From a virus: 32,086 bases of DNA. The notes below the pieces were generated by a model that worked only from the letters and a program-made list of their open reading frames with translations, was not told where the DNA came from and ran no database searches. Position 1 is the first letter of the stretch, and each line of letters begins with the position of its first letter. This document shows positions 1 to 32,086 of this stretch, piece by piece. Location: positions 1 through 32,086 of the IMG/VR virus record IMGVR_UViG_3300020420_000042; one strand, written 5' to 3'. A program made the translations under genes and the position numbers.

Positions 1-1470
1 CGCAGGAACTCGAACTTCTATTTGACCATAATCACAAACCACTAGACTATGGCAATCTTTACTTTTAAACAAATGTCTGAACTCTTCAGTCGCATTTATT
101 GTTTGTAAAGCAGGCTCGGTCACACTAAATCTACCTGTTTCTGTACCACCTATTCTAAAATTCGCATGAATCCTTTCAGACATTGGATTTATAAAACGAT
201 TAAAGTCTGTGCCCAAGGTTGAATTATTCTTTTTAGCATCTGCCCATTCTGCTATGGCTAATAAAGGTGGGTGGTATTCGGTTGGTAACTGTGAAATATT
301 TTCAAGAATATCTACTTTCCCACATCTAAGCTGACCTGTATCAGTCTTAACCCAATTGTCCGTGGTATAAGGTGGATATTTATTTAAATGATATCTAATC
401 CAATTAGCTACTTGAATTGTAGAAGCAGGATTATCTACCGCAGGGGCACCTTTACTTGAATGATTCTTAAACATTTCAAGTGCTTTCTGTCTGCCGTCTA
501 TGTCTTTGACACTTAGATCTTGTGCAAGAGTATCATGAGAACTACGATCAAAACCGATGCCGTTAACCATCACTTCATTAACTGCTTTAATACTAGATCT
601 AAGTAAGTTGTAAATCCATTCACATTGTTCCCTTGGAATTCTCTTACTGTTTTTAATCATCTTCATCTGCTCAATGTGTAACTGCCAAGTAGCTACAACA
701 TCTCCTGCTGCATATTTAATTTGCTCATTATCAAGTGGATCTTTAGACCAATCAGATGCTTGTTGTGTCTTACTTGGTTCTTTTCCAAGAACATCAGCAC
801 ATCTAAAAGCTAAACCTTTTCTAATTTGTGTAAGACTTACTAATGCTTGTGCTTGTAATAAAGTACAATGAGGATGCCTTGCAGGTGTAATCCCATGTTG
901 AGTTAACATCTTCACATCAAACTGAGCATTGTGTGCCAACCAAATCACTTTGTCTGTGTTTAAGACTTTGTCCCCTAGCTCCTGTAAAACAGGCATAGAC
1001 ACATGCCATCTGTCTATGACATGGACTTCTTCTCCACTATAGATTTGGAGTAATCTGACTTGTCCTGTGTAGACGTTGAGACCTGCTCGTTTGACATGCT
1101 TGGCTTGTGCATTAAGGTCTGCCCTACACTCCGCCATATCTTGTTGGGTTTCTTTGCGATCTTTCTTCTGATCTTCTGTGCATTTGGAGAGGATCGGAAA
1201 CGCATGAAATTTCTCCGAGACATTTACAAACTCCTTTTGTTTATCTTCATAAATTTTTATAAGGCTTTCATCAGCAGTAGTTTCTACATCAACAGATAAA
1301 AGTAATGGATTATCCCAAGTATGATTTAAATCTAATATCTTAGCATAATATCTAGTAAGATCTCTAACTCCAGAATCAGTAGTAATAAAGTTCAGTTTCA
1401 CTCCAGACATAAAATCATGGAATGGGGTAGGAGTTTGACCCCCACCCAATACCGATTTCAATTCATCCAT
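1..1470 (-). CDS. DNA polymerase I (family A) with 3'-5' exonuclease, 3' end outside window
   Basis: Replicative phage DNA polymerase; 490 residues are visible and the protein continues past the left edge. The frame is open from the ATG at 1470. Near residues 57-64 LLSVDVETT gives the exonuclease I motif (D61, E63). Further on are LAHNAQFDVKML (exonuclease II) and YAAGDVVATW (exonuclease III region). The polymerase domain follows, with TGRFSVTEPALQTI and, at the edge, VVCDYGQIEVR, which is motif A (DYSQIELR in most family A enzymes) carrying the first catalytic Asp. The start overlaps the stop of the upstream gene as TAATG, so translation is probably coupled. No 5'-3' exonuclease domain is seen. 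The family call is secure. Motifs B and C, and so activity, cannot be checked here. Confidence 0.95.
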   Translation of the reverse strand, partial: MDELKSVLGGGQTPTPFHDFMSGVKLNFITTDSGVRDLTRYYAKILDLNHTWDNPLLLSVDVETTADESLIKIYEDKQKEFVNVSEKFHAFPILSKCTEDQKKDRKETQQDMAECRADLNAQAKHVKRAGLNVYTGQVRLLQIYSGEEVHVIDRWHVSMPVLQELGDKVLNTDKVIWLAHNAQFDVKMLTQHGITPARHPHCTLLQAQALVSLTQIRKGLAFRCADVLGKEPSKTQQASDWSKDPLDNEQIKYAAGDVVATWQLHIEQMKMIKNSKRIPREQCEWIYNLLRSSIKAVNEVMVNGIGFDRSSHDTLAQDLSVKDIDGRQKALEMFKNHSSKGAPAVDNPASTIQVANWIRYHLNKYPPYTTDNWVKTDTGQLRCGKVDILENISQLPTEYHPPLLAIAEWADAKKNNSTLGTDFNRFINPMSERIHANFRIGGTETGRFSVTEPALQTINATEEFRHLFKSKDCHSLVVCDYGQIEVRVPA

Positions 1471-2144
1471 TACTCTAATGGAACGTCTTTAGCAGGATTT
1501 GGTTGTGTCTCAGGTTCATTTTGTTTTGATCCTGCAACAGGAACTGTATCTGCTTGGTCCATCCATCTAGATACAGACATCTTTGGAATGTGAACTTTGC
1601 CATACTGACTGTGCTTATAGCTATCAGAATGAAACATTACTATTGGCACCTGTCCCTCGTGTGTCCCTGTCTTCTTTTGTTGCACAACTTCTTTTACCAT
1701 TTCACCTACTGCTTTCATGGCACCTTTTGAAGAGCCTGTGAATTGAGCAAGGATATGATTCTCTGTGCCAAGAGTTGGTTGTATCTGCATTTCAAATCTT
1801 ACATTGTAAGACCAACCATCGTTTTGTTGTGTGTATGGACCGTGATCAGGTAGATCTTCTTTAGAAGTCTTTGGATCTCCAAGGTTACTCCATTTCTCAT
1901 CAACTAACTGTCCATCTTTCCAACAGACCCAACCATTCTGAACCATAGCTAAATTAACTAAGGCTTCAAATTTGTTATCAGGAAATGTATCTTCAGCTTT
2001 CCCTATAACCCATTCTCCCTTTTTAAATTTGATGTATTGCATACCACCAACATTTAGTTCATCTGCTACCTCAGATAATTGGTTTACGATGTTGTCAATA
2101 TTTGAAACATCGAAGGTAGAGTTTTGTACTGTAATATCATTCAT
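1470..2144 (-). CDS. Hypothetical protein between exonuclease and DNA polymerase
   Basis: A 224-residue soluble protein with no signal peptide or membrane segment. I do not recognise the family. It has many aromatic and polar beta-type stretches (FKKGEWVIGKAEDTFPDN, NGWVCWKDG, WSYNVRFEMQIQP) and a Pro/Gln/Glu-rich acidic tail. A compact domain with an acidic C-terminus next to polymerase and exonuclease is what one expects of a phage single-stranded-DNA-binding or recombination-mediator protein, but no OB-fold signature can be claimed. An AAGG-type ribosome site precedes the ATG. The stop overlaps the polymerase start. Upstream (2145-2195) the motif AAATAGAC recurs as at the two promoters near 5.4-5.6 kb. 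Confidence 0.85.
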   Translation of the reverse strand: MNDITVQNSTFDVSNIDNIVNQLSEVADELNVGGMQYIKFKKGEWVIGKAEDTFPDNKFEALVNLAMVQNGWVCWKDGQLVDEKWSNLGDPKTSKEDLPDHGPYTQQNDGWSYNVRFEMQIQPTLGTENHILAQFTGSSKGAMKAVGEMVKEVVQQKKTGTHEGQVPIVMFHSDSYKHSQYGKVHIPKMSVSRWMDQADTVPVAGSKQNEPETQPNPAKDVPLE

Positions 2145-2195
2145 AATGAATAACCTTTCTTTGTTTGTTTATTTGTACGTTTCTCAGTCTATTTA

Positions 2196-3272
2196 CTAAT
2201 TACGAAGAGTAATTGATAAACGTGGAGAGTATTCCCCTTGCGTTTGAAAATCACTAGGATCTAAACCCGCATCATCAAATTTACTTTTATCGTACTTAGA
2301 TGGTGACTTCTGCGAATACAGAGACACCGATCCCCAATCAGCAGAAATCTTTTTACTATCTGCTTCTTTAAGAATTTCTTTTATATCTTGTTCTAATTGT
2401 TTTACCTCTTTTGTTTTTGCTTTTGCTTCTTGATTTAATTTATGCCTAGCTAAAACCTTTTCATGTAATCTTTCTGTAATGGCTGCCGAAAAATTTGAAC
2501 CTTCGACACTTGGAATGCTAGACAGTTCTGTGTCTAGACATATTTTTTTATAAGGACAATAGATACACTCATTGCCTCCTTCAATTTTTCCTTCTGGTTC
2601 TGGCAGGTTTTGCAAACTAAATTTTGTGAAGACTGAAATTGCTCTGCTTCTCAAACCTAAAGCTACCTTTTCATCAAACGGAATAACCCAAGACTTTATT
2701 TGATTTACAAAACTAGCATTTATATATGTAATAACTGCATGAGTTGGAAAGTAATCTGAAGTACGTCTAACTAAATCCATACCCTGTTGCACTTGCATTC
2801 TATGTTGAAACTTTGGCTCTCTTAAATTATCAAATGCTCTAGGATCAATGGACTTTAATTCATTGTAAAGACACTTTGTAAGTCTCTTTTCTCCATTCTC
2901 TTCTTCAACTTCAAACACTTCTCTTGAAATAAACAAACCATCAGGAGTGGCACTTTGATAAGTATTCATATCTACTAACGTCTGTTGTCCCTCATCAGTT
3001 GCCCAAATTAATTCTACTTGACTATCTTTCAGACTGTCTTGCATTGAGGGAACTGCCCAATCTTCTATCATGTTACCACGTTCTGCCGCCCCTAAATCTT
3101 GTACAAAATCTGCATCAACAGGAGCATCATGCTTGTCATAGACAATGGATCTGATACATCCACCTATTGCAGAAGCACCTACAGTTTTCTTTCTGTCATG
3201 ACCTCCCCATGTTTTACTGTCTGAATTTTTAGATATATTTTTTAATATTAGATTGTTAGTTTTTAATAACAT
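2196..3272 (-). CDS. PD-(D/E)XK exonuclease with iron-sulfur cysteines (Cas4/RecB-like)
   Basis: Probable DNA exonuclease for recombination or end processing, 358 residues. The nuclease core is visible as ATPDGLF (D111) and YNELKSID (E138-x-K140), the D...E-x-K signature. Four cysteines are placed as in Cas4/AddB-type iron-sulfur nucleases: C39 in the N-terminal GGCIRS segment, then C236, C239 and C245 in ECIYCPYKKIC. A lysine/glutamate-rich helix around residues 275-310 (HKLNQEAKAKTKEVKQLEQD) is a likely coiled coil. It lies between the SNF2 helicase and polymerase operon members. A 167-base leader containing a long inverted repeat (3322-3431) precedes it. No Cas1, Cas2 or CRISPR is nearby, so a role in phage replication or recombination is the sensible reading. 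Confidence 0.88.
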   Translation of the reverse strand: MLLKTNNLILKNISKNSDSKTWGGHDRKKTVGASAIGGCIRSIVYDKHDAPVDADFVQDLGAAERGNMIEDWAVPSMQDSLKDSQVELIWATDEGQQTLVDMNTYQSATPDGLFISREVFEVEEENGEKRLTKCLYNELKSIDPRAFDNLREPKFQHRMQVQQGMDLVRRTSDYFPTHAVITYINASFVNQIKSWVIPFDEKVALGLRSRAISVFTKFSLQNLPEPEGKIEGGNECIYCPYKKICLDTELSSIPSVEGSNFSAAITERLHEKVLARHKLNQEAKAKTKEVKQLEQDIKEILKEADSKKISADWGSVSLYSQKSPSKYDKSKFDDAGLDPSDFQTQGEYSPRLSITLRN

Positions 3273-3321
3273 TGGGTTTTCCTATGATTGCTCTTTTGTA
3301 TTAATGCTTCTTCTTGAGAAG

Positions 3322-3431
3322 AGTAAAGATCCTAAAGAGTTGACTAGGAAATACCACGAAAAAACTAGCATCATAGGCATCTGAGACCGCAGACCCAAGG
3401 CACGGCTCACACGAAAGGAGGGATCTTTACT
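3322..3431. other. Long structured element in the exonuclease leader
   Basis: An exact 11-bp inverted repeat (3322-3332 with 3421-3431, AGTAAAGATCC / GGATCTTTACT) encloses 88 bases that are more GC-rich than their surroundings. Inside, a second stem pairs TGAG and CCG with CGG and CTCA around one bulged A, with loop CAGACCCAAGGCA on the plus strand, and a CTAG/CTAG pairing lies further in. The region sits in the 5' leader of the leftward exonuclease gene, so on the minus strand it may be a cis-acting RNA. A smaller hairpin (CTTCT TG AGAAG, 3309-3320) lies between it and the gene. I cannot match it to a known riboswitch or ribozyme class on either strand. Confidence 0.5.
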
Positions 3432-3439
3432 ATTCAAAT

Positions 3440-3730
3440 TCACTTGTTTAGAACCTTTCTAAAAACTTTTACATTCTCTTGATGTTTATCAAAAGGCACA
3501 GGGATCAATGACCCACCATGCCAAAATAAAAGATCTCCAGACTTTAGTTGTTGCAGTTTCAACATCGGAACAGTATCAGTATTGAATACCCATGACATCA
3601 TATGATCTTGCTCATCATCTCCTACATCAAATCCTTTTACAATTATTCTTTGAACATCAGAAGTATTATCAAATGTCATGCTATCAAATATCATAACGTC
3701 AGGTTGAAACTGTATTAAAACTTTACCCAT
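3440..3730 (-). CDS. Hypothetical small protein
   Basis: A 96-residue protein beginning MGKVLIQFQPDVMIFDS. The ATG at 3730 is preferred because GGAG lies seven bases upstream; the in-frame TTG two codons earlier has worse spacing. The start lies inside the 3' end of the SNF2 helicase gene, so the two are probably translationally coupled. It is soluble with alternating beta-like segments (IVKGFDVGDDEQDHMMSWVFN). The family is not recognised. A role as an accessory to the helicase is only suggested by position. Confidence 0.8.
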   Translation of the reverse strand: MGKVLIQFQPDVMIFDSMTFDNTSDVQRIIVKGFDVGDDEQDHMMSWVFNTDTVPMLKLQQLKSGDLLFWHGGSLIPVPFDKHQENVKVFRKVLNK

Positions 3731-5369
3731 GTCCAAGCTCCTTTTTTAAATCTTCTTTTAATTCTTCAAATACATTTAGATCATTCTTAAAATCTCCATC
3801 AATTACTGCATTACTCATACTCATTTTCTTTTCTAATAAACTGTAAAGTTTTTCATCAAAAGTATTTTGAGCAACAATATAATTAATAGAACAGGACTTA
3901 GTTTGACCACTTCTATGTACTCTATCTTCAGCTTGTATCATATCCATTGGAGAGAAGTTTGTCTCCACCATTAAAACATTATTTGCTTTTTGTAAATTCA
4001 AACCTGTAGATCCTACACCTAACGTAAGTATAAGTATCCTCTTGTCAGACTTTGGATTTTGAAAGCGAGATATGTATGCATCTCTATCTTGTTTAGTAGT
4101 AGAACCTGTAAGTAAATCAACTTGCTTATGCAAACTATTATTATCAACACATGTTAACATATAGTATAGATGTTCGGCTACTCTTACATGATAGGTAAAC
4201 ACAACTAACTTTTCATCATTGGATGCTAAAAAATCTTTTATCCAATCAATCGCTACCTCTGTTTTACAATGACCTAATTCTGTATAAGCCTCTTGAAATG
4301 TTTTATGATCTCCCATACCAAAGTTTACCTTACAAGGGATGACTGTTCTTGTTTTTGGAGGAAGGTCTAAACAATCATCCTTTGTAACTCTATGCATATG
4401 TCTTGATAGTTTTGCATGTAGTTCAACCTTTCTCGAAAGACCATCGGCTACATATCCAAACTTACCCATATGTCCATTACAATAAGTCCTAGTGAACTGA
4501 TACCAATTATCGAACTCACTTGGTGCTACTATGTTCAACGGTGGAAATAAATCTACAGGTCTATTTATAATAGGTGTCCCTGATAGACCTATAAAGTAAT
4601 CCGTAGTTTTAGCCAATTGTATAATCGCTTTAGTCCGCTTTGCCTTGGGGTTCTTAATGTAATGGCATTCGTCACATATAAGGTATTCCGATTTCCAAGT
4701 GGCTTTAGTTTCCGACTTTTTGTAAGCATCGGCTCTCGCATATGATACGAGTAATATTTCTCTTCGCTCATCGCCCACTCCTTTTATATTAGGGTATATG
4801 TAAAGTTTATAATTAGGAAGTAATCTTTTGATCTCTTGTTCCCATTGCATCATAACACTTGCGGGTGTAAAGATCACAACTCTATTAGCCTGTATAGCAT
4901 TAATAGAAAGAATAGCTGAAATAGTTTTACCTGTACCCATCTCGTGACCGAGTATAGATCTCCCATTATTTTCTATCCAATGACAAACCGCATCTATCTG
5001 ATGGTCATACGGTTTTACACCAAACTTATCAAGGCTTTCTGACCAATCATTCGTAACTCTTTTCTTAAGTTCTTGGCTACGTTGCTTATAATACATGGAA
5101 CACTTAGCCATATGATCAAGCATTGTCTGATTGACATTCATTTTACAACCTTTCTTGATCAGGTCTTTATGAAAGATATTTGTTATATGAGTATAGACAC
5201 TCAGACATTGTTCATTGGTCATACGTTCCATTTTTACAACCCACTTTTTTTCTTGCAGCAGGAATTTGCAATATGGAATTTTAGTAAATAATGAAGTGAT
5301 CTTAGGATCGGATGAACCAAATAGATGCAGTCGCATGTTTGGTTCTAAAGATAGTTGTACAGTTTGCAT
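3723..5369 (-). CDS. SNF2-family DNA helicase/translocase
   Basis: A 548-residue superfamily 2 ATPase, likely a replication or recombination motor on double-stranded DNA. The motifs appear in order: Q-like YDHQ at 121-124, Walker A EMGTGKT near 143-149, motif Ia IFTPASVMMQWEQEI, DECH box at 233-236, SGTP (motif III) at 263-266, then a C-terminal helicase lobe with LVVFTYHVRVAEHL, LTLGVGSTGLNL and EDRVHRSGQ (motif VI with arginine finger). The spacing and HRSGQ are typical of SNF2/SMARCAL1-like proteins, which often act in fork remodelling. It is first in the leftward operon, with a good promoter at 5416-5444 and GGGAG five bases before the ATG. Confidence 0.95.
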   Translation of the reverse strand: MQTVQLSLEPNMRLHLFGSSDPKITSLFTKIPYCKFLLQEKKWVVKMERMTNEQCLSVYTHITNIFHKDLIKKGCKMNVNQTMLDHMAKCSMYYKQRSQELKKRVTNDWSESLDKFGVKPYDHQIDAVCHWIENNGRSILGHEMGTGKTISAILSINAIQANRVVIFTPASVMMQWEQEIKRLLPNYKLYIYPNIKGVGDERREILLVSYARADAYKKSETKATWKSEYLICDECHYIKNPKAKRTKAIIQLAKTTDYFIGLSGTPIINRPVDLFPPLNIVAPSEFDNWYQFTRTYCNGHMGKFGYVADGLSRKVELHAKLSRHMHRVTKDDCLDLPPKTRTVIPCKVNFGMGDHKTFQEAYTELGHCKTEVAIDWIKDFLASNDEKLVVFTYHVRVAEHLYYMLTCVDNNSLHKQVDLLTGSTTKQDRDAYISRFQNPKSDKRILILTLGVGSTGLNLQKANNVLMVETNFSPMDMIQAEDRVHRSGQTKSCSINYIVAQNTFDEKLYSLLEKKMSMSNAVIDGDFKNDLNVFEELKEDLKKELGHG

Positions 5370-5415
5370 GTTTGCTCCCTTGTTCGTTTGTAAATTTTTA
5401 GTCTGTCTATTTTCT

Positions 5416-5444
5416 ATATAATATTATACCAGAGTATATGTCAA
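5416..5444 (-). promoter_or_regulatory. Leftward sigma70-like promoter for the helicase-polymerase operon
   Basis: On the minus strand TTGACA (5439-5444) is followed after 17 bases by TTATAT (5416-5421). An alternative TATAAT lies too close to this -35 box. The ATG of the SNF2 gene is about 45 bases downstream. The segment just after the -10 reads AAATAGAC, a motif shared with the rightward promoter at 5602-5629. Confidence 0.65.
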
Positions 5445-5462
5445 CACTCTATAAAAATAAAA

Positions 5463-5489
5463 TTCCCTAGCACATTATATGCTAGGGAA
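5463..5489 (-). terminator. Strong hairpin, intrinsic-terminator-like leftward
   Basis: A perfect 10-bp stem (TTCCCTAGCA with TGCTAGGGAA) closes a 7-base loop. On the minus strand it is followed by a T-rich run (TTTTATTTTTAT). It lies upstream of the leftward promoter, where it would stop leftward transcription arriving from the 5.5-5.6 kb region, or act as a leader structure for rightward RNA. Downstream to 5560 is a purine-rich stretch with a GAGTG/CACTC pairing but no gene. Confidence 0.5.
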
Positions 5490-5601
5490 CTCTAAGACTG
5501 ACAGGAGTGCCAAGGGAGGAGGAGAGACACTCACTAATATTTCTCTCATAAAGAAAAATTTTTTACTATGGCATAGTTGACAACAATATGTAAAAATATT
5601 A

Positions 5602-5629
5602 TTGGTCAGATGACAGACAATAATATAAA
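5602..5629 (+). promoter_or_regulatory. Rightward promoter for primase-helicase genes
   Basis: TTGGTC (5602-5607), 16 bases, then TATAAA (5624-5629). A 14-base dyad TAGAC ATAC GTCTA (5631-5644) directly follows and covers the likely start point, so it could be an operator. A perfect TTGACA also occurs at 5578-5583 but lacks a well-spaced -10. Confidence 0.5.
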
Positions 5630-5657
5630 ATAGACATACGTCTAAGAGAGGAACATC

Positions 5658-6530
5658 ATGAACAATGAACTTGTAATAGAATTCTTAAAAGTTATTTACA
5701 AAAATAAATCATCTGGAATATTAAGTTTTGAAACTCAAGATAAAGGGAGAGAGATGTTTAGATCCGACAGTCTCACTCAGCTATTAGAATGGATCTTTAA
5801 AATGGAAGGCAAGAAAAAGGGTGTACATTTAAGACAGGCAAGTATGGATGGCAATAGTAAAACTTGCACCAAGGCAGACGTTGTGGCGATTAATCATCTA
5901 TGGATTGATATTGATACAGGAATAGTGCCTAAAAAATTAATTGATCATAAAAATTTACGACCTACCTTTTGTATTAAATCAGGAAAAGGTATTCATTTAT
6001 ATTGGAGACTTGCAAAACCTATAGAAGATCAGATGGGCATAGCTAAATGTGAAAAGATTATGAAAAAACTTGCTGATATATTAGGTGCAGATCCTTCTCC
6101 AACACATTCAGCTTCAACACTTAGACTTCCAGGGACTATTAATTTTAAATATGATCCACCTATACAGACAGAAAAAGTTACTGCATTACAATGTGATCAG
6201 TTGAGAGACTACAATTTGATAGACTTTGAATTCTTTATAGAGAAACATATAGATCCATACGAAAGGTTGCTCGAAGATATTGCAGAGGGCATGGGGGTTT
6301 CAAAGTCTGCATCGGATTGGCAGAGGATTATCGATAACCTATCCGTCAAAGGAGCAGACAATGAGTTTGGAGGCAGACACAATTGTGTCACAAAGTTGGC
6401 GGGTTATTGGACAAGACAATCAATCAATCCTGAAGTACAATTTAAAACTCTCGTAGAGTATGGATGCACCTTGAATGAGTTTGAATGTAGAAACATTATT
6501 AATTGGGCATGGGAGAAACATCAACAATGA
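5658..6530 (+). CDS. Archaeo-eukaryotic-type DNA primase (RepB/AEP-like)
   Basis: A 290-residue primase that would make the primers for the phage polymerase. The AEP hallmarks are visible: WIDID with the metal-binding D-x-D (84-86), the conserved SGKGIHLYW segment (108-116) containing the catalytic His, and SASTLRLPGTINFK with its conserved Arg. The C-terminal part (GGRHNCVTKLAGYWTRQ, ending NIINWAWEKHQQ) resembles the helical domain that follows AEP domains in plasmid and phage primase-helicases. It has AGAGG before the ATG. Its stop overlaps the helicase start as ATGA. In many phages primase and D5 helicase are one polypeptide; here they are two coupled genes. Confidence 0.9.
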   Translation: MNNELVIEFLKVIYKNKSSGILSFETQDKGREMFRSDSLTQLLEWIFKMEGKKKGVHLRQASMDGNSKTCTKADVVAINHLWIDIDTGIVPKKLIDHKNLRPTFCIKSGKGIHLYWRLAKPIEDQMGIAKCEKIMKKLADILGADPSPTHSASTLRLPGTINFKYDPPIQTEKVTALQCDQLRDYNLIDFEFFIEKHIDPYERLLEDIAEGMGVSKSASDWQRIIDNLSVKGADNEFGGRHNCVTKLAGYWTRQSINPEVQFKTLVEYGCTLNEFECRNIINWAWEKHQQ

Positions 6531-8041
6531 CAACACTAGCACCGAATCCCGCAGACCCAACGACTCATATTCTACAACAGGTTCAGAATGCCCAAGCTCG
6601 TGGAACTCGACCTAACATTCGAGACATTCTCGGACATTGTATAGATGCTTTATTAATTAGGTTCAGACAGAATGGGTCTGATATTTTACACAACAACGAT
6701 ATGTTTTTTCGATACGCAGCCAAAGAAGGAATCTGGAAAGTCGCTGACATTGTAGACATAAAGACAGACATAGACGATTGGTTTAGGTCTGCAATTAACA
6801 TTGTGCCTACCAAACAATTCAGGTCCGAAGTTCTGGAAGGCTTGATGATGAGAGTTCACATTGCCGATGTGCCTTGGGGTAACGTCAGGAATATTATTAT
6901 ATGTAAGAACTTGATAGCTTACGACTTGGATAAAGGTCAGACTGTGACAGTCAAGAAAGAATGGTATCTTAGAGAAGAGAACTTATTAAATATAGATTGG
7001 GTTAGTGGTAATGCTTGTCCTGTATGGGATGACACAATGCAAAAATTGTTCACGCATTTCGCTGATCCAGTAGAGAGATCTGAAGTTATCCAGTTGATAG
7101 AAGAATGGATGGGAACTACCCTCTATAGACACAACAGACCTAGAGCCTTGTCTAAATGTCTGTTCTTGTATGGAGAAAGAAGAACTGGGAAGTCTACAAT
7201 ACTGGATGTTCCCCGTCAAATTTTCGGAGAAAAATTAGCAACCGCCATAGACTTACAAGAATTAAGTGGGTTCGGTGCGGAGGCTCTAATGAACAAAGCG
7301 GTATGGCTTTCTGATGAGATTAAGATAGGAACAGTCATGAATGATAGTGTTATTAAACGTGTCATTACAAACGAACCGCTTTCCATAAAAGTTAAATTTG
7401 AAAAACCCTTTGAGGGCAGACTTAATTTAACAGTCGGTCTTGCGGGAAACTCACTACCTAAGATTGATGATACGTCTGATGCAGTCTATGACAGGATGAT
7501 CTTTGTCCCAATGGATACTGTGATCGGAGCATCAGACGAGAATCAAAAGTTAAAAGACGAGCTTGAGATGGAGCTTCCTGCGATTCTAGAAAAAATAATC
7601 TCTCGACTTGCAGACATAAGAAAACGTGGACAGTTTCAAATACCATCGTGTCTAATGTCTAAACAAGAAGAAATAAAACTAGAACAAGATCCCCTCCGTG
7701 GGTTTCTCGATGAAGCAATTACTTCAGCTAATAATTTATGTGCAATAAAAAATGGCGATATTGTGTCAGCTTATCGTGGTTATCTCTTGAAACAATTTGG
7801 AAAGGATCAGGCAAAGAACTCAAAAGTTTCAGCAGTATGGTTGTCTAGACGTATCTCCGAGGCTTTCCCAAACTCAACAGTTGGTCGAGTCGATCAGGGA
7901 ACAGTCCGAGCAAGGTTTGGATTACATTTCTCAGACAAGGGAAAGGCATGGTTGTCTGCGGGTTGGGGTCTCGATGATACCTTCTACAAACCTGACCAGA
8001 GAAAACTCAAAGAAGCAAACATAAATACAGGAGTTAAGTAG
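6527..8041 (+). CDS. D5/P4-type superfamily 3 replicative helicase
   Basis: A 504-residue protein that unwinds the template with the upstream primase. Walker A GERRTGKST lies near residues 216-224 and Walker B AVWLSDE near 259-265. Motif C is GLAGNSLPKIDD, with the arginine-finger segment AVYDRMIFVPM downstream. The N-terminal DILHNNDMFFRYAAKEGIW and DWFRSAIN match the D5_N region before the ATPase, and the C-terminal FLDEAITSANN... looks like the winged-helix tail. The ATG at 6527 overlapping the primase stop is chosen; in-frame ATG 6509 and TTG 6503 upstream have no ribosome site. Fully typical of phage and plasmid SF3 helicases. Confidence 0.92.
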   Translation: MTTLAPNPADPTTHILQQVQNAQARGTRPNIRDILGHCIDALLIRFRQNGSDILHNNDMFFRYAAKEGIWKVADIVDIKTDIDDWFRSAINIVPTKQFRSEVLEGLMMRVHIADVPWGNVRNIIICKNLIAYDLDKGQTVTVKKEWYLREENLLNIDWVSGNACPVWDDTMQKLFTHFADPVERSEVIQLIEEWMGTTLYRHNRPRALSKCLFLYGERRTGKSTILDVPRQIFGEKLATAIDLQELSGFGAEALMNKAVWLSDEIKIGTVMNDSVIKRVITNEPLSIKVKFEKPFEGRLNLTVGLAGNSLPKIDDTSDAVYDRMIFVPMDTVIGASDENQKLKDELEMELPAILEKIISRLADIRKRGQFQIPSCLMSKQEEIKLEQDPLRGFLDEAITSANNLCAIKNGDIVSAYRGYLLKQFGKDQAKNSKVSAVWLSRRISEAFPNSTVGRVDQGTVRARFGLHFSDKGKAWLSAGWGLDDTFYKPDQRKLKEANINTGVK

Positions 8042-8221
8042 ATGCCGAGACCGAATACTATTGGAGAACCAACTGCAATATACAATGCACTATTAAAAAA
8101 GACACAACTAGAAAAGCTACAATACATCGCCCATCAGGAACGTAAAAAGGGCAAGACCCATATATCTGCCGCTAGTATTATCAGGGATGCCATAGACAAA
8201 TGGTTACAAGAAAATGTCTGA
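8042..8221 (+). CDS. Small ribbon-helix-helix-like protein
   Basis: A 59-residue protein starting one base after the helicase stop with AGGAG eight bases upstream. The C-terminal half (HISAASIIRDAIDKWLQ) reads like the second strand and helix of a ribbon-helix-helix (CopG/Arc-like) DNA-binding domain, and QLEKLQYIAHQERKKGK like the first helix and turn. A plausible target is the TTTACTGTCA array 0.5 kb downstream, but that is inference. It overlaps the next gene by eight bases (ATGTCTGA). Confidence 0.7.
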   Translation: MPRPNTIGEPTAIYNALLKKTQLEKLQYIAHQERKKGKTHISAASIIRDAIDKWLQENV

Positions 8222-8489
8222 TCCCGAATATTTAATAGCAAATGGATTCGATGAAGCAATCATCGGTATAGGTTCGAGGATCAATCTAGAAGATATCGTA
8301 TGCTATGATTATGATAAATGTGTAGAGATCCTTATGAAACAAGACAACATGGAATGGGAAGAAGCAGTTGAGTTTATGGATTACAATGTCTGCGGTGCTT
8401 GGGTTGGAGAAAAGACACCTATATTTATTCGATGTGATCCCACGTTAGATGGTACAGTCAACATAAAAGAAAAATGTCAGAAGAAATAA
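8214..8489 (+). CDS. Hypothetical acidic protein
   Basis: A 91-residue acidic protein (DPEYLIANGFDEAIIGIG at the start, EWEEAVEFMDYNVCGAW in the middle). I do not know its function. The compact alternating pattern suggests a single alpha/beta domain. It is coupled to both the RHH-like gene and the next small gene. Confidence 0.8.
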   Translation: MSDPEYLIANGFDEAIIGIGSRINLEDIVCYDYDKCVEILMKQDNMEWEEAVEFMDYNVCGAWVGEKTPIFIRCDPTLDGTVNIKEKCQKK

Positions 8490-8490
8490 T

Positions 8491-8676
8491 ATGTCACAGT
8501 CTATCCTTATAACTTTAGATGAATTAAAAAAGATTAAACTGAACGAAAGTCAACTGAAACTCGTGGTATATCTGATTGATTACTACATGGTGAACGAAAA
8601 AAAGAAACCTAGGGGTCTTCAGACACTCAGAAAAAAATGTGAATATCTACTTGGCTACGAAGTCGTCACAAATTAA
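8491..8676 (+). CDS. Hypothetical small basic protein
   Basis: A 61-residue lysine-rich, mostly helical protein (LDELKKIKLNESQLKLVVYLIDYY). It starts one base after the preceding stop region and ends five bases before the repeat array. The charge would suit nucleic-acid binding. The family is not recognised. Confidence 0.65.
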   Translation: MSQSILITLDELKKIKLNESQLKLVVYLIDYYMVNEKKKPRGLQTLRKKCEYLLGYEVVTN

Positions 8677-8680
8677 TGGG

Positions 8681-8977
8681 TTTACTGTCATGGATTTGGA
8701 ATTTTACTGTCAGTAAATCAGACTTTGGTGTGCCTTGGTTGAGGTTTTTTCACTTGGAATGGTAGATTAATGACAGTAAAAGTTAATTTACTGTCATTAA
8801 TTTGTTTTACTGTCAGTAAAAACGTGGGATATAAGTGTTTGTTTTAACGGGATAATTTTGGTTTTACTGACAGTAATGACAGTAAAGTACAGTAAATATA
8901 TAAACAGTTTGTAATATATAAATATAATTATTAGTAGTTATGTGCAGTTTTACTGTACTTTACTGTCATTACTGTCA
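8681..8977. repeat. TTTACTGTCA iteron-like array, candidate replication origin
   Basis: About ten copies of TTTACTGTCA or its complement fall within 300 bases: 8681, 8771 (complement), 8787, 8877 (complement), 8959 and 8969, plus perfect 15-base palindromes TTTACTGTCAGTAAA at 8703-8717 and 8806-8820, and variants at 8863, 8887 and 8949. Copies at 8767-8780 and 8787-8800 form an exact 14-bp inverted repeat with a 6-base loop. The region is non-coding, AT-rich, and lies between primase/helicase and RuvC genes. Repeated binding sites beside an AT-rich stretch are typical of origins; operator sites for a repressor are the alternative. The remainder of 8677-9135 holds no convincing gene. Confidence 0.75.
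8868..8977. repeat. 29-bp perfect inverted repeat around an AT-rich loop
   Basis: Bases 8868-8896 are the exact reverse complement of 8949-8977. Each arm contains three copies of the ACTGT(C/A) unit. The 52-base loop (8897-8948) is almost entirely A and T, like a duplex-unwinding element. The arms could form a cruciform or present symmetric protein sites. Confidence 0.8.
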
Positions 8978-9011
8978 TGGATTTCCAAATTCGGACTAGA
9001 AGGAGGTCAGA

Positions 9012-9062
9012 TTGAAATTAGTAGACACAGACATCAGAACAGACTATGTTTATGTCTACTGA
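9012..9062 (+). CDS. Possible 16-codon leader peptide
   Basis: A strong ribosome site (AAGGAGGT, 8999-9006) is followed by TTG and 15 further codons (MKLVDTDIRTDYVYVY) before TGA. The coding stretch lies inside an exact 8-bp inverted repeat (9020-9027 with 9053-9060). No longer frame uses this ribosome site. It may be a leader for ruvC or a decayed gene start. Confidence 0.25.
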   Translation: MKLVDTDIRTDYVYVY

Positions 9063-9135
9063 TTATTTTAATTTTTTCGTGCAGGTTCTGGCTGCCAGAA
9101 AAATTTGGAGTCAAAACTTGGAATGGTAGACACAC

Positions 9136-9597
9136 ATGGGGACATTAGTTGGAGTAGACATAGGAACACTTTGCGGAGTGGCTTGGAAAAAAGATTCTAT
9201 CATTAGACATATACAATTTGATACATCTAAAGCTAGAATAAGTGGGGGTGGGATGAGACCTCTAATGCTACGTAGACATCTCCTGGAATTATTTAATGAA
9301 ATTGAACCTGTCGAAGAGCTAGGATTTGAATTAGTTCAGAGACATAGTGGTACTTATGCGGGACAAATCTATGGAGAACTTAGAGGTGTGTTGATGTCTG
9401 TCTGTGAAGAAATGTCTATACCCTATAGATCTATCGGTGTCTCAACAATTAAAAAACATTTAACAGGTAACGGCATGGCTTCTAAAGATGTAGTAAGACA
9501 AGCAATTATAGACAAGTATCCCGATCTAGATCCTCAGACAGAGGATGAGGCTGATGCTATTAGTATATTACAATGTGTTATTGATGGAGTGTTTTGA
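9136..9597 (+). CDS. RuvC-like Holliday-junction resolvase
   Basis: A 153-residue RNase-H-fold nuclease that would resolve branched replication or recombination DNA before packaging. The acidic residues are in expected places: D8 in VGVDIGTLCGVAW, E65 in LGFELVQ, and D137/D140 in TEDEADAISILQ. The GTYAGQIYGELRGVLMSVCEE helix and YRSIGVSTIKKHLTGNG match the RuvC/phage resolvase pattern. The ATG at 9136 gives the expected N-terminus (first strand at once), though its ribosome site is weak. Its stop overlaps the next ATG. Confidence 0.88.
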   Translation: MGTLVGVDIGTLCGVAWKKDSIIRHIQFDTSKARISGGGMRPLMLRRHLLELFNEIEPVEELGFELVQRHSGTYAGQIYGELRGVLMSVCEEMSIPYRSIGVSTIKKHLTGNGMASKDVVRQAIIDKYPDLDPQTEDEADAISILQCVIDGVF

Positions 9598-9818
9598 TGG
9601 GGAAAGTTATTAAGGCAAGATTTAATAGAAAAAAGAAATATCATTTAGCCTGTAGTGAATGTAATTCTGTTAGTTGGAGTATTCATTTAGATCCCGATAT
9701 AGGTCAAGCTATAGTAGATCAATCTCCAAATTTTGATACTCTTGATTTTGAATGTACTGCGGTGGAATGTTTGGAATGTGGATTTACTATTGAAATGAGG
9801 GGATATCCACAGAATTAG
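9597..9818 (+). CDS. Zinc-ribbon protein
   Basis: A 73-residue protein with two CxxC pairs, LACSECNS and VECLECGF, separated by about 40 residues, which form a probable treble-clef or zinc-ribbon site. The basic N-terminus (KVIKARFNRKKKYH) suggests nucleic-acid contact. The ATG at 9597 overlaps the ruvC stop (TGATG). It is last in the rightward early block. Confidence 0.72.
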   Translation: MGKVIKARFNRKKKYHLACSECNSVSWSIHLDPDIGQAIVDQSPNFDTLDFECTAVECLECGFTIEMRGYPQN

Positions 9819-9829
9819 GGGGGTACAAT

Positions 9830-9862
9830 CATACAGGCGAGTATCGTTTACCCACCTGTATG
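9830..9862. terminator. Hairpin between convergent genes
   Basis: An exact 8-bp stem CATACAGG / CCTGTATG with a 17-base loop lies between the rightward zinc-ribbon gene and the leftward gene ending at 9885. No strong T-run directly follows, though TTTTTT occurs about 20 bases on. It may end transcription from both sides. Confidence 0.45.
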
Positions 9863-9884
9863 GCTCTTAAATCGGCTTGTTTTT

Positions 9885-10109
9885 TCAGCAAGTTTCTAAT
9901 TGCTCGATGTTTTCGTCATAAATCTCTTCTAGATGTTCACATACATCTTTCCAAGATCTTTGCTTTTCGGGATCTCTATCTGCCCAAACACCATCTAGAT
10001 TTTCATTATCACATGCGATAACAAAATTACTATCTTCTTTTATAGTGCCATAGCAAAGAGTAGTCCCACCGTTTTTTCTTTTATAAACATAGTCTGCATT
10101 GGTGGTCAT
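9885..10109 (-). CDS. Hypothetical protein, last gene of leftward small-gene block
   Basis: A 74-residue acidic protein (MTTNADYVYKRKNGGTTLCYG ... EEIYDENIEQLETC). The central stretch ADRDPEKQRSWKDVCEHLEEIYD is helical. It starts in TAATG overlap with the gene before it. Not recognised. Confidence 0.7.
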   Translation of the reverse strand: MTTNADYVYKRKNGGTTLCYGTIKEDSNFVIACDNENLDGVWADRDPEKQRSWKDVCEHLEEIYDENIEQLETC

Positions 10110-10273
10110 TATACACCTCTTTCTTTTTCTTGATCTATCTGATCTGCAAACAAGACTAAACCAAAGTCATAGCCTTGTTTGTAATAATGAGATTTATTAG
10201 TTTCACTTCTGATGCCATACAATAAAGCATCATAAGTTCCATCTTTGAAGTCTTGTAAATTTTTTTCTATCAT
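10109..10273 (-). CDS. Hypothetical 54-residue protein
   Basis: The open frame runs from ATG at 10273 to a TAA at 10109, both overlapping the neighbours as TAATG. It begins MIEKNLQDFKDGTYDALL and includes SHYYKQGYDFGLVLFADQ. It is helical and soluble. The exact stop/start overlaps on both sides are the main evidence that it is real. Function unknown. Confidence 0.65.
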   Translation of the reverse strand: MIEKNLQDFKDGTYDALLYGIRSETNKSHYYKQGYDFGLVLFADQIDQEKERGV

Positions 10274-10488
10274 TACACTCTCCATCCAAGTACTAAGAAA
10301 TCTATATCTTCAAGGTTGGCTTTATCAAACACTTCACTAGGTACAAATTCGGCAAGTGTGGAATGTGTTTTACCACCAAACCAAGCACCACCAACTCCCT
10401 TAGTGTCCATAGGTTGCCATCCTTTTTTCTTAATTAATTTTTCAAAGTCAGCTACAATTTTCTCTTCTGCTTTTGTATACTTACTCAT
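10273..10488 (-). CDS. Hypothetical 71-residue protein
   Basis: It begins MSKYTKAEEKIVADFEKLIKKKGW and ends FLVLGWRV. The ATG at 10488 is chosen because GGAGG lies six bases upstream; the in-frame ATG at 10494 directly abuts that ribosome site. A glycine-rich middle (GVGGAWFGGK) follows a basic amphipathic helix. Not recognised. Confidence 0.68.
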   Translation of the reverse strand: MSKYTKAEEKIVADFEKLIKKKGWQPMDTKGVGGAWFGGKTHSTLAEFVPSEVFDKANLEDIDFLVLGWRV

Positions 10489-10708
10489 CTTCATCCTCCT
10501 CTAAAGGTTCATTATAAAAAATAACTAAACATTCGATGTCATCGCCAAAGCCAATGCCCTCACTAGTTGGTTTTTTACCCTCTTTAATTCTAGCTTTTTC
10601 TCTAGCTACAATTCTTTCAAGGTCTGATAGTGTTGCATATGCCCAATTAGTGTGACCTAAATTTTCTTCACATGCCTCGTCTATGGCATCTCCATGAAAT
10701 CTACTCAT
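10481..10708 (-). CDS. Hypothetical acidic-tailed protein
   Basis: A 75-residue protein beginning MSRFHGDAIDEACEENLG and ending in NEPLEEDEDE. The charged helix LSDLERIVAREKARIKEGKK is central. The acidic tail codons form the GGAGG ribosome site for the next gene. Function unknown. Confidence 0.68.
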   Translation of the reverse strand: MSRFHGDAIDEACEENLGHTNWAYATLSDLERIVAREKARIKEGKKPTSEGIGFGDDIECLVIFYNEPLEEDEDE

Positions 10709-10865
10709 TATTCATCTCCTTTTTTATTTCTATTTCTTTGTCCATAGGAACAAATATTTTTATATGTATAAATCCACCTGTCATTGATGAAATGGCATAC
10801 TCACTTGGACAAGTTTTAAGCCAATCTAATGTGGTTTCTATATTTTTTATTTGAAAACTACTCAT
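10701..10865 (-). CDS. Hypothetical 54-residue protein
   Basis: ATG at 10865 to TAG at 10701. It starts MSSFQIKNIETTLDWLKTCP and includes AISSMTGGFIHIKIFVPMDK. Its start overlaps the upstream stop as TAATG and its 3' end overlaps the next gene by eight bases. The helix-then-strands pattern suggests a small alpha/beta protein. Confidence 0.62.
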   Translation of the reverse strand: MSSFQIKNIETTLDWLKTCPSEYAISSMTGGFIHIKIFVPMDKEIEIKKEMNNE

Positions 10866-11089
10866 TATATTTTCTCCCTTATAGTTTTAACATCCATCTT
10901 TTCCCAAGTGGATCTGTTGATTTTAAATTTTATATTACGGTAAGGAATAAAAACTCTTACCCACTTATGTCCTACTACTGCAAAACAATATCTCAATCCA
11001 CTCACAGGAAATCTACTTTCCCCAAAGTAAACATGAAATAGTTTTGATGTAGACCAAGACTTCTCTTTTGGTTTTTCTTTAAGCAACAT
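10865..11089 (-). CDS. Hypothetical basic protein
   Basis: A 74-residue lysine/arginine-rich protein (MLLKEKPKEKSWSTSKLF at the start). Beta-like segments YCFAVVGHKWVRVFIPY follow. The 5' end overlaps the upstream gene by 11 bases. Not recognised. Confidence 0.65.
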   Translation of the reverse strand: MLLKEKPKEKSWSTSKLFHVYFGESRFPVSGLRYCFAVVGHKWVRVFIPYRNIKFKINRSTWEKMDVKTIREKI

Positions 11090-11384
11090 CGTCTTCTCCT
11101 TTGTCTTTTACTTGGAAGTATCCAAGGGGCATGACATCGTTTTTTTGTGTCACATAAAGATCTGCCTTGTTGTAAAATTTAAATGAAGTCCAATAGACAT
11201 AAGCCTTAATTAGATCTTTGTCTTTGAAAATATTTACATCAAAATACTTTCCATCATATTCAAAGAATTCCCATATACTTTTAATATCTTTTCGTTCATC
11301 TATAATATTTTGTATATAGGATCTTATATCAACTTTGAATTGTGGATTAGCATTGTAGTACATTTCCATTTTTAATTTAGTCAT
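11079..11384 (-). CDS. Hypothetical protein
   Basis: A 101-residue protein starting MTKLKMEMYYNANPQF. The ATG at 11384 has AAGGA about six bases upstream; an in-frame TTG at 11390 overlaps that site and is rejected. It is rich in aromatic residues (IWEFFEYDGKYFDVNIF) and looks alpha/beta. It follows a gap with a GC hairpin (11411-11432). Function unknown. Confidence 0.72.
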   Translation of the reverse strand: MTKLKMEMYYNANPQFKVDIRSYIQNIIDERKDIKSIWEFFEYDGKYFDVNIFKDKDLIKAYVYWTSFKFYNKADLYVTQKNDVMPLGYFQVKDKGEDDVA

Positions 11385-11410
11385 ATACAATCCTTTTTAT
11401 TAATGTTGAT

Positions 11411-11432
11411 AAGGGGACATTACTGCCCCCTT
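11411..11432 (-). terminator. GC hairpin after the 57-residue gene
   Basis: AAGGGG pairs with CCCCTT around a 10-base loop. It shares the ACTGCCCC arm with the hairpins at 13598, 15800 and 17652 that sit beside ribozymes. Leftward it is not followed by a clear T-run. Confidence 0.4.
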
Positions 11433-11443
11433 TGGTTTGTTGA

Positions 11444-11617
11444 TCAGTATGGCAAATTTTTAGTTGCAGTAAATGTAATCTTGCCATCCTTATCTTTTGA
11501 AAGCCAACCATTACCAAGCCATACGTTTTTAAAAGTTTTATTACCTCGCATTTTTTCTAAGATAATTTGTCTTTCGATAGCTTGTTGAGTTGCATCACTA
11601 AGATTTTTAGTTTGCAT
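11444..11617 (-). CDS. Hypothetical 57-residue protein downstream of a type II hammerhead
   Basis: The frame runs from ATG at 11617 (AAGGAGA seven bases upstream) to TGA at 11444. It begins MQTKNLSDATQQAIERQ and ends FTATKNLPY, with a lysine-rich middle (NGWLSKDKDGK). The predicted ribozyme cut lies 63 bases upstream of the ATG, so its mature message would start there. Function unknown. Confidence 0.65.
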   Translation of the reverse strand: MQTKNLSDATQQAIERQIILEKMRGNKTFKNVWLGNGWLSKDKDGKITFTATKNLPY

Positions 11618-11633
11618 TTTCTATCTCCTTTTT

Positions 11634-11722
11634 ATAAATCGAGAAACTGTCTCGTCAGTACATCCCCATCACAGGATGCATACACCCAAGCGAACTTGGA
11701 TGTTTCGACTTTTACGATTTAT
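11634..11722 (-). ncRNA. Hammerhead ribozyme, type II (open stem II)
   Basis: Read on the minus strand: stem II 5' strand ATAAATCG (11715-11722) plus GTC (11707-11709); GAA (11704-11706); stem III ACATCCAAG / CTTGGGTGT capped by TTCG (11682-11703, one U-G pair); cleavage base A17 in GUA (11681); stem I TGCATCC / GGATGTA with an 8-base loop; core CTGACGA (11652-11658); then GAC and CGATTTAT (11634-11641) closing stem II. An internal loop (TAAAA against AGTTTCT) divides stem II. Every invariant core base (CUGANGA, GAA, U16.1-A15.1, H17) is present. The cut falls between 11681 and 11680. The 5' strand overlaps the 3' end of the coding region ending at 11712. Confidence 0.88.
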
Positions 11723-11870
11723 TATTTTTCTCAAGATGGTGAACGATCATTTCGATACGTTCATAAGCAGACAGGTGTGTCTCCACACCGTCAACAAATG
11801 TGTCTGCTTTATCTGTGCTATTATCTAGCTGATGCTTGAGATCATAAGCAACTTGAAGAATTTCTTCCAT
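11712..11870 (-). CDS. Hypothetical 52-residue protein overlapping a ribozyme
   Basis: ATG at 11870 to TAA at 11712. It begins MEEILQVAYDLKHQLDNSTD and ends MIVHHLEKNNKS; mostly helical and acidic. The start lies inside the preceding gene (28-base overlap, different frame). Its stop codon falls in the first strand of the type II hammerhead, so the ribosome finishing here would pass over part of that fold. Function unknown. Confidence 0.6.
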   Translation of the reverse strand: MEEILQVAYDLKHQLDNSTDKADTFVDGVETHLSAYERIEMIVHHLEKNNKS

Positions 11871-12276
11871 TTATCTTTTCCCTTTTCTCTGCCTGTGCAG
11901 TTAAGTTTAATATAATTATATTTTTATTAGTCTTAGGATCATGCTCGTAAGTTAATGCAATAATATCGCCTACATTAGCTTTCTGCTTTATAGATTGGAT
12001 ACTAAATCTTTTATCTCCTCTAGCCTTAGTCCTATAAAAATTAATCTTAGTTGGAACATCTGTCCCATTAAATCTAAAGATGGCTGACAAAGTCTGCTTA
12101 TCGCCTTTGTCCATATCTTTAAAGTTTACACCATACAAAGATGCAAACCTCTCAAATACTCCACCATCAATATTATTTTTATCCCACATAGTATAAGTTA
12201 GTTTTAAATGTGGAAATTGTGGATCAAGAGATTGAACCACATTATTTTCTAGATCTGAATAATTTTGCTTACTCAT
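11842..12276 (-). CDS. Hypothetical protein
   Basis: A 144-residue protein beginning MSKQNYSDLENNVVQSLD. The ATG at 12276 is preferred to the ATG at 12291, because GGA lies six to seven bases before it and the longer start has no ribosome site. The middle (AIFRFNGTDVPTKINFYRTKARGDKRFS) is strand-rich, and VGDIIALTYEHDPKTNKNIIILNL looks like paired strands. It follows the HTH gene with an eight-base overlap. Family not recognised. Confidence 0.75.
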   Translation of the reverse strand: MSKQNYSDLENNVVQSLDPQFPHLKLTYTMWDKNNIDGGVFERFASLYGVNFKDMDKGDKQTLSAIFRFNGTDVPTKINFYRTKARGDKRFSIQSIKQKANVGDIIALTYEHDPKTNKNIIILNLTAQAEKREKINGRNSSSCL

Positions 12277-12718
12277 TGTCTTTCCTTTCATAAGTTAAGT
12301 ATGCTTTTAGGTTTTGTAGAATTGTATCGATCGCAGATAAACTGCGAACACTTGGAATTCTAGATGGTAGATCCTCTTCTAAACTCACAGGAGTACCTGT
12401 CGAGATAGATAAGGCTCTGATCCTCATTGACACTTTTAGTCTCAGATAATCTGAAATACCTTTTGGTATAACTGTTCTGCCATTGATCCAATTTCTTACA
12501 ACTTGATTATTAACTTTGAACAATGCCCCTAATTCTTTTGTAGACATATCCAAAGCTAACAGACAGACACGAAGTTGCTCAGACGTAATCGTTGTCTGTG
12601 TCTGTCTGATGTCTTCAAGTGGAAAACTTTTTGTGTAACCTGCGACAGTAGATTTTTTAGAAAATCTTTTTCTTAAAAGATCATTGGGGACAGATGGTAT
12701 TTTATTTTCTGTGTTCAT
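12269..12718 (-). CDS. Helix-turn-helix DNA-binding protein
   Basis: A 149-residue likely transcriptional regulator. MSTKELGALFKVNNQVVRNWINGR near residues 60-85 is an XRE/Cro-like helix-turn-helix: two helices with a recognition helix VNNQVVRNWINGR. The ATG at 12718 has AGGTGGAGAG just upstream; the longer frame would need a TTG without a ribosome site. It lies among small genes downstream of the MoxR/VWA block, and may control that block or the divergent late genes. Target unknown. Confidence 0.78.
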   Translation of the reverse strand: MNTENKIPSVPNDLLRKRFSKKSTVAGYTKSFPLEDIRQTQTTITSEQLRVCLLALDMSTKELGALFKVNNQVVRNWINGRTVIPKGISDYLRLKVSMRIRALSISTGTPVSLEEDLPSRIPSVRSLSAIDTILQNLKAYLTYERKDNE

Positions 12719-12926
12719 CTCTCCACCTCTTAAAAGATATTTCACTATCAATAATAGCTACAGGCACAAAGCATCCTACTAATATAAAGATGGATGCGAT
12801 CGCCCACATAAGCCAATCTATGGGAGTAGATAAAGCTATATTAGTCTCTACTACTTCCAAGATTGCAAAGCCAAAGAACAAATAGATCATGCACATAATC
12901 ATTAAAAATATTTTTAACTTAGGCAT
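12702..12926 (-). CDS. Small membrane protein, two transmembrane segments
   Basis: A 74-residue protein starting MPKLKIFLMIMCMIYLFFGF. The first hydrophobic stretch spans residues 5-24, the second WLMWAIASIFILVGCFVPVAII near 38-60, followed by a charged tail SFKRWRDEHRK. GGAGGT four bases before ATG 12926 fixes the start. It could be a holin-like or inner-membrane accessory protein, but no endolysin is adjacent, so no lysis role is claimed. Confidence 0.75.
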   Translation of the reverse strand: MPKLKIFLMIMCMIYLFFGFAILEVVETNIALSTPIDWLMWAIASIFILVGCFVPVAIIDSEISFKRWRDEHRK

Positions 12927-13491
12927 CAGCACCTCCAAGGTCATTAGATAAGATATTAACTGAATGTATGTGTTTACCAATAACTTCTTGAGCTTTGTAG
13001 AACTTATCAGTTACATCCTGTCCTAGTTTTTCTTTGACAATCCACATAGGTAATTTAAAACAAATATCTTCACGATCTTGTAGATTAAATATTTTTTTAA
13101 TTAAAGATTTAGCGATCCAAATATCAATTTCATTAGCAAATTTTATAAAGAATGCTTTCTCAGTTTCTTTTATATATTTACCATAAACATAGATATTTTC
13201 TGAAGATGATCTTTTTAGTAGTTGATTATCATCTAGCATTTTGATCTCAGAATTGCTTAAACTTCTTACAAGATTTAAGTTCTTATAATCAATCCATAAC
13301 GGTGCAAGATCTTTTAGTTCCATTTGCTGAACTCTATCATTATATTTGATAGGATAGCATTTAACTACATCATCTTTAAATGCAGTTTTACCTCTCCAAA
13401 CTGCAAAAACGTCTTCATCTTTTTTGATCTTTTGTAATCTGCCACTAGTGACACGATACATATTCAGATCTGCATTTTTATCAACATCCAT
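12919..13491 (-). CDS. Hypothetical protein downstream of a hammerhead
   Basis: A 190-residue protein beginning MDVDKNADLNMYRVTSG. The ATG at 13491 has GGAG eight bases upstream; translation in the same frame further upstream runs through the ribozyme, so longer starts are rejected. It is soluble with mixed helix and strand (DDVVKCYPIKYNDRVQQMEL, FFIKFANEIDIWIAKS). It overlaps the membrane-protein gene by eight bases. The predicted ribozyme cut is 53 bases upstream of the ATG. Function unknown. Confidence 0.78.
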   Translation of the reverse strand: MDVDKNADLNMYRVTSGRLQKIKKDEDVFAVWRGKTAFKDDVVKCYPIKYNDRVQQMELKDLAPLWIDYKNLNLVRSLSNSEIKMLDDNQLLKRSSSENIYVYGKYIKETEKAFFIKFANEIDIWIAKSLIKKIFNLQDREDICFKLPMWIVKEKLGQDVTDKFYKAQEVIGKHIHSVNILSNDLGGADA

Positions 13492-13539
13492 TTTTCCAAC
13501 TCCTTTTTCTAATAGATATTTATGTGATACTTTTAGGCT

Positions 13540-13591
13540 ACCACGACATATAAAATATGTTTCGACCATGCCAAAGGTCTTCTCAAGTGGC
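13540..13591 (-). ncRNA. Hammerhead ribozyme, type I, with U3/A8 core variant
   Basis: Minus strand: stem I GCCAC (13587-13591); core TTGAGAA (13580-13586) where CTGANGA is expected; stem II GACC / GGTC around loop TTTGGCAT; GAA (13561-13563); stem III ACATAT / ATATGT with TTT loop (13546-13560); cleavage base C17 in GUC (13545); stem I 3' GTGGT (13540-13544). Positions 3 and 8, which form a Watson-Crick pair in the active hammerhead, are both changed (C3 to U, G8 to A), so the pair is kept as U-A. All other core bases are intact. It is homologous to 15740-15796. The cut would fall between 13545 and 13544. Confidence 0.78.
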
Positions 13592-13597
13592 TTAGTA

Positions 13598-13617
13598 GGG
13601 GCAATCGAAACTGCCCC
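13598..13617 (-). terminator. GGGGCA / TGCCCC hairpin upstream of the type I variant hammerhead
   Basis: A 6-bp GC stem with an 8-base loop lies between the VWA stop and the ribozyme. Its 20 bases differ at one loop position from those at 17652-17671. The flanks CAAGTGG (13584-13590) and CCACTTG (13617-13623) are also complementary and could form a longer stem that takes up the ribozyme core. No T-run follows leftward, so a true terminator is not proven. Confidence 0.5.
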
Positions 13618-13630
13618 CACTTGCGAGATA

Positions 13631-15700
13631 TTAGATGAGGATCTTGTTAAGTTCCTTGAGACCATGAGTGATCATCTTTTTAGCTGATCCCTCGATAATG
13701 AAGTGATCAAAGCATCCATCAAAACCTTTTATAAAGGCATCAAATTCTGCAATTTGGTTGTCATTCAACATCTCTCTAGGATACAACTTGTATGGACATA
13801 AGATCATACCTATGACCTCGATGCCCCATTTAGAAACAATGTCTCTAGCTTGTTGACATTTTTCTATTGAGTTAGGTAGTCCATCAGTAATGATAATCAT
13901 AACCTTACGATCTTCAGATCTTTTGGCTAACCTTTCGCCCTCTGCAATCATGGCTGAATGTGTAGGTGTTCCCCCACTACTATTGCCATATTGATATGCA
14001 ACATGATCTTTAGCTTTCATCCAATTTTGATCATGATCTTTGAGTAGATATAAATCATGAGATGAATAACTCTCTCCACTTTGTGACAAGTTTTGATTGT
14101 TGTAATATTGAGCATAAGGAAAACAACCAACTGAATATTTTACTTGTACTTTGTGTAAAGCGTTACCAAGGATTAAAGCGAGATTGACACTTTGTTTATC
14201 ATTGTTGTAGTCCCTCATAGATGAGGAAGTATCAATCAAAAAAGAAACAACTGTTCTTGTTCCTGTCTGTCTCCAAGGCTGATGAAATATGTTAGGTGTA
14301 TTAGTACATAATTTACCTAACTTTCTAGCATCAAGTTTGCCACGATCTCGATTTCTTTTAGTACCGTAACGATCGGGATTTCTAAGAATTCTAGATAAAG
14401 TTTGAGAGCAATCTGAAACATTAATTTTAGCTAACTCTCTGCCTACCTTTTTAGATTTCTTATCAATAGAACTTTTAAGATGTGGATCATTAGGACTAAT
14501 CATATTATCAACAGAATAATTTTTAGCCTGTAGATTTTTACGATCTCCTTTGTCTGTTCTTTTGCCTTTATCTTTCTGATTTTCATCAGCTATAAAGTCC
14601 TCTTTATTTTTGAAATCTTGATCAGTTAGATCTATAGCAATTGATCCTTGTTCCTCAGATGCATTTGATCCATCCCTGTCCATCTCGACAGTACTGTTAG
14701 ATGTTCCACTAGCATCATCAGATCCATCAGCATCAGCATCAGCATCATCAGATCCATCAGCATCAGATCCATCAGCATCAGATCCATCAGCATCATCAGA
14801 TCCATCAGTATCATCAGATCCATCAGCATCATCAGATCCATTAGCATCATCAGATCCATTAGCATCATCAGATCCATCAGACATGTCTGATTTATCTTTA
14901 TCTTCAAACTCATTTGAATTTTCAGAGTTGCTCGATGTAGATTGATTTTCATAATCTTTATCCTCTGAACTTTCTGTAGATCCATTACCGTTGGTATCGA
15001 ATTGTGGTTGTTGAGGACTAGAATATTTACTACTCAACTCAATACACAAATTCAAAACATCTCTAGTATTCTTACAGGTCTTTAACTTGATTAAAGCCTG
15101 TTCTAGATCGTTTCTAAGTTTACCACTAGCTACAAGTAAATCTTCACTTGATCCTACTGATGGCACTTTATAACCGCACCAATCGATATAAGCTAAAGTA
15201 TTTAGAGTGAATAAAAAATTTCTAGGATCATTAGCTTTAAATCCATTCTTTACACTCTCATCAACTGCCCAAGAGGTTAACTTTTCGAGGACATTTTTAG
15301 CACCATCAAAATGGCATCTAGATAAAAGATCTTTTTCTTGTCTAGGATCTTCAAGAGCATTAAGCATCTTAACAATACCTTTATGACCTTTCCATTCTAG
15401 CTTAATTGCATCATCCCAAGTATCTTTGTCTGTACAAATATTGTGACCTATTTCATGCAAGGCAAAACCTGTATAAACCTCAGTTAGATAATTGGTTATC
15501 TTAGCATTAGCTTTGATAGGTGGAAAATTTATCTCTGATATTAATTCATTTTCATGATTATATTGCCATCTAGTAGATGCAGTATAACCACTCCAATTGA
15601 TCTTTAATCTCTTTACTTTGAGATTAGGAATATATTTCAAAGCTGATTGAGTATTCTTTTCAACTGCTGAAACTAATTCCTGTGCAATAACATTATGCAT
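13631..15700 (-). CDS. VWA-domain protein with HExxH metallopeptidase-like domain (CobT-like)
   Basis: A 689-residue partner of the upstream MoxR-type ATPase. The N-terminal part has FALHEIGHN (HEIGH at 82-86), a zinc-binding HExxH, followed by NALEDPRQEKD, as in metallopeptidase-like domains fused to VWA. Residues about 270-333 are a low-complexity Ser/Asp/Gly tract. The C-terminal VWA domain begins with VVSFLIDTSSSM near residue 490 (DxSxS metal site), continues through SSGGTPTHSAM (the MIDAS Thr) and includes MIIITDGLPNS. Such MoxR/VWA pairs act as chaperone-like or metal-insertion machines (CobS/CobT); the phage substrate is unknown. AAGGAG precedes ATG 15700, 46 bases after a predicted ribozyme cut. 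Confidence 0.88.
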   Translation of the reverse strand: MHNVIAQELVSAVEKNTQSALKYIPNLKVKRLKINWSGYTASTRWQYNHENELISEINFPPIKANAKITNYLTEVYTGFALHEIGHNICTDKDTWDDAIKLEWKGHKGIVKMLNALEDPRQEKDLLSRCHFDGAKNVLEKLTSWAVDESVKNGFKANDPRNFLFTLNTLAYIDWCGYKVPSVGSSEDLLVASGKLRNDLEQALIKLKTCKNTRDVLNLCIELSSKYSSPQQPQFDTNGNGSTESSEDKDYENQSTSSNSENSNEFEDKDKSDMSDGSDDANGSDDANGSDDADGSDDTDGSDDADGSDADGSDADGSDDADADADGSDDASGTSNSTVEMDRDGSNASEEQGSIAIDLTDQDFKNKEDFIADENQKDKGKRTDKGDRKNLQAKNYSVDNMISPNDPHLKSSIDKKSKKVGRELAKINVSDCSQTLSRILRNPDRYGTKRNRDRGKLDARKLGKLCTNTPNIFHQPWRQTGTRTVVSFLIDTSSSMRDYNNDKQSVNLALILGNALHKVQVKYSVGCFPYAQYYNNQNLSQSGESYSSHDLYLLKDHDQNWMKAKDHVAYQYGNSSGGTPTHSAMIAEGERLAKRSEDRKVMIIITDGLPNSIEKCQQARDIVSKWGIEVIGMILCPYKLYPREMLNDNQIAEFDAFIKGFDGCFDHFIIEGSAKKMITHGLKELNKILI
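14717..14880 (-). repeat. In-frame tandem repeat encoding acidic SDDADG units
   Basis: An imperfect repeat of roughly 18 bases (unit near CATCAGATCCATCAG on the plus strand) encodes S-D-D-A-D/N-G units, with shorter 12-base variants. Copy number differs between units, which suggests slippage. It forms the acidic linker between the two domains of the VWA protein. Confidence 0.85.
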
Positions 15701-15739
15701 GTTACAACTCCTTTTGTTATATGATATCTTTTGATTAAG

Positions 15740-15796
15740 CTACCATGACATATAAAATATGTTTCGATCTTGCTAAAGGATCTCTTCAGATGGCAG
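15740..15796 (-). ncRNA. Hammerhead ribozyme, type I (open stem I)
   Basis: Minus strand: stem I CTGCCAT (15790-15796); core CTGAAGA (15783-15789); stem II GATC / GATC (15779-15782 with 15766-15769) around CTTTAGCAA; GAA (15763-15765); stem III ACATAT / ATATGT with a TTT loop (15748-15762); cleavage base C17 in the canonical GUC (15747); stem I 3' ATGGTAG (15740-15746, one G-U pair). The full consensus CUGANGA...GAA...NUH is present. The cut falls between 15747 and 15746, 46 bases before the VWA start codon. Compared with the copy at 13540-13591, stems I and II each show a compensated base-pair change. Confidence 0.92.
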
Positions 15797-15799
15797 AAA

Positions 15800-15828
15800 A
15801 CTGCCCCAATAAAAACTATTGGAGCAGT
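15800..15828 (-). terminator. Hairpin after MoxR gene, next to the type I hammerhead
   Basis: Leftward RNA forms an 11-bp stem (ACTGCTCCAAT / ATTGGGGCAGT, one U-G pair) with a 7-base loop, then UUU, eight bases after the MoxR stop. It resembles a weak intrinsic terminator. GGCAG of its 3' arm can instead pair across TTTT with CTGCC of ribozyme stem I, so the two folds may compete. Confidence 0.55.
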
Positions 15829-15835
15829 TAGAAAT

Positions 15836-17314
15836 TTAGTAAGGCATTGCATCATCATTGCTTTCCTCAGAATTACTTTCTTCAGTATCTGATGGAACAG
15901 GATTATCTACAGGCTGATCTTCCTCAGTAGGTAATTCTCCATCTTCAACTAAAATTTTGAAAGTTTTAGGATCAATATGAGTGTTGAACAATTGAGATAA
16001 ATACTCCCTGTCTGATATGTCTAGTGAATTTCCAAGACATGCCATAAGGGAAATTTTAGGATCAATCCCATCGACTAACCTGTGTATCCATGCAGTTGTA
16101 TTTCTAAAACTAGGTGCAAGAGTTGGGGCATCCCCTCGATCTTGGGCATCCCTACATAGGTTAACAAACTCAACAATTTTGTCACATAGTCTAGATCCTG
16201 TCCCTGTCTTTTCCTGTAAAATTTTACTTTCGACAGATGGTTTAGGATAGTTCACTTCAGCAAAAATTGAAAACCTATTCAGTAATGAACTGTCCATAGG
16301 TTTTGCTCCGCTGAATTGACCTGTTATATCGCCCTGTCCATTTGTATTGTCACAGGCTACAACTACAACTCCCTCTGCAAAAGGTATTCTTTTACCTGTC
16401 TCAGGGATTATATATTCACGGTCTTGAAGAACACCATTTAAGGATGATAAAATGTCCTGTCTTATTCTAGAAATTTCATCGATCAGTAAAACCGTATAAG
16501 GTTGCTGAATAGCTTTTAAAAGCAATCCATCATTCCAATATGTTGATCCATTTACTGCACCAAAAGATCCAAAAAATTGATCAGTAGTCATATCATCATT
16601 ACCTGTAATAGCGATGAACTGCCTACCTGTTTTAGCTGAAAACCATCGAGGTAATGAAGTTTTACCTGTCCCAGCTTTTCCATAAAGCCAAACATGTTCA
16701 GCCATTCTTCCACTAGGTGGACAGACACAACTTAAAAACATCTCTAAGACATTCTTTTGAGGTGTATAATGAGGATCAACTTTTGGAGATCTATCATCAT
16801 CGTAAATATCAAAAGTTTTATCAGACATAGATCTAAAACCAAATAGCTTTGATCCTGTTTCAGATCTAATTTTATTAACCTGTCTGATTTCTGTTTTAGG
16901 AACATCAACATTAGCTGATTGTGTATTTGATCCCTCAGAAACTTTAACAATCTTCTCTTTAACAGGTGGATTAGCTTTGAATTCTAAAAGATCAGTAATT
17001 TTATCTCTTAGATCTTTTAAAGGTAATCCCATGATATTGTTTAGTTGTTTGTCAATATCTGAAACAGTATTTTGAACCTGTCCAACAGGAGCAGTTACTA
17101 CTGTAGGTTTTACAGGTTGTACTGTTTTTGTTGCCATTGCAGATCCAAACTTATTAATGTCAATTCCAAGGTCTATTGCTAGTTGAATTAATTCAGATTT
17201 AATCAACATGTTTACACCTTTTGACGGTCTCTTATTTGGCTGAATATTTAACTCAGCCAATATCTCAGCTTTGAGCATTTGTCTCTGCTCACTTGTAAAT
17301 TTTATATCTCGCAT
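15836..17314 (-). CDS. MoxR/CobS-type AAA+ ATPase
   Basis: A 492-residue AAA+ ATPase that probably works with the VWA protein encoded next. The N-terminal ~190 residues are a poorly conserved helical and linker region. Walker A GKAGTGKTS lies at 212-220 and Walker B LLIDE at 276-280. ISRIRQDILSSLNGVLQDREY carries the MoxR-type segment after Walker B. VVVVACDNTNGQGDITGQFSGAKPMDSSLLNRF is the sensor 1 and arginine-finger region. An acidic Glu/Asp-rich tail follows. CobS in cobaltochelatase and MoxR proteins share this layout. No cobalamin genes are present, so a phage-specific remodelling job is likelier than vitamin synthesis. GGAG lies eight bases before the ATG. Confidence 0.92.
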   Translation of the reverse strand: MRDIKFTSEQRQMLKAEILAELNIQPNKRPSKGVNMLIKSELIQLAIDLGIDINKFGSAMATKTVQPVKPTVVTAPVGQVQNTVSDIDKQLNNIMGLPLKDLRDKITDLLEFKANPPVKEKIVKVSEGSNTQSANVDVPKTEIRQVNKIRSETGSKLFGFRSMSDKTFDIYDDDRSPKVDPHYTPQKNVLEMFLSCVCPPSGRMAEHVWLYGKAGTGKTSLPRWFSAKTGRQFIAITGNDDMTTDQFFGSFGAVNGSTYWNDGLLLKAIQQPYTVLLIDEISRIRQDILSSLNGVLQDREYIIPETGKRIPFAEGVVVVACDNTNGQGDITGQFSGAKPMDSSLLNRFSIFAEVNYPKPSVESKILQEKTGTGSRLCDKIVEFVNLCRDAQDRGDAPTLAPSFRNTTAWIHRLVDGIDPKISLMACLGNSLDISDREYLSQLFNTHIDPKTFKILVEDGELPTEEDQPVDNPVPSDTEESNSEESNDDAMPY

Positions 17315-17329
17315 AATTTACACTCCCTT

Positions 17330-17563
17330 TTAGTTGTATTTAAAAAATTTATTACCGCTCTTTAGAGTAATTGAACCTGTGTTCAATCTAAACCTACGGT
17401 AGTTGTTTATTCTAAAATCATAGACAGTAATGAGGTCTTCATTATCTCTTGTCTCATTCTTTAGAATTCCCCAAAACTCTCTTTTGCTTTGATCCTTTTT
17501 GGTAAAAGATCCTGTAACAATTCGAGAATTGAACATTTTATAAATTTCAGTTTTTTTAAGCAT
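17330..17563 (-). CDS. Hypothetical basic protein, downstream of the type III hammerhead
   Basis: A 77-residue protein (MLKKTEIYKMFNSRIVTGSF at the start) rich in Arg, Lys and Asn, with beta-like segments (LITVYDFRINNYRRFRLNTG). AAAGG lies seven bases before ATG 17563. The predicted ribozyme cut lies 72 bases upstream. It precedes the MoxR gene with a 15-base gap, so they likely share a message. Family not recognised. Confidence 0.75.
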   Translation of the reverse strand: MLKKTEIYKMFNSRIVTGSFTKKDQSKREFWGILKNETRDNEDLITVYDFRINNYRRFRLNTGSITLKSGNKFFKYN

Positions 17564-17586
17564 ATAATTGCCTTTCGTTATTTAAG

Positions 17587-17644
17587 TTACTGATTTCATG
17601 CTTTCGCAATCATCAGATCGAATAACACATTCGATGATCAGTAA
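17587..17644 (-). ncRNA. Hammerhead ribozyme, type III (open stem III)
   Basis: Minus strand: stem III 5' TTACTGAT (17637-17644); cleavage base C17 in AUC (17636); stem I ATCGAAT / ATTCGAT (17629-17635 with 17617-17623) capped by GTGTT; core CTGATGA (17610-17616); stem II TTGC / GCAT with a GAAA tetraloop (17598-17609), whose first pair is U-U rather than the usual G-C; GAAA (17594-17597); stem III 3' TCAGTAA (17587-17593). The 58 bases satisfy CUGANGA, GAA, A15.1-U16.1 and NUH exactly. The cut falls between 17636 and 17635. The short stem II with a U-U closing mismatch may lower activity. Confidence 0.9.
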
Positions 17645-17651
17645 TTTTTAA

Positions 17652-17671
17652 GGGGCAATCAAAACTGCCCC
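17652..17671 (-). terminator. GGGGCA / TGCCCC hairpin upstream of the type III hammerhead
   Basis: A 6-bp stem with an 8-base loop, 19 of 20 bases identical to 13598-13617. It is seven bases upstream of the ribozyme in the leftward transcript. On the plus strand a T-rich run (ATTTTTT) follows, so it could also stop rightward RNA. Confidence 0.5.
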
Positions 17672-17697
17672 CTAATAAAATTTTTTGCTCAGAGTGA

Positions 17698-17820
17698 TTA
17701 AAAACAATCCTGTACCTTGAGAGTGGATCGTGTTTTGCACCAAATCGGTCTTACAGGCTTTTTAATCGTTATGGCTAGATATTTACCCATTCTAGTAGTC
17801 AGATTTTTTAGTTCGCACAT
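17698..17820 (-). CDS. Possible 40-residue basic protein at head of the MoxR transcript
   Basis: ATG at 17820 to TAA at 17698, starting MCELKNLTTRMGKYLAITIK and ending TLKVQDCF. It is basic, with no strong ribosome site. It would make the gene, GGGGCA hairpin, hammerhead, gene order seen at 13.6 and 15.8 kb hold here too. The short length leaves chance possible. Confidence 0.3.
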   Translation of the reverse strand: MCELKNLTTRMGKYLAITIKKPVRPIWCKTRSTLKVQDCF

Positions 17821-17935
17821 AAATTCAGTAAACTTTTTTAATTACTGCATTATCAAAGCGGTCACTTCAATCTGCGGGGCGGGCGGTCAGTCCTTAAAAA
17901 CCTTTATTTCTCCTCTGTCTGTCAATCTCCCTTGG

Positions 17936-17964
17936 AGATTAATTTCAAAATCAAATATTGTCAA
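17936..17964 (-). promoter_or_regulatory. Candidate leftward promoter for the MoxR/VWA transcript
   Basis: Minus strand TTGACA (17959-17964), 17 bases, then TAATCT (17936-17941). The -35 box is perfect and the -10 box moderate. Transcripts from here would contain the hairpin at 17652 and all four ribozymes if read through. Confidence 0.45.
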
Positions 17965-18317
17965 GAGAATATATTGGTGTTTTGTGCAATAATTTAACAT
18001 TTATTTACAATCTTGCCTAAAATCTAAGGCAATCCCTAATGTTATGGCTACAGTCTGAGCATTAAAAAAATTCAGGTTTAGATCCTGAAATACGAAAAAA
18101 TCTAAAAATATTGTAAAAATGTCAGACATTCAGACACTCAGACATAGACAGACATGGCAAAATGTCACAAAAAGTGTCACAGCTAAAAAAATATCACGCT
18201 GTAACTGTTGATAGCTGTAGAATATCCAACTTTGTTTGACGGTCTGTTAGACCTATTTGACTATGCCCTCGCCAAAATTTACAAATGTGCAGATTGACAC
18301 ATTGGCACACAAAAAAA
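17965..18317. other. Intergenic control region, no gene seen
   Basis: AT-rich DNA between the leftward MoxR transcript and rightward late genes. I find no convincing coding frame. It holds closely spaced CAGACA words (18122-18155) and paired TGTCAC words (18164-18181), which could be protein-binding sites. A short GC-rich patch (17869-17890) lies just outside to the left. Confidence 0.5.
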
Positions 18318-18365
18318 CCGACCCCCGAGTTGGTTCCATCGCCGATGCGTGTGCGGGGGGAACCT
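18318..18365. other. GC-rich dyad upstream of terminase, candidate packaging (cos) site
   Basis: A GC-rich island of about 45 bases in AT-rich surroundings, 90 bases before the small terminase gene. It contains CCCCCG (18322-18327) paired with CGGGGG (18354-18359), GGTTCC (18332-18337) paired with GGAACC (18359-18364), and an internal CATC GCC GATG. Hyphenated dyads next to terS are where cohesive-end sites usually lie. Cleavage itself cannot be seen from sequence. Confidence 0.4.
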
Positions 18366-18416
18366 AGTCCCTTAGTTTTTGAGTATTAACTTTACAAATT
18401 TTTTATTTTTTTTTAT

Positions 18417-18422
18417 TATAAT
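18417..18422 (+). promoter_or_regulatory. TATAAT box before the late genes
   Basis: A perfect TATAAT lies 33-38 bases before the terminase start, preceded by a long T-run. TTTACA at 18391 is 20 bases upstream, longer than usual spacing, so an activator or phage-modified polymerase may be needed. Confidence 0.4.
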
Positions 18423-18454
18423 ACCTGTTTAGAGGGTGTTTGGAGACATTTAAA

Positions 18455-18955
18455 GTGGCAAGAAGAATTACTAAAGTACCAAAACAGCTAAAAAATGCTG
18501 TTGAATTAGAGAATCATTTAACAAAAGTAGAAAAAGAAGATATGATGTTGCAACATCCTTCTTTTCTAGGGAATCAAAGACAGTTTATAGACCGTATCTA
18601 TCAGTGTTTACCCGATATGGCTGATAAACTAGTAGGATTTATGACCGCTCAACCCGAAAGAGTTTATGGTAGTAATGGTACAGTCCAGTTAATGGTGCCC
18701 GAAGACCGTGCATTAACTGATGGGCAACTACAATTATTTAAAATGGTTTTACAAAAGGGTTTACCTAACCAAGCTCCTGTTAGTATGCAGGGAAAACAGA
18801 ACCCAATGGATAGTGGTAAGGTTAATATTACTATTAATCAGACAGGACCAAGTGTTGATTTTGATACTTTGTCTGCTCCCGTTGATGGAGTTATCCAAGG
18901 TAGAGCCGAAAGAGTAAATACTTTATCTTTTAAGAGACCAACTAAGAATGACTGA
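18455..18955 (+). CDS. terS: Probable terminase small subunit
   Basis: A 166-residue protein just before the large terminase with an eight-base overlap, the standard place for the DNA-recognition subunit. The GTG at 18455 is chosen, with GGAG nine bases upstream; TTG at 18440 would add five residues with AGAGGG close by. The basic N-terminus (ARRITKVPKQLKN) fits DNA binding; helices (ENHLTKVEKEDMMLQHPSF, RQFIDRIYQCLPDMADKLVGFM) follow, then a C-terminal tail rich in Gly, Asn and Thr. The family is not clear from sequence, so the call rests mainly on position. Confidence 0.72.
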   Translation: MARRITKVPKQLKNAVELENHLTKVEKEDMMLQHPSFLGNQRQFIDRIYQCLPDMADKLVGFMTAQPERVYGSNGTVQLMVPEDRALTDGQLQLFKMVLQKGLPNQAPVSMQGKQNPMDSGKVNITINQTGPSVDFDTLSAPVDGVIQGRAERVNTLSFKRPTKND

Positions 18956-20264
18956 CATAACTTTTGAAGCACATCATGCTCAACAGCTAGTATTAGAAGA
19001 TCCACACAGATTTATCACTTTGGTTTGTGGTCGTAGATGGGGCAAGGATCACATGGCTGCTATAAAAATTTTAGCTCATAGTTTAAGTCATACGAGTCCC
19101 AGAGGTAGTAAGCTATATGCATGGCTTAATCCTGTTTATAATCCACAGGGTAAAGAAAGTTTTAGAGTATTTAGATCTTTTGCAGAGAGTGGAGGTCTTG
19201 TAGCTAAATGTATTGAGACACCACCTATGGAAGTTCGTTTAATTAATGGGGATAGGATTACTTTTTTTTCTGCTGATCAACCTGATAACCTTCGTGGTGG
19301 TCAGTATGATGGAGTTATTATAAATGAGGCAGGTTTTATTTCTGACTTAGATGAACTCTGGTCGGGTCCAATTGCTGCGATGTTATTAGATAGAACTGGT
19401 TGGGCATGGATTATGGGAACTCCTAAAGGTAAAAATGCTTTTCATAAATTTTATCTTAGGGGTTTGGATAATGAATTAGAAGATGGAACTCCGAATTCAT
19501 GGAAGACTTTTAGATTTCCTACTAAGACTAATCCTTTTATAAGTGATGATGAATTAGATAGACTTCGTGATGAACTTCCCTCTGATATGTACAAGCAAGA
19601 ATTTATGGCTGAGTTTATGGATACAGGAGGTGCTGTTTTCCGTGGTTTAGATCAGATGATTGAAAGAAGTGAAAATTGTTCTCTAGTTCCTCAAGCTGAT
19701 GGTTGTAGAGTTGGTATTGATTTAGCTAAACATACAGACTTTACTTGTTTAGTTGCATTAGATTCTAATAACACGGTGATTGGTTTTGATAGATTTAATC
19801 AACTTGATTGGTCTATCATTAGTCAGAGAATAGAATACTTTTGTTCCCGTTATAGAGGAAAAGTTATATTGGATGCCACTGGTGTAGGTGATCCTATATT
19901 TGAAAACTTATCTTCTAAGGGTTTATCTATTGAGCCTGTTAAATTTACAAATGAAAAGAAAGCACAAATGGTTCAGAACTTAATGCTTCTTATAGAAGAA
20001 GGTGTTTTAAGAATACCAAAGCCAGGAACAATAGCTGATCCAAGTCACGACACTACTCACTTGTGGAGAGAACTAGAGGCTTACTCTTATAGTATTACTT
20101 CTACAGGTAGGATAAGATATGAAGCTCCTAGAGGTTTTCATGATGATTGCGTTACTGCTTTATTTCTTGCGGCTTCATCTATGCCGTTGATGATGAATGC
20201 TACAATAGCTAACATAGATTTGAATAATGTACGGGGTGTAGGTGAATTAGAAAACTCTTACTAG
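18948..20264 (+). CDS. terL: Terminase large subunit (packaging ATPase-nuclease)
   Basis: A 438-residue motor that cuts and pumps DNA into the prohead. Walker A CGRRWGKD is at 27-34, Walker B VIINEAG near 123-129 and the coupling segment WIMGTPKGKNAFHKFY follows. The C-terminal RNase-H-like nuclease shows GIDLAKHTDFTCLVALD (first Asp), KVILDATGVGD (second) and GFHDDCVTALFLA (third). Length and motif order are normal. It overlaps terS and is followed by a 200-base stretch with one small gene before the portal. Confidence 0.95.
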   Translation: MTDITFEAHHAQQLVLEDPHRFITLVCGRRWGKDHMAAIKILAHSLSHTSPRGSKLYAWLNPVYNPQGKESFRVFRSFAESGGLVAKCIETPPMEVRLINGDRITFFSADQPDNLRGGQYDGVIINEAGFISDLDELWSGPIAAMLLDRTGWAWIMGTPKGKNAFHKFYLRGLDNELEDGTPNSWKTFRFPTKTNPFISDDELDRLRDELPSDMYKQEFMAEFMDTGGAVFRGLDQMIERSENCSLVPQADGCRVGIDLAKHTDFTCLVALDSNNTVIGFDRFNQLDWSIISQRIEYFCSRYRGKVILDATGVGDPIFENLSSKGLSIEPVKFTNEKKAQMVQNLMLLIEEGVLRIPKPGTIADPSHDTTHLWRELEAYSYSITSTGRIRYEAPRGFHDDCVTALFLAASSMPLMMNATIANIDLNNVRGVGELENSY

Positions 20265-20297
20265 ATTTTTTTACGAATATAGTGTAAATTTATTTCT

Positions 20298-20459
20298 ATG
20301 TGGGGTATTGTACAGATATGGATGGATATAATGCAGCCAAAGATTAATATCAAAAAAGCTAAAAGACCTAGAGTTAACACTCAAGGCAATATGAAACAAG
20401 GATGTAAAATGATGGAAAAGAGTGACAGTATTCATTTTGCACCTCGTAGGAAAACATAA
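20298..20459 (+). CDS. Small basic protein between terminase and portal
   Basis: The frame 20298-20459 gives 53 residues; the in-frame ATG at 20331 gives 42, and neither start has a strong ribosome site. The C-terminal part (MQPKINIKKAKRPRVNTQGN, ending SIHFAPRRKT) is strongly basic. It ends eight bases before the portal ATG. A small nucleic-acid-binding or head accessory protein is possible; function unknown. Confidence 0.55.
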   Translation: MWGIVQIWMDIMQPKINIKKAKRPRVNTQGNMKQGCKMMEKSDSIHFAPRRKT

Positions 20460-20467
20460 GGATTAAC

Positions 20468-22666
20468 ATGGCAGATAAAAGAGGCGACCAATCAGGTTTA
20501 GAGTCTATAGTTTTTAACACGGATACTATTGCAGATAATGCTGCGGGGGAACGAATGAATGAAGTAGTGGGTCCCGATGTTATGGGTCCACAAGTAAATC
20601 CTATGGAGGCTATAAAAAATGCTAGAGATGACGTTAAGAGAGATATTGTTAACAATATTGAAGTGGTTCAAGAATATAATAGATTATCTGATGCAGATGA
20701 TCCAGAGTCTGGCAAACCAGATATGGGATCTGTTAGGGATCGTATGGAAGTGGTTAGAGCAGAAATCCAACGAGGCTTGGATGCAGTTGCTAGAGCTTTG
20801 GACAACTCTGAAAATGCGGCTCAAAACTTGGATGAAGAAACGGAAAAGAAATTAGTAGACTTCGTTCATTCACACTTTGATTTAAGTTATGATCGTATAT
20901 CTAAAAGATATGATTATTGGTCTGATGCGGAGGTTACCCATGACATATATGTACCAAGTAGGGTGGTAGATAATGCTAGAGCTTCTCGAAATACTTCCTC
21001 AAGTGGCACTAGTAGCACTGGCACTCGCAACTCTAAGAGATATAGGTTAATAGATCAGATAAAGACTCCATACAGTAGATCCATATCTGATACTATTTGT
21101 ACTTACAATTTAGCTATCTTTGGTGGAGCACCACCTTTTAGGATTGAAAGAACTAGTATGGAATCCGATAGAAGAGCCGCTAGACTTTTAGAACGAAGAC
21201 TACATCACAACATGAGAAAAGTAGGATATGAGCAAAAGCTCTATCAAATTTTTTTAGACAATAACAGATATGGCATGGCTCCTGTAGCTAACTTCTATGG
21301 AAAAGATGGTAATACTCCAGTTAATATTGATCCGTGGGCATACTTCCCTGACCCAAGAGTTACTGCTCAAAATAGACATGAGGCAGACTTTGTAGGTTAT
21401 AGAACTTGGGCAAGTTTAACTGCTTTGTATAGAAGAGGTCATTATCAAAATTTAGATAGAATAGAAAATCATAGACCGAATGTATCTTGGAGTTCCAATC
21501 AATTTTTAAAAGATACTATAAGAGATCAGAGTGTAGATCAGACTTTGCAAGGTGCTTACGGTAGTAGTTATAAGAGTTTTGGTTTAGGACATGCACATGT
21601 TCTTAACACTCTTTATGCATTTATGGACCCACAGAGTTTAGGAATTGCGGCACCTTTTGGACTTTACCGTATTGTAGTTGCAGATGAGAAAGTCGTTATT
21701 CAGTTTGATCCCTCTCCATATCCACATCAAGATATACCTCTCATTCATGGAGAGGGACAATATGATGCACATAAAACTTTTTCATCTTCTCTGTATGATT
21801 TGATGATGCCTTTACAAAGATATCAAGATTGGTTACTTCGTACTAGAGTGGAGAATGTTCAGAGTATTGTACAGAACAGATTAGTAGTAGATCCAAATAG
21901 AGTTAACATAAGAGACATACTAGATCCAAATGCGGCTAGACTTGTCCGAACTCTTCCAGGTGCTAATCCATCAGATGCAATTTTACCTTTGACTGTCCCT
22001 GATGCAACTCGAAATTATTTTAGTGATTTAGATACAACAGGACAATTGATGCAGAGACTTGCAGCAGCTAGTGACACTGCTCAAGGTATACAATCTGAGA
22101 CACAGCGAACAGCTACAGAAATAGCTAGACTTACTTCTCTTGGTCAACAGAGATTAGGTATGCAAGCTCGATTACTTTCTTCTACTACTATCAGACCTCT
22201 AGTTAGACAAATGATAGCTAACTTACAATTTTTTGAAGTAGATGGTGGTATAGTTAGTTTACCTGAAGAGATATCCGCAGATAATCCTGATGGGGATGTC
22301 AAGTATAGTAGATCAGAGATCATGGGAGATTTTGATTATGTTGTAGTTGATGGTACATTACCTACTTCTCCAGAAGAAAACTCTGAGAATATCACGAAAG
22401 CTATTAGAACTTTAGCTGAAACTGGTATGGGACAATCTTGGGATATGGATAAGTTTGTAGAAAGATTAATTGAAAGTTTTGGTTTTGAGGATGTGGAAAA
22501 TTGGAAAAAGAGTCCTAGTGAGGTGGTTCCTGATGAACAAATACAACAGCAATTACAGGCAGGGAACATCTTGCCTATGTCACAGGCGGTACAGGAAGTT
22601 GGTCAATCCCCAGAAATGGGTCCAGAACAAATGTCGGGCATGGCGAATCAAGCACCCATCAGTTAA
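20468..22666 (+). CDS. Portal protein
   Basis: A 732-residue portal that forms the ring for DNA entry and tail attachment; the length is typical of podovirus portals. The N-terminal ~170 residues are acidic and helical. The middle has the portal wing and crown pattern (NNRYGMAPVANFYGKDGN, WAYFPDPRVT). The long helical segment QLMQRLAAASDTAQGIQSETQRTATEIARLTSLGQ matches the stem/channel region, followed by RPLVRQMIANLQFF. A Gln/Met-rich tail ends the protein. Position directly between terminase and scaffold/capsid supports the call. Confidence 0.9.
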   Translation: MADKRGDQSGLESIVFNTDTIADNAAGERMNEVVGPDVMGPQVNPMEAIKNARDDVKRDIVNNIEVVQEYNRLSDADDPESGKPDMGSVRDRMEVVRAEIQRGLDAVARALDNSENAAQNLDEETEKKLVDFVHSHFDLSYDRISKRYDYWSDAEVTHDIYVPSRVVDNARASRNTSSSGTSSTGTRNSKRYRLIDQIKTPYSRSISDTICTYNLAIFGGAPPFRIERTSMESDRRAARLLERRLHHNMRKVGYEQKLYQIFLDNNRYGMAPVANFYGKDGNTPVNIDPWAYFPDPRVTAQNRHEADFVGYRTWASLTALYRRGHYQNLDRIENHRPNVSWSSNQFLKDTIRDQSVDQTLQGAYGSSYKSFGLGHAHVLNTLYAFMDPQSLGIAAPFGLYRIVVADEKVVIQFDPSPYPHQDIPLIHGEGQYDAHKTFSSSLYDLMMPLQRYQDWLLRTRVENVQSIVQNRLVVDPNRVNIRDILDPNAARLVRTLPGANPSDAILPLTVPDATRNYFSDLDTTGQLMQRLAAASDTAQGIQSETQRTATEIARLTSLGQQRLGMQARLLSSTTIRPLVRQMIANLQFFEVDGGIVSLPEEISADNPDGDVKYSRSEIMGDFDYVVVDGTLPTSPEENSENITKAIRTLAETGMGQSWDMDKFVERLIESFGFEDVENWKKSPSEVVPDEQIQQQLQAGNILPMSQAVQEVGQSPEMGPEQMSGMANQAPIS

Positions 22667-22693
22667 TTCGGATGATTTACACGAGGAGTCTGT

Positions 22694-22972
22694 GTGGCTA
22701 AAAAATTAAAAAGTACTGAACTGTCTAAAGGACTAGAAAAATTAAAAGACAATTACTTTTGGCAACAGTATCAAGAAAGAATTCTGACAGAATTTAATAG
22801 GGTGGAAACCGCATTGATAAGTAATGCTACTGCAAATGCAGATCAATTACGAGTTTGTGCGGCTTTAATGTCGGCATTCCGCACTGTGCTTGATTTACCT
22901 ACTAAAATGGTAGGGGATGCTCAAGCGGAAGAGGAAATAGAAAGGCTTAACAATGGCGATCAATCCGAGTGA
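22694..22972 (+). CDS. Hypothetical head-region protein
   Basis: A 92-residue mostly helical protein starting at GTG 22694 with GAGGAG upstream (V-A-K-K-L-K-S-T). It has helices LEKLKDNYFWQQYQERILTEFN and ADQLRVCAALMSAFRTVLDLP and an acidic end. It overlaps the scaffold gene by 20 bases. Small helical proteins here are common in podovirus head clusters; function unknown. Confidence 0.75.
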   Translation: MAKKLKSTELSKGLEKLKDNYFWQQYQERILTEFNRVETALISNATANADQLRVCAALMSAFRTVLDLPTKMVGDAQAEEEIERLNNGDQSE

Positions 22973-24089
22973 AGCAGAAGTAACTGCTCAAAAAAACCCA
23001 GGATCTGGGGCAATAACAGATCCAAATCAAGCTGTAAACCCACCTGAGAATGCACCTGTGCCACCTACAGATGCAGAAGCTAATCCAGATAAATCGGGTT
23101 TTGATGCGGCATCAAGATTAAAAACAAATGATAGGATGCCCGCAGACTTTGACTTTGAGGTAACTAATGACCCTGATCCACGAGGTGATGCAGAAGTTGG
23201 TGATGCAAATGCTCAAGATATACCAACCGCTGAAGCAGATCCTATATCTAGGACTATTACAATTAAATATCGTGGAGAAGAAGAGGCTATTCCAGAAGAG
23301 AAAGCTATAACTATGCTTCAACAGTTTAAATCTGTTGAAAGTAAGTATGGTCCTTTGATGGAGCTATCACGAAGAATAAGTGAACAGACAGGTGTAACAG
23401 ATCCAAATCAACTAGCTAATATGATTGGGCAGAGTATGTTAAATGCTATGAATCAATCTAAGGATGCTAAAGCAGTGGAAACAAAAGATACTCCAAAGGA
23501 GTTGACAAATGATCCAAGAGTTCTTGCCAAAAATGTAATGTCTGATGAGGATGCATCCTCTAGAGCAAAATCATTTTTTGAAGAAAATGGGTTACAACCA
23601 ACTGATGATGCATTTATGGCTATGCAGAATATGTTTAAGTATTCTAAAGCTGTTGAAGAAGCTGCAACTATATTACCTACTCTTATGGAAGATGTGAATA
23701 ATTTTAAAGCACAACAACAATTAAGTGCGACTAGAGCAAATCAAACTCTCGTAGATTCACAAGCAGCAGCAACTGCTCAAGAGTTAGGTATTGACACAGA
23801 AGCTGACTTTAATGATTTTATATCTTGGGTAGAGATGCAAGATAAAACTTTTGGTAATTATAAAGCTGCAATTGGCAATAATCCCGCAGCAATGGATAAA
23901 GCCATAAGAGATTATCATGCTATCACAACAGGTAATAAGAGTGTGGCTGAACAGACTGCTATGAAAATGAATGTAGAGAAAAATATATCTCGTGCAGGTG
24001 GTGAAACTGTAGCTTCAAGAGGGTCAGATGTACCTACGGGTAAAGCTCCTCAAAAAGATTTCAGTTCACAAATGTTAGATCTATTATAA
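22953..24089 (+). CDS. Probable capsid scaffolding protein
   Basis: A 378-residue acidic, Ala/Gln/Asn-rich, largely helical protein directly before the major capsid gene, the usual scaffold position. The first ~110 residues are Pro/Asp/Ala-rich and disordered. The middle has helices (EEAIPEEKAITMLQQFKSVESKYG, DPNQLANMIGQSMLNAMNQ), and the C-terminus is charged (APQKDFSSQMLDLL), as needed to bind coat protein. AAAGG lies seven bases before the ATG. A protease fusion is not seen. A strong hairpin at 24097-24138 separates it from the capsid gene. Confidence 0.8.
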   Translation: MAINPSEAEVTAQKNPGSGAITDPNQAVNPPENAPVPPTDAEANPDKSGFDAASRLKTNDRMPADFDFEVTNDPDPRGDAEVGDANAQDIPTAEADPISRTITIKYRGEEEAIPEEKAITMLQQFKSVESKYGPLMELSRRISEQTGVTDPNQLANMIGQSMLNAMNQSKDAKAVETKDTPKELTNDPRVLAKNVMSDEDASSRAKSFFEENGLQPTDDAFMAMQNMFKYSKAVEEAATILPTLMEDVNNFKAQQQLSATRANQTLVDSQAAATAQELGIDTEADFNDFISWVEMQDKTFGNYKAAIGNNPAAMDKAIRDYHAITTGNKSVAEQTAMKMNVEKNISRAGGETVASRGSDVPTGKAPQKDFSSQMLDLL

Positions 24090-24096
24090 AAAATTA

Positions 24097-24138
24097 ATCA
24101 GACATAGACAATATAGTTGATTTCTGTCTGTGTCTGAT
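24097..24138 (+). terminator. 14-bp hairpin between scaffold and capsid genes
   Basis: ATCAGACATAGACA (24097-24110) pairs with 24125-24138 over 14 positions with a single T-G wobble and a 14-base loop, followed by GTATTTTAAAT. It is probably a partial terminator or RNA processing/stability element that sets capsid mRNA apart from scaffold mRNA. The remaining 150 bases of capsid leader hold no ribozyme consensus. Confidence 0.65.
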
Positions 24139-24286
24139 GTATTTTAAATATGTCTAATTATGAATGCCTACCAGACGGAGGTATATAAACTAAAGACCAA
24201 ACGGGAAACTAAGTTTATTTACAGAAACCAGAGGAGCAGTCGAACAGACGAACTATATTTAACTCTAACCTAATGAGGTGATTATT

Positions 24287-25465
24287 ATGACTACTCTTGG
24301 TATGAGGGGCACAGGCTCATTTGCAGCCGATCATCGCCCTGAAAACTATAGAGAGAAGTACCTAATGTTAGAGCCGAATGGTTCGGCTCCGCTGACGGCT
24401 ATTCTCTCAATGCTTCCATCGGAAGCAACAGATGATCCAGAATTCCATAATTTTAGGAAGGATCTACCTAGCTTTACCTTTACTCACTCAGGTGCAGTAT
24501 CAGGTACTTCAGCTACAACTTTAACCGCAACTGCTGCCGCAGATGCTGCATTTTTTCGTATCGGTATGTTAATTAGAAACTTCAGAACTGGTGAAGTTGC
24601 TAAGATTACTGCCACACCAACTTCTACAACTTTTACAGTGACAAGAGGTATTGGTAACGGTGGAACAGGTGTAGCTATCAATGCTAACGATACATGGTTT
24701 ATGGTTGGAAATGGTAATGCTGAAGGTGGTGACACACCAACAGCAGTAAGTTACGATGCATCAAGCACCGAGAACTTTTGCCAAATTTTCAGAACACCAT
24801 ACTCAATCACAAGAACTGCTATGCATACTAACTTCAGAACTGGAGATCAGTATTTAGAGAAGTCTCGTGATGCTTTAAAAGAGCACATGGTCGGAATGGA
24901 AAGAGCAATGTTGTTCGGTAAAAAGGACATCGTAGCAGGTTCCGCAGGTATGCCAGAAAGATATACTGACGGTATCTTCAACTCTATTACTACTAACGTA
25001 GAAGATGCTTCAGCTAATACTAACACTAACCGTTTAACAGAAGCTGAATTTGATACTTTCTTAGCAGAAAAAGCATTTGCTTTTGGTTCATCTGAAAAGT
25101 TAATGTTATGTGGATGGAAAGTTGCAGAGCACTTACAGACACTAGCTAAGTCAAGATATCAAATTAACAGCACTGGAACTGGTGATTCATACGGTGTTAA
25201 CTTTACTACCTACAATACTTTTGCAGGTACTTTACAAGTTAAAACACACCCAATGTTCAGACAGATCCCAGGTGCTCAGTTTGATGCAATTATCTTAGAT
25301 ACTAAGGATTTAAGATACAGATACGTTGATGATACTCAACTATTAAAAGATCGTCAGGGTAACGGTGTTGACGGTGTCACAGATGAATATCTAACAGAAG
25401 CAGGTTTAGAAATTCTTCAAGAAAAGACACATGCGGTCATCACTTCTTGGCAGACATTAACATAG
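24287..25465 (+). CDS. Major capsid protein
   Basis: A 392-residue coat protein, the main subunit of the icosahedral head. The ATG at 24287 has GAGGTGA five bases upstream; the earlier in-frame GTG is part of that ribosome site. The region TFTHSGAVSGTSATTLTATAAAD through DTWFMVGNG is a Thr/Ala-rich beta insertion, probably a surface domain in the HK97-like fold, and FCQIFRTPYSITRTAMHTNF with KEHMVGMERAMLFGKKD looks like the long-helix (spine) area. It has its own leader, a good ribosome site and a terminator downstream, all fitting high expression. The fold is inferred from position and size. Confidence 0.88.
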   Translation: MTTLGMRGTGSFAADHRPENYREKYLMLEPNGSAPLTAILSMLPSEATDDPEFHNFRKDLPSFTFTHSGAVSGTSATTLTATAAADAAFFRIGMLIRNFRTGEVAKITATPTSTTFTVTRGIGNGGTGVAINANDTWFMVGNGNAEGGDTPTAVSYDASSTENFCQIFRTPYSITRTAMHTNFRTGDQYLEKSRDALKEHMVGMERAMLFGKKDIVAGSAGMPERYTDGIFNSITTNVEDASANTNTNRLTEAEFDTFLAEKAFAFGSSEKLMLCGWKVAEHLQTLAKSRYQINSTGTGDSYGVNFTTYNTFAGTLQVKTHPMFRQIPGAQFDAIILDTKDLRYRYVDDTQLLKDRQGNGVDGVTDEYLTEAGLEILQEKTHAVITSWQTLT

Positions 25466-25479
25466 AATTGTCTATGTAT

Positions 25480-25510
25480 AAGAGAACCATCTTTTATGGT
25501 GGTTCTCTTT
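25480..25510 (+). terminator. Intrinsic terminator after major capsid gene
   Basis: AAGAGAACCA (25480-25489) pairs exactly with TGGTTCTCTT (25500-25509) over 10 bp with a 10-base loop; the stem ends in a short T-run. Placed 15 bases after the capsid stop, it probably limits read-through into connector genes. Confidence 0.75.
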
Positions 25511-25529
25511 AAACTTAAAGGAGATAAGA

Positions 25530-25964
25530 TTGACATCTAAAAAAACAATTAAATTTTTTGCTAAAAGACCTAACATGGAAATATCCATAGATGGAAAAGT
25601 ATACCCGTTTCATGGAGGAGAATTAGAGGTTGATTTAAAATTAGCCGAACAAGTAAAAAAACATCACTTGTATAAGAAGTCTCATATTTTTTGTGATGAT
25701 GATGCTATTGTTGTAAACGGCAAAGTTGAAGCTATTAAAGATAACCCTCGTATGCAGGATCTTTCCTCTAAGGTAAAAAAGAATAAAGAATTAAGTATAT
25801 TTTCTTTTCCTGCTAGAACAAGTGTTATTGTTGATGCAGGTCCTTATAAGATACAATTTGAAGATGGTAAGGCTGCTGTAGGTAAAAAAGAAGCAGATTC
25901 TTTAAGAAAGCATGTCTTTTTCAGACATGGAAAGATTGTAGAACTAGAGGTAAGTAATGGTTAG
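25530..25964 (+). CDS. Hypothetical head or connector protein
   Basis: A 144-residue protein starting at TTG 25530 with AAAGGAGA upstream, so a TTG start is well supported; the next in-frame ATG would remove the first 15 residues. It is lysine-rich with two similar strand-rich parts (MEISIDGKVYPFHGGELEVD and SVIVDAGPYKIQFEDGKAAV), hinting at an internal duplication of a small beta domain. It overlaps the connector gene by eight bases. Decoration or head-completion roles are possible; family not recognised. Confidence 0.78.
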   Translation: MTSKKTIKFFAKRPNMEISIDGKVYPFHGGELEVDLKLAEQVKKHHLYKKSHIFCDDDAIVVNGKVEAIKDNPRMQDLSSKVKKNKELSIFSFPARTSVIVDAGPYKIQFEDGKAAVGKKEADSLRKHVFFRHGKIVELEVSNG

Positions 25965-26628
25965 TTATAATTCAGGTGGATCTGGCACAGGTCAATTCTC
26001 TACATTATCAGAACTAATTGATGATGCATTAAGGGAAATGGGTGAAGCTAGTCCAACTGTTTTAAAAAATTTAGAAAGCGAAAGATTTTTAAATTATGCT
26101 AATCGAGTTGTTGCAGACATAAACAGACATCCCTCTTTTTTAGATGTTCTTGATAATACATATGATGATCAAACTGGTTCTATAACTAGTGGTAGTAATG
26201 AACTAGTTATATCATCTGGCACGGTTACTTTTAATACTTACACACCTGTTAAAATAGCAGGAGCAGGTTTTGGTGGATCTGATTTATATAGTTTTATACT
26301 TGGAGCAAAAACCGTGAGCGGAAGCACCGTAGCAGGTACTTACAATATAGGAGATTCAGCAGATACTACTGTTACAAATGTTGCTGTTACCAATCCATAT
26401 AAAGTAAGAATTAAAAGATATACTGCGATAACTGACATTAGAGCAGTCGATGATGAAGTTTTAATAGAAGGTCTTAAAAGTTACTACACCATAGATGATA
26501 CTGACACAAATAATACAGGTTTGATTAGTTTACGGAGTGGTATCTATACGAACACTCTTAACAATTGGATTGGTTCACTAACAAATATTCAGGGAGCACT
26601 TACAGTTGAAATTAATGAGTATACCTAA
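25957..26628 (+). CDS. Head-tail adaptor / tail tubular protein A-like
   Basis: A 223-residue protein with the layout of podovirus adaptor proteins (T7 gp11, P22 gp4-like). An N-terminal helical bundle (LSELIDDALREMGEASPTVLKNLESERFLNYANRVVADINRHP) is followed by a large beta-rich insert. It sits between the capsid group and a tail-tube/stabilisation protein. The stop overlaps the next ATG as TAATG. The assignment rests on helical pattern and synteny; no single catalytic motif exists to test it. Confidence 0.72.
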   Translation: MVSYNSGGSGTGQFSTLSELIDDALREMGEASPTVLKNLESERFLNYANRVVADINRHPSFLDVLDNTYDDQTGSITSGSNELVISSGTVTFNTYTPVKIAGAGFGGSDLYSFILGAKTVSGSTVAGTYNIGDSADTTVTNVAVTNPYKVRIKRYTAITDIRAVDDEVLIEGLKSYYTIDDTDTNNTGLISLRSGIYTNTLNNWIGSLTNIQGALTVEINEYT

Positions 26629-28256
26629 TGGCTCGAAAGCTCTTTTCATATAATAGATTCCTTGGACTAGATACTGTTACTAGTCCTTCAAATATGTCTG
26701 AAAGATTTTTAGCGGAGTTGGATGGTGCTTATATAGATTTTAGAGGACAGATTATTAAAGGTCCTGGTTTTTCACATCAATCTTTTACGGACTATGCAAC
26801 TAATGTTACATCACAGGATAACACGGACACACATTATAATATAAAACATTATGGACCTGATGATTATGTTAGGTATACTTATCAAACATCACCAGAGGTA
26901 GTTAATATTACTAATAAAGCAGGAACAGGTGTATCATCCGCTTTTGCTTCAGCAGGTGGTGTTCCAATAACACCTATATCTTTAGTTAACTTTGATCAAA
27001 AACAATTTGCTTTTATGGCAGGTCATGAGCCTTATCTTTACGATGGAACTGCATTTACAATTGTTAGTAGTTTTGGCACAACAAATTTATCTAGTTTAGC
27101 CTCATACCCAAAAGGTGGACATGCTGTAAATATATTAAATAGATTAGTAGTAGCAGGTATTCCAGGAAGAGAGACAGAAATACATATAAGTGAACAGGAT
27201 AGTTTTCTTAATTGGAGAACTAATACTTCTAGTGGTACTACACCTAATGCAACAGACGGTGCAATTATTGATGTTAAAAATCAGTTTACATCAAAAGATG
27301 TTATAAAAGGTCTTGCTGTATTAGAAGGTGATAAATTAGTTGTTTTTGGACAGAATGAAACCTTAGTTTATTTAGCAGATACAAATATAAATCTATGGGA
27401 AATAGCTAGAGACTTTAGAGTACCTATTGGTTTATTTGGAAGGAACACCGCAATTAATGTTGGAACGGATGTATTCTTTTGTAGCCGTTTTGGTATACAC
27501 AGTTTAAAACGTGCAGCTTCAGGTTTGACACTTGAGACCATGACATTCACAAGAGAGATAGAAGATCAATTTAGAGCTAGTGTTGAAGGTTTCAATACTA
27601 GTTCTCCTTTTAGTGAGCCTCAAGCTGTATGGGATGGTGAGATTGGACAGTATAGAGTATTTTTTCCTTTTCTAACTGGCGGAGGCACTTTAACCAGTAC
27701 ACAATATATATTTACTTATGATCCTGAAGCAGGTCGTTCGGGTCATAAATCCTTTGCTAAACATACTGGAGGTCCATCACTAACTGTTAAAGATACTAAT
27801 ATAATTTGTGCTTCTTTTTATGCAAGAGAAGATAATGGTTTTGATACTAATTCATTGTTAGTAGGAGGTGCAAGAGGTTATGGGTTTGGTAGAGATTCTA
27901 CTGTTGATTCACATATGCATGTAAGAACCCCACTCTTATCACAAGGATCACCAGATACTTTTAAACATTATAAACGTCTGATTATCCGTGCTGTAGGAAC
28001 CGCAGACTTTAATGTTAAAATTTATGATAGTGAGACAAATTTATTACAAACGACAACAGTCAGACCTGAATCAGATGGATTTGGAACTACTACTGGAATT
28101 AGTGGAGATAATACAAGACCAATTGATCTTCCAATACCACATAGATCAAAAAGTATATCAATTGAGTTTGTGTGTACTGGTGTAGGAAATACCAATATTA
28201 GTGGTATAGGTAAATTAAAAATTTTAGACTTTGCTTTGGTAGTGGATACAAAATAG
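26628..28256 (+). CDS. Tail tubular protein B / packaged-DNA stabilisation (gp10-like) protein
   Basis: A 542-residue beta-rich protein, probably the tail nozzle or plug attached below the adaptor. Repeated short beta modules are visible (QKQFAFMAGHEPYLYDGTAF, NILNRLVVAGIPGRETEIH, GLAVLEGDKLVVFGQNETLV, GTDVFFCSRFGIHSLKRA), as in the beta-propeller-like nozzle proteins of podoviruses (P22 gp10, T7 gp12). SEQDSFLNWR is also typical. It is followed after nine bases by the acyltransferase gene. Confidence 0.8.
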   Translation: MARKLFSYNRFLGLDTVTSPSNMSERFLAELDGAYIDFRGQIIKGPGFSHQSFTDYATNVTSQDNTDTHYNIKHYGPDDYVRYTYQTSPEVVNITNKAGTGVSSAFASAGGVPITPISLVNFDQKQFAFMAGHEPYLYDGTAFTIVSSFGTTNLSSLASYPKGGHAVNILNRLVVAGIPGRETEIHISEQDSFLNWRTNTSSGTTPNATDGAIIDVKNQFTSKDVIKGLAVLEGDKLVVFGQNETLVYLADTNINLWEIARDFRVPIGLFGRNTAINVGTDVFFCSRFGIHSLKRAASGLTLETMTFTREIEDQFRASVEGFNTSSPFSEPQAVWDGEIGQYRVFFPFLTGGGTLTSTQYIFTYDPEAGRSGHKSFAKHTGGPSLTVKDTNIICASFYAREDNGFDTNSLLVGGARGYGFGRDSTVDSHMHVRTPLLSQGSPDTFKHYKRLIIRAVGTADFNVKIYDSETNLLQTTTVRPESDGFGTTTGISGDNTRPIDLPIPHRSKSISIEFVCTGVGNTNISGIGKLKILDFALVVDTK

Positions 28257-28265
28257 TGTATATTT

Positions 28266-28709
28266 ATGAGTATGTCTGGTATAATAGTAGAAAATAAAGT
28301 AGACTATAATAGTATTTTAAAGTTATGTCTGTGGTCTGAAGTACACAGACATTGGTTTGTAAAAGAAATAGAAAGGCTTTTTATCAAACCGTTAGAAGAT
28401 GATCATGCTAGATTATTTTATAAGGATGGTAAGATCATTGGATTTGGAAGTTGGGCATTTTTATCCGATGAGGTACAAGATGCATTCAAATCAGGTAGTC
28501 GCAAACTACAGTCTGAAGATTGGAAGAGCGGAAATAATGTCTGGGTAATTGATGCAATCGCACCAAACAAGGAGATTGGTTTTATAGCTAGATGGTTAAG
28601 AAGTTATCTTAGTCCATATTGCCATCAACTTGGAACAGATCGTTGCCACTGGTTAAGACGAAAATCAGATGGTTCGATTAGAAGAATAGGGTTAGCGTTT
28701 GCACAATGA
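28266..28709 (+). CDS. HlyC-like toxin-activating lysine acyltransferase
   Basis: A 147-residue member of the RtxC/HlyC family, which attaches fatty acyl groups from acyl carrier protein to internal lysines of RTX toxins. LWSEVHRHW (S24, H27) matches the catalytic Ser-x-x-His segment. GFGSWAFLSDEV, SEDWKSGNNVWVIDAIAPN (D96) match the conserved core. The His-Asp distance (69 residues) equals that of HlyC (H23, D92). Here it lies among virion genes, overlapping the next gene as ATGA, so its target is likely a virion or host protein rather than a haemolysin. No ribosome site is obvious. Confidence 0.85.
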   Translation: MSMSGIIVENKVDYNSILKLCLWSEVHRHWFVKEIERLFIKPLEDDHARLFYKDGKIIGFGSWAFLSDEVQDAFKSGSRKLQSEDWKSGNNVWVIDAIAPNKEIGFIARWLRSYLSPYCHQLGTDRCHWLRRKSDGSIRRIGLAFAQ

Positions 28710-30553
28710 TATTTGATAAAAAAATGTGGAGTGATGGTCTTCCTTTCAGTGGGACAGACTATGAAAGTATATTTGATCCTTTTGAAATAAAATATGGTTT
28801 ATTCGGTGGAGATGGTGACGGTGATAGTGGTGGTGATGATACGTCAGTAGACGATGTTGGGTCAGAAGAAGATCCAGGACCATCAGAAGAAGAAAGTACT
28901 GTCGGTGATGATTCCGATGATGATAGCACTGGTATAGGTGGAGGTGGAGGTGGAGATAGTGATGGTGACAGCATTGTTGGTGATGATCCCTCTGGTGCAG
29001 GAGATGATGGTGTAACTCCAGATGATGGTCCAGGAGATGGAACTACAAATGAACCAGATGGTAATGTTTTTGGTATAGATGGTGTTTCTAAAACTGGTAG
29101 TACGTCATTAGATGCTGCGATTGGTTATACTAATGGTATCGGAACTGGTCAAATTGGTAATAACTTTAGTTCTTTAAATAATGCTTCTGAATCTGCTGTG
29201 AATGATGCCATTACTATGGCACAAAATGGTGCGACTGTTTCACAGATTGGTGATATGTTAGGCTCGGCTGCGGGTTCTGAATCAATAGCAGAATCTACTA
29301 CAAGTGATATTGCCACAGGGGGTAGAACTCTTAAAGGATATACCGCTACAGGTACACCTGTTTATAGTAGTACAGGTAGGTCAACAACAGTGCCTGATGC
29401 TATTTCAGGTTTTGTAAGTGCTACTTCAGGTAATGTTATTGGTAGTGGAGCTACAGGTTTTAGCAATGTAACTGATTCATTACGGGATGACGACTTTAGT
29501 GGTTTGATGTCTGGCAGGACAGATGTTACTGGAGTTCAGGGTTATGACAATGCAAGTAAAGCACCCGATGAGGGAATGAGTTGGGGACTAAGTGGTTTTG
29601 GTCCACCTGAATTAGAGACCTTTGGCGGAATGGGTCGAAGTATAAGTTCTTTAACTGATATAGATAACACAGGTTTTGACACTGATCCACAATCAGCGGG
29701 ATTTGGTGGTGCTCTTTTTGGTGGATCAGTCGTTGAGACAGATAAAACAGATTTAGACATAGCAACTATTGCTCCAGGATATGGAAGAGATTTTGGTTTA
29801 AATCTTGGAGCTTTTATGAACACACCTAACTTGGCAGGTGTTACTCCTACAGAGGCTATGTCAAAAGATACATATTCACCTTATTCTGATTTTAGTACAA
29901 AGATAGGTGGGCAAGCTCCGACTTATGGTGTGAGTTTAGCTGACTATAGTTTCAATAGAGATGGCACTGTAACAGGTCGTTTCAGTGGTCAGAATCAAGG
30001 TTTCTTTAGTTCTCCAATTGCAGGAGTTTTTGGTGCAATGATGCCCACATCTATAGCACCTGCTTTTCAAATGGCAAGAATTGGAGGAGGATTAATAGAT
30101 GCTTCTAGAAAAGGTACATTCTCTACAGTAAGTAATATGCTAGGTTTGGTAAATCCAAATGTTGGAGGTATCACATCAGCAATTAATTTTGGTGCACAGG
30201 CATTAGGTAAAGATGTAGATTCAATGTTAGGACTTGGGGCAAATCAAGGTTACATGTCTCAAGGATCACCTGATGTTACAGGAACCGAATCTGATTCTGG
30301 AGATGATGCACCTGTTAGTAAAGCAATAACAACAGACTCATCTACTAATCAAATAAGAGATATTGACAGACCCTCTACGACTCCTACTGATTTAATCAGG
30401 AGGACAAAGCGTAGAGCGGGAGAGGATGTATATGGAGTTGCAGGATCATCCCCATTCCTGTACTATAGTGATGAGATAGATCCATCTGGTATAGGCAGTT
30501 TTACGGGATCAGGAAGGTCAGGCAAATTTAAACAAGCACCAACAGGAAGATAA
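28706..30553 (+). CDS. Gly/Asp-rich internal virion or ejection protein (probable)
   Basis: A 615-residue protein translated by ATGA overlap with the acyltransferase. Residues about 30-125 are almost only Gly, Asp, Ser and Glu (GGDGDGDSGGDD, GGGGGGDSDGD), an acidic disordered segment. The rest is rich in Gly, Ser, Thr and Ala, with FGAMMPTSIAPAFQMARIGGGL possibly membrane-active. No canonical RTX nonapeptides occur. In podoviruses genes here encode ejected internal core proteins. The direct coupling suggests it may be acylated by the upstream enzyme. Function inferred. Confidence 0.65.
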   Translation: MIFDKKMWSDGLPFSGTDYESIFDPFEIKYGLFGGDGDGDSGGDDTSVDDVGSEEDPGPSEEESTVGDDSDDDSTGIGGGGGGDSDGDSIVGDDPSGAGDDGVTPDDGPGDGTTNEPDGNVFGIDGVSKTGSTSLDAAIGYTNGIGTGQIGNNFSSLNNASESAVNDAITMAQNGATVSQIGDMLGSAAGSESIAESTTSDIATGGRTLKGYTATGTPVYSSTGRSTTVPDAISGFVSATSGNVIGSGATGFSNVTDSLRDDDFSGLMSGRTDVTGVQGYDNASKAPDEGMSWGLSGFGPPELETFGGMGRSISSLTDIDNTGFDTDPQSAGFGGALFGGSVVETDKTDLDIATIAPGYGRDFGLNLGAFMNTPNLAGVTPTEAMSKDTYSPYSDFSTKIGGQAPTYGVSLADYSFNRDGTVTGRFSGQNQGFFSSPIAGVFGAMMPTSIAPAFQMARIGGGLIDASRKGTFSTVSNMLGLVNPNVGGITSAINFGAQALGKDVDSMLGLGANQGYMSQGSPDVTGTESDSGDDAPVSKAITTDSSTNQIRDIDRPSTTPTDLIRRTKRRAGEDVYGVAGSSPFLYYSDEIDPSGIGSFTGSGRSGKFKQAPTGR

Positions 30554-30555
30554 TT

Positions 30556-31896
30556 ATGGCAAGTATATTTAAAAAAATAGGAAATTTTCTAAATAGAGAT
30601 GAAGTCCGAGCGGGTCTAGCTTTAGGATCTGCACTAGGTGGCTTTGGAGCTTTTGATGGAATGAAGTACGGAGACACGGCAAAGTCTGTATTAGGAGGAC
30701 TTAATCTGGCTTCGGGACTTAGAGCAGGTGGAGCAAGTGGTGCCTTGCAAGCAGGTCTAGGTGGTTATGGTTTAGCTCAAGGCTTGGGTAAGGTAGGAAC
30801 ATTTGGAAACACTTTTGACACGTTGATGGGGAACAAACAACCCAGTATGACACAACAAAATCGAAATAAACTTCTTAATACTGTAAGAGGTGGGTTTGGC
30901 TCACCTGAAGTTAAGGTATCTGCTCTACCACCATTTAGTGAAAGTGCTAGATCAGCATTTGATGAAGAAACAGGAGGACTTTTTGTACCTACTGGAGATG
31001 TGTCTTCTCAAAAACCTTTAAGAGACATGAGTATTGATGGTGATTTATATGCTGCAAATAACCGTGTTGTTAATAATGCAGCTAATAATTTATATAATAA
31101 TACTGCGGGTCAGATGGCACCTAGTGGGCAATCCTCTGTTGCTAATCTTCCAACAGCGATGACTATGAATAATGCTGATGCCATTGCAAACATAAATACC
31201 GCAGGTTCTGGTGGTGTAGGTTTTAATCAAGATATAGGTGTAGATTCAGGTGTTCTATCTGGTTTAACTAATACAAAAGGACAAGATATTTACTCAACCA
31301 TGACAGGTGGAGGTACTACAGGAATCCAAATTAATAACAATCAAAACGATGGTAGCTCAACATTTAAAAATTTTAGTTTTGAAAAAGTTATGGATAACAT
31401 TGTGAATAAGGCTATGCAAGATCCGTTACAGGCAGTAGCAGTTGGATCTGCTCTTGTAACTGCTTTTGCTGATGATCCAAAAGAAGAAGCAGCAAAAGCA
31501 TATGCAGCAGAAATGGCTAGGGTCAGAGCACAGACAGATCCAAATAGTGACTTTGGTCAAAACTATATGTCTAGCTTCTCACAAAGAAGAGAAAAAGAAT
31601 TAGATGATGCCTACACAAAAGCAACATCTGATTTTGTTTCAACTATGTCTAAGAGGGGCATGATGGATAGTACTATATTTACAGAAGGTAAAGCATCTTT
31701 AGATGCAAAGTTTGCTGAATTGAAAGCAAAGATTCCGTTTGATGCTCAACTTGCTTTACAAGATTATCAAAAGGCTCAGTTAAGTAATATCAATATTGGA
31801 TCACAAGCTGCATATCGTGGTGGTGCATTAAATGCAGGTATCACAAATCCATTCAGCAATAGTTTCAAAGCAGCCGTAGCAAGTACAAAATCATAG
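30556..31896 (+). CDS. Probable internal virion / DNA ejection protein
   Basis: A 446-residue protein with a glycine/alanine-rich hydrophobic N-terminal part (LALGSALGGFGAFDG, ASGALQAGLGGYGLAQGLG), an Asn-rich middle, and a C-terminal helical region (KEEAAKAYAAEMARVRAQ, REKELDDAYTKATSDFVSTM) that is a likely coiled coil. AGGAAG lies six bases before the ATG. The glycine-zipper-like start followed by coiled coil resembles pilot/ejection proteins that insert into the envelope. Identity is inferred from layout and position. Confidence 0.65.
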   Translation: MASIFKKIGNFLNRDEVRAGLALGSALGGFGAFDGMKYGDTAKSVLGGLNLASGLRAGGASGALQAGLGGYGLAQGLGKVGTFGNTFDTLMGNKQPSMTQQNRNKLLNTVRGGFGSPEVKVSALPPFSESARSAFDEETGGLFVPTGDVSSQKPLRDMSIDGDLYAANNRVVNNAANNLYNNTAGQMAPSGQSSVANLPTAMTMNNADAIANINTAGSGGVGFNQDIGVDSGVLSGLTNTKGQDIYSTMTGGGTTGIQINNNQNDGSSTFKNFSFEKVMDNIVNKAMQDPLQAVAVGSALVTAFADDPKEEAAKAYAAEMARVRAQTDPNSDFGQNYMSSFSQRREKELDDAYTKATSDFVSTMSKRGMMDSTIFTEGKASLDAKFAELKAKIPFDAQLALQDYQKAQLSNINIGSQAAYRGGALNAGITNPFSNSFKAAVASTKS

Positions 31897-31905
31897 GAGT
31901 TTTTT

Positions 31906-32086
31906 ATGGCAAGTTTTTACACAACCGTTTCTAGGCTAGGTCAGTTAGCAGGTGGCTTAGATGTAGCTCAGAAAGAAAGAGAGAAAGCTATAGCAGCGAA
32001 AAACGAACAGATTAGACAGTTCAATCTTGGTCTTCAAAAAGATTATGATATTGCTAGAGAGAGAATTAAAAGTGCTGATGCTAGAA
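31906..32086 (+). CDS. Helical virion protein, 5' part only
   Basis: The first 60 residues of a protein that runs off the right edge, beginning MASFYTTVSRLGQLAGG with AGGAG about seven bases upstream. A strongly charged helix follows (AQKEREKAIAAKNEQIRQFN ...), likely coiled coil. Its start resembles the preceding gene product (M-A-S then a Gly-rich turn). It is probably another internal or ejection protein. Confidence 0.7.
   Translation, partial: MASFYTTVSRLGQLAGGLDVAQKEREKAIAAKNEQIRQFNLGLQKDYDIARERIKSADAR

Follow-up and report, generated by a model that had tools for sequence, protein, structure and literature searches.

The window, that is, the whole 32,086-nt viral record IMGVR_UViG_3300020420_000042, encodes terminase, portal, and major head genes and, on its minus strand, a leftward block running from a 77-aa gene through genes for a MoxR-like ATPase and a VWA protein to a 57-residue gene (Table 1). 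When both strands of the whole 32 kb were scanned with a structural descriptor, exactly four hammerheads were returned, all on the minus strand, with scores of 36–40, whereas 20 dinucleotide shuffles yielded four matches in total, the best scoring 28. A sequence-only reading had placed four minus-strand hammerheads of all three topologies here, and the scan, a base-by-base reading, and the shuffles confirm them. The site coordinates of that reading agree with the scan, except that its start of site 4 at 11634 lies slightly outside the minimal type II motif. Its predicted new 5′ ends were reproduced, and they fall 72, 46, 53, and 63 nt ahead of the start codons for sites 1 to 4, respectively. 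Its observation on gap occupancy also holds, since each gap of at least 90 nt from the first gene through the 57-residue gene contains a hammerhead; the 59-nt gap past the latter contains a hairpin only. Stable hairpins stand upstream of sites 1, 2, and 3, and site 4 is without one.

Table 1. Genes, putative hammerhead ribozymes, and hairpins of the leftward block, in the order of transcription
Feature	Coordinates	Strand	Remarks
Hairpin upstream of site 1	17648..17675	-	-17.2 kcal/mol, without U-tract
Site 1, type III hammerhead	17587..17644	-	predicted new 5′ end 17635
77-aa gene	17330..17563	-	weak WYL_2-like
MoxR/CobS-like AAA_5 ATPase	15836..17314	-	Pfam AAA_5, E 1e-20; phrog_249
Hairpin upstream of site 2	15799..15829	-	-17.8 kcal/mol
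Site 2, type I hammerhead	15740..15796	-	MoxR/VWA gap; predicted new 5′ end 15746
CobT-like VWA protein	13631..15700	-	
Hairpin upstream of site 3	13594..13621	-	about -20 kcal/mol
Site 3, type I hammerhead	13540..13591	-	U3–A8 core; predicted new 5′ end 13544
190-aa gene downstream of site 3	12919..13491	-	
Four small overlapping genes	11712..12926	-	gapless; one regulator-like
Site 4, type II hammerhead	11649..11709	-	immediately past stop codon; predicted new 5′ end 11680; z -3.4
57-residue gene downstream of site 4	11444..11617	-	
Hairpin past the 57-residue gene	11411..11432	-	without ribozyme

Judged by their bases, all four sites are hammerhead ribozymes, for which cleavage is predicted. 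The core bases of sites 1, 2, and 4 are canonical (CUGANGA, GAA, NUH, A15.1–U16.1, and a three-stem junction). Site 1 combines a stem III of 8 bp and a stem I of 7 bp with the core CUGAUGA, a GAAA loop, and a U·U at 10.1–11.1, and in site 2 every stem is intact around the core CUGAAGA. The core of site 3 reads UUGAGAA, with C3 changed to U and G8 to A; this compensated U3–A8 change is also present in L005, L006, and L007. The minimum-energy folds of site 1 alone and of site 2 alone differ from the full hammerhead; the centroid fold of site 1 is close to it. Sites 2 and 3 share 89% identity over 45 nt and are paralogues, so that the window holds three independent ribozymes and one copy. A recent duplication of one ribozyme to all four sites was rejected, the paralogy being limited to this pair.

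The sequence-only reading had proposed the Rfam hammerhead families as a check, and in this check no family reached its gathering score at any of the four sites. Across the window, they gave zero matches at that score and one weak HH9 match (20.6 bits, at site 2), and searches with RF00163 and RF00008 returned nothing in the record itself and nothing in its relatives. This absence of an Rfam call is what might be said for chance matches, or for intrinsic terminators mistaken for ribozymes. However, a covariance model of our own, built for type III only and from other phages, recovers site 1 at 65 bits (E 2.3e-16), and in the type III alignment, pairing reaches 93.5% and double-sided changes number 186, compared with 48 in shuffles. 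At least 119 viral stretches match the wild-type core pattern, and one matches a G8→C mutant pattern. The free positions of the pattern are complementary in all 102 matches, compared with 28% when they are re-paired, and full stems form in 90 of the 102, compared with 22%. The hammerhead pairing is thus upheld by compensatory changes in the stems and in the core. Intrinsic terminators in the gaps were considered and rejected; the block has no terminator-like site from its first gene onward, and U-tracts are absent. Together with the shuffles of the window, these controls leave chance or misread terminators a practically negligible explanation, and the Rfam misses reflect thresholds, not missing ribozymes. 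A scan for internal promoters found fewer sites than in shuffles, none of them convincing in the gaps, for the promoter type scanned.

Comparison with related phages, a further check put forward in that reading, places ribozymes at matching gaps within a family of uncultured bacterial viruses. Relatives whose MoxR is 70–73% identical carry them there, five lineages have ribozymes in the matching gaps, and homologues of site 2 are present in four; in the 44–60 kb records of two relatives there are zero hammerheads outside these gaps. The MoxR/VWA copy of L005 and L006 has an extra U ahead of stem II and may be weak. In distant phages (MoxR 37% and VWA 32% identical), ribozymes still precede MoxR, separate it from VWA, and follow VWA, and the MoxR/VWA gap is occupied by type III in place of type I, so that the position is kept and the topology changed. 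A search for remoter relatives by MoxR alignment gave no further loci; the more distant ones were obtained by the ribozyme pattern. The argument that the presence of all circular permutations speaks against mere duplication requires a caveat, because one type I site duplicates the other, and it is strengthened by the diverged phages that hold type III at the gap where the window has type I.

In public contigs, 291 distinct examples were collected, with up to 12 per locus; these loci show a recurrent order of stop codon, hairpin, ribozyme, Shine-Dalgarno sequence, and start codon. Only 7% of the examples lie within long ORFs, which cover 60% of the bases, 217 of the 291 stand ahead of a Shine-Dalgarno sequence and start (median distance about 25 nt), and the examples in any one locus share one strand. 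It could be supposed that the ribozymes are relics or selfish inserts, i.e., mobile ribozyme-bearing elements or their decayed copies with no role for the phage, and the duplication behind sites 2 and 3 and the insertion in the L005 copy would fit such an origin. The near absence of copies within genes, the single strand per locus, the Shine-Dalgarno spacing, and the compensated core and stem changes make it very improbable, and the retrozyme-type signature of a repeat unit at varied places and in varied orientations was not found. Instead, the position kept at 32–37% protein identity despite a change of topology, the recurrent layout, and the arrays of up to 12 argue for selection of a cut at a defined place.

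Of the type III sites, 76% have an upstream hairpin below -8 kcal/mol, compared with 26% in the control. Many type I sites are likewise preceded by a stable hairpin without a U-tract, and only 18 of 174 upstream hairpins are followed by at least five T in eight. The distance to the upstream stop codon bears on whether the ribozymes are regulated switches, in which cutting would be conditional, e.g., on ribosomes clearing the upstream stop, and downstream expression would be coupled to upstream translation. In 42 of 57 cases, the type I motif starts within about 20 nt of that stop, so a terminating ribosome would partly cover the ribozyme, and an alternative pairing is conceivable at site 2, between GGCAG of the hairpin and CTGCC of stem I. 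Type III motifs, however, mostly lie 20–60 nt past the stop and behind the hairpin, the alternative pairing of site 2 is not retained in L003 or L005, and no insert resembling a ligand domain was seen; regulated switching is therefore considered unlikely. Another possibility is that pairs of hammerheads free gene-length RNAs that are religated to circles, as in viroids and retrozymes. Hammerheads are capable of ligation, and adjacent type I copies in L082 often have an identical stem I. However, stem I changes are compensated within a copy, not across copies, adjacent ribozymes often differ in topology, and Perreault et al. (2011; PMC3088659) detected no circular or spliced products when they searched for them, which makes circle formation decidedly improbable.

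AAA ATPases are common among the genes that follow ribozymes, with phrog_1297 in 11 of 43 and phrog_249 in 3 of 43. Since 5 of 43 control genes taken from these loci match phrog_1297 as well, ribozymes are associated with contigs carrying such modules, and the effect of adjacency is only modest. No terminase family occurs among the 43 following genes, compared with 8 of the 43 controls. Similarity searches of GenBank isolates found no arrays; single hammerheads are present in pelagiphage HTVC201P and in Pseudomonas Bruynoghevirus.

The operon splitting suggested from the sequence gains partial support from the conserved positions, the same-strand intergenic sites before Shine-Dalgarno sequences, the compensation in stems and core, and the lack of U-tract terminators in the block. 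We consider it likely, on these sequence features, that the four hammerheads serve as protein-free dividers of a single leftward phage transcript. Each divider would be placed between a stop codon and the following Shine-Dalgarno sequence and start, types I and III usually behind a stable hairpin, and the ribozyme would fold and cut itself once RNA polymerase has passed. The 3′ end of the upstream message would then be formed by the hairpin or by the ribozyme itself and carry a 2′,3′-cyclic phosphate that would resist exonucleases requiring a 3′-OH, and the downstream message would begin with a short 5′-OH leader free of upstream coding sequence. In this manner, the MoxR-like ATPase, the VWA protein, and the small-gene groups could acquire separate stability and translation from a single promoter. 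That cleavage takes place in the cell, that the ends are protected, and that the genes are separately controlled is our inference; the 3′-capping hairpin and the ribozyme together would divide operons with no protein enzyme needed. Whether many phages share such protein-free message maturation, by capping hairpin and self-cleaving ribozyme gene by gene, with topologies interchangeable at each gap, appears to us evenly balanced. On that reading, one topology could stand in for another at a given gap, selection acting solely on the cut between the stop codon and the Shine-Dalgarno sequence.

In 2017, a review (PMC6155905) called the role of hammerheads in bacteria and phages an open question, which the present locus narrows. 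Perreault et al. (2011; PMC3088659) had already published clustered phage hammerheads, U3–A8 cores, and the idea of operon processing, proposed for clustered prophage hammerheads. In the prophage and phage clusters of that study, types I, II, and III lie close together and flank genes, and cleavage was demonstrated with three clusters in vitro and with one in E. coli; 4 of 18 consensus hammerheads tested did not cleave. Natural U3–A8 cores were active in vitro, and U10.1–U11.1 mismatches were also reported (PMC3088659). The window shares with these clusters several hammerheads on one strand flanking phage genes, the U3–A8 core, and the U10.1–U11.1 mismatch. New are the conserved layout, its scale, and the replacement of topology at one gap: beyond those clusters, positions are conserved across several phage lineages with ribozyme replacement, in a MoxR–VWA context, with an upstream hairpin and arrays of up to 12. 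The HHphage ribozyme of haloviruses HF1 and HF2 stands directly ahead of an early gene with a mapped 5′ end near the cut (PMC3088659). It is likewise ahead of a gene, but it is a single variant ribozyme of an archaeal virus.

If the divider model is correct, then these phages split operons without host RNases and own natural counterparts of the ribozyme insulators of synthetic biology. The early mRNA of T7 is a polycistronic message cut between genes at RNase III hairpins, with products that end in hairpins; T7 depends on a host protein, whereas in these phages cleavage would be by the RNA itself. RiboJ-type insulators, engineered from satellite RNA, use a leader hammerhead that strips upstream sequence from the message, and their hairpin lies downstream of the ribozyme, whereas that of the phages lies upstream.

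Four hammerheads were detected by a descriptor scan of the window that covered all three topologies and four Watson-Crick options at core pair 3-8; all of them lie on the minus strand inside the leftward gene block, with scores of 36-40. The same scan of 20 shuffled windows gave four matches scoring at least 20 and none above 28. Base-by-base reading bore out the stems, cores and predicted cut positions that the sequence-only reading had assigned to these sites. The comparison with Rfam hammerhead models that it had proposed gave scores below the thresholds, so that ordinary annotation would miss all four; however, a covariance model trained on 31 type III sites from other contigs does find site 1 (65 bits, E 2.3e-16). 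Fold predictions for isolated sites 1 and 2 were ambiguous. Through GGCAG-TTTT-CTGCC, the hairpin upstream of site 2 could pair with stem I of that ribozyme, a possible switch; this alternative pairing is not kept in L003 or L005, two contigs from public collections.

The window, a 32,086-base IMG/VR virus record and possibly a fragment, represents a tailed-phage genome. Its rightward half carries the terminase, portal and major head genes and its leftward part helicase and exonuclease genes, the two being separated by a rightward primase block; the best terminase match among GenBank phages is ~32% identical. The leftward block begins with a 77-aa gene, followed by genes for a MoxR/CobS-like AAA_5 ATPase and a CobT-like VWA protein and by small genes. 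The VWA gene contains a repeat array.

Coordinates of hammerheads and associated features, in the numbering of each record
Feature	Record	Position	Strand	Remark
Gene block	window	17563 to 9885	leftward	
Site 1	window	17587-17644	minus	type III
Site 2	window	15740-15796	minus	type I, gap between MoxR and VWA genes
Site 3	window	13540-13591	minus	type I, U3-A8 core
Site 4	window	11649-11709	minus	type II
Possible hairpin-stem I pairing at site 2	window	15790-15806		
Repeat array	window	14700-14890		DGSDD-like
Type I copies	L001	9895-9946; 12075-12122		
Hammerhead, MoxR-VWA gap	L005	11515-11569		extra U
ATPase-VWA module	L075	3175-7998	reverse	
Largest array	L082	2016-8607	single strand	12 hammerheads
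Type III array	L217	4827-6838		eight hammerheads
Phage HTVC201P	L219	2262-2322		type I
Phage DL54	L222	44918-44974		type III
Phage Clew-1	L223	1012-1068		type III

When the window's VWA and MoxR proteins were used as queries, contigs of four additional lineages were found, whose MoxR shares 70-73% identity with that of the window. In the comparison with related phages that the sequence-only reading had proposed, the homologous gaps of these contigs hold hammerheads: one of type III precedes MoxR or the gene upstream of it, one of type I occupies the MoxR-VWA gap, another of type I follows the VWA gene and one of type II lies further down, with one additional type III further upstream in several relatives. 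Type II was not seen in L007; the short relative contigs cover part of the block only. In the 59.6-kb and 44.2-kb relative records, read over their whole length, no hammerhead was found outside the MoxR-VWA operon. Within the family of paralogous sites 2 and 3, the last stem I pair, the third stem II pair and core pair 3-8 are each either U-A or C-G, with both partners matching in every one of the nine sequences. The U3-A8 core of site 3, shared with L005, L006 and L007, is thus a kept, compensated variant; natural U3-A8 cores, and a U.U mismatch as in site 1, have already been described (Perreault et al., 2011; PMC3088659). In the MoxR-VWA copy of L005 and L006 one extra U precedes stem II; in L005 it follows A9 and possibly weakens the hammerhead. 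In L001 the two type I copies have in common features that the window's copies show separately, which suggests exchange between the paralogues in that lineage.

Two more distant contigs, L099 and L093, were caught by the ribozyme pattern only and have a MoxR-VWA pair related to the window's; in L099, MoxR is 37% and VWA 32% identical to its counterpart in the window. There, type III hammerheads stand before MoxR and between MoxR and VWA, and a type I after VWA. The MoxR-VWA gap therefore keeps a hammerhead, whereas its topology differs from the type I of the window. Hammerheads recur with ATPase-VWA modules: the gaps of an unrelated one in L075 (AAA ATPase, DUF3150 and DUF2201 metallopeptidase-VWA) also hold them.

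The spread of such ribozymes was assessed by scanning IMG/VR with two short patterns that cover the core together with a portion of stem II. The first occurred in at least 119 stretches and the second in 48; changing G8 to C in the first left one. Among 102 distinct matches, the two stem II positions left free by the pattern were complementary in every case and full outer stems were formed in 90; when flanks were re-paired between matches, these shares were 28% and 22%, respectively. A collection of bacterial and archaeal genomes yielded 38 stretches with the first pattern, and stems form in under half of these matches. In total the fetched loci contain 291 distinct hammerheads; a number of these loci overlap one another or derive from nearly identical contigs. 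Because the choice of patterns biases the collection, the relative numbers of types I, II and III have little meaning. Two or more hammerheads occur in 73 pattern-fetched loci, on a single strand within each. In the largest array, L082 (6.5 kb), almost all small genes are preceded by a hammerhead squeezed between stop codon and Shine-Dalgarno site, and the stems covary between copies.

By heuristic gene calls, the midpoints of 21 of the 291 hammerheads fall inside ORFs of at least 120 aa, which take up 60% of bases. A Shine-Dalgarno-like site and start codon follow within 160 nt in 217 of 291 (median ~25 nt from the motif); for random positions the share is a quarter and the distances are broadly spread. 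Site 1 is outside this count because its Shine-Dalgarno site is weak. Of 57 type I hammerheads, 42 begin within ~20 nt of the upstream stop codon. Those of type III mostly begin 20-60 nt past it, and a hairpin fills that space: the 45 nt upstream average -13.6 kcal/mol, compared with -6.3 in the control. Upstream segments fall below -8 kcal/mol for 76% of type III, 48% of type I and one of five type II. These hairpins adjoin the ribozyme (median ~1 nt) and rarely carry a U-tract; in the window they precede sites 1, 2 and 3, with none at site 4.

Hammerhead cleavage leaves 5'-OH and cyclic-phosphate ends. After a type III cut the ribozyme would stay on the downstream RNA, and the upstream RNA end would be bare without a hairpin; after type I and II cuts most of the ribozyme (for type II, the stem III part) would remain upstream as a structured end itself. 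The order of hairpin frequency, III > I > II, follows where the ribozyme remains, suggesting that protection of the 3' end belongs to the design. A scan of the window revealed no U-tract terminator in the block and no convincing promoter in its gaps, which fits one transcript. We infer that separate messages may serve stability or protein ratios.

The kind of arrangement is known from earlier reports. Perreault et al. (2011; PMC3088659) described clustered hammerheads flanking prophage genes, demonstrated that three clusters cleave in vitro and one in E. coli, and suggested that long phage transcripts are processed into operon- or gene-length mRNAs. A 2017 review (PMC6155905) called the role open and pointed out the tie to phages, and a 2023 paper (PMC10085705) found bacterial hammerheads enriched, for unknown reasons, near Mu-like phage genes and other ribozymes. 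In the open-licence literature searched, no report was found of the hairpin-ribozyme layout, of arrays as large as 12 or of one topology replacing another where the gap is conserved.

Other occurrences include L217, from a contig binned as Ca. Paceibacterota, where long ORFs are few between the type III copies, which span 2 kb; this may be a phage or else a structured RNA element. The Pseudomonas phages DL54 and Clew-1 (Bruynoghevirus) each have a single hammerhead, in whose last stem an early gene has its start codon. The cultured Pelagibacter phage HTVC201P (MH598802), a possible experimental system, has one overlapping the end of annotated gp08.

Follow-up and report, generated by a model that had tools for sequence, protein, structure and literature searches.

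A gene of a marine phage carries a ribozyme at its stop codon. The window, an uncultured virus record of IMG/VR with 32,086 bases and 36% GC, harbors a type II hammerhead that sits between a 52-aa gene and a 57-aa gene. With a probability of roughly two in three, this hammerhead is a self-cleaving intercistronic processing site that forms a protected 3' end on the upstream mRNA. Phage structural genes occupy the right part of the window. A leftward operon encodes a CobS/MoxR-like AAA protein, a CobT/VWA-like protein and numerous small genes. The named phages searched gave no near DNA match to the window, and its CobS/CobT-like and terminase proteins have distant relatives only. The ribozyme, its parts and the two flanking genes are as follows.

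11634-11722, minus strand: type II hammerhead ribozyme with an extended (closing) stem II, assigned by RF02276, a covarying stem I and the z-score of the fold
11715-11722 with 11634-11641, minus strand: closing (outer stem II) helix, 8 bp
11707-11709 with 11649-11651, minus strand: core stem II, 3 bp
11703-11706, minus strand: GAAA
11682-11703, minus strand: stem III
11681, minus strand: A17
between 11681 and 11680, minus strand: predicted cleavage site, GUA^U
11659-11680, minus strand: stem I
11652-11658, minus strand: CUGACGA core segment
11681-11711, minus strand: 31-nt tail of the upstream cleavage product (spacer, GAAA, stem III hairpin, A17 end), MFE -11.6
11712-11870, minus strand: 52-aa gene, AYDLKHQLD family, 63 relatives in IMG/VR
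11444-11617, minus strand: downstream 57-aa gene, 14 relatives, Shine-Dalgarno (SD) sequence AGGAG at about 11625-11629

The order in the fold is closing helix, internal loop, core stem II, GAAA, stem III, GUA^U, stem I and CUGACGA. The type II consensus (CUGANGA, GAA, A15.1-U16.1 and H17) is matched by CUGACGA, GAAA, an A-U pair and A17, with stems I and III closed and stem II open. The hairpin of the upstream tail stops 1 nt short of the 3' end. Rfam at the gathering score found no match in the window and none in 20 relatives; lowered thresholds and a descriptor were therefore used. The ribozyme aligns end to end with the RF02276 (Hammerhead_II) model at 36.3 bits, 0.7 below the gathering score of 37, which is the cut-off of the curators and not a structural criterion (E 8.4e-6 in a 501-nt search, 1.3e-7 in a genome search). 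The ribozymes of relatives score 28-31 bits against the same model. The fold has an MFE of -28.7 (z -3.8), and the descriptor matches a hammerhead with comparable stems 3 times per 1.93 Mb of Markov-shuffled window sequence. The sequence-only reading had placed a type II hammerhead on this strand at these coordinates, and the Rfam alignment, the fold and the intact core bear out its strand, extent and description.

All 28 pairs are formed in each of three haplotypes, among which the core is invariant apart from H17. Two-sided changes occur at 3 pairs, every one in stem I. A closing helix of at least 8 bp has a chance probability of about 0.02; its covariation is uninformative because 7 of its 8 pairs never vary. 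Inspection revealed no clear 4-bp pairing for a pseudoknot between loop I and the 3' tail, a feature of most, not all, type II ribozymes, and the internal loop of stem II may replace it. GUA is a cleavage triplet slower than the fastest ones.

The stop codon of the 52-aa gene (TAA/UAA, 11714-11712) lies inside the stem II internal loop, and the last codons of the gene, AUAAAUCG, supply the closing helix with its 5' strand. The overlap of stem II with the end of the gene, as first proposed, stands for the closing helix and the loop, which hold codons and stop, but not for the 3-bp catalytic stem II, which strictly starts 2 nt past the stop. Searches with the 52-aa protein revealed seven relatives (L016-L018, L019, L020-L022) in which the position of the ribozyme and the stop are unchanged. 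The spacing from stop to GAAA is 5 nt and is fixed across all haplotypes. Conservation of both frame and stem, which had been suggested as a check, is thus found, and since the seven relatives keep one arrangement, the position of the stop does not drift. The terminal codons AAT AAT AAA TCG TAA are identical in every ribozyme-bearing relative, and 0-1 of the last 6 codons differ per pair among four haplotypes, which is suggestive only of synonymous constraint. In G008 (L109), the ribozyme and the 52-aa gene are both lost and the neighbors kept, indicating that the ribozyme is dispensable; the preceding gene now carries the NNKS-stop tail. A scar, AATAATAAATCTTAATAGTTGACAG, is visible at about 4600 (minus strand) of L109, where gene and ribozyme were lost. 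The joint constraint that had been assumed for coding sequence and ribozyme is weak overall: the helix never varies on its coding strand, but an identical 11-nt tail survives where the ribozyme is lost.

The ribozyme is found in a close clade only and is absent from the wider 52-aa family (L039-L094). The idea that it is part of the family was rejected, as none of 37 wider-family loci read past the stop had one. L019 and L020 have identical ribozymes and 3' flanks, while their 52-aa genes are just 80% identical in DNA, which suggests that the ribozyme region was exchanged by recombination.

The operon contains three further hammerheads, so that it holds four in all three permutations (I, II and III), syntenic in relatives.

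15740-15796, minus strand: type I hammerhead, core CUGAAGA, found by descriptor (Rfam HH9 20.6 bits, below the cut-off)
13537-13591, minus strand: type I hammerhead variant with C3U and G8A, core UUGAGAA, U3/A8 also in relatives
17587-17644, minus strand: type III hammerhead with a U10.1-U11.1 mismatch, recognized by sequence and in relatives L098, L105, L109 and L485
17676-17924, minus strand: conserved structured non-coding leader RNA, with stops in all frames and covariation

The first type I ribozyme lies between the CobS/MoxR-like AAA gene and the CobT/VWA-like gene, is preceded by a hairpin at 15803-15825, and is present at the same site in L098, L105 and L109. The variant lies between the VWA-like gene and the next gene, behind a hairpin at 13598-13618. 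Its U3/A8 core occupies the syntenic site in the window, L098, L100, L103 and L109, and the same site in L105 and L107 has canonical CUGAUGA (C3/G8), a clean natural covariation of the 3-8 pair. Natural variants with U3/A8 or with the U10.1-U11.1 mismatch are known, and hammerheads with a covaried 3-8 pair are active in vitro (PMC3088659). The window's U3/A8 type I and U-U-mismatch type III ribozymes resemble these, but unlike the known variants both share an operon with a canonical type II ribozyme. Type III elements occur in series in L095 and L096. In L097-L109, the motif TTGACAGAC stands shortly before the SD of many gene groups, often directly after a hammerhead, and could be part of a promoter or an RNA element; it is absent just after the window's own hammerheads.

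The type III ribozyme is located upstream of a 77-aa gene and is preceded by a hairpin at 17650-17673. A small ORF considered upstream of it was dropped, the region having stops in all frames. This region corresponds to the leader RNA of about 240 nt (17676-17924, minus strand; GGTTTTTAAGGACTGACC...TTGGTGCAAAACACGATCCACTC), which has two-sided changes at 14 of 50 predicted pairs among 6 haplotypes, matches no Rfam family, and recurs as a motif in 12 IMG/VR stretches. The leader RNA terminates at the hairpin and the type III hammerhead, which would make its 3' end. L478 (about 4220-4390, plus strand) and L483 (after the motif, minus strand) share a near-identical insertion of about 160 nt within the loop of the terminating hairpin, perhaps a small mobile element or an intron-like sequence.

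IMG/VR was scanned with the type II core pattern, giving at least 120 stretches, and 156 type II ribozymes were kept once near-identical contexts were removed. In this sample, which consists of the first contigs with exact core matches, is biased to GC-rich phages and uses mechanical ORF calls, 59% of the 156 have the stop of an ORF of at least 40 aa 0-8 nt before GAAA, compared to 3.9% for random positions of the same strand and 1.3% for the corresponding place on the opposite strand. For ORFs of at least 100 aa the values are 31% and 1.5%, and with stricter greedy gene calling 32% and 0.8%. Spacings of 2-8 nt together are about 18 times as frequent as at random. An SD plus start codon is found 15-45 nt past the core in 67% of viral type II ribozymes versus 6.8%. 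The window's ribozyme is typical, with a stop spacing of 5 nt and 34 nt from core to SD and start. Stop-codon proximity is therefore the common layout of phage type II hammerheads.

Types I and III were taken from a second scan. Among type I ribozymes, 74% have a stop from 20 nt inside to 5 nt before the outer pair. Type III ribozymes, some of whose matches come from related phages, stand 16-40 nt from a stop in 61% of cases and have no hairpin of their own 5' of the cleavage site. The gap from stop to cut folds at z <= -2 in 24 of 30 cases (median z -3.7), while ordinary sequence after stops has a median z of -0.05 with 11% at z <= -2. With all hammerhead types, the upstream RNA would end with a stop, a hairpin and the cut. 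Since types I and II bring their own hairpin 5' of the cut, the non-trivial part is confined to the nearness of the stop and, in type III, the additional hairpin. The types do not share a clash between ribosome and ribozyme, because type III cores lie beyond the terminating ribosome. This common outcome, together with a type III ribozyme behind a non-coding RNA, favors 3'-end formation over control of cleavage by translation.

It is proposed that the leftward operon is transcribed as a long message, which the type II hammerhead would cut 31 nt past the 52-aa stop. The upstream piece would end with the stop, a short spacer, the ribozyme's stem III hairpin and a 2',3'-cyclic phosphate, and no transcription terminator would be needed to protect this hairpin-capped 3' end of the mRNA. 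On the downstream piece, a 5'-OH and the stem I hairpin would come first, the cut lying 63 nt upstream of the next start codon. The other three borders with a hammerhead would be processed likewise, including the one that follows a non-coding RNA. Stop proximity would then reflect a need to have the hairpin as close as possible, plus what a compact operon allows, without recourse to translation. Observed in support are the intact core, covariation, synteny in seven relatives, four syntenic hammerheads in one operon, and placement in the survey. From these we infer catalytic activity in this phage, stability of the product through its protected 3' end, and a benefit. Compactness of the operon would by itself squeeze any 60-nt element in between stop and SD; this, the loss in G008, the GUA triplet and the bias of the survey weigh against the proposal.

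The cut could instead chiefly serve the downstream gene, whose leader, bearing a 5'-OH and the stem I hairpin, would be freed to the benefit of stability or translation. The SD and start found past the core in most viral type II ribozymes are in keeping with this, and in haloviruses HF1/HF2 a transcript 5' end was mapped to the cut of HHphage, a hammerhead upstream of a helicase gene for which a leader-freeing role was suggested (PMC3088659). However, the downstream gene is swapped while the upstream gene and ribozyme persist. The gene after the ribozyme in L016 is unrelated to the 57-aa gene, the 103-aa homologue directly follows the ribozyme in L019 and L020, and the more distant carriers of the 57-aa gene, L004-L015, showed no such ribozyme. 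A dedicated pair of ribozyme and 57-aa gene was rejected on this comparison. The SD of the 57-aa gene is also free, not sequestered, in the predicted uncleaved fold. A role chiefly for the downstream gene is unlikely, with a probability of about one in five. In L002 (about 3160-3270) and at the same place in L003, the 57-aa homologue is followed by an element that combines a hairpin arm carrying GAAAC with a second CUGAUGA core between the complementary ends CTGATCA/TGATCAG. This element resembles two fused hammerhead halves and could be a permuted or tandem hammerhead.

It is less likely still that hammerheads are neutral or selfish passengers, which hop among compact phage intergenic gaps without benefit, their tight spacing reflecting compaction. 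Presence varies at one site (G008), the L019/L020 regions look recombined, and the wider 52-aa family lacks the ribozyme, all as expected of a passenger. Yet the compensatory changes in stem I and at the C3-G8 pair of the neighboring ribozyme show selection for an active fold, synteny extends over divergent relatives, and compaction leaves the extra hairpin of type III unexplained.

The least favored explanation, if by little, is that of the sequence-only reading, in which ribosomes that terminate on the 52-aa gene sit over core stem II and GAAA, delay or prevent cleavage, and so couple expression of the downstream gene to translation. A ribosome at the 52-aa stop would, given the size of a terminating ribosome's footprint, cover 11702-11717, which includes core stem II and GAAA. 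With this part masked to 11702, only stems I and III remain and no catalytic fold is left; some influence of translation on cleavage is therefore possible. The 5-nt spacing in all haplotypes, the 2-8 nt spacings of most viral type II ribozymes, within reach of a terminating ribosome, and the overlap of many type I ribozymes with the stop also agree. Against this, type III ribozymes here and elsewhere lie outside that reach, one of them behind a non-coding RNA, the NNKS-stop tail remains after ribozyme loss, and the brief stay of each terminating ribosome would at best slow cleavage. The claimed regulation of the 57-aa gene is not supported, as relatives carry different downstream genes, and there is no sign that any effect of translation serves it. 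Gating by translation is improbable for the window's hammerheads, whose most likely role is to form mRNA 3' ends and keep cistrons apart.

RNase III processing of T7 early mRNA also cuts a polycistronic phage message between genes and leaves hairpins at 3' ends; there a host protein cuts, whereas here the RNA itself is predicted to do so. A discontinuous hammerhead lies close behind the stop codon in the 3' UTRs of rodent Clec2 mRNAs, but is eukaryotic, split by a long insert and not intercistronic. In Perreault 2011, gene-flanking hammerhead clusters were seen to cleave in vitro, and one did so in E. coli as well; a role in transcript processing was proposed (PMC3088659). That work already covers all types of phage hammerhead, the clusters they form and the processing proposal; the window's type II ribozyme is new. 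It shares permutation, core, stems, flanking of single genes in clusters and proposed processing with the RF02276 ribozymes of bacteria and phages (PMC3088659), but has an 8-bp extended closing stem II, a stop codon in the internal loop, A17 instead of the consensus C17, and no clear loop I-tail pseudoknot by inspection. HHphage of HF1/HF2 is likewise a phage hammerhead in an early operon with a transcript end at the cut, but has a variant core with an insertion and is described as 13 nt upstream of a start codon rather than at a stop (PMC3088659). The placement rule was not found in the open-access main texts searched, and the main text of Perreault 2011 never mentions stop codons (PMC3088659).

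When bacterial and phage hammerheads were described in 2011, what they do was not settled. Phage hammerheads of the three permutations may be a general device for forming the 3' ends of coding or non-coding products, a reading we hold tentatively, at somewhat less than even odds. Every upstream product would then end in a stop or RNA body followed by a hairpin and a cyclic phosphate; type III, which has no hairpin of its own before the cut, would borrow an extra one. The placement rule, with a stop directly before types I and II and a further hairpin ahead of type III, suggests a concrete, testable function, terminator-free mRNA 3' ends. In the window, one operon brings the three permutations together, and its conserved non-coding RNA would be cut at its end by a ribozyme.

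Follow-up and report, generated by a model that had tools for sequence, protein, structure and literature searches.

The window, that is, the whole 32,086-nt stretch of viral DNA that we analysed, carries on its minus strand a complete type III hammerhead ribozyme at positions 17587-17644, found by inspection of the sequence and by a structured motif search. We consider it probable that this ribozyme cleaves itself in the 5′ UTR of a leftward operon and, paired with a type I hammerhead, processes the transcript into separate messages. Taken by itself the window element is one more phage hammerhead; its importance lies in the large and uniform family to which it leads, a type III family with interleaved type I elements that a curated RNA library misses and whose members separate cistrons much as punctuation would. 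What hammerheads do in bacteria and phages is a question of long standing, and the layout of this family makes it directly testable through sequencing of 5′-OH and 3′-cyclic-phosphate ends.

A complete type III hammerhead at a divergence of two gene modules

Read 5′ to 3′ on the minus strand, the element begins with UUACUGAU (stem III), C17 (position 17636) and AUCGAAU GUGUU AUUCGAU (stem I and its loop), and continues with CUGAUGA (17610-17616), U UGC GAAA GCA U (stem II, 17598-17609), GAA (17595-17597) and AUCAGUAA (stem III, with A15.1). Three helices surround the core: an open stem III of 8 bp (17637-17644 with 17587-17594), a stem I of 7 bp closed by loop I, GUGUU, and a loop-closed stem II formed by three Watson-Crick pairs plus a U10.1·U11.1 beside the core and capped by GAAA. 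The core agrees throughout with C3UGANGA9 ... G12AA14-A15.1 ... U16.1-H17 (CUGAUGA, GAAA and UC). The exact core, the open stem III, the make-up of stem II and a loop I of GTGTT had all been described in the sequence-only reading and are indeed present, although it stated no strand and made no mention of the second hammerhead at 15740-15796. The bond that it proposed as the cut site, 17636/17635, is the one that we predict from where the NUH site stands with respect to the core, directly after C17. The Watson-Crick pair usual at 10.1-11.1 is absent and replaced by U·U, a criterion that does not define the class; in the available text of Perreault et al. 2011 (PMC3088659), U·U is a documented natural variant and the mismatch best tolerated at this place.

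Matches to terminase, portal and major head protein, all encoded on the plus strand of this 32-kb IMG/VR virus record, agree with the earlier view that the DNA comes from a phage, namely a tailed one; it is of a marine type. The minus strand carries a replication-side module with a MoxR/CobS-like AAA+ ATPase, a CobT-like VWA protein, a RecE-like exonuclease and a helicase. The type III hammerhead lies where plus- and minus-strand genes diverge, 23 nt before a 77-aa ORF (17330-17563, minus strand) whose weak similarity to phrog_1086 and WYL_2 (Sm-like fold; Pfam E 2.6e-4) is below the curated cut-off. The MoxR/CobS-like gene (15836-17314, minus strand; AAA_5, phrog_249) follows next, and then the CobT-like gene (13631-15700, minus strand). 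A BLAST search for isolate relatives of the locus returned none. By its portal protein (33% identity) the nearest isolate is Roseobacter phage CRP-810; a CobS-CobT pair is present there, and the covariance model found no hammerhead in it; nothing convincing was found by the same model in the stretches examined of Roseobacter phage CRP-7, Manatee Spring podovirus, Vibrio phage K479 and Methylophilales phage MEP401.

Comparative evidence decides the class

Folding alone is not decisive. The hammerhead fold has a free energy of -12.7 kcal/mol versus -13.6 for the minimum, a competing fold in which CUGAU of the core pairs with AUCAG in the 3′ strand of stem III; in the ensemble, the pairs of stem III have a probability of about 0.89, and the folding z of the minus strand at the element is -1.26. 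What decides the type III call is the comparative evidence.

The hammerhead motif search gave 165 matches in the real loci searched, versus 0 when it was run on 1.42 Mb of Markov-shuffled sequence. The window element is itself among the 111 homologues from which we built a covariance model; this model scores it at 63.4 bits (E 3.3e-17). In the alignment of these 111 sequences, two-sided substitutions in 15 pairs numbered 651 versus 163 in shuffles; this set had been picked by a finder that demands pairing, and the unbiased test is therefore a stem-agnostic pattern in which nothing but the core, the motif of loop I and three As in loop II is fixed and 10.1/11.1 are free. All 106 distinct viral matches of this pattern form stems I, II and III. 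The motif is short and its core simple, which is what an origin by chance would have in its favour, but the shuffled sequence, the E value and the conserved position in relatives leave a coincidence at 17587-17644 almost no probability. We rejected readings of the element as a plus-strand feature, as chance or as a terminator only, since the stems covary around a preserved core. The loops are conserved as well across the type III homologues (loop I of UGUGU type, loop II NAAA in most), which, at the level of sequence, would fit loop-loop stabilisation.

Rfam gave no hammerhead match for the element, either at the gathering cut-off or at E≤10. The window element shares topology and core with RF00008 (Hammerhead_3) yet goes unmatched by this model, whose gathering cut-off is 48.5 bits, and we do not count it as an RF00008 member; we place it in its class by core and topology. 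Within the phage family, a member of the G-C type scores 47.6 bits. The model probably misses the window element because of its U·U and its different peripheral sequence.

Relatives of the phage were collected through TerL (19 loci, 72-94% identity) and through the MoxR-like protein (9 loci, 70-73% identity), several of the latter sharing contigs with TerL loci. Those that reach the region have a hammerhead at the same place (orthologues in L004-L031), and many have a second, tandem type III copy; the covariance model found no hammerhead in the two most distant TerL relatives, L029 and L030. The orthologue in L008 (5917-5974) differs from the window element by N17 alone, with A17 for the C17 of the window. 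In L004, two type III copies on the same strand, with identical stem III, flank a cassette of small genes. What lies between the copies varies, from nothing in L005 to two other genes in L008, and the window contains a single type III copy.

A further hammerhead, of type I, follows the MoxR-like gene

A weak match of the covariance model first drew attention to positions 15740-15796 of the minus strand, between the MoxR-like and CobT-like genes, where we find a type I hammerhead: a core (CUGAAGA), closed stems II (GAUC/GAUC) and III (ACAUAU-UUU-AUAUGU), and an open stem I (CUGCCAU/AUGGUAG), with C17 at 15747. Its match to Rfam Hammerhead_HH9 is weak (20.6 bits, E 0.0046, cut-off 52). In 4 related sequences it is retained, where none of the 13 pairs is lost and two changes are compensatory; the CobT-like gene is the first gene past it. 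The sequence and its orthologues also reveal a terminator-like hairpin, CUGCUCCAAUA...UAUUGGGGCAG followed by UUUU, after the MoxR-like gene (15799-15829, minus strand). In the type I orthologue of L005 (7508-7576, plus strand), one more U stands between the core and stem II (CUGACGA U GAUC), which may be an insertion next to the core.

A conserved structured leader precedes the type III element

Just upstream of the type III ribozyme, a hairpin GGGGGCAG...UUGCCCC (17649-17675, minus strand; fold of the 5′ product, -17.4 kcal/mol) is retained in relatives, with some of its pairs changed on both sides, and is damaged in L016. Further upstream, alignment and consensus folding define a conserved structured 5′ leader of about 250 nt (17676-17935, minus strand), with a mean identity of 80% in an alignment of 6 sequences (A4). 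The consensus fold has 16 pairs with two-sided changes, and the hairpin stands at its end, before the ribozyme. No Rfam match was found for the leader. A candidate promoter lies at 17936-17964 (minus strand), with TTGACA at 17964-17959, a spacer of 17 nt and TAATCT at 17941-17936; the TTGACA block is conserved in relatives, the candidate -10 is weak, and a consensus promoter scan did not select this site. An inverted repeat, AATCTCC-AAG-GGAGATT (17924-17941, minus strand), overlaps the candidate -10 and start region and could be an operator or a 5′ hairpin; in L005 and L008 it is altered and still palindromic (ACTCTACGAGT).

Hammerhead arrays are common in uncultured phages

Two scans of viral contigs each yielded at least 100 stretches with such elements, and uncultured phages commonly carry type III arrays. 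This contradicts the sequence-only reading where it held the topology to be rarer in phages, and the available text of PMC3088659, in which type III is as frequent in bacteria as the other types, points the same way. The viral type III family is uniform, mostly with an 18-nt stem I bearing a UGUGU-type loop and a 12-nt stem II bearing an NAAA loop. Of 186 distinct viral elements, chosen in part for U·U, 103 have it at 10.1/11.1, as do 51/106 of the elements matching the pattern in which these positions are free.

The elements lie a median of 23 nt before an ORF of the same strand and 43 nt after one, and the 50 nt upstream of the 186 viral elements have a median z of -2.95, versus -0.26 downstream. 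The layout that recurs across phages is gene, hairpin, type III element, ribosome site, gene. In type I elements the median distance is 0 nt to the preceding stop codon and 28 nt from cut to start codon, compared with 36 and 71 nt, respectively, in type III elements. Loci with several hammerheads have all of them on one strand (85/85 loci and a further 70/70 that were new, 155/155 in all, although some of these loci are from the same contig and not all are independent). Phages with a single copy are also common. Among the genes that follow the viral elements are those for MoxR-like ATPases, DUF3150 proteins and DUF2201 metallopeptidase/VWA proteins. The locus L142 (2016-8607, plus strand) holds 13 hammerheads, 11 of type I and 2 of type III, in 6.6 kb, before nearly every gene of the array.

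Phage hammerheads, bacterial type III elements, the U·U and clusters between genes were already known (PMC3088659, available text; PMC6155905). In the clusters of Perreault et al. 2011, as far as the available text of PMC3088659 goes, types I-III likewise bracket individual phage genes or small blocks, U10.1-U11.1 occurs, stem II goes down to two pairs, and processing of long transcripts was proposed. For tandem bacterial and prophage hammerheads, that text describes cleavage in vitro and, with one set, within E. coli. Unlike those clusters, the family in uncultured phages is large and uniform, has a hairpin before type III elements and type I elements abutting stop codons, and shows a coupling of N17 to 10.1 that the available text does not mention. 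The same text places a hammerhead variant of haloviruses HF1 and HF2 (HHphage) 13 nt before a helicase gene, with a mapped mRNA 5′ end at most 3 nt from the cut. Like the window element, HHphage belongs to an early DNA-replication operon, where it occupies the 5′ UTR near the start codon, but it is a core variant tied to high salt, whereas the window core is exact. The hammerhead of Pseudomonas phage PaP3, a podovirus (named in the available text of PMC3088659), is similarly intergenic; our covariance model finds it at 44072-44123 (19.8 bits, E 0.01), but it differs in stem I and loop II and has no close sequence relationship to the window element. Within the searchable literature, the scale and layout of the uncultured-phage family appear to be new.

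N17 is coupled to positions 10.1/11.1

Among the viral elements, A17 is found in 91/103 of those with U·U at 10.1/11.1 and C17 in 60/72 of those with G-C. The association persists after clustering (53/6 vs 6/41, p 2e-16) and inside single genomes (stratified test on 16 loci, p 6.5e-6). As the coupling had been noticed before these tests, the only later test is a fresh sample of 127 previously unseen elements, in which a pyrimidine at 10.1 went with 37 A17 and 5 other bases, and a purine with 25 A17 and 60 others (p 2.8e-10). In all of these statistics, related phages contribute elements that are not fully independent. The window element, with U·U and C17, is an exception shared by 4/143 U·U elements of the viral set. 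Perreault et al. report the U·U mismatch, and the available text of PMC3088659 mentions no link to N17; within the searchable literature, the coupling is apparently new.

One broader reading, which we put forward tentatively and hold to be doubtful on balance, is that in uncultured phages hammerheads are a general punctuation of cistrons with built-in rate classes. N17 and 10.1/11.1 would then co-evolve (G-C with C17, U·U with A17, A·A with U or C17), reflecting a shared structural or metal-ligand role of an active-site purine at 10.1 or 17. If so, the window element, which differs from an A17 orthologue at a single base, would serve as a natural mutant for testing the rule. The coupling is in any case a specific and testable structure-function prediction on one of the best-studied ribozymes.

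A probable processing site of the leftward transcript

What the sequences show is the motif, with its conservation, covariation, position and strand, and the second ribozyme; from this arrangement we infer the transcription start, cleavage and its effect on stability. Transcription would start about 290 nt upstream of the type III element and proceed through the conserved structured leader and the hairpin, and the RNA would then be cut after C17. The predicted 5′ product is a leader RNA of about 290 nt, with the hairpin and a short tail at its 3′ end, terminating in a 2′,3′-cyclic phosphate. The 3′ product would be the message for the 77-aa ORF and the MoxR-like ATPase; it would carry a 5′-OH and begin with the folded ribozyme body, its start codon lying about 73 nt downstream of the cut. 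The type I element would cut at 15747/15746, its own body staying on the 3′ end of the upstream RNA. Because the type III cut falls on the 5′ side of its ribozyme and the type I cut on the 3′ side, both bodies should stay on the RNA between them, and the pair would release an mRNA of about 1.9 kb with a folded ribozyme at both ends. The message of the CobT-like gene would begin on a fresh 5′-OH after the type I cut. Most likely, then, the type III element is a constitutive mRNA-processing site that splits the leader RNA from the operon mRNA. Its purpose is probably to give each cistron separate stability and translation. The window copy, with its rare U·U/C17 combination, may cleave less well than its relatives.

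Cleavage could instead be conditional, with the conserved leader or the competing fold turning the element into a switch for the operon. The similar energy of the fold that sequesters CUGAU, the strongly conserved structured leader directly upstream, and the U·U and A17 or C17 variants that could tune the rate all lend this some appeal. We nevertheless find it rather unlikely, as unrelated phages keep the hairpin-ribozyme-RBS layout in many gene contexts, for which no shared sensor is needed, and as no ligand domain or expression platform was identified. Quite improbable is a role in RNA circularisation, through religation of the ends as in viroids and retrozymes, or in recombination, with the ribozyme-RBS block as a cassette that swaps genes. 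The L004 copies with their identical stem III around a cassette, and the different cassettes of other relatives, would fit such a role; in the window, however, circularisation is unlikely because the two elements differ in type, and they differ in sequence too, so that the ends left by type III and type I could not reform one active site. Single-copy phages being common also speaks against it, and clustered hammerheads gave neither circular nor spliced products when Perreault et al. searched for them (PMC3088659, available text).

That the element is not catalytic, and is instead a structured part of a terminator or of a site for protein binding, or else a hammerhead in decay that has little activity left, strikes us as highly improbable. 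The rarity of U·U with C17 in the family, the weak stem II and the terminator-like hairpins nearby are compatible with such a fate, but all core nucleotides are kept and the stems covary in relatives, neither of which a hairpin or terminator would need. C17 is, moreover, the standard cleavage nucleotide among known hammerheads. U·U is, for its part, the mismatch at 10.1/11.1 that is best tolerated (PMC3088659, available text).

Related hammerheads in Patescibacteria

Type III hammerheads of the same family are also present in genomes of Patescibacteria (CPR; contig loci L221-L338). A literature search returned no report of hammerheads in Patescibacteria, which is weak evidence given that most subscription papers lay outside the search. 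Covariance-model matches at E≤1e-5 occur in 24/239 sampled Patescibacteria genomes versus 1/249 of Pseudomonadota, each count including a centre genome chosen for having a match. Some of these hammerheads are on contigs of about 1 Mb, upstream of housekeeping genes (for example rpoB, rpsB and truB). A contig of a Parcubacteria MAG (L232, 2474-6528, plus strand), possibly a prophage, carries nine type III elements on one strand around a helicase-like gene.
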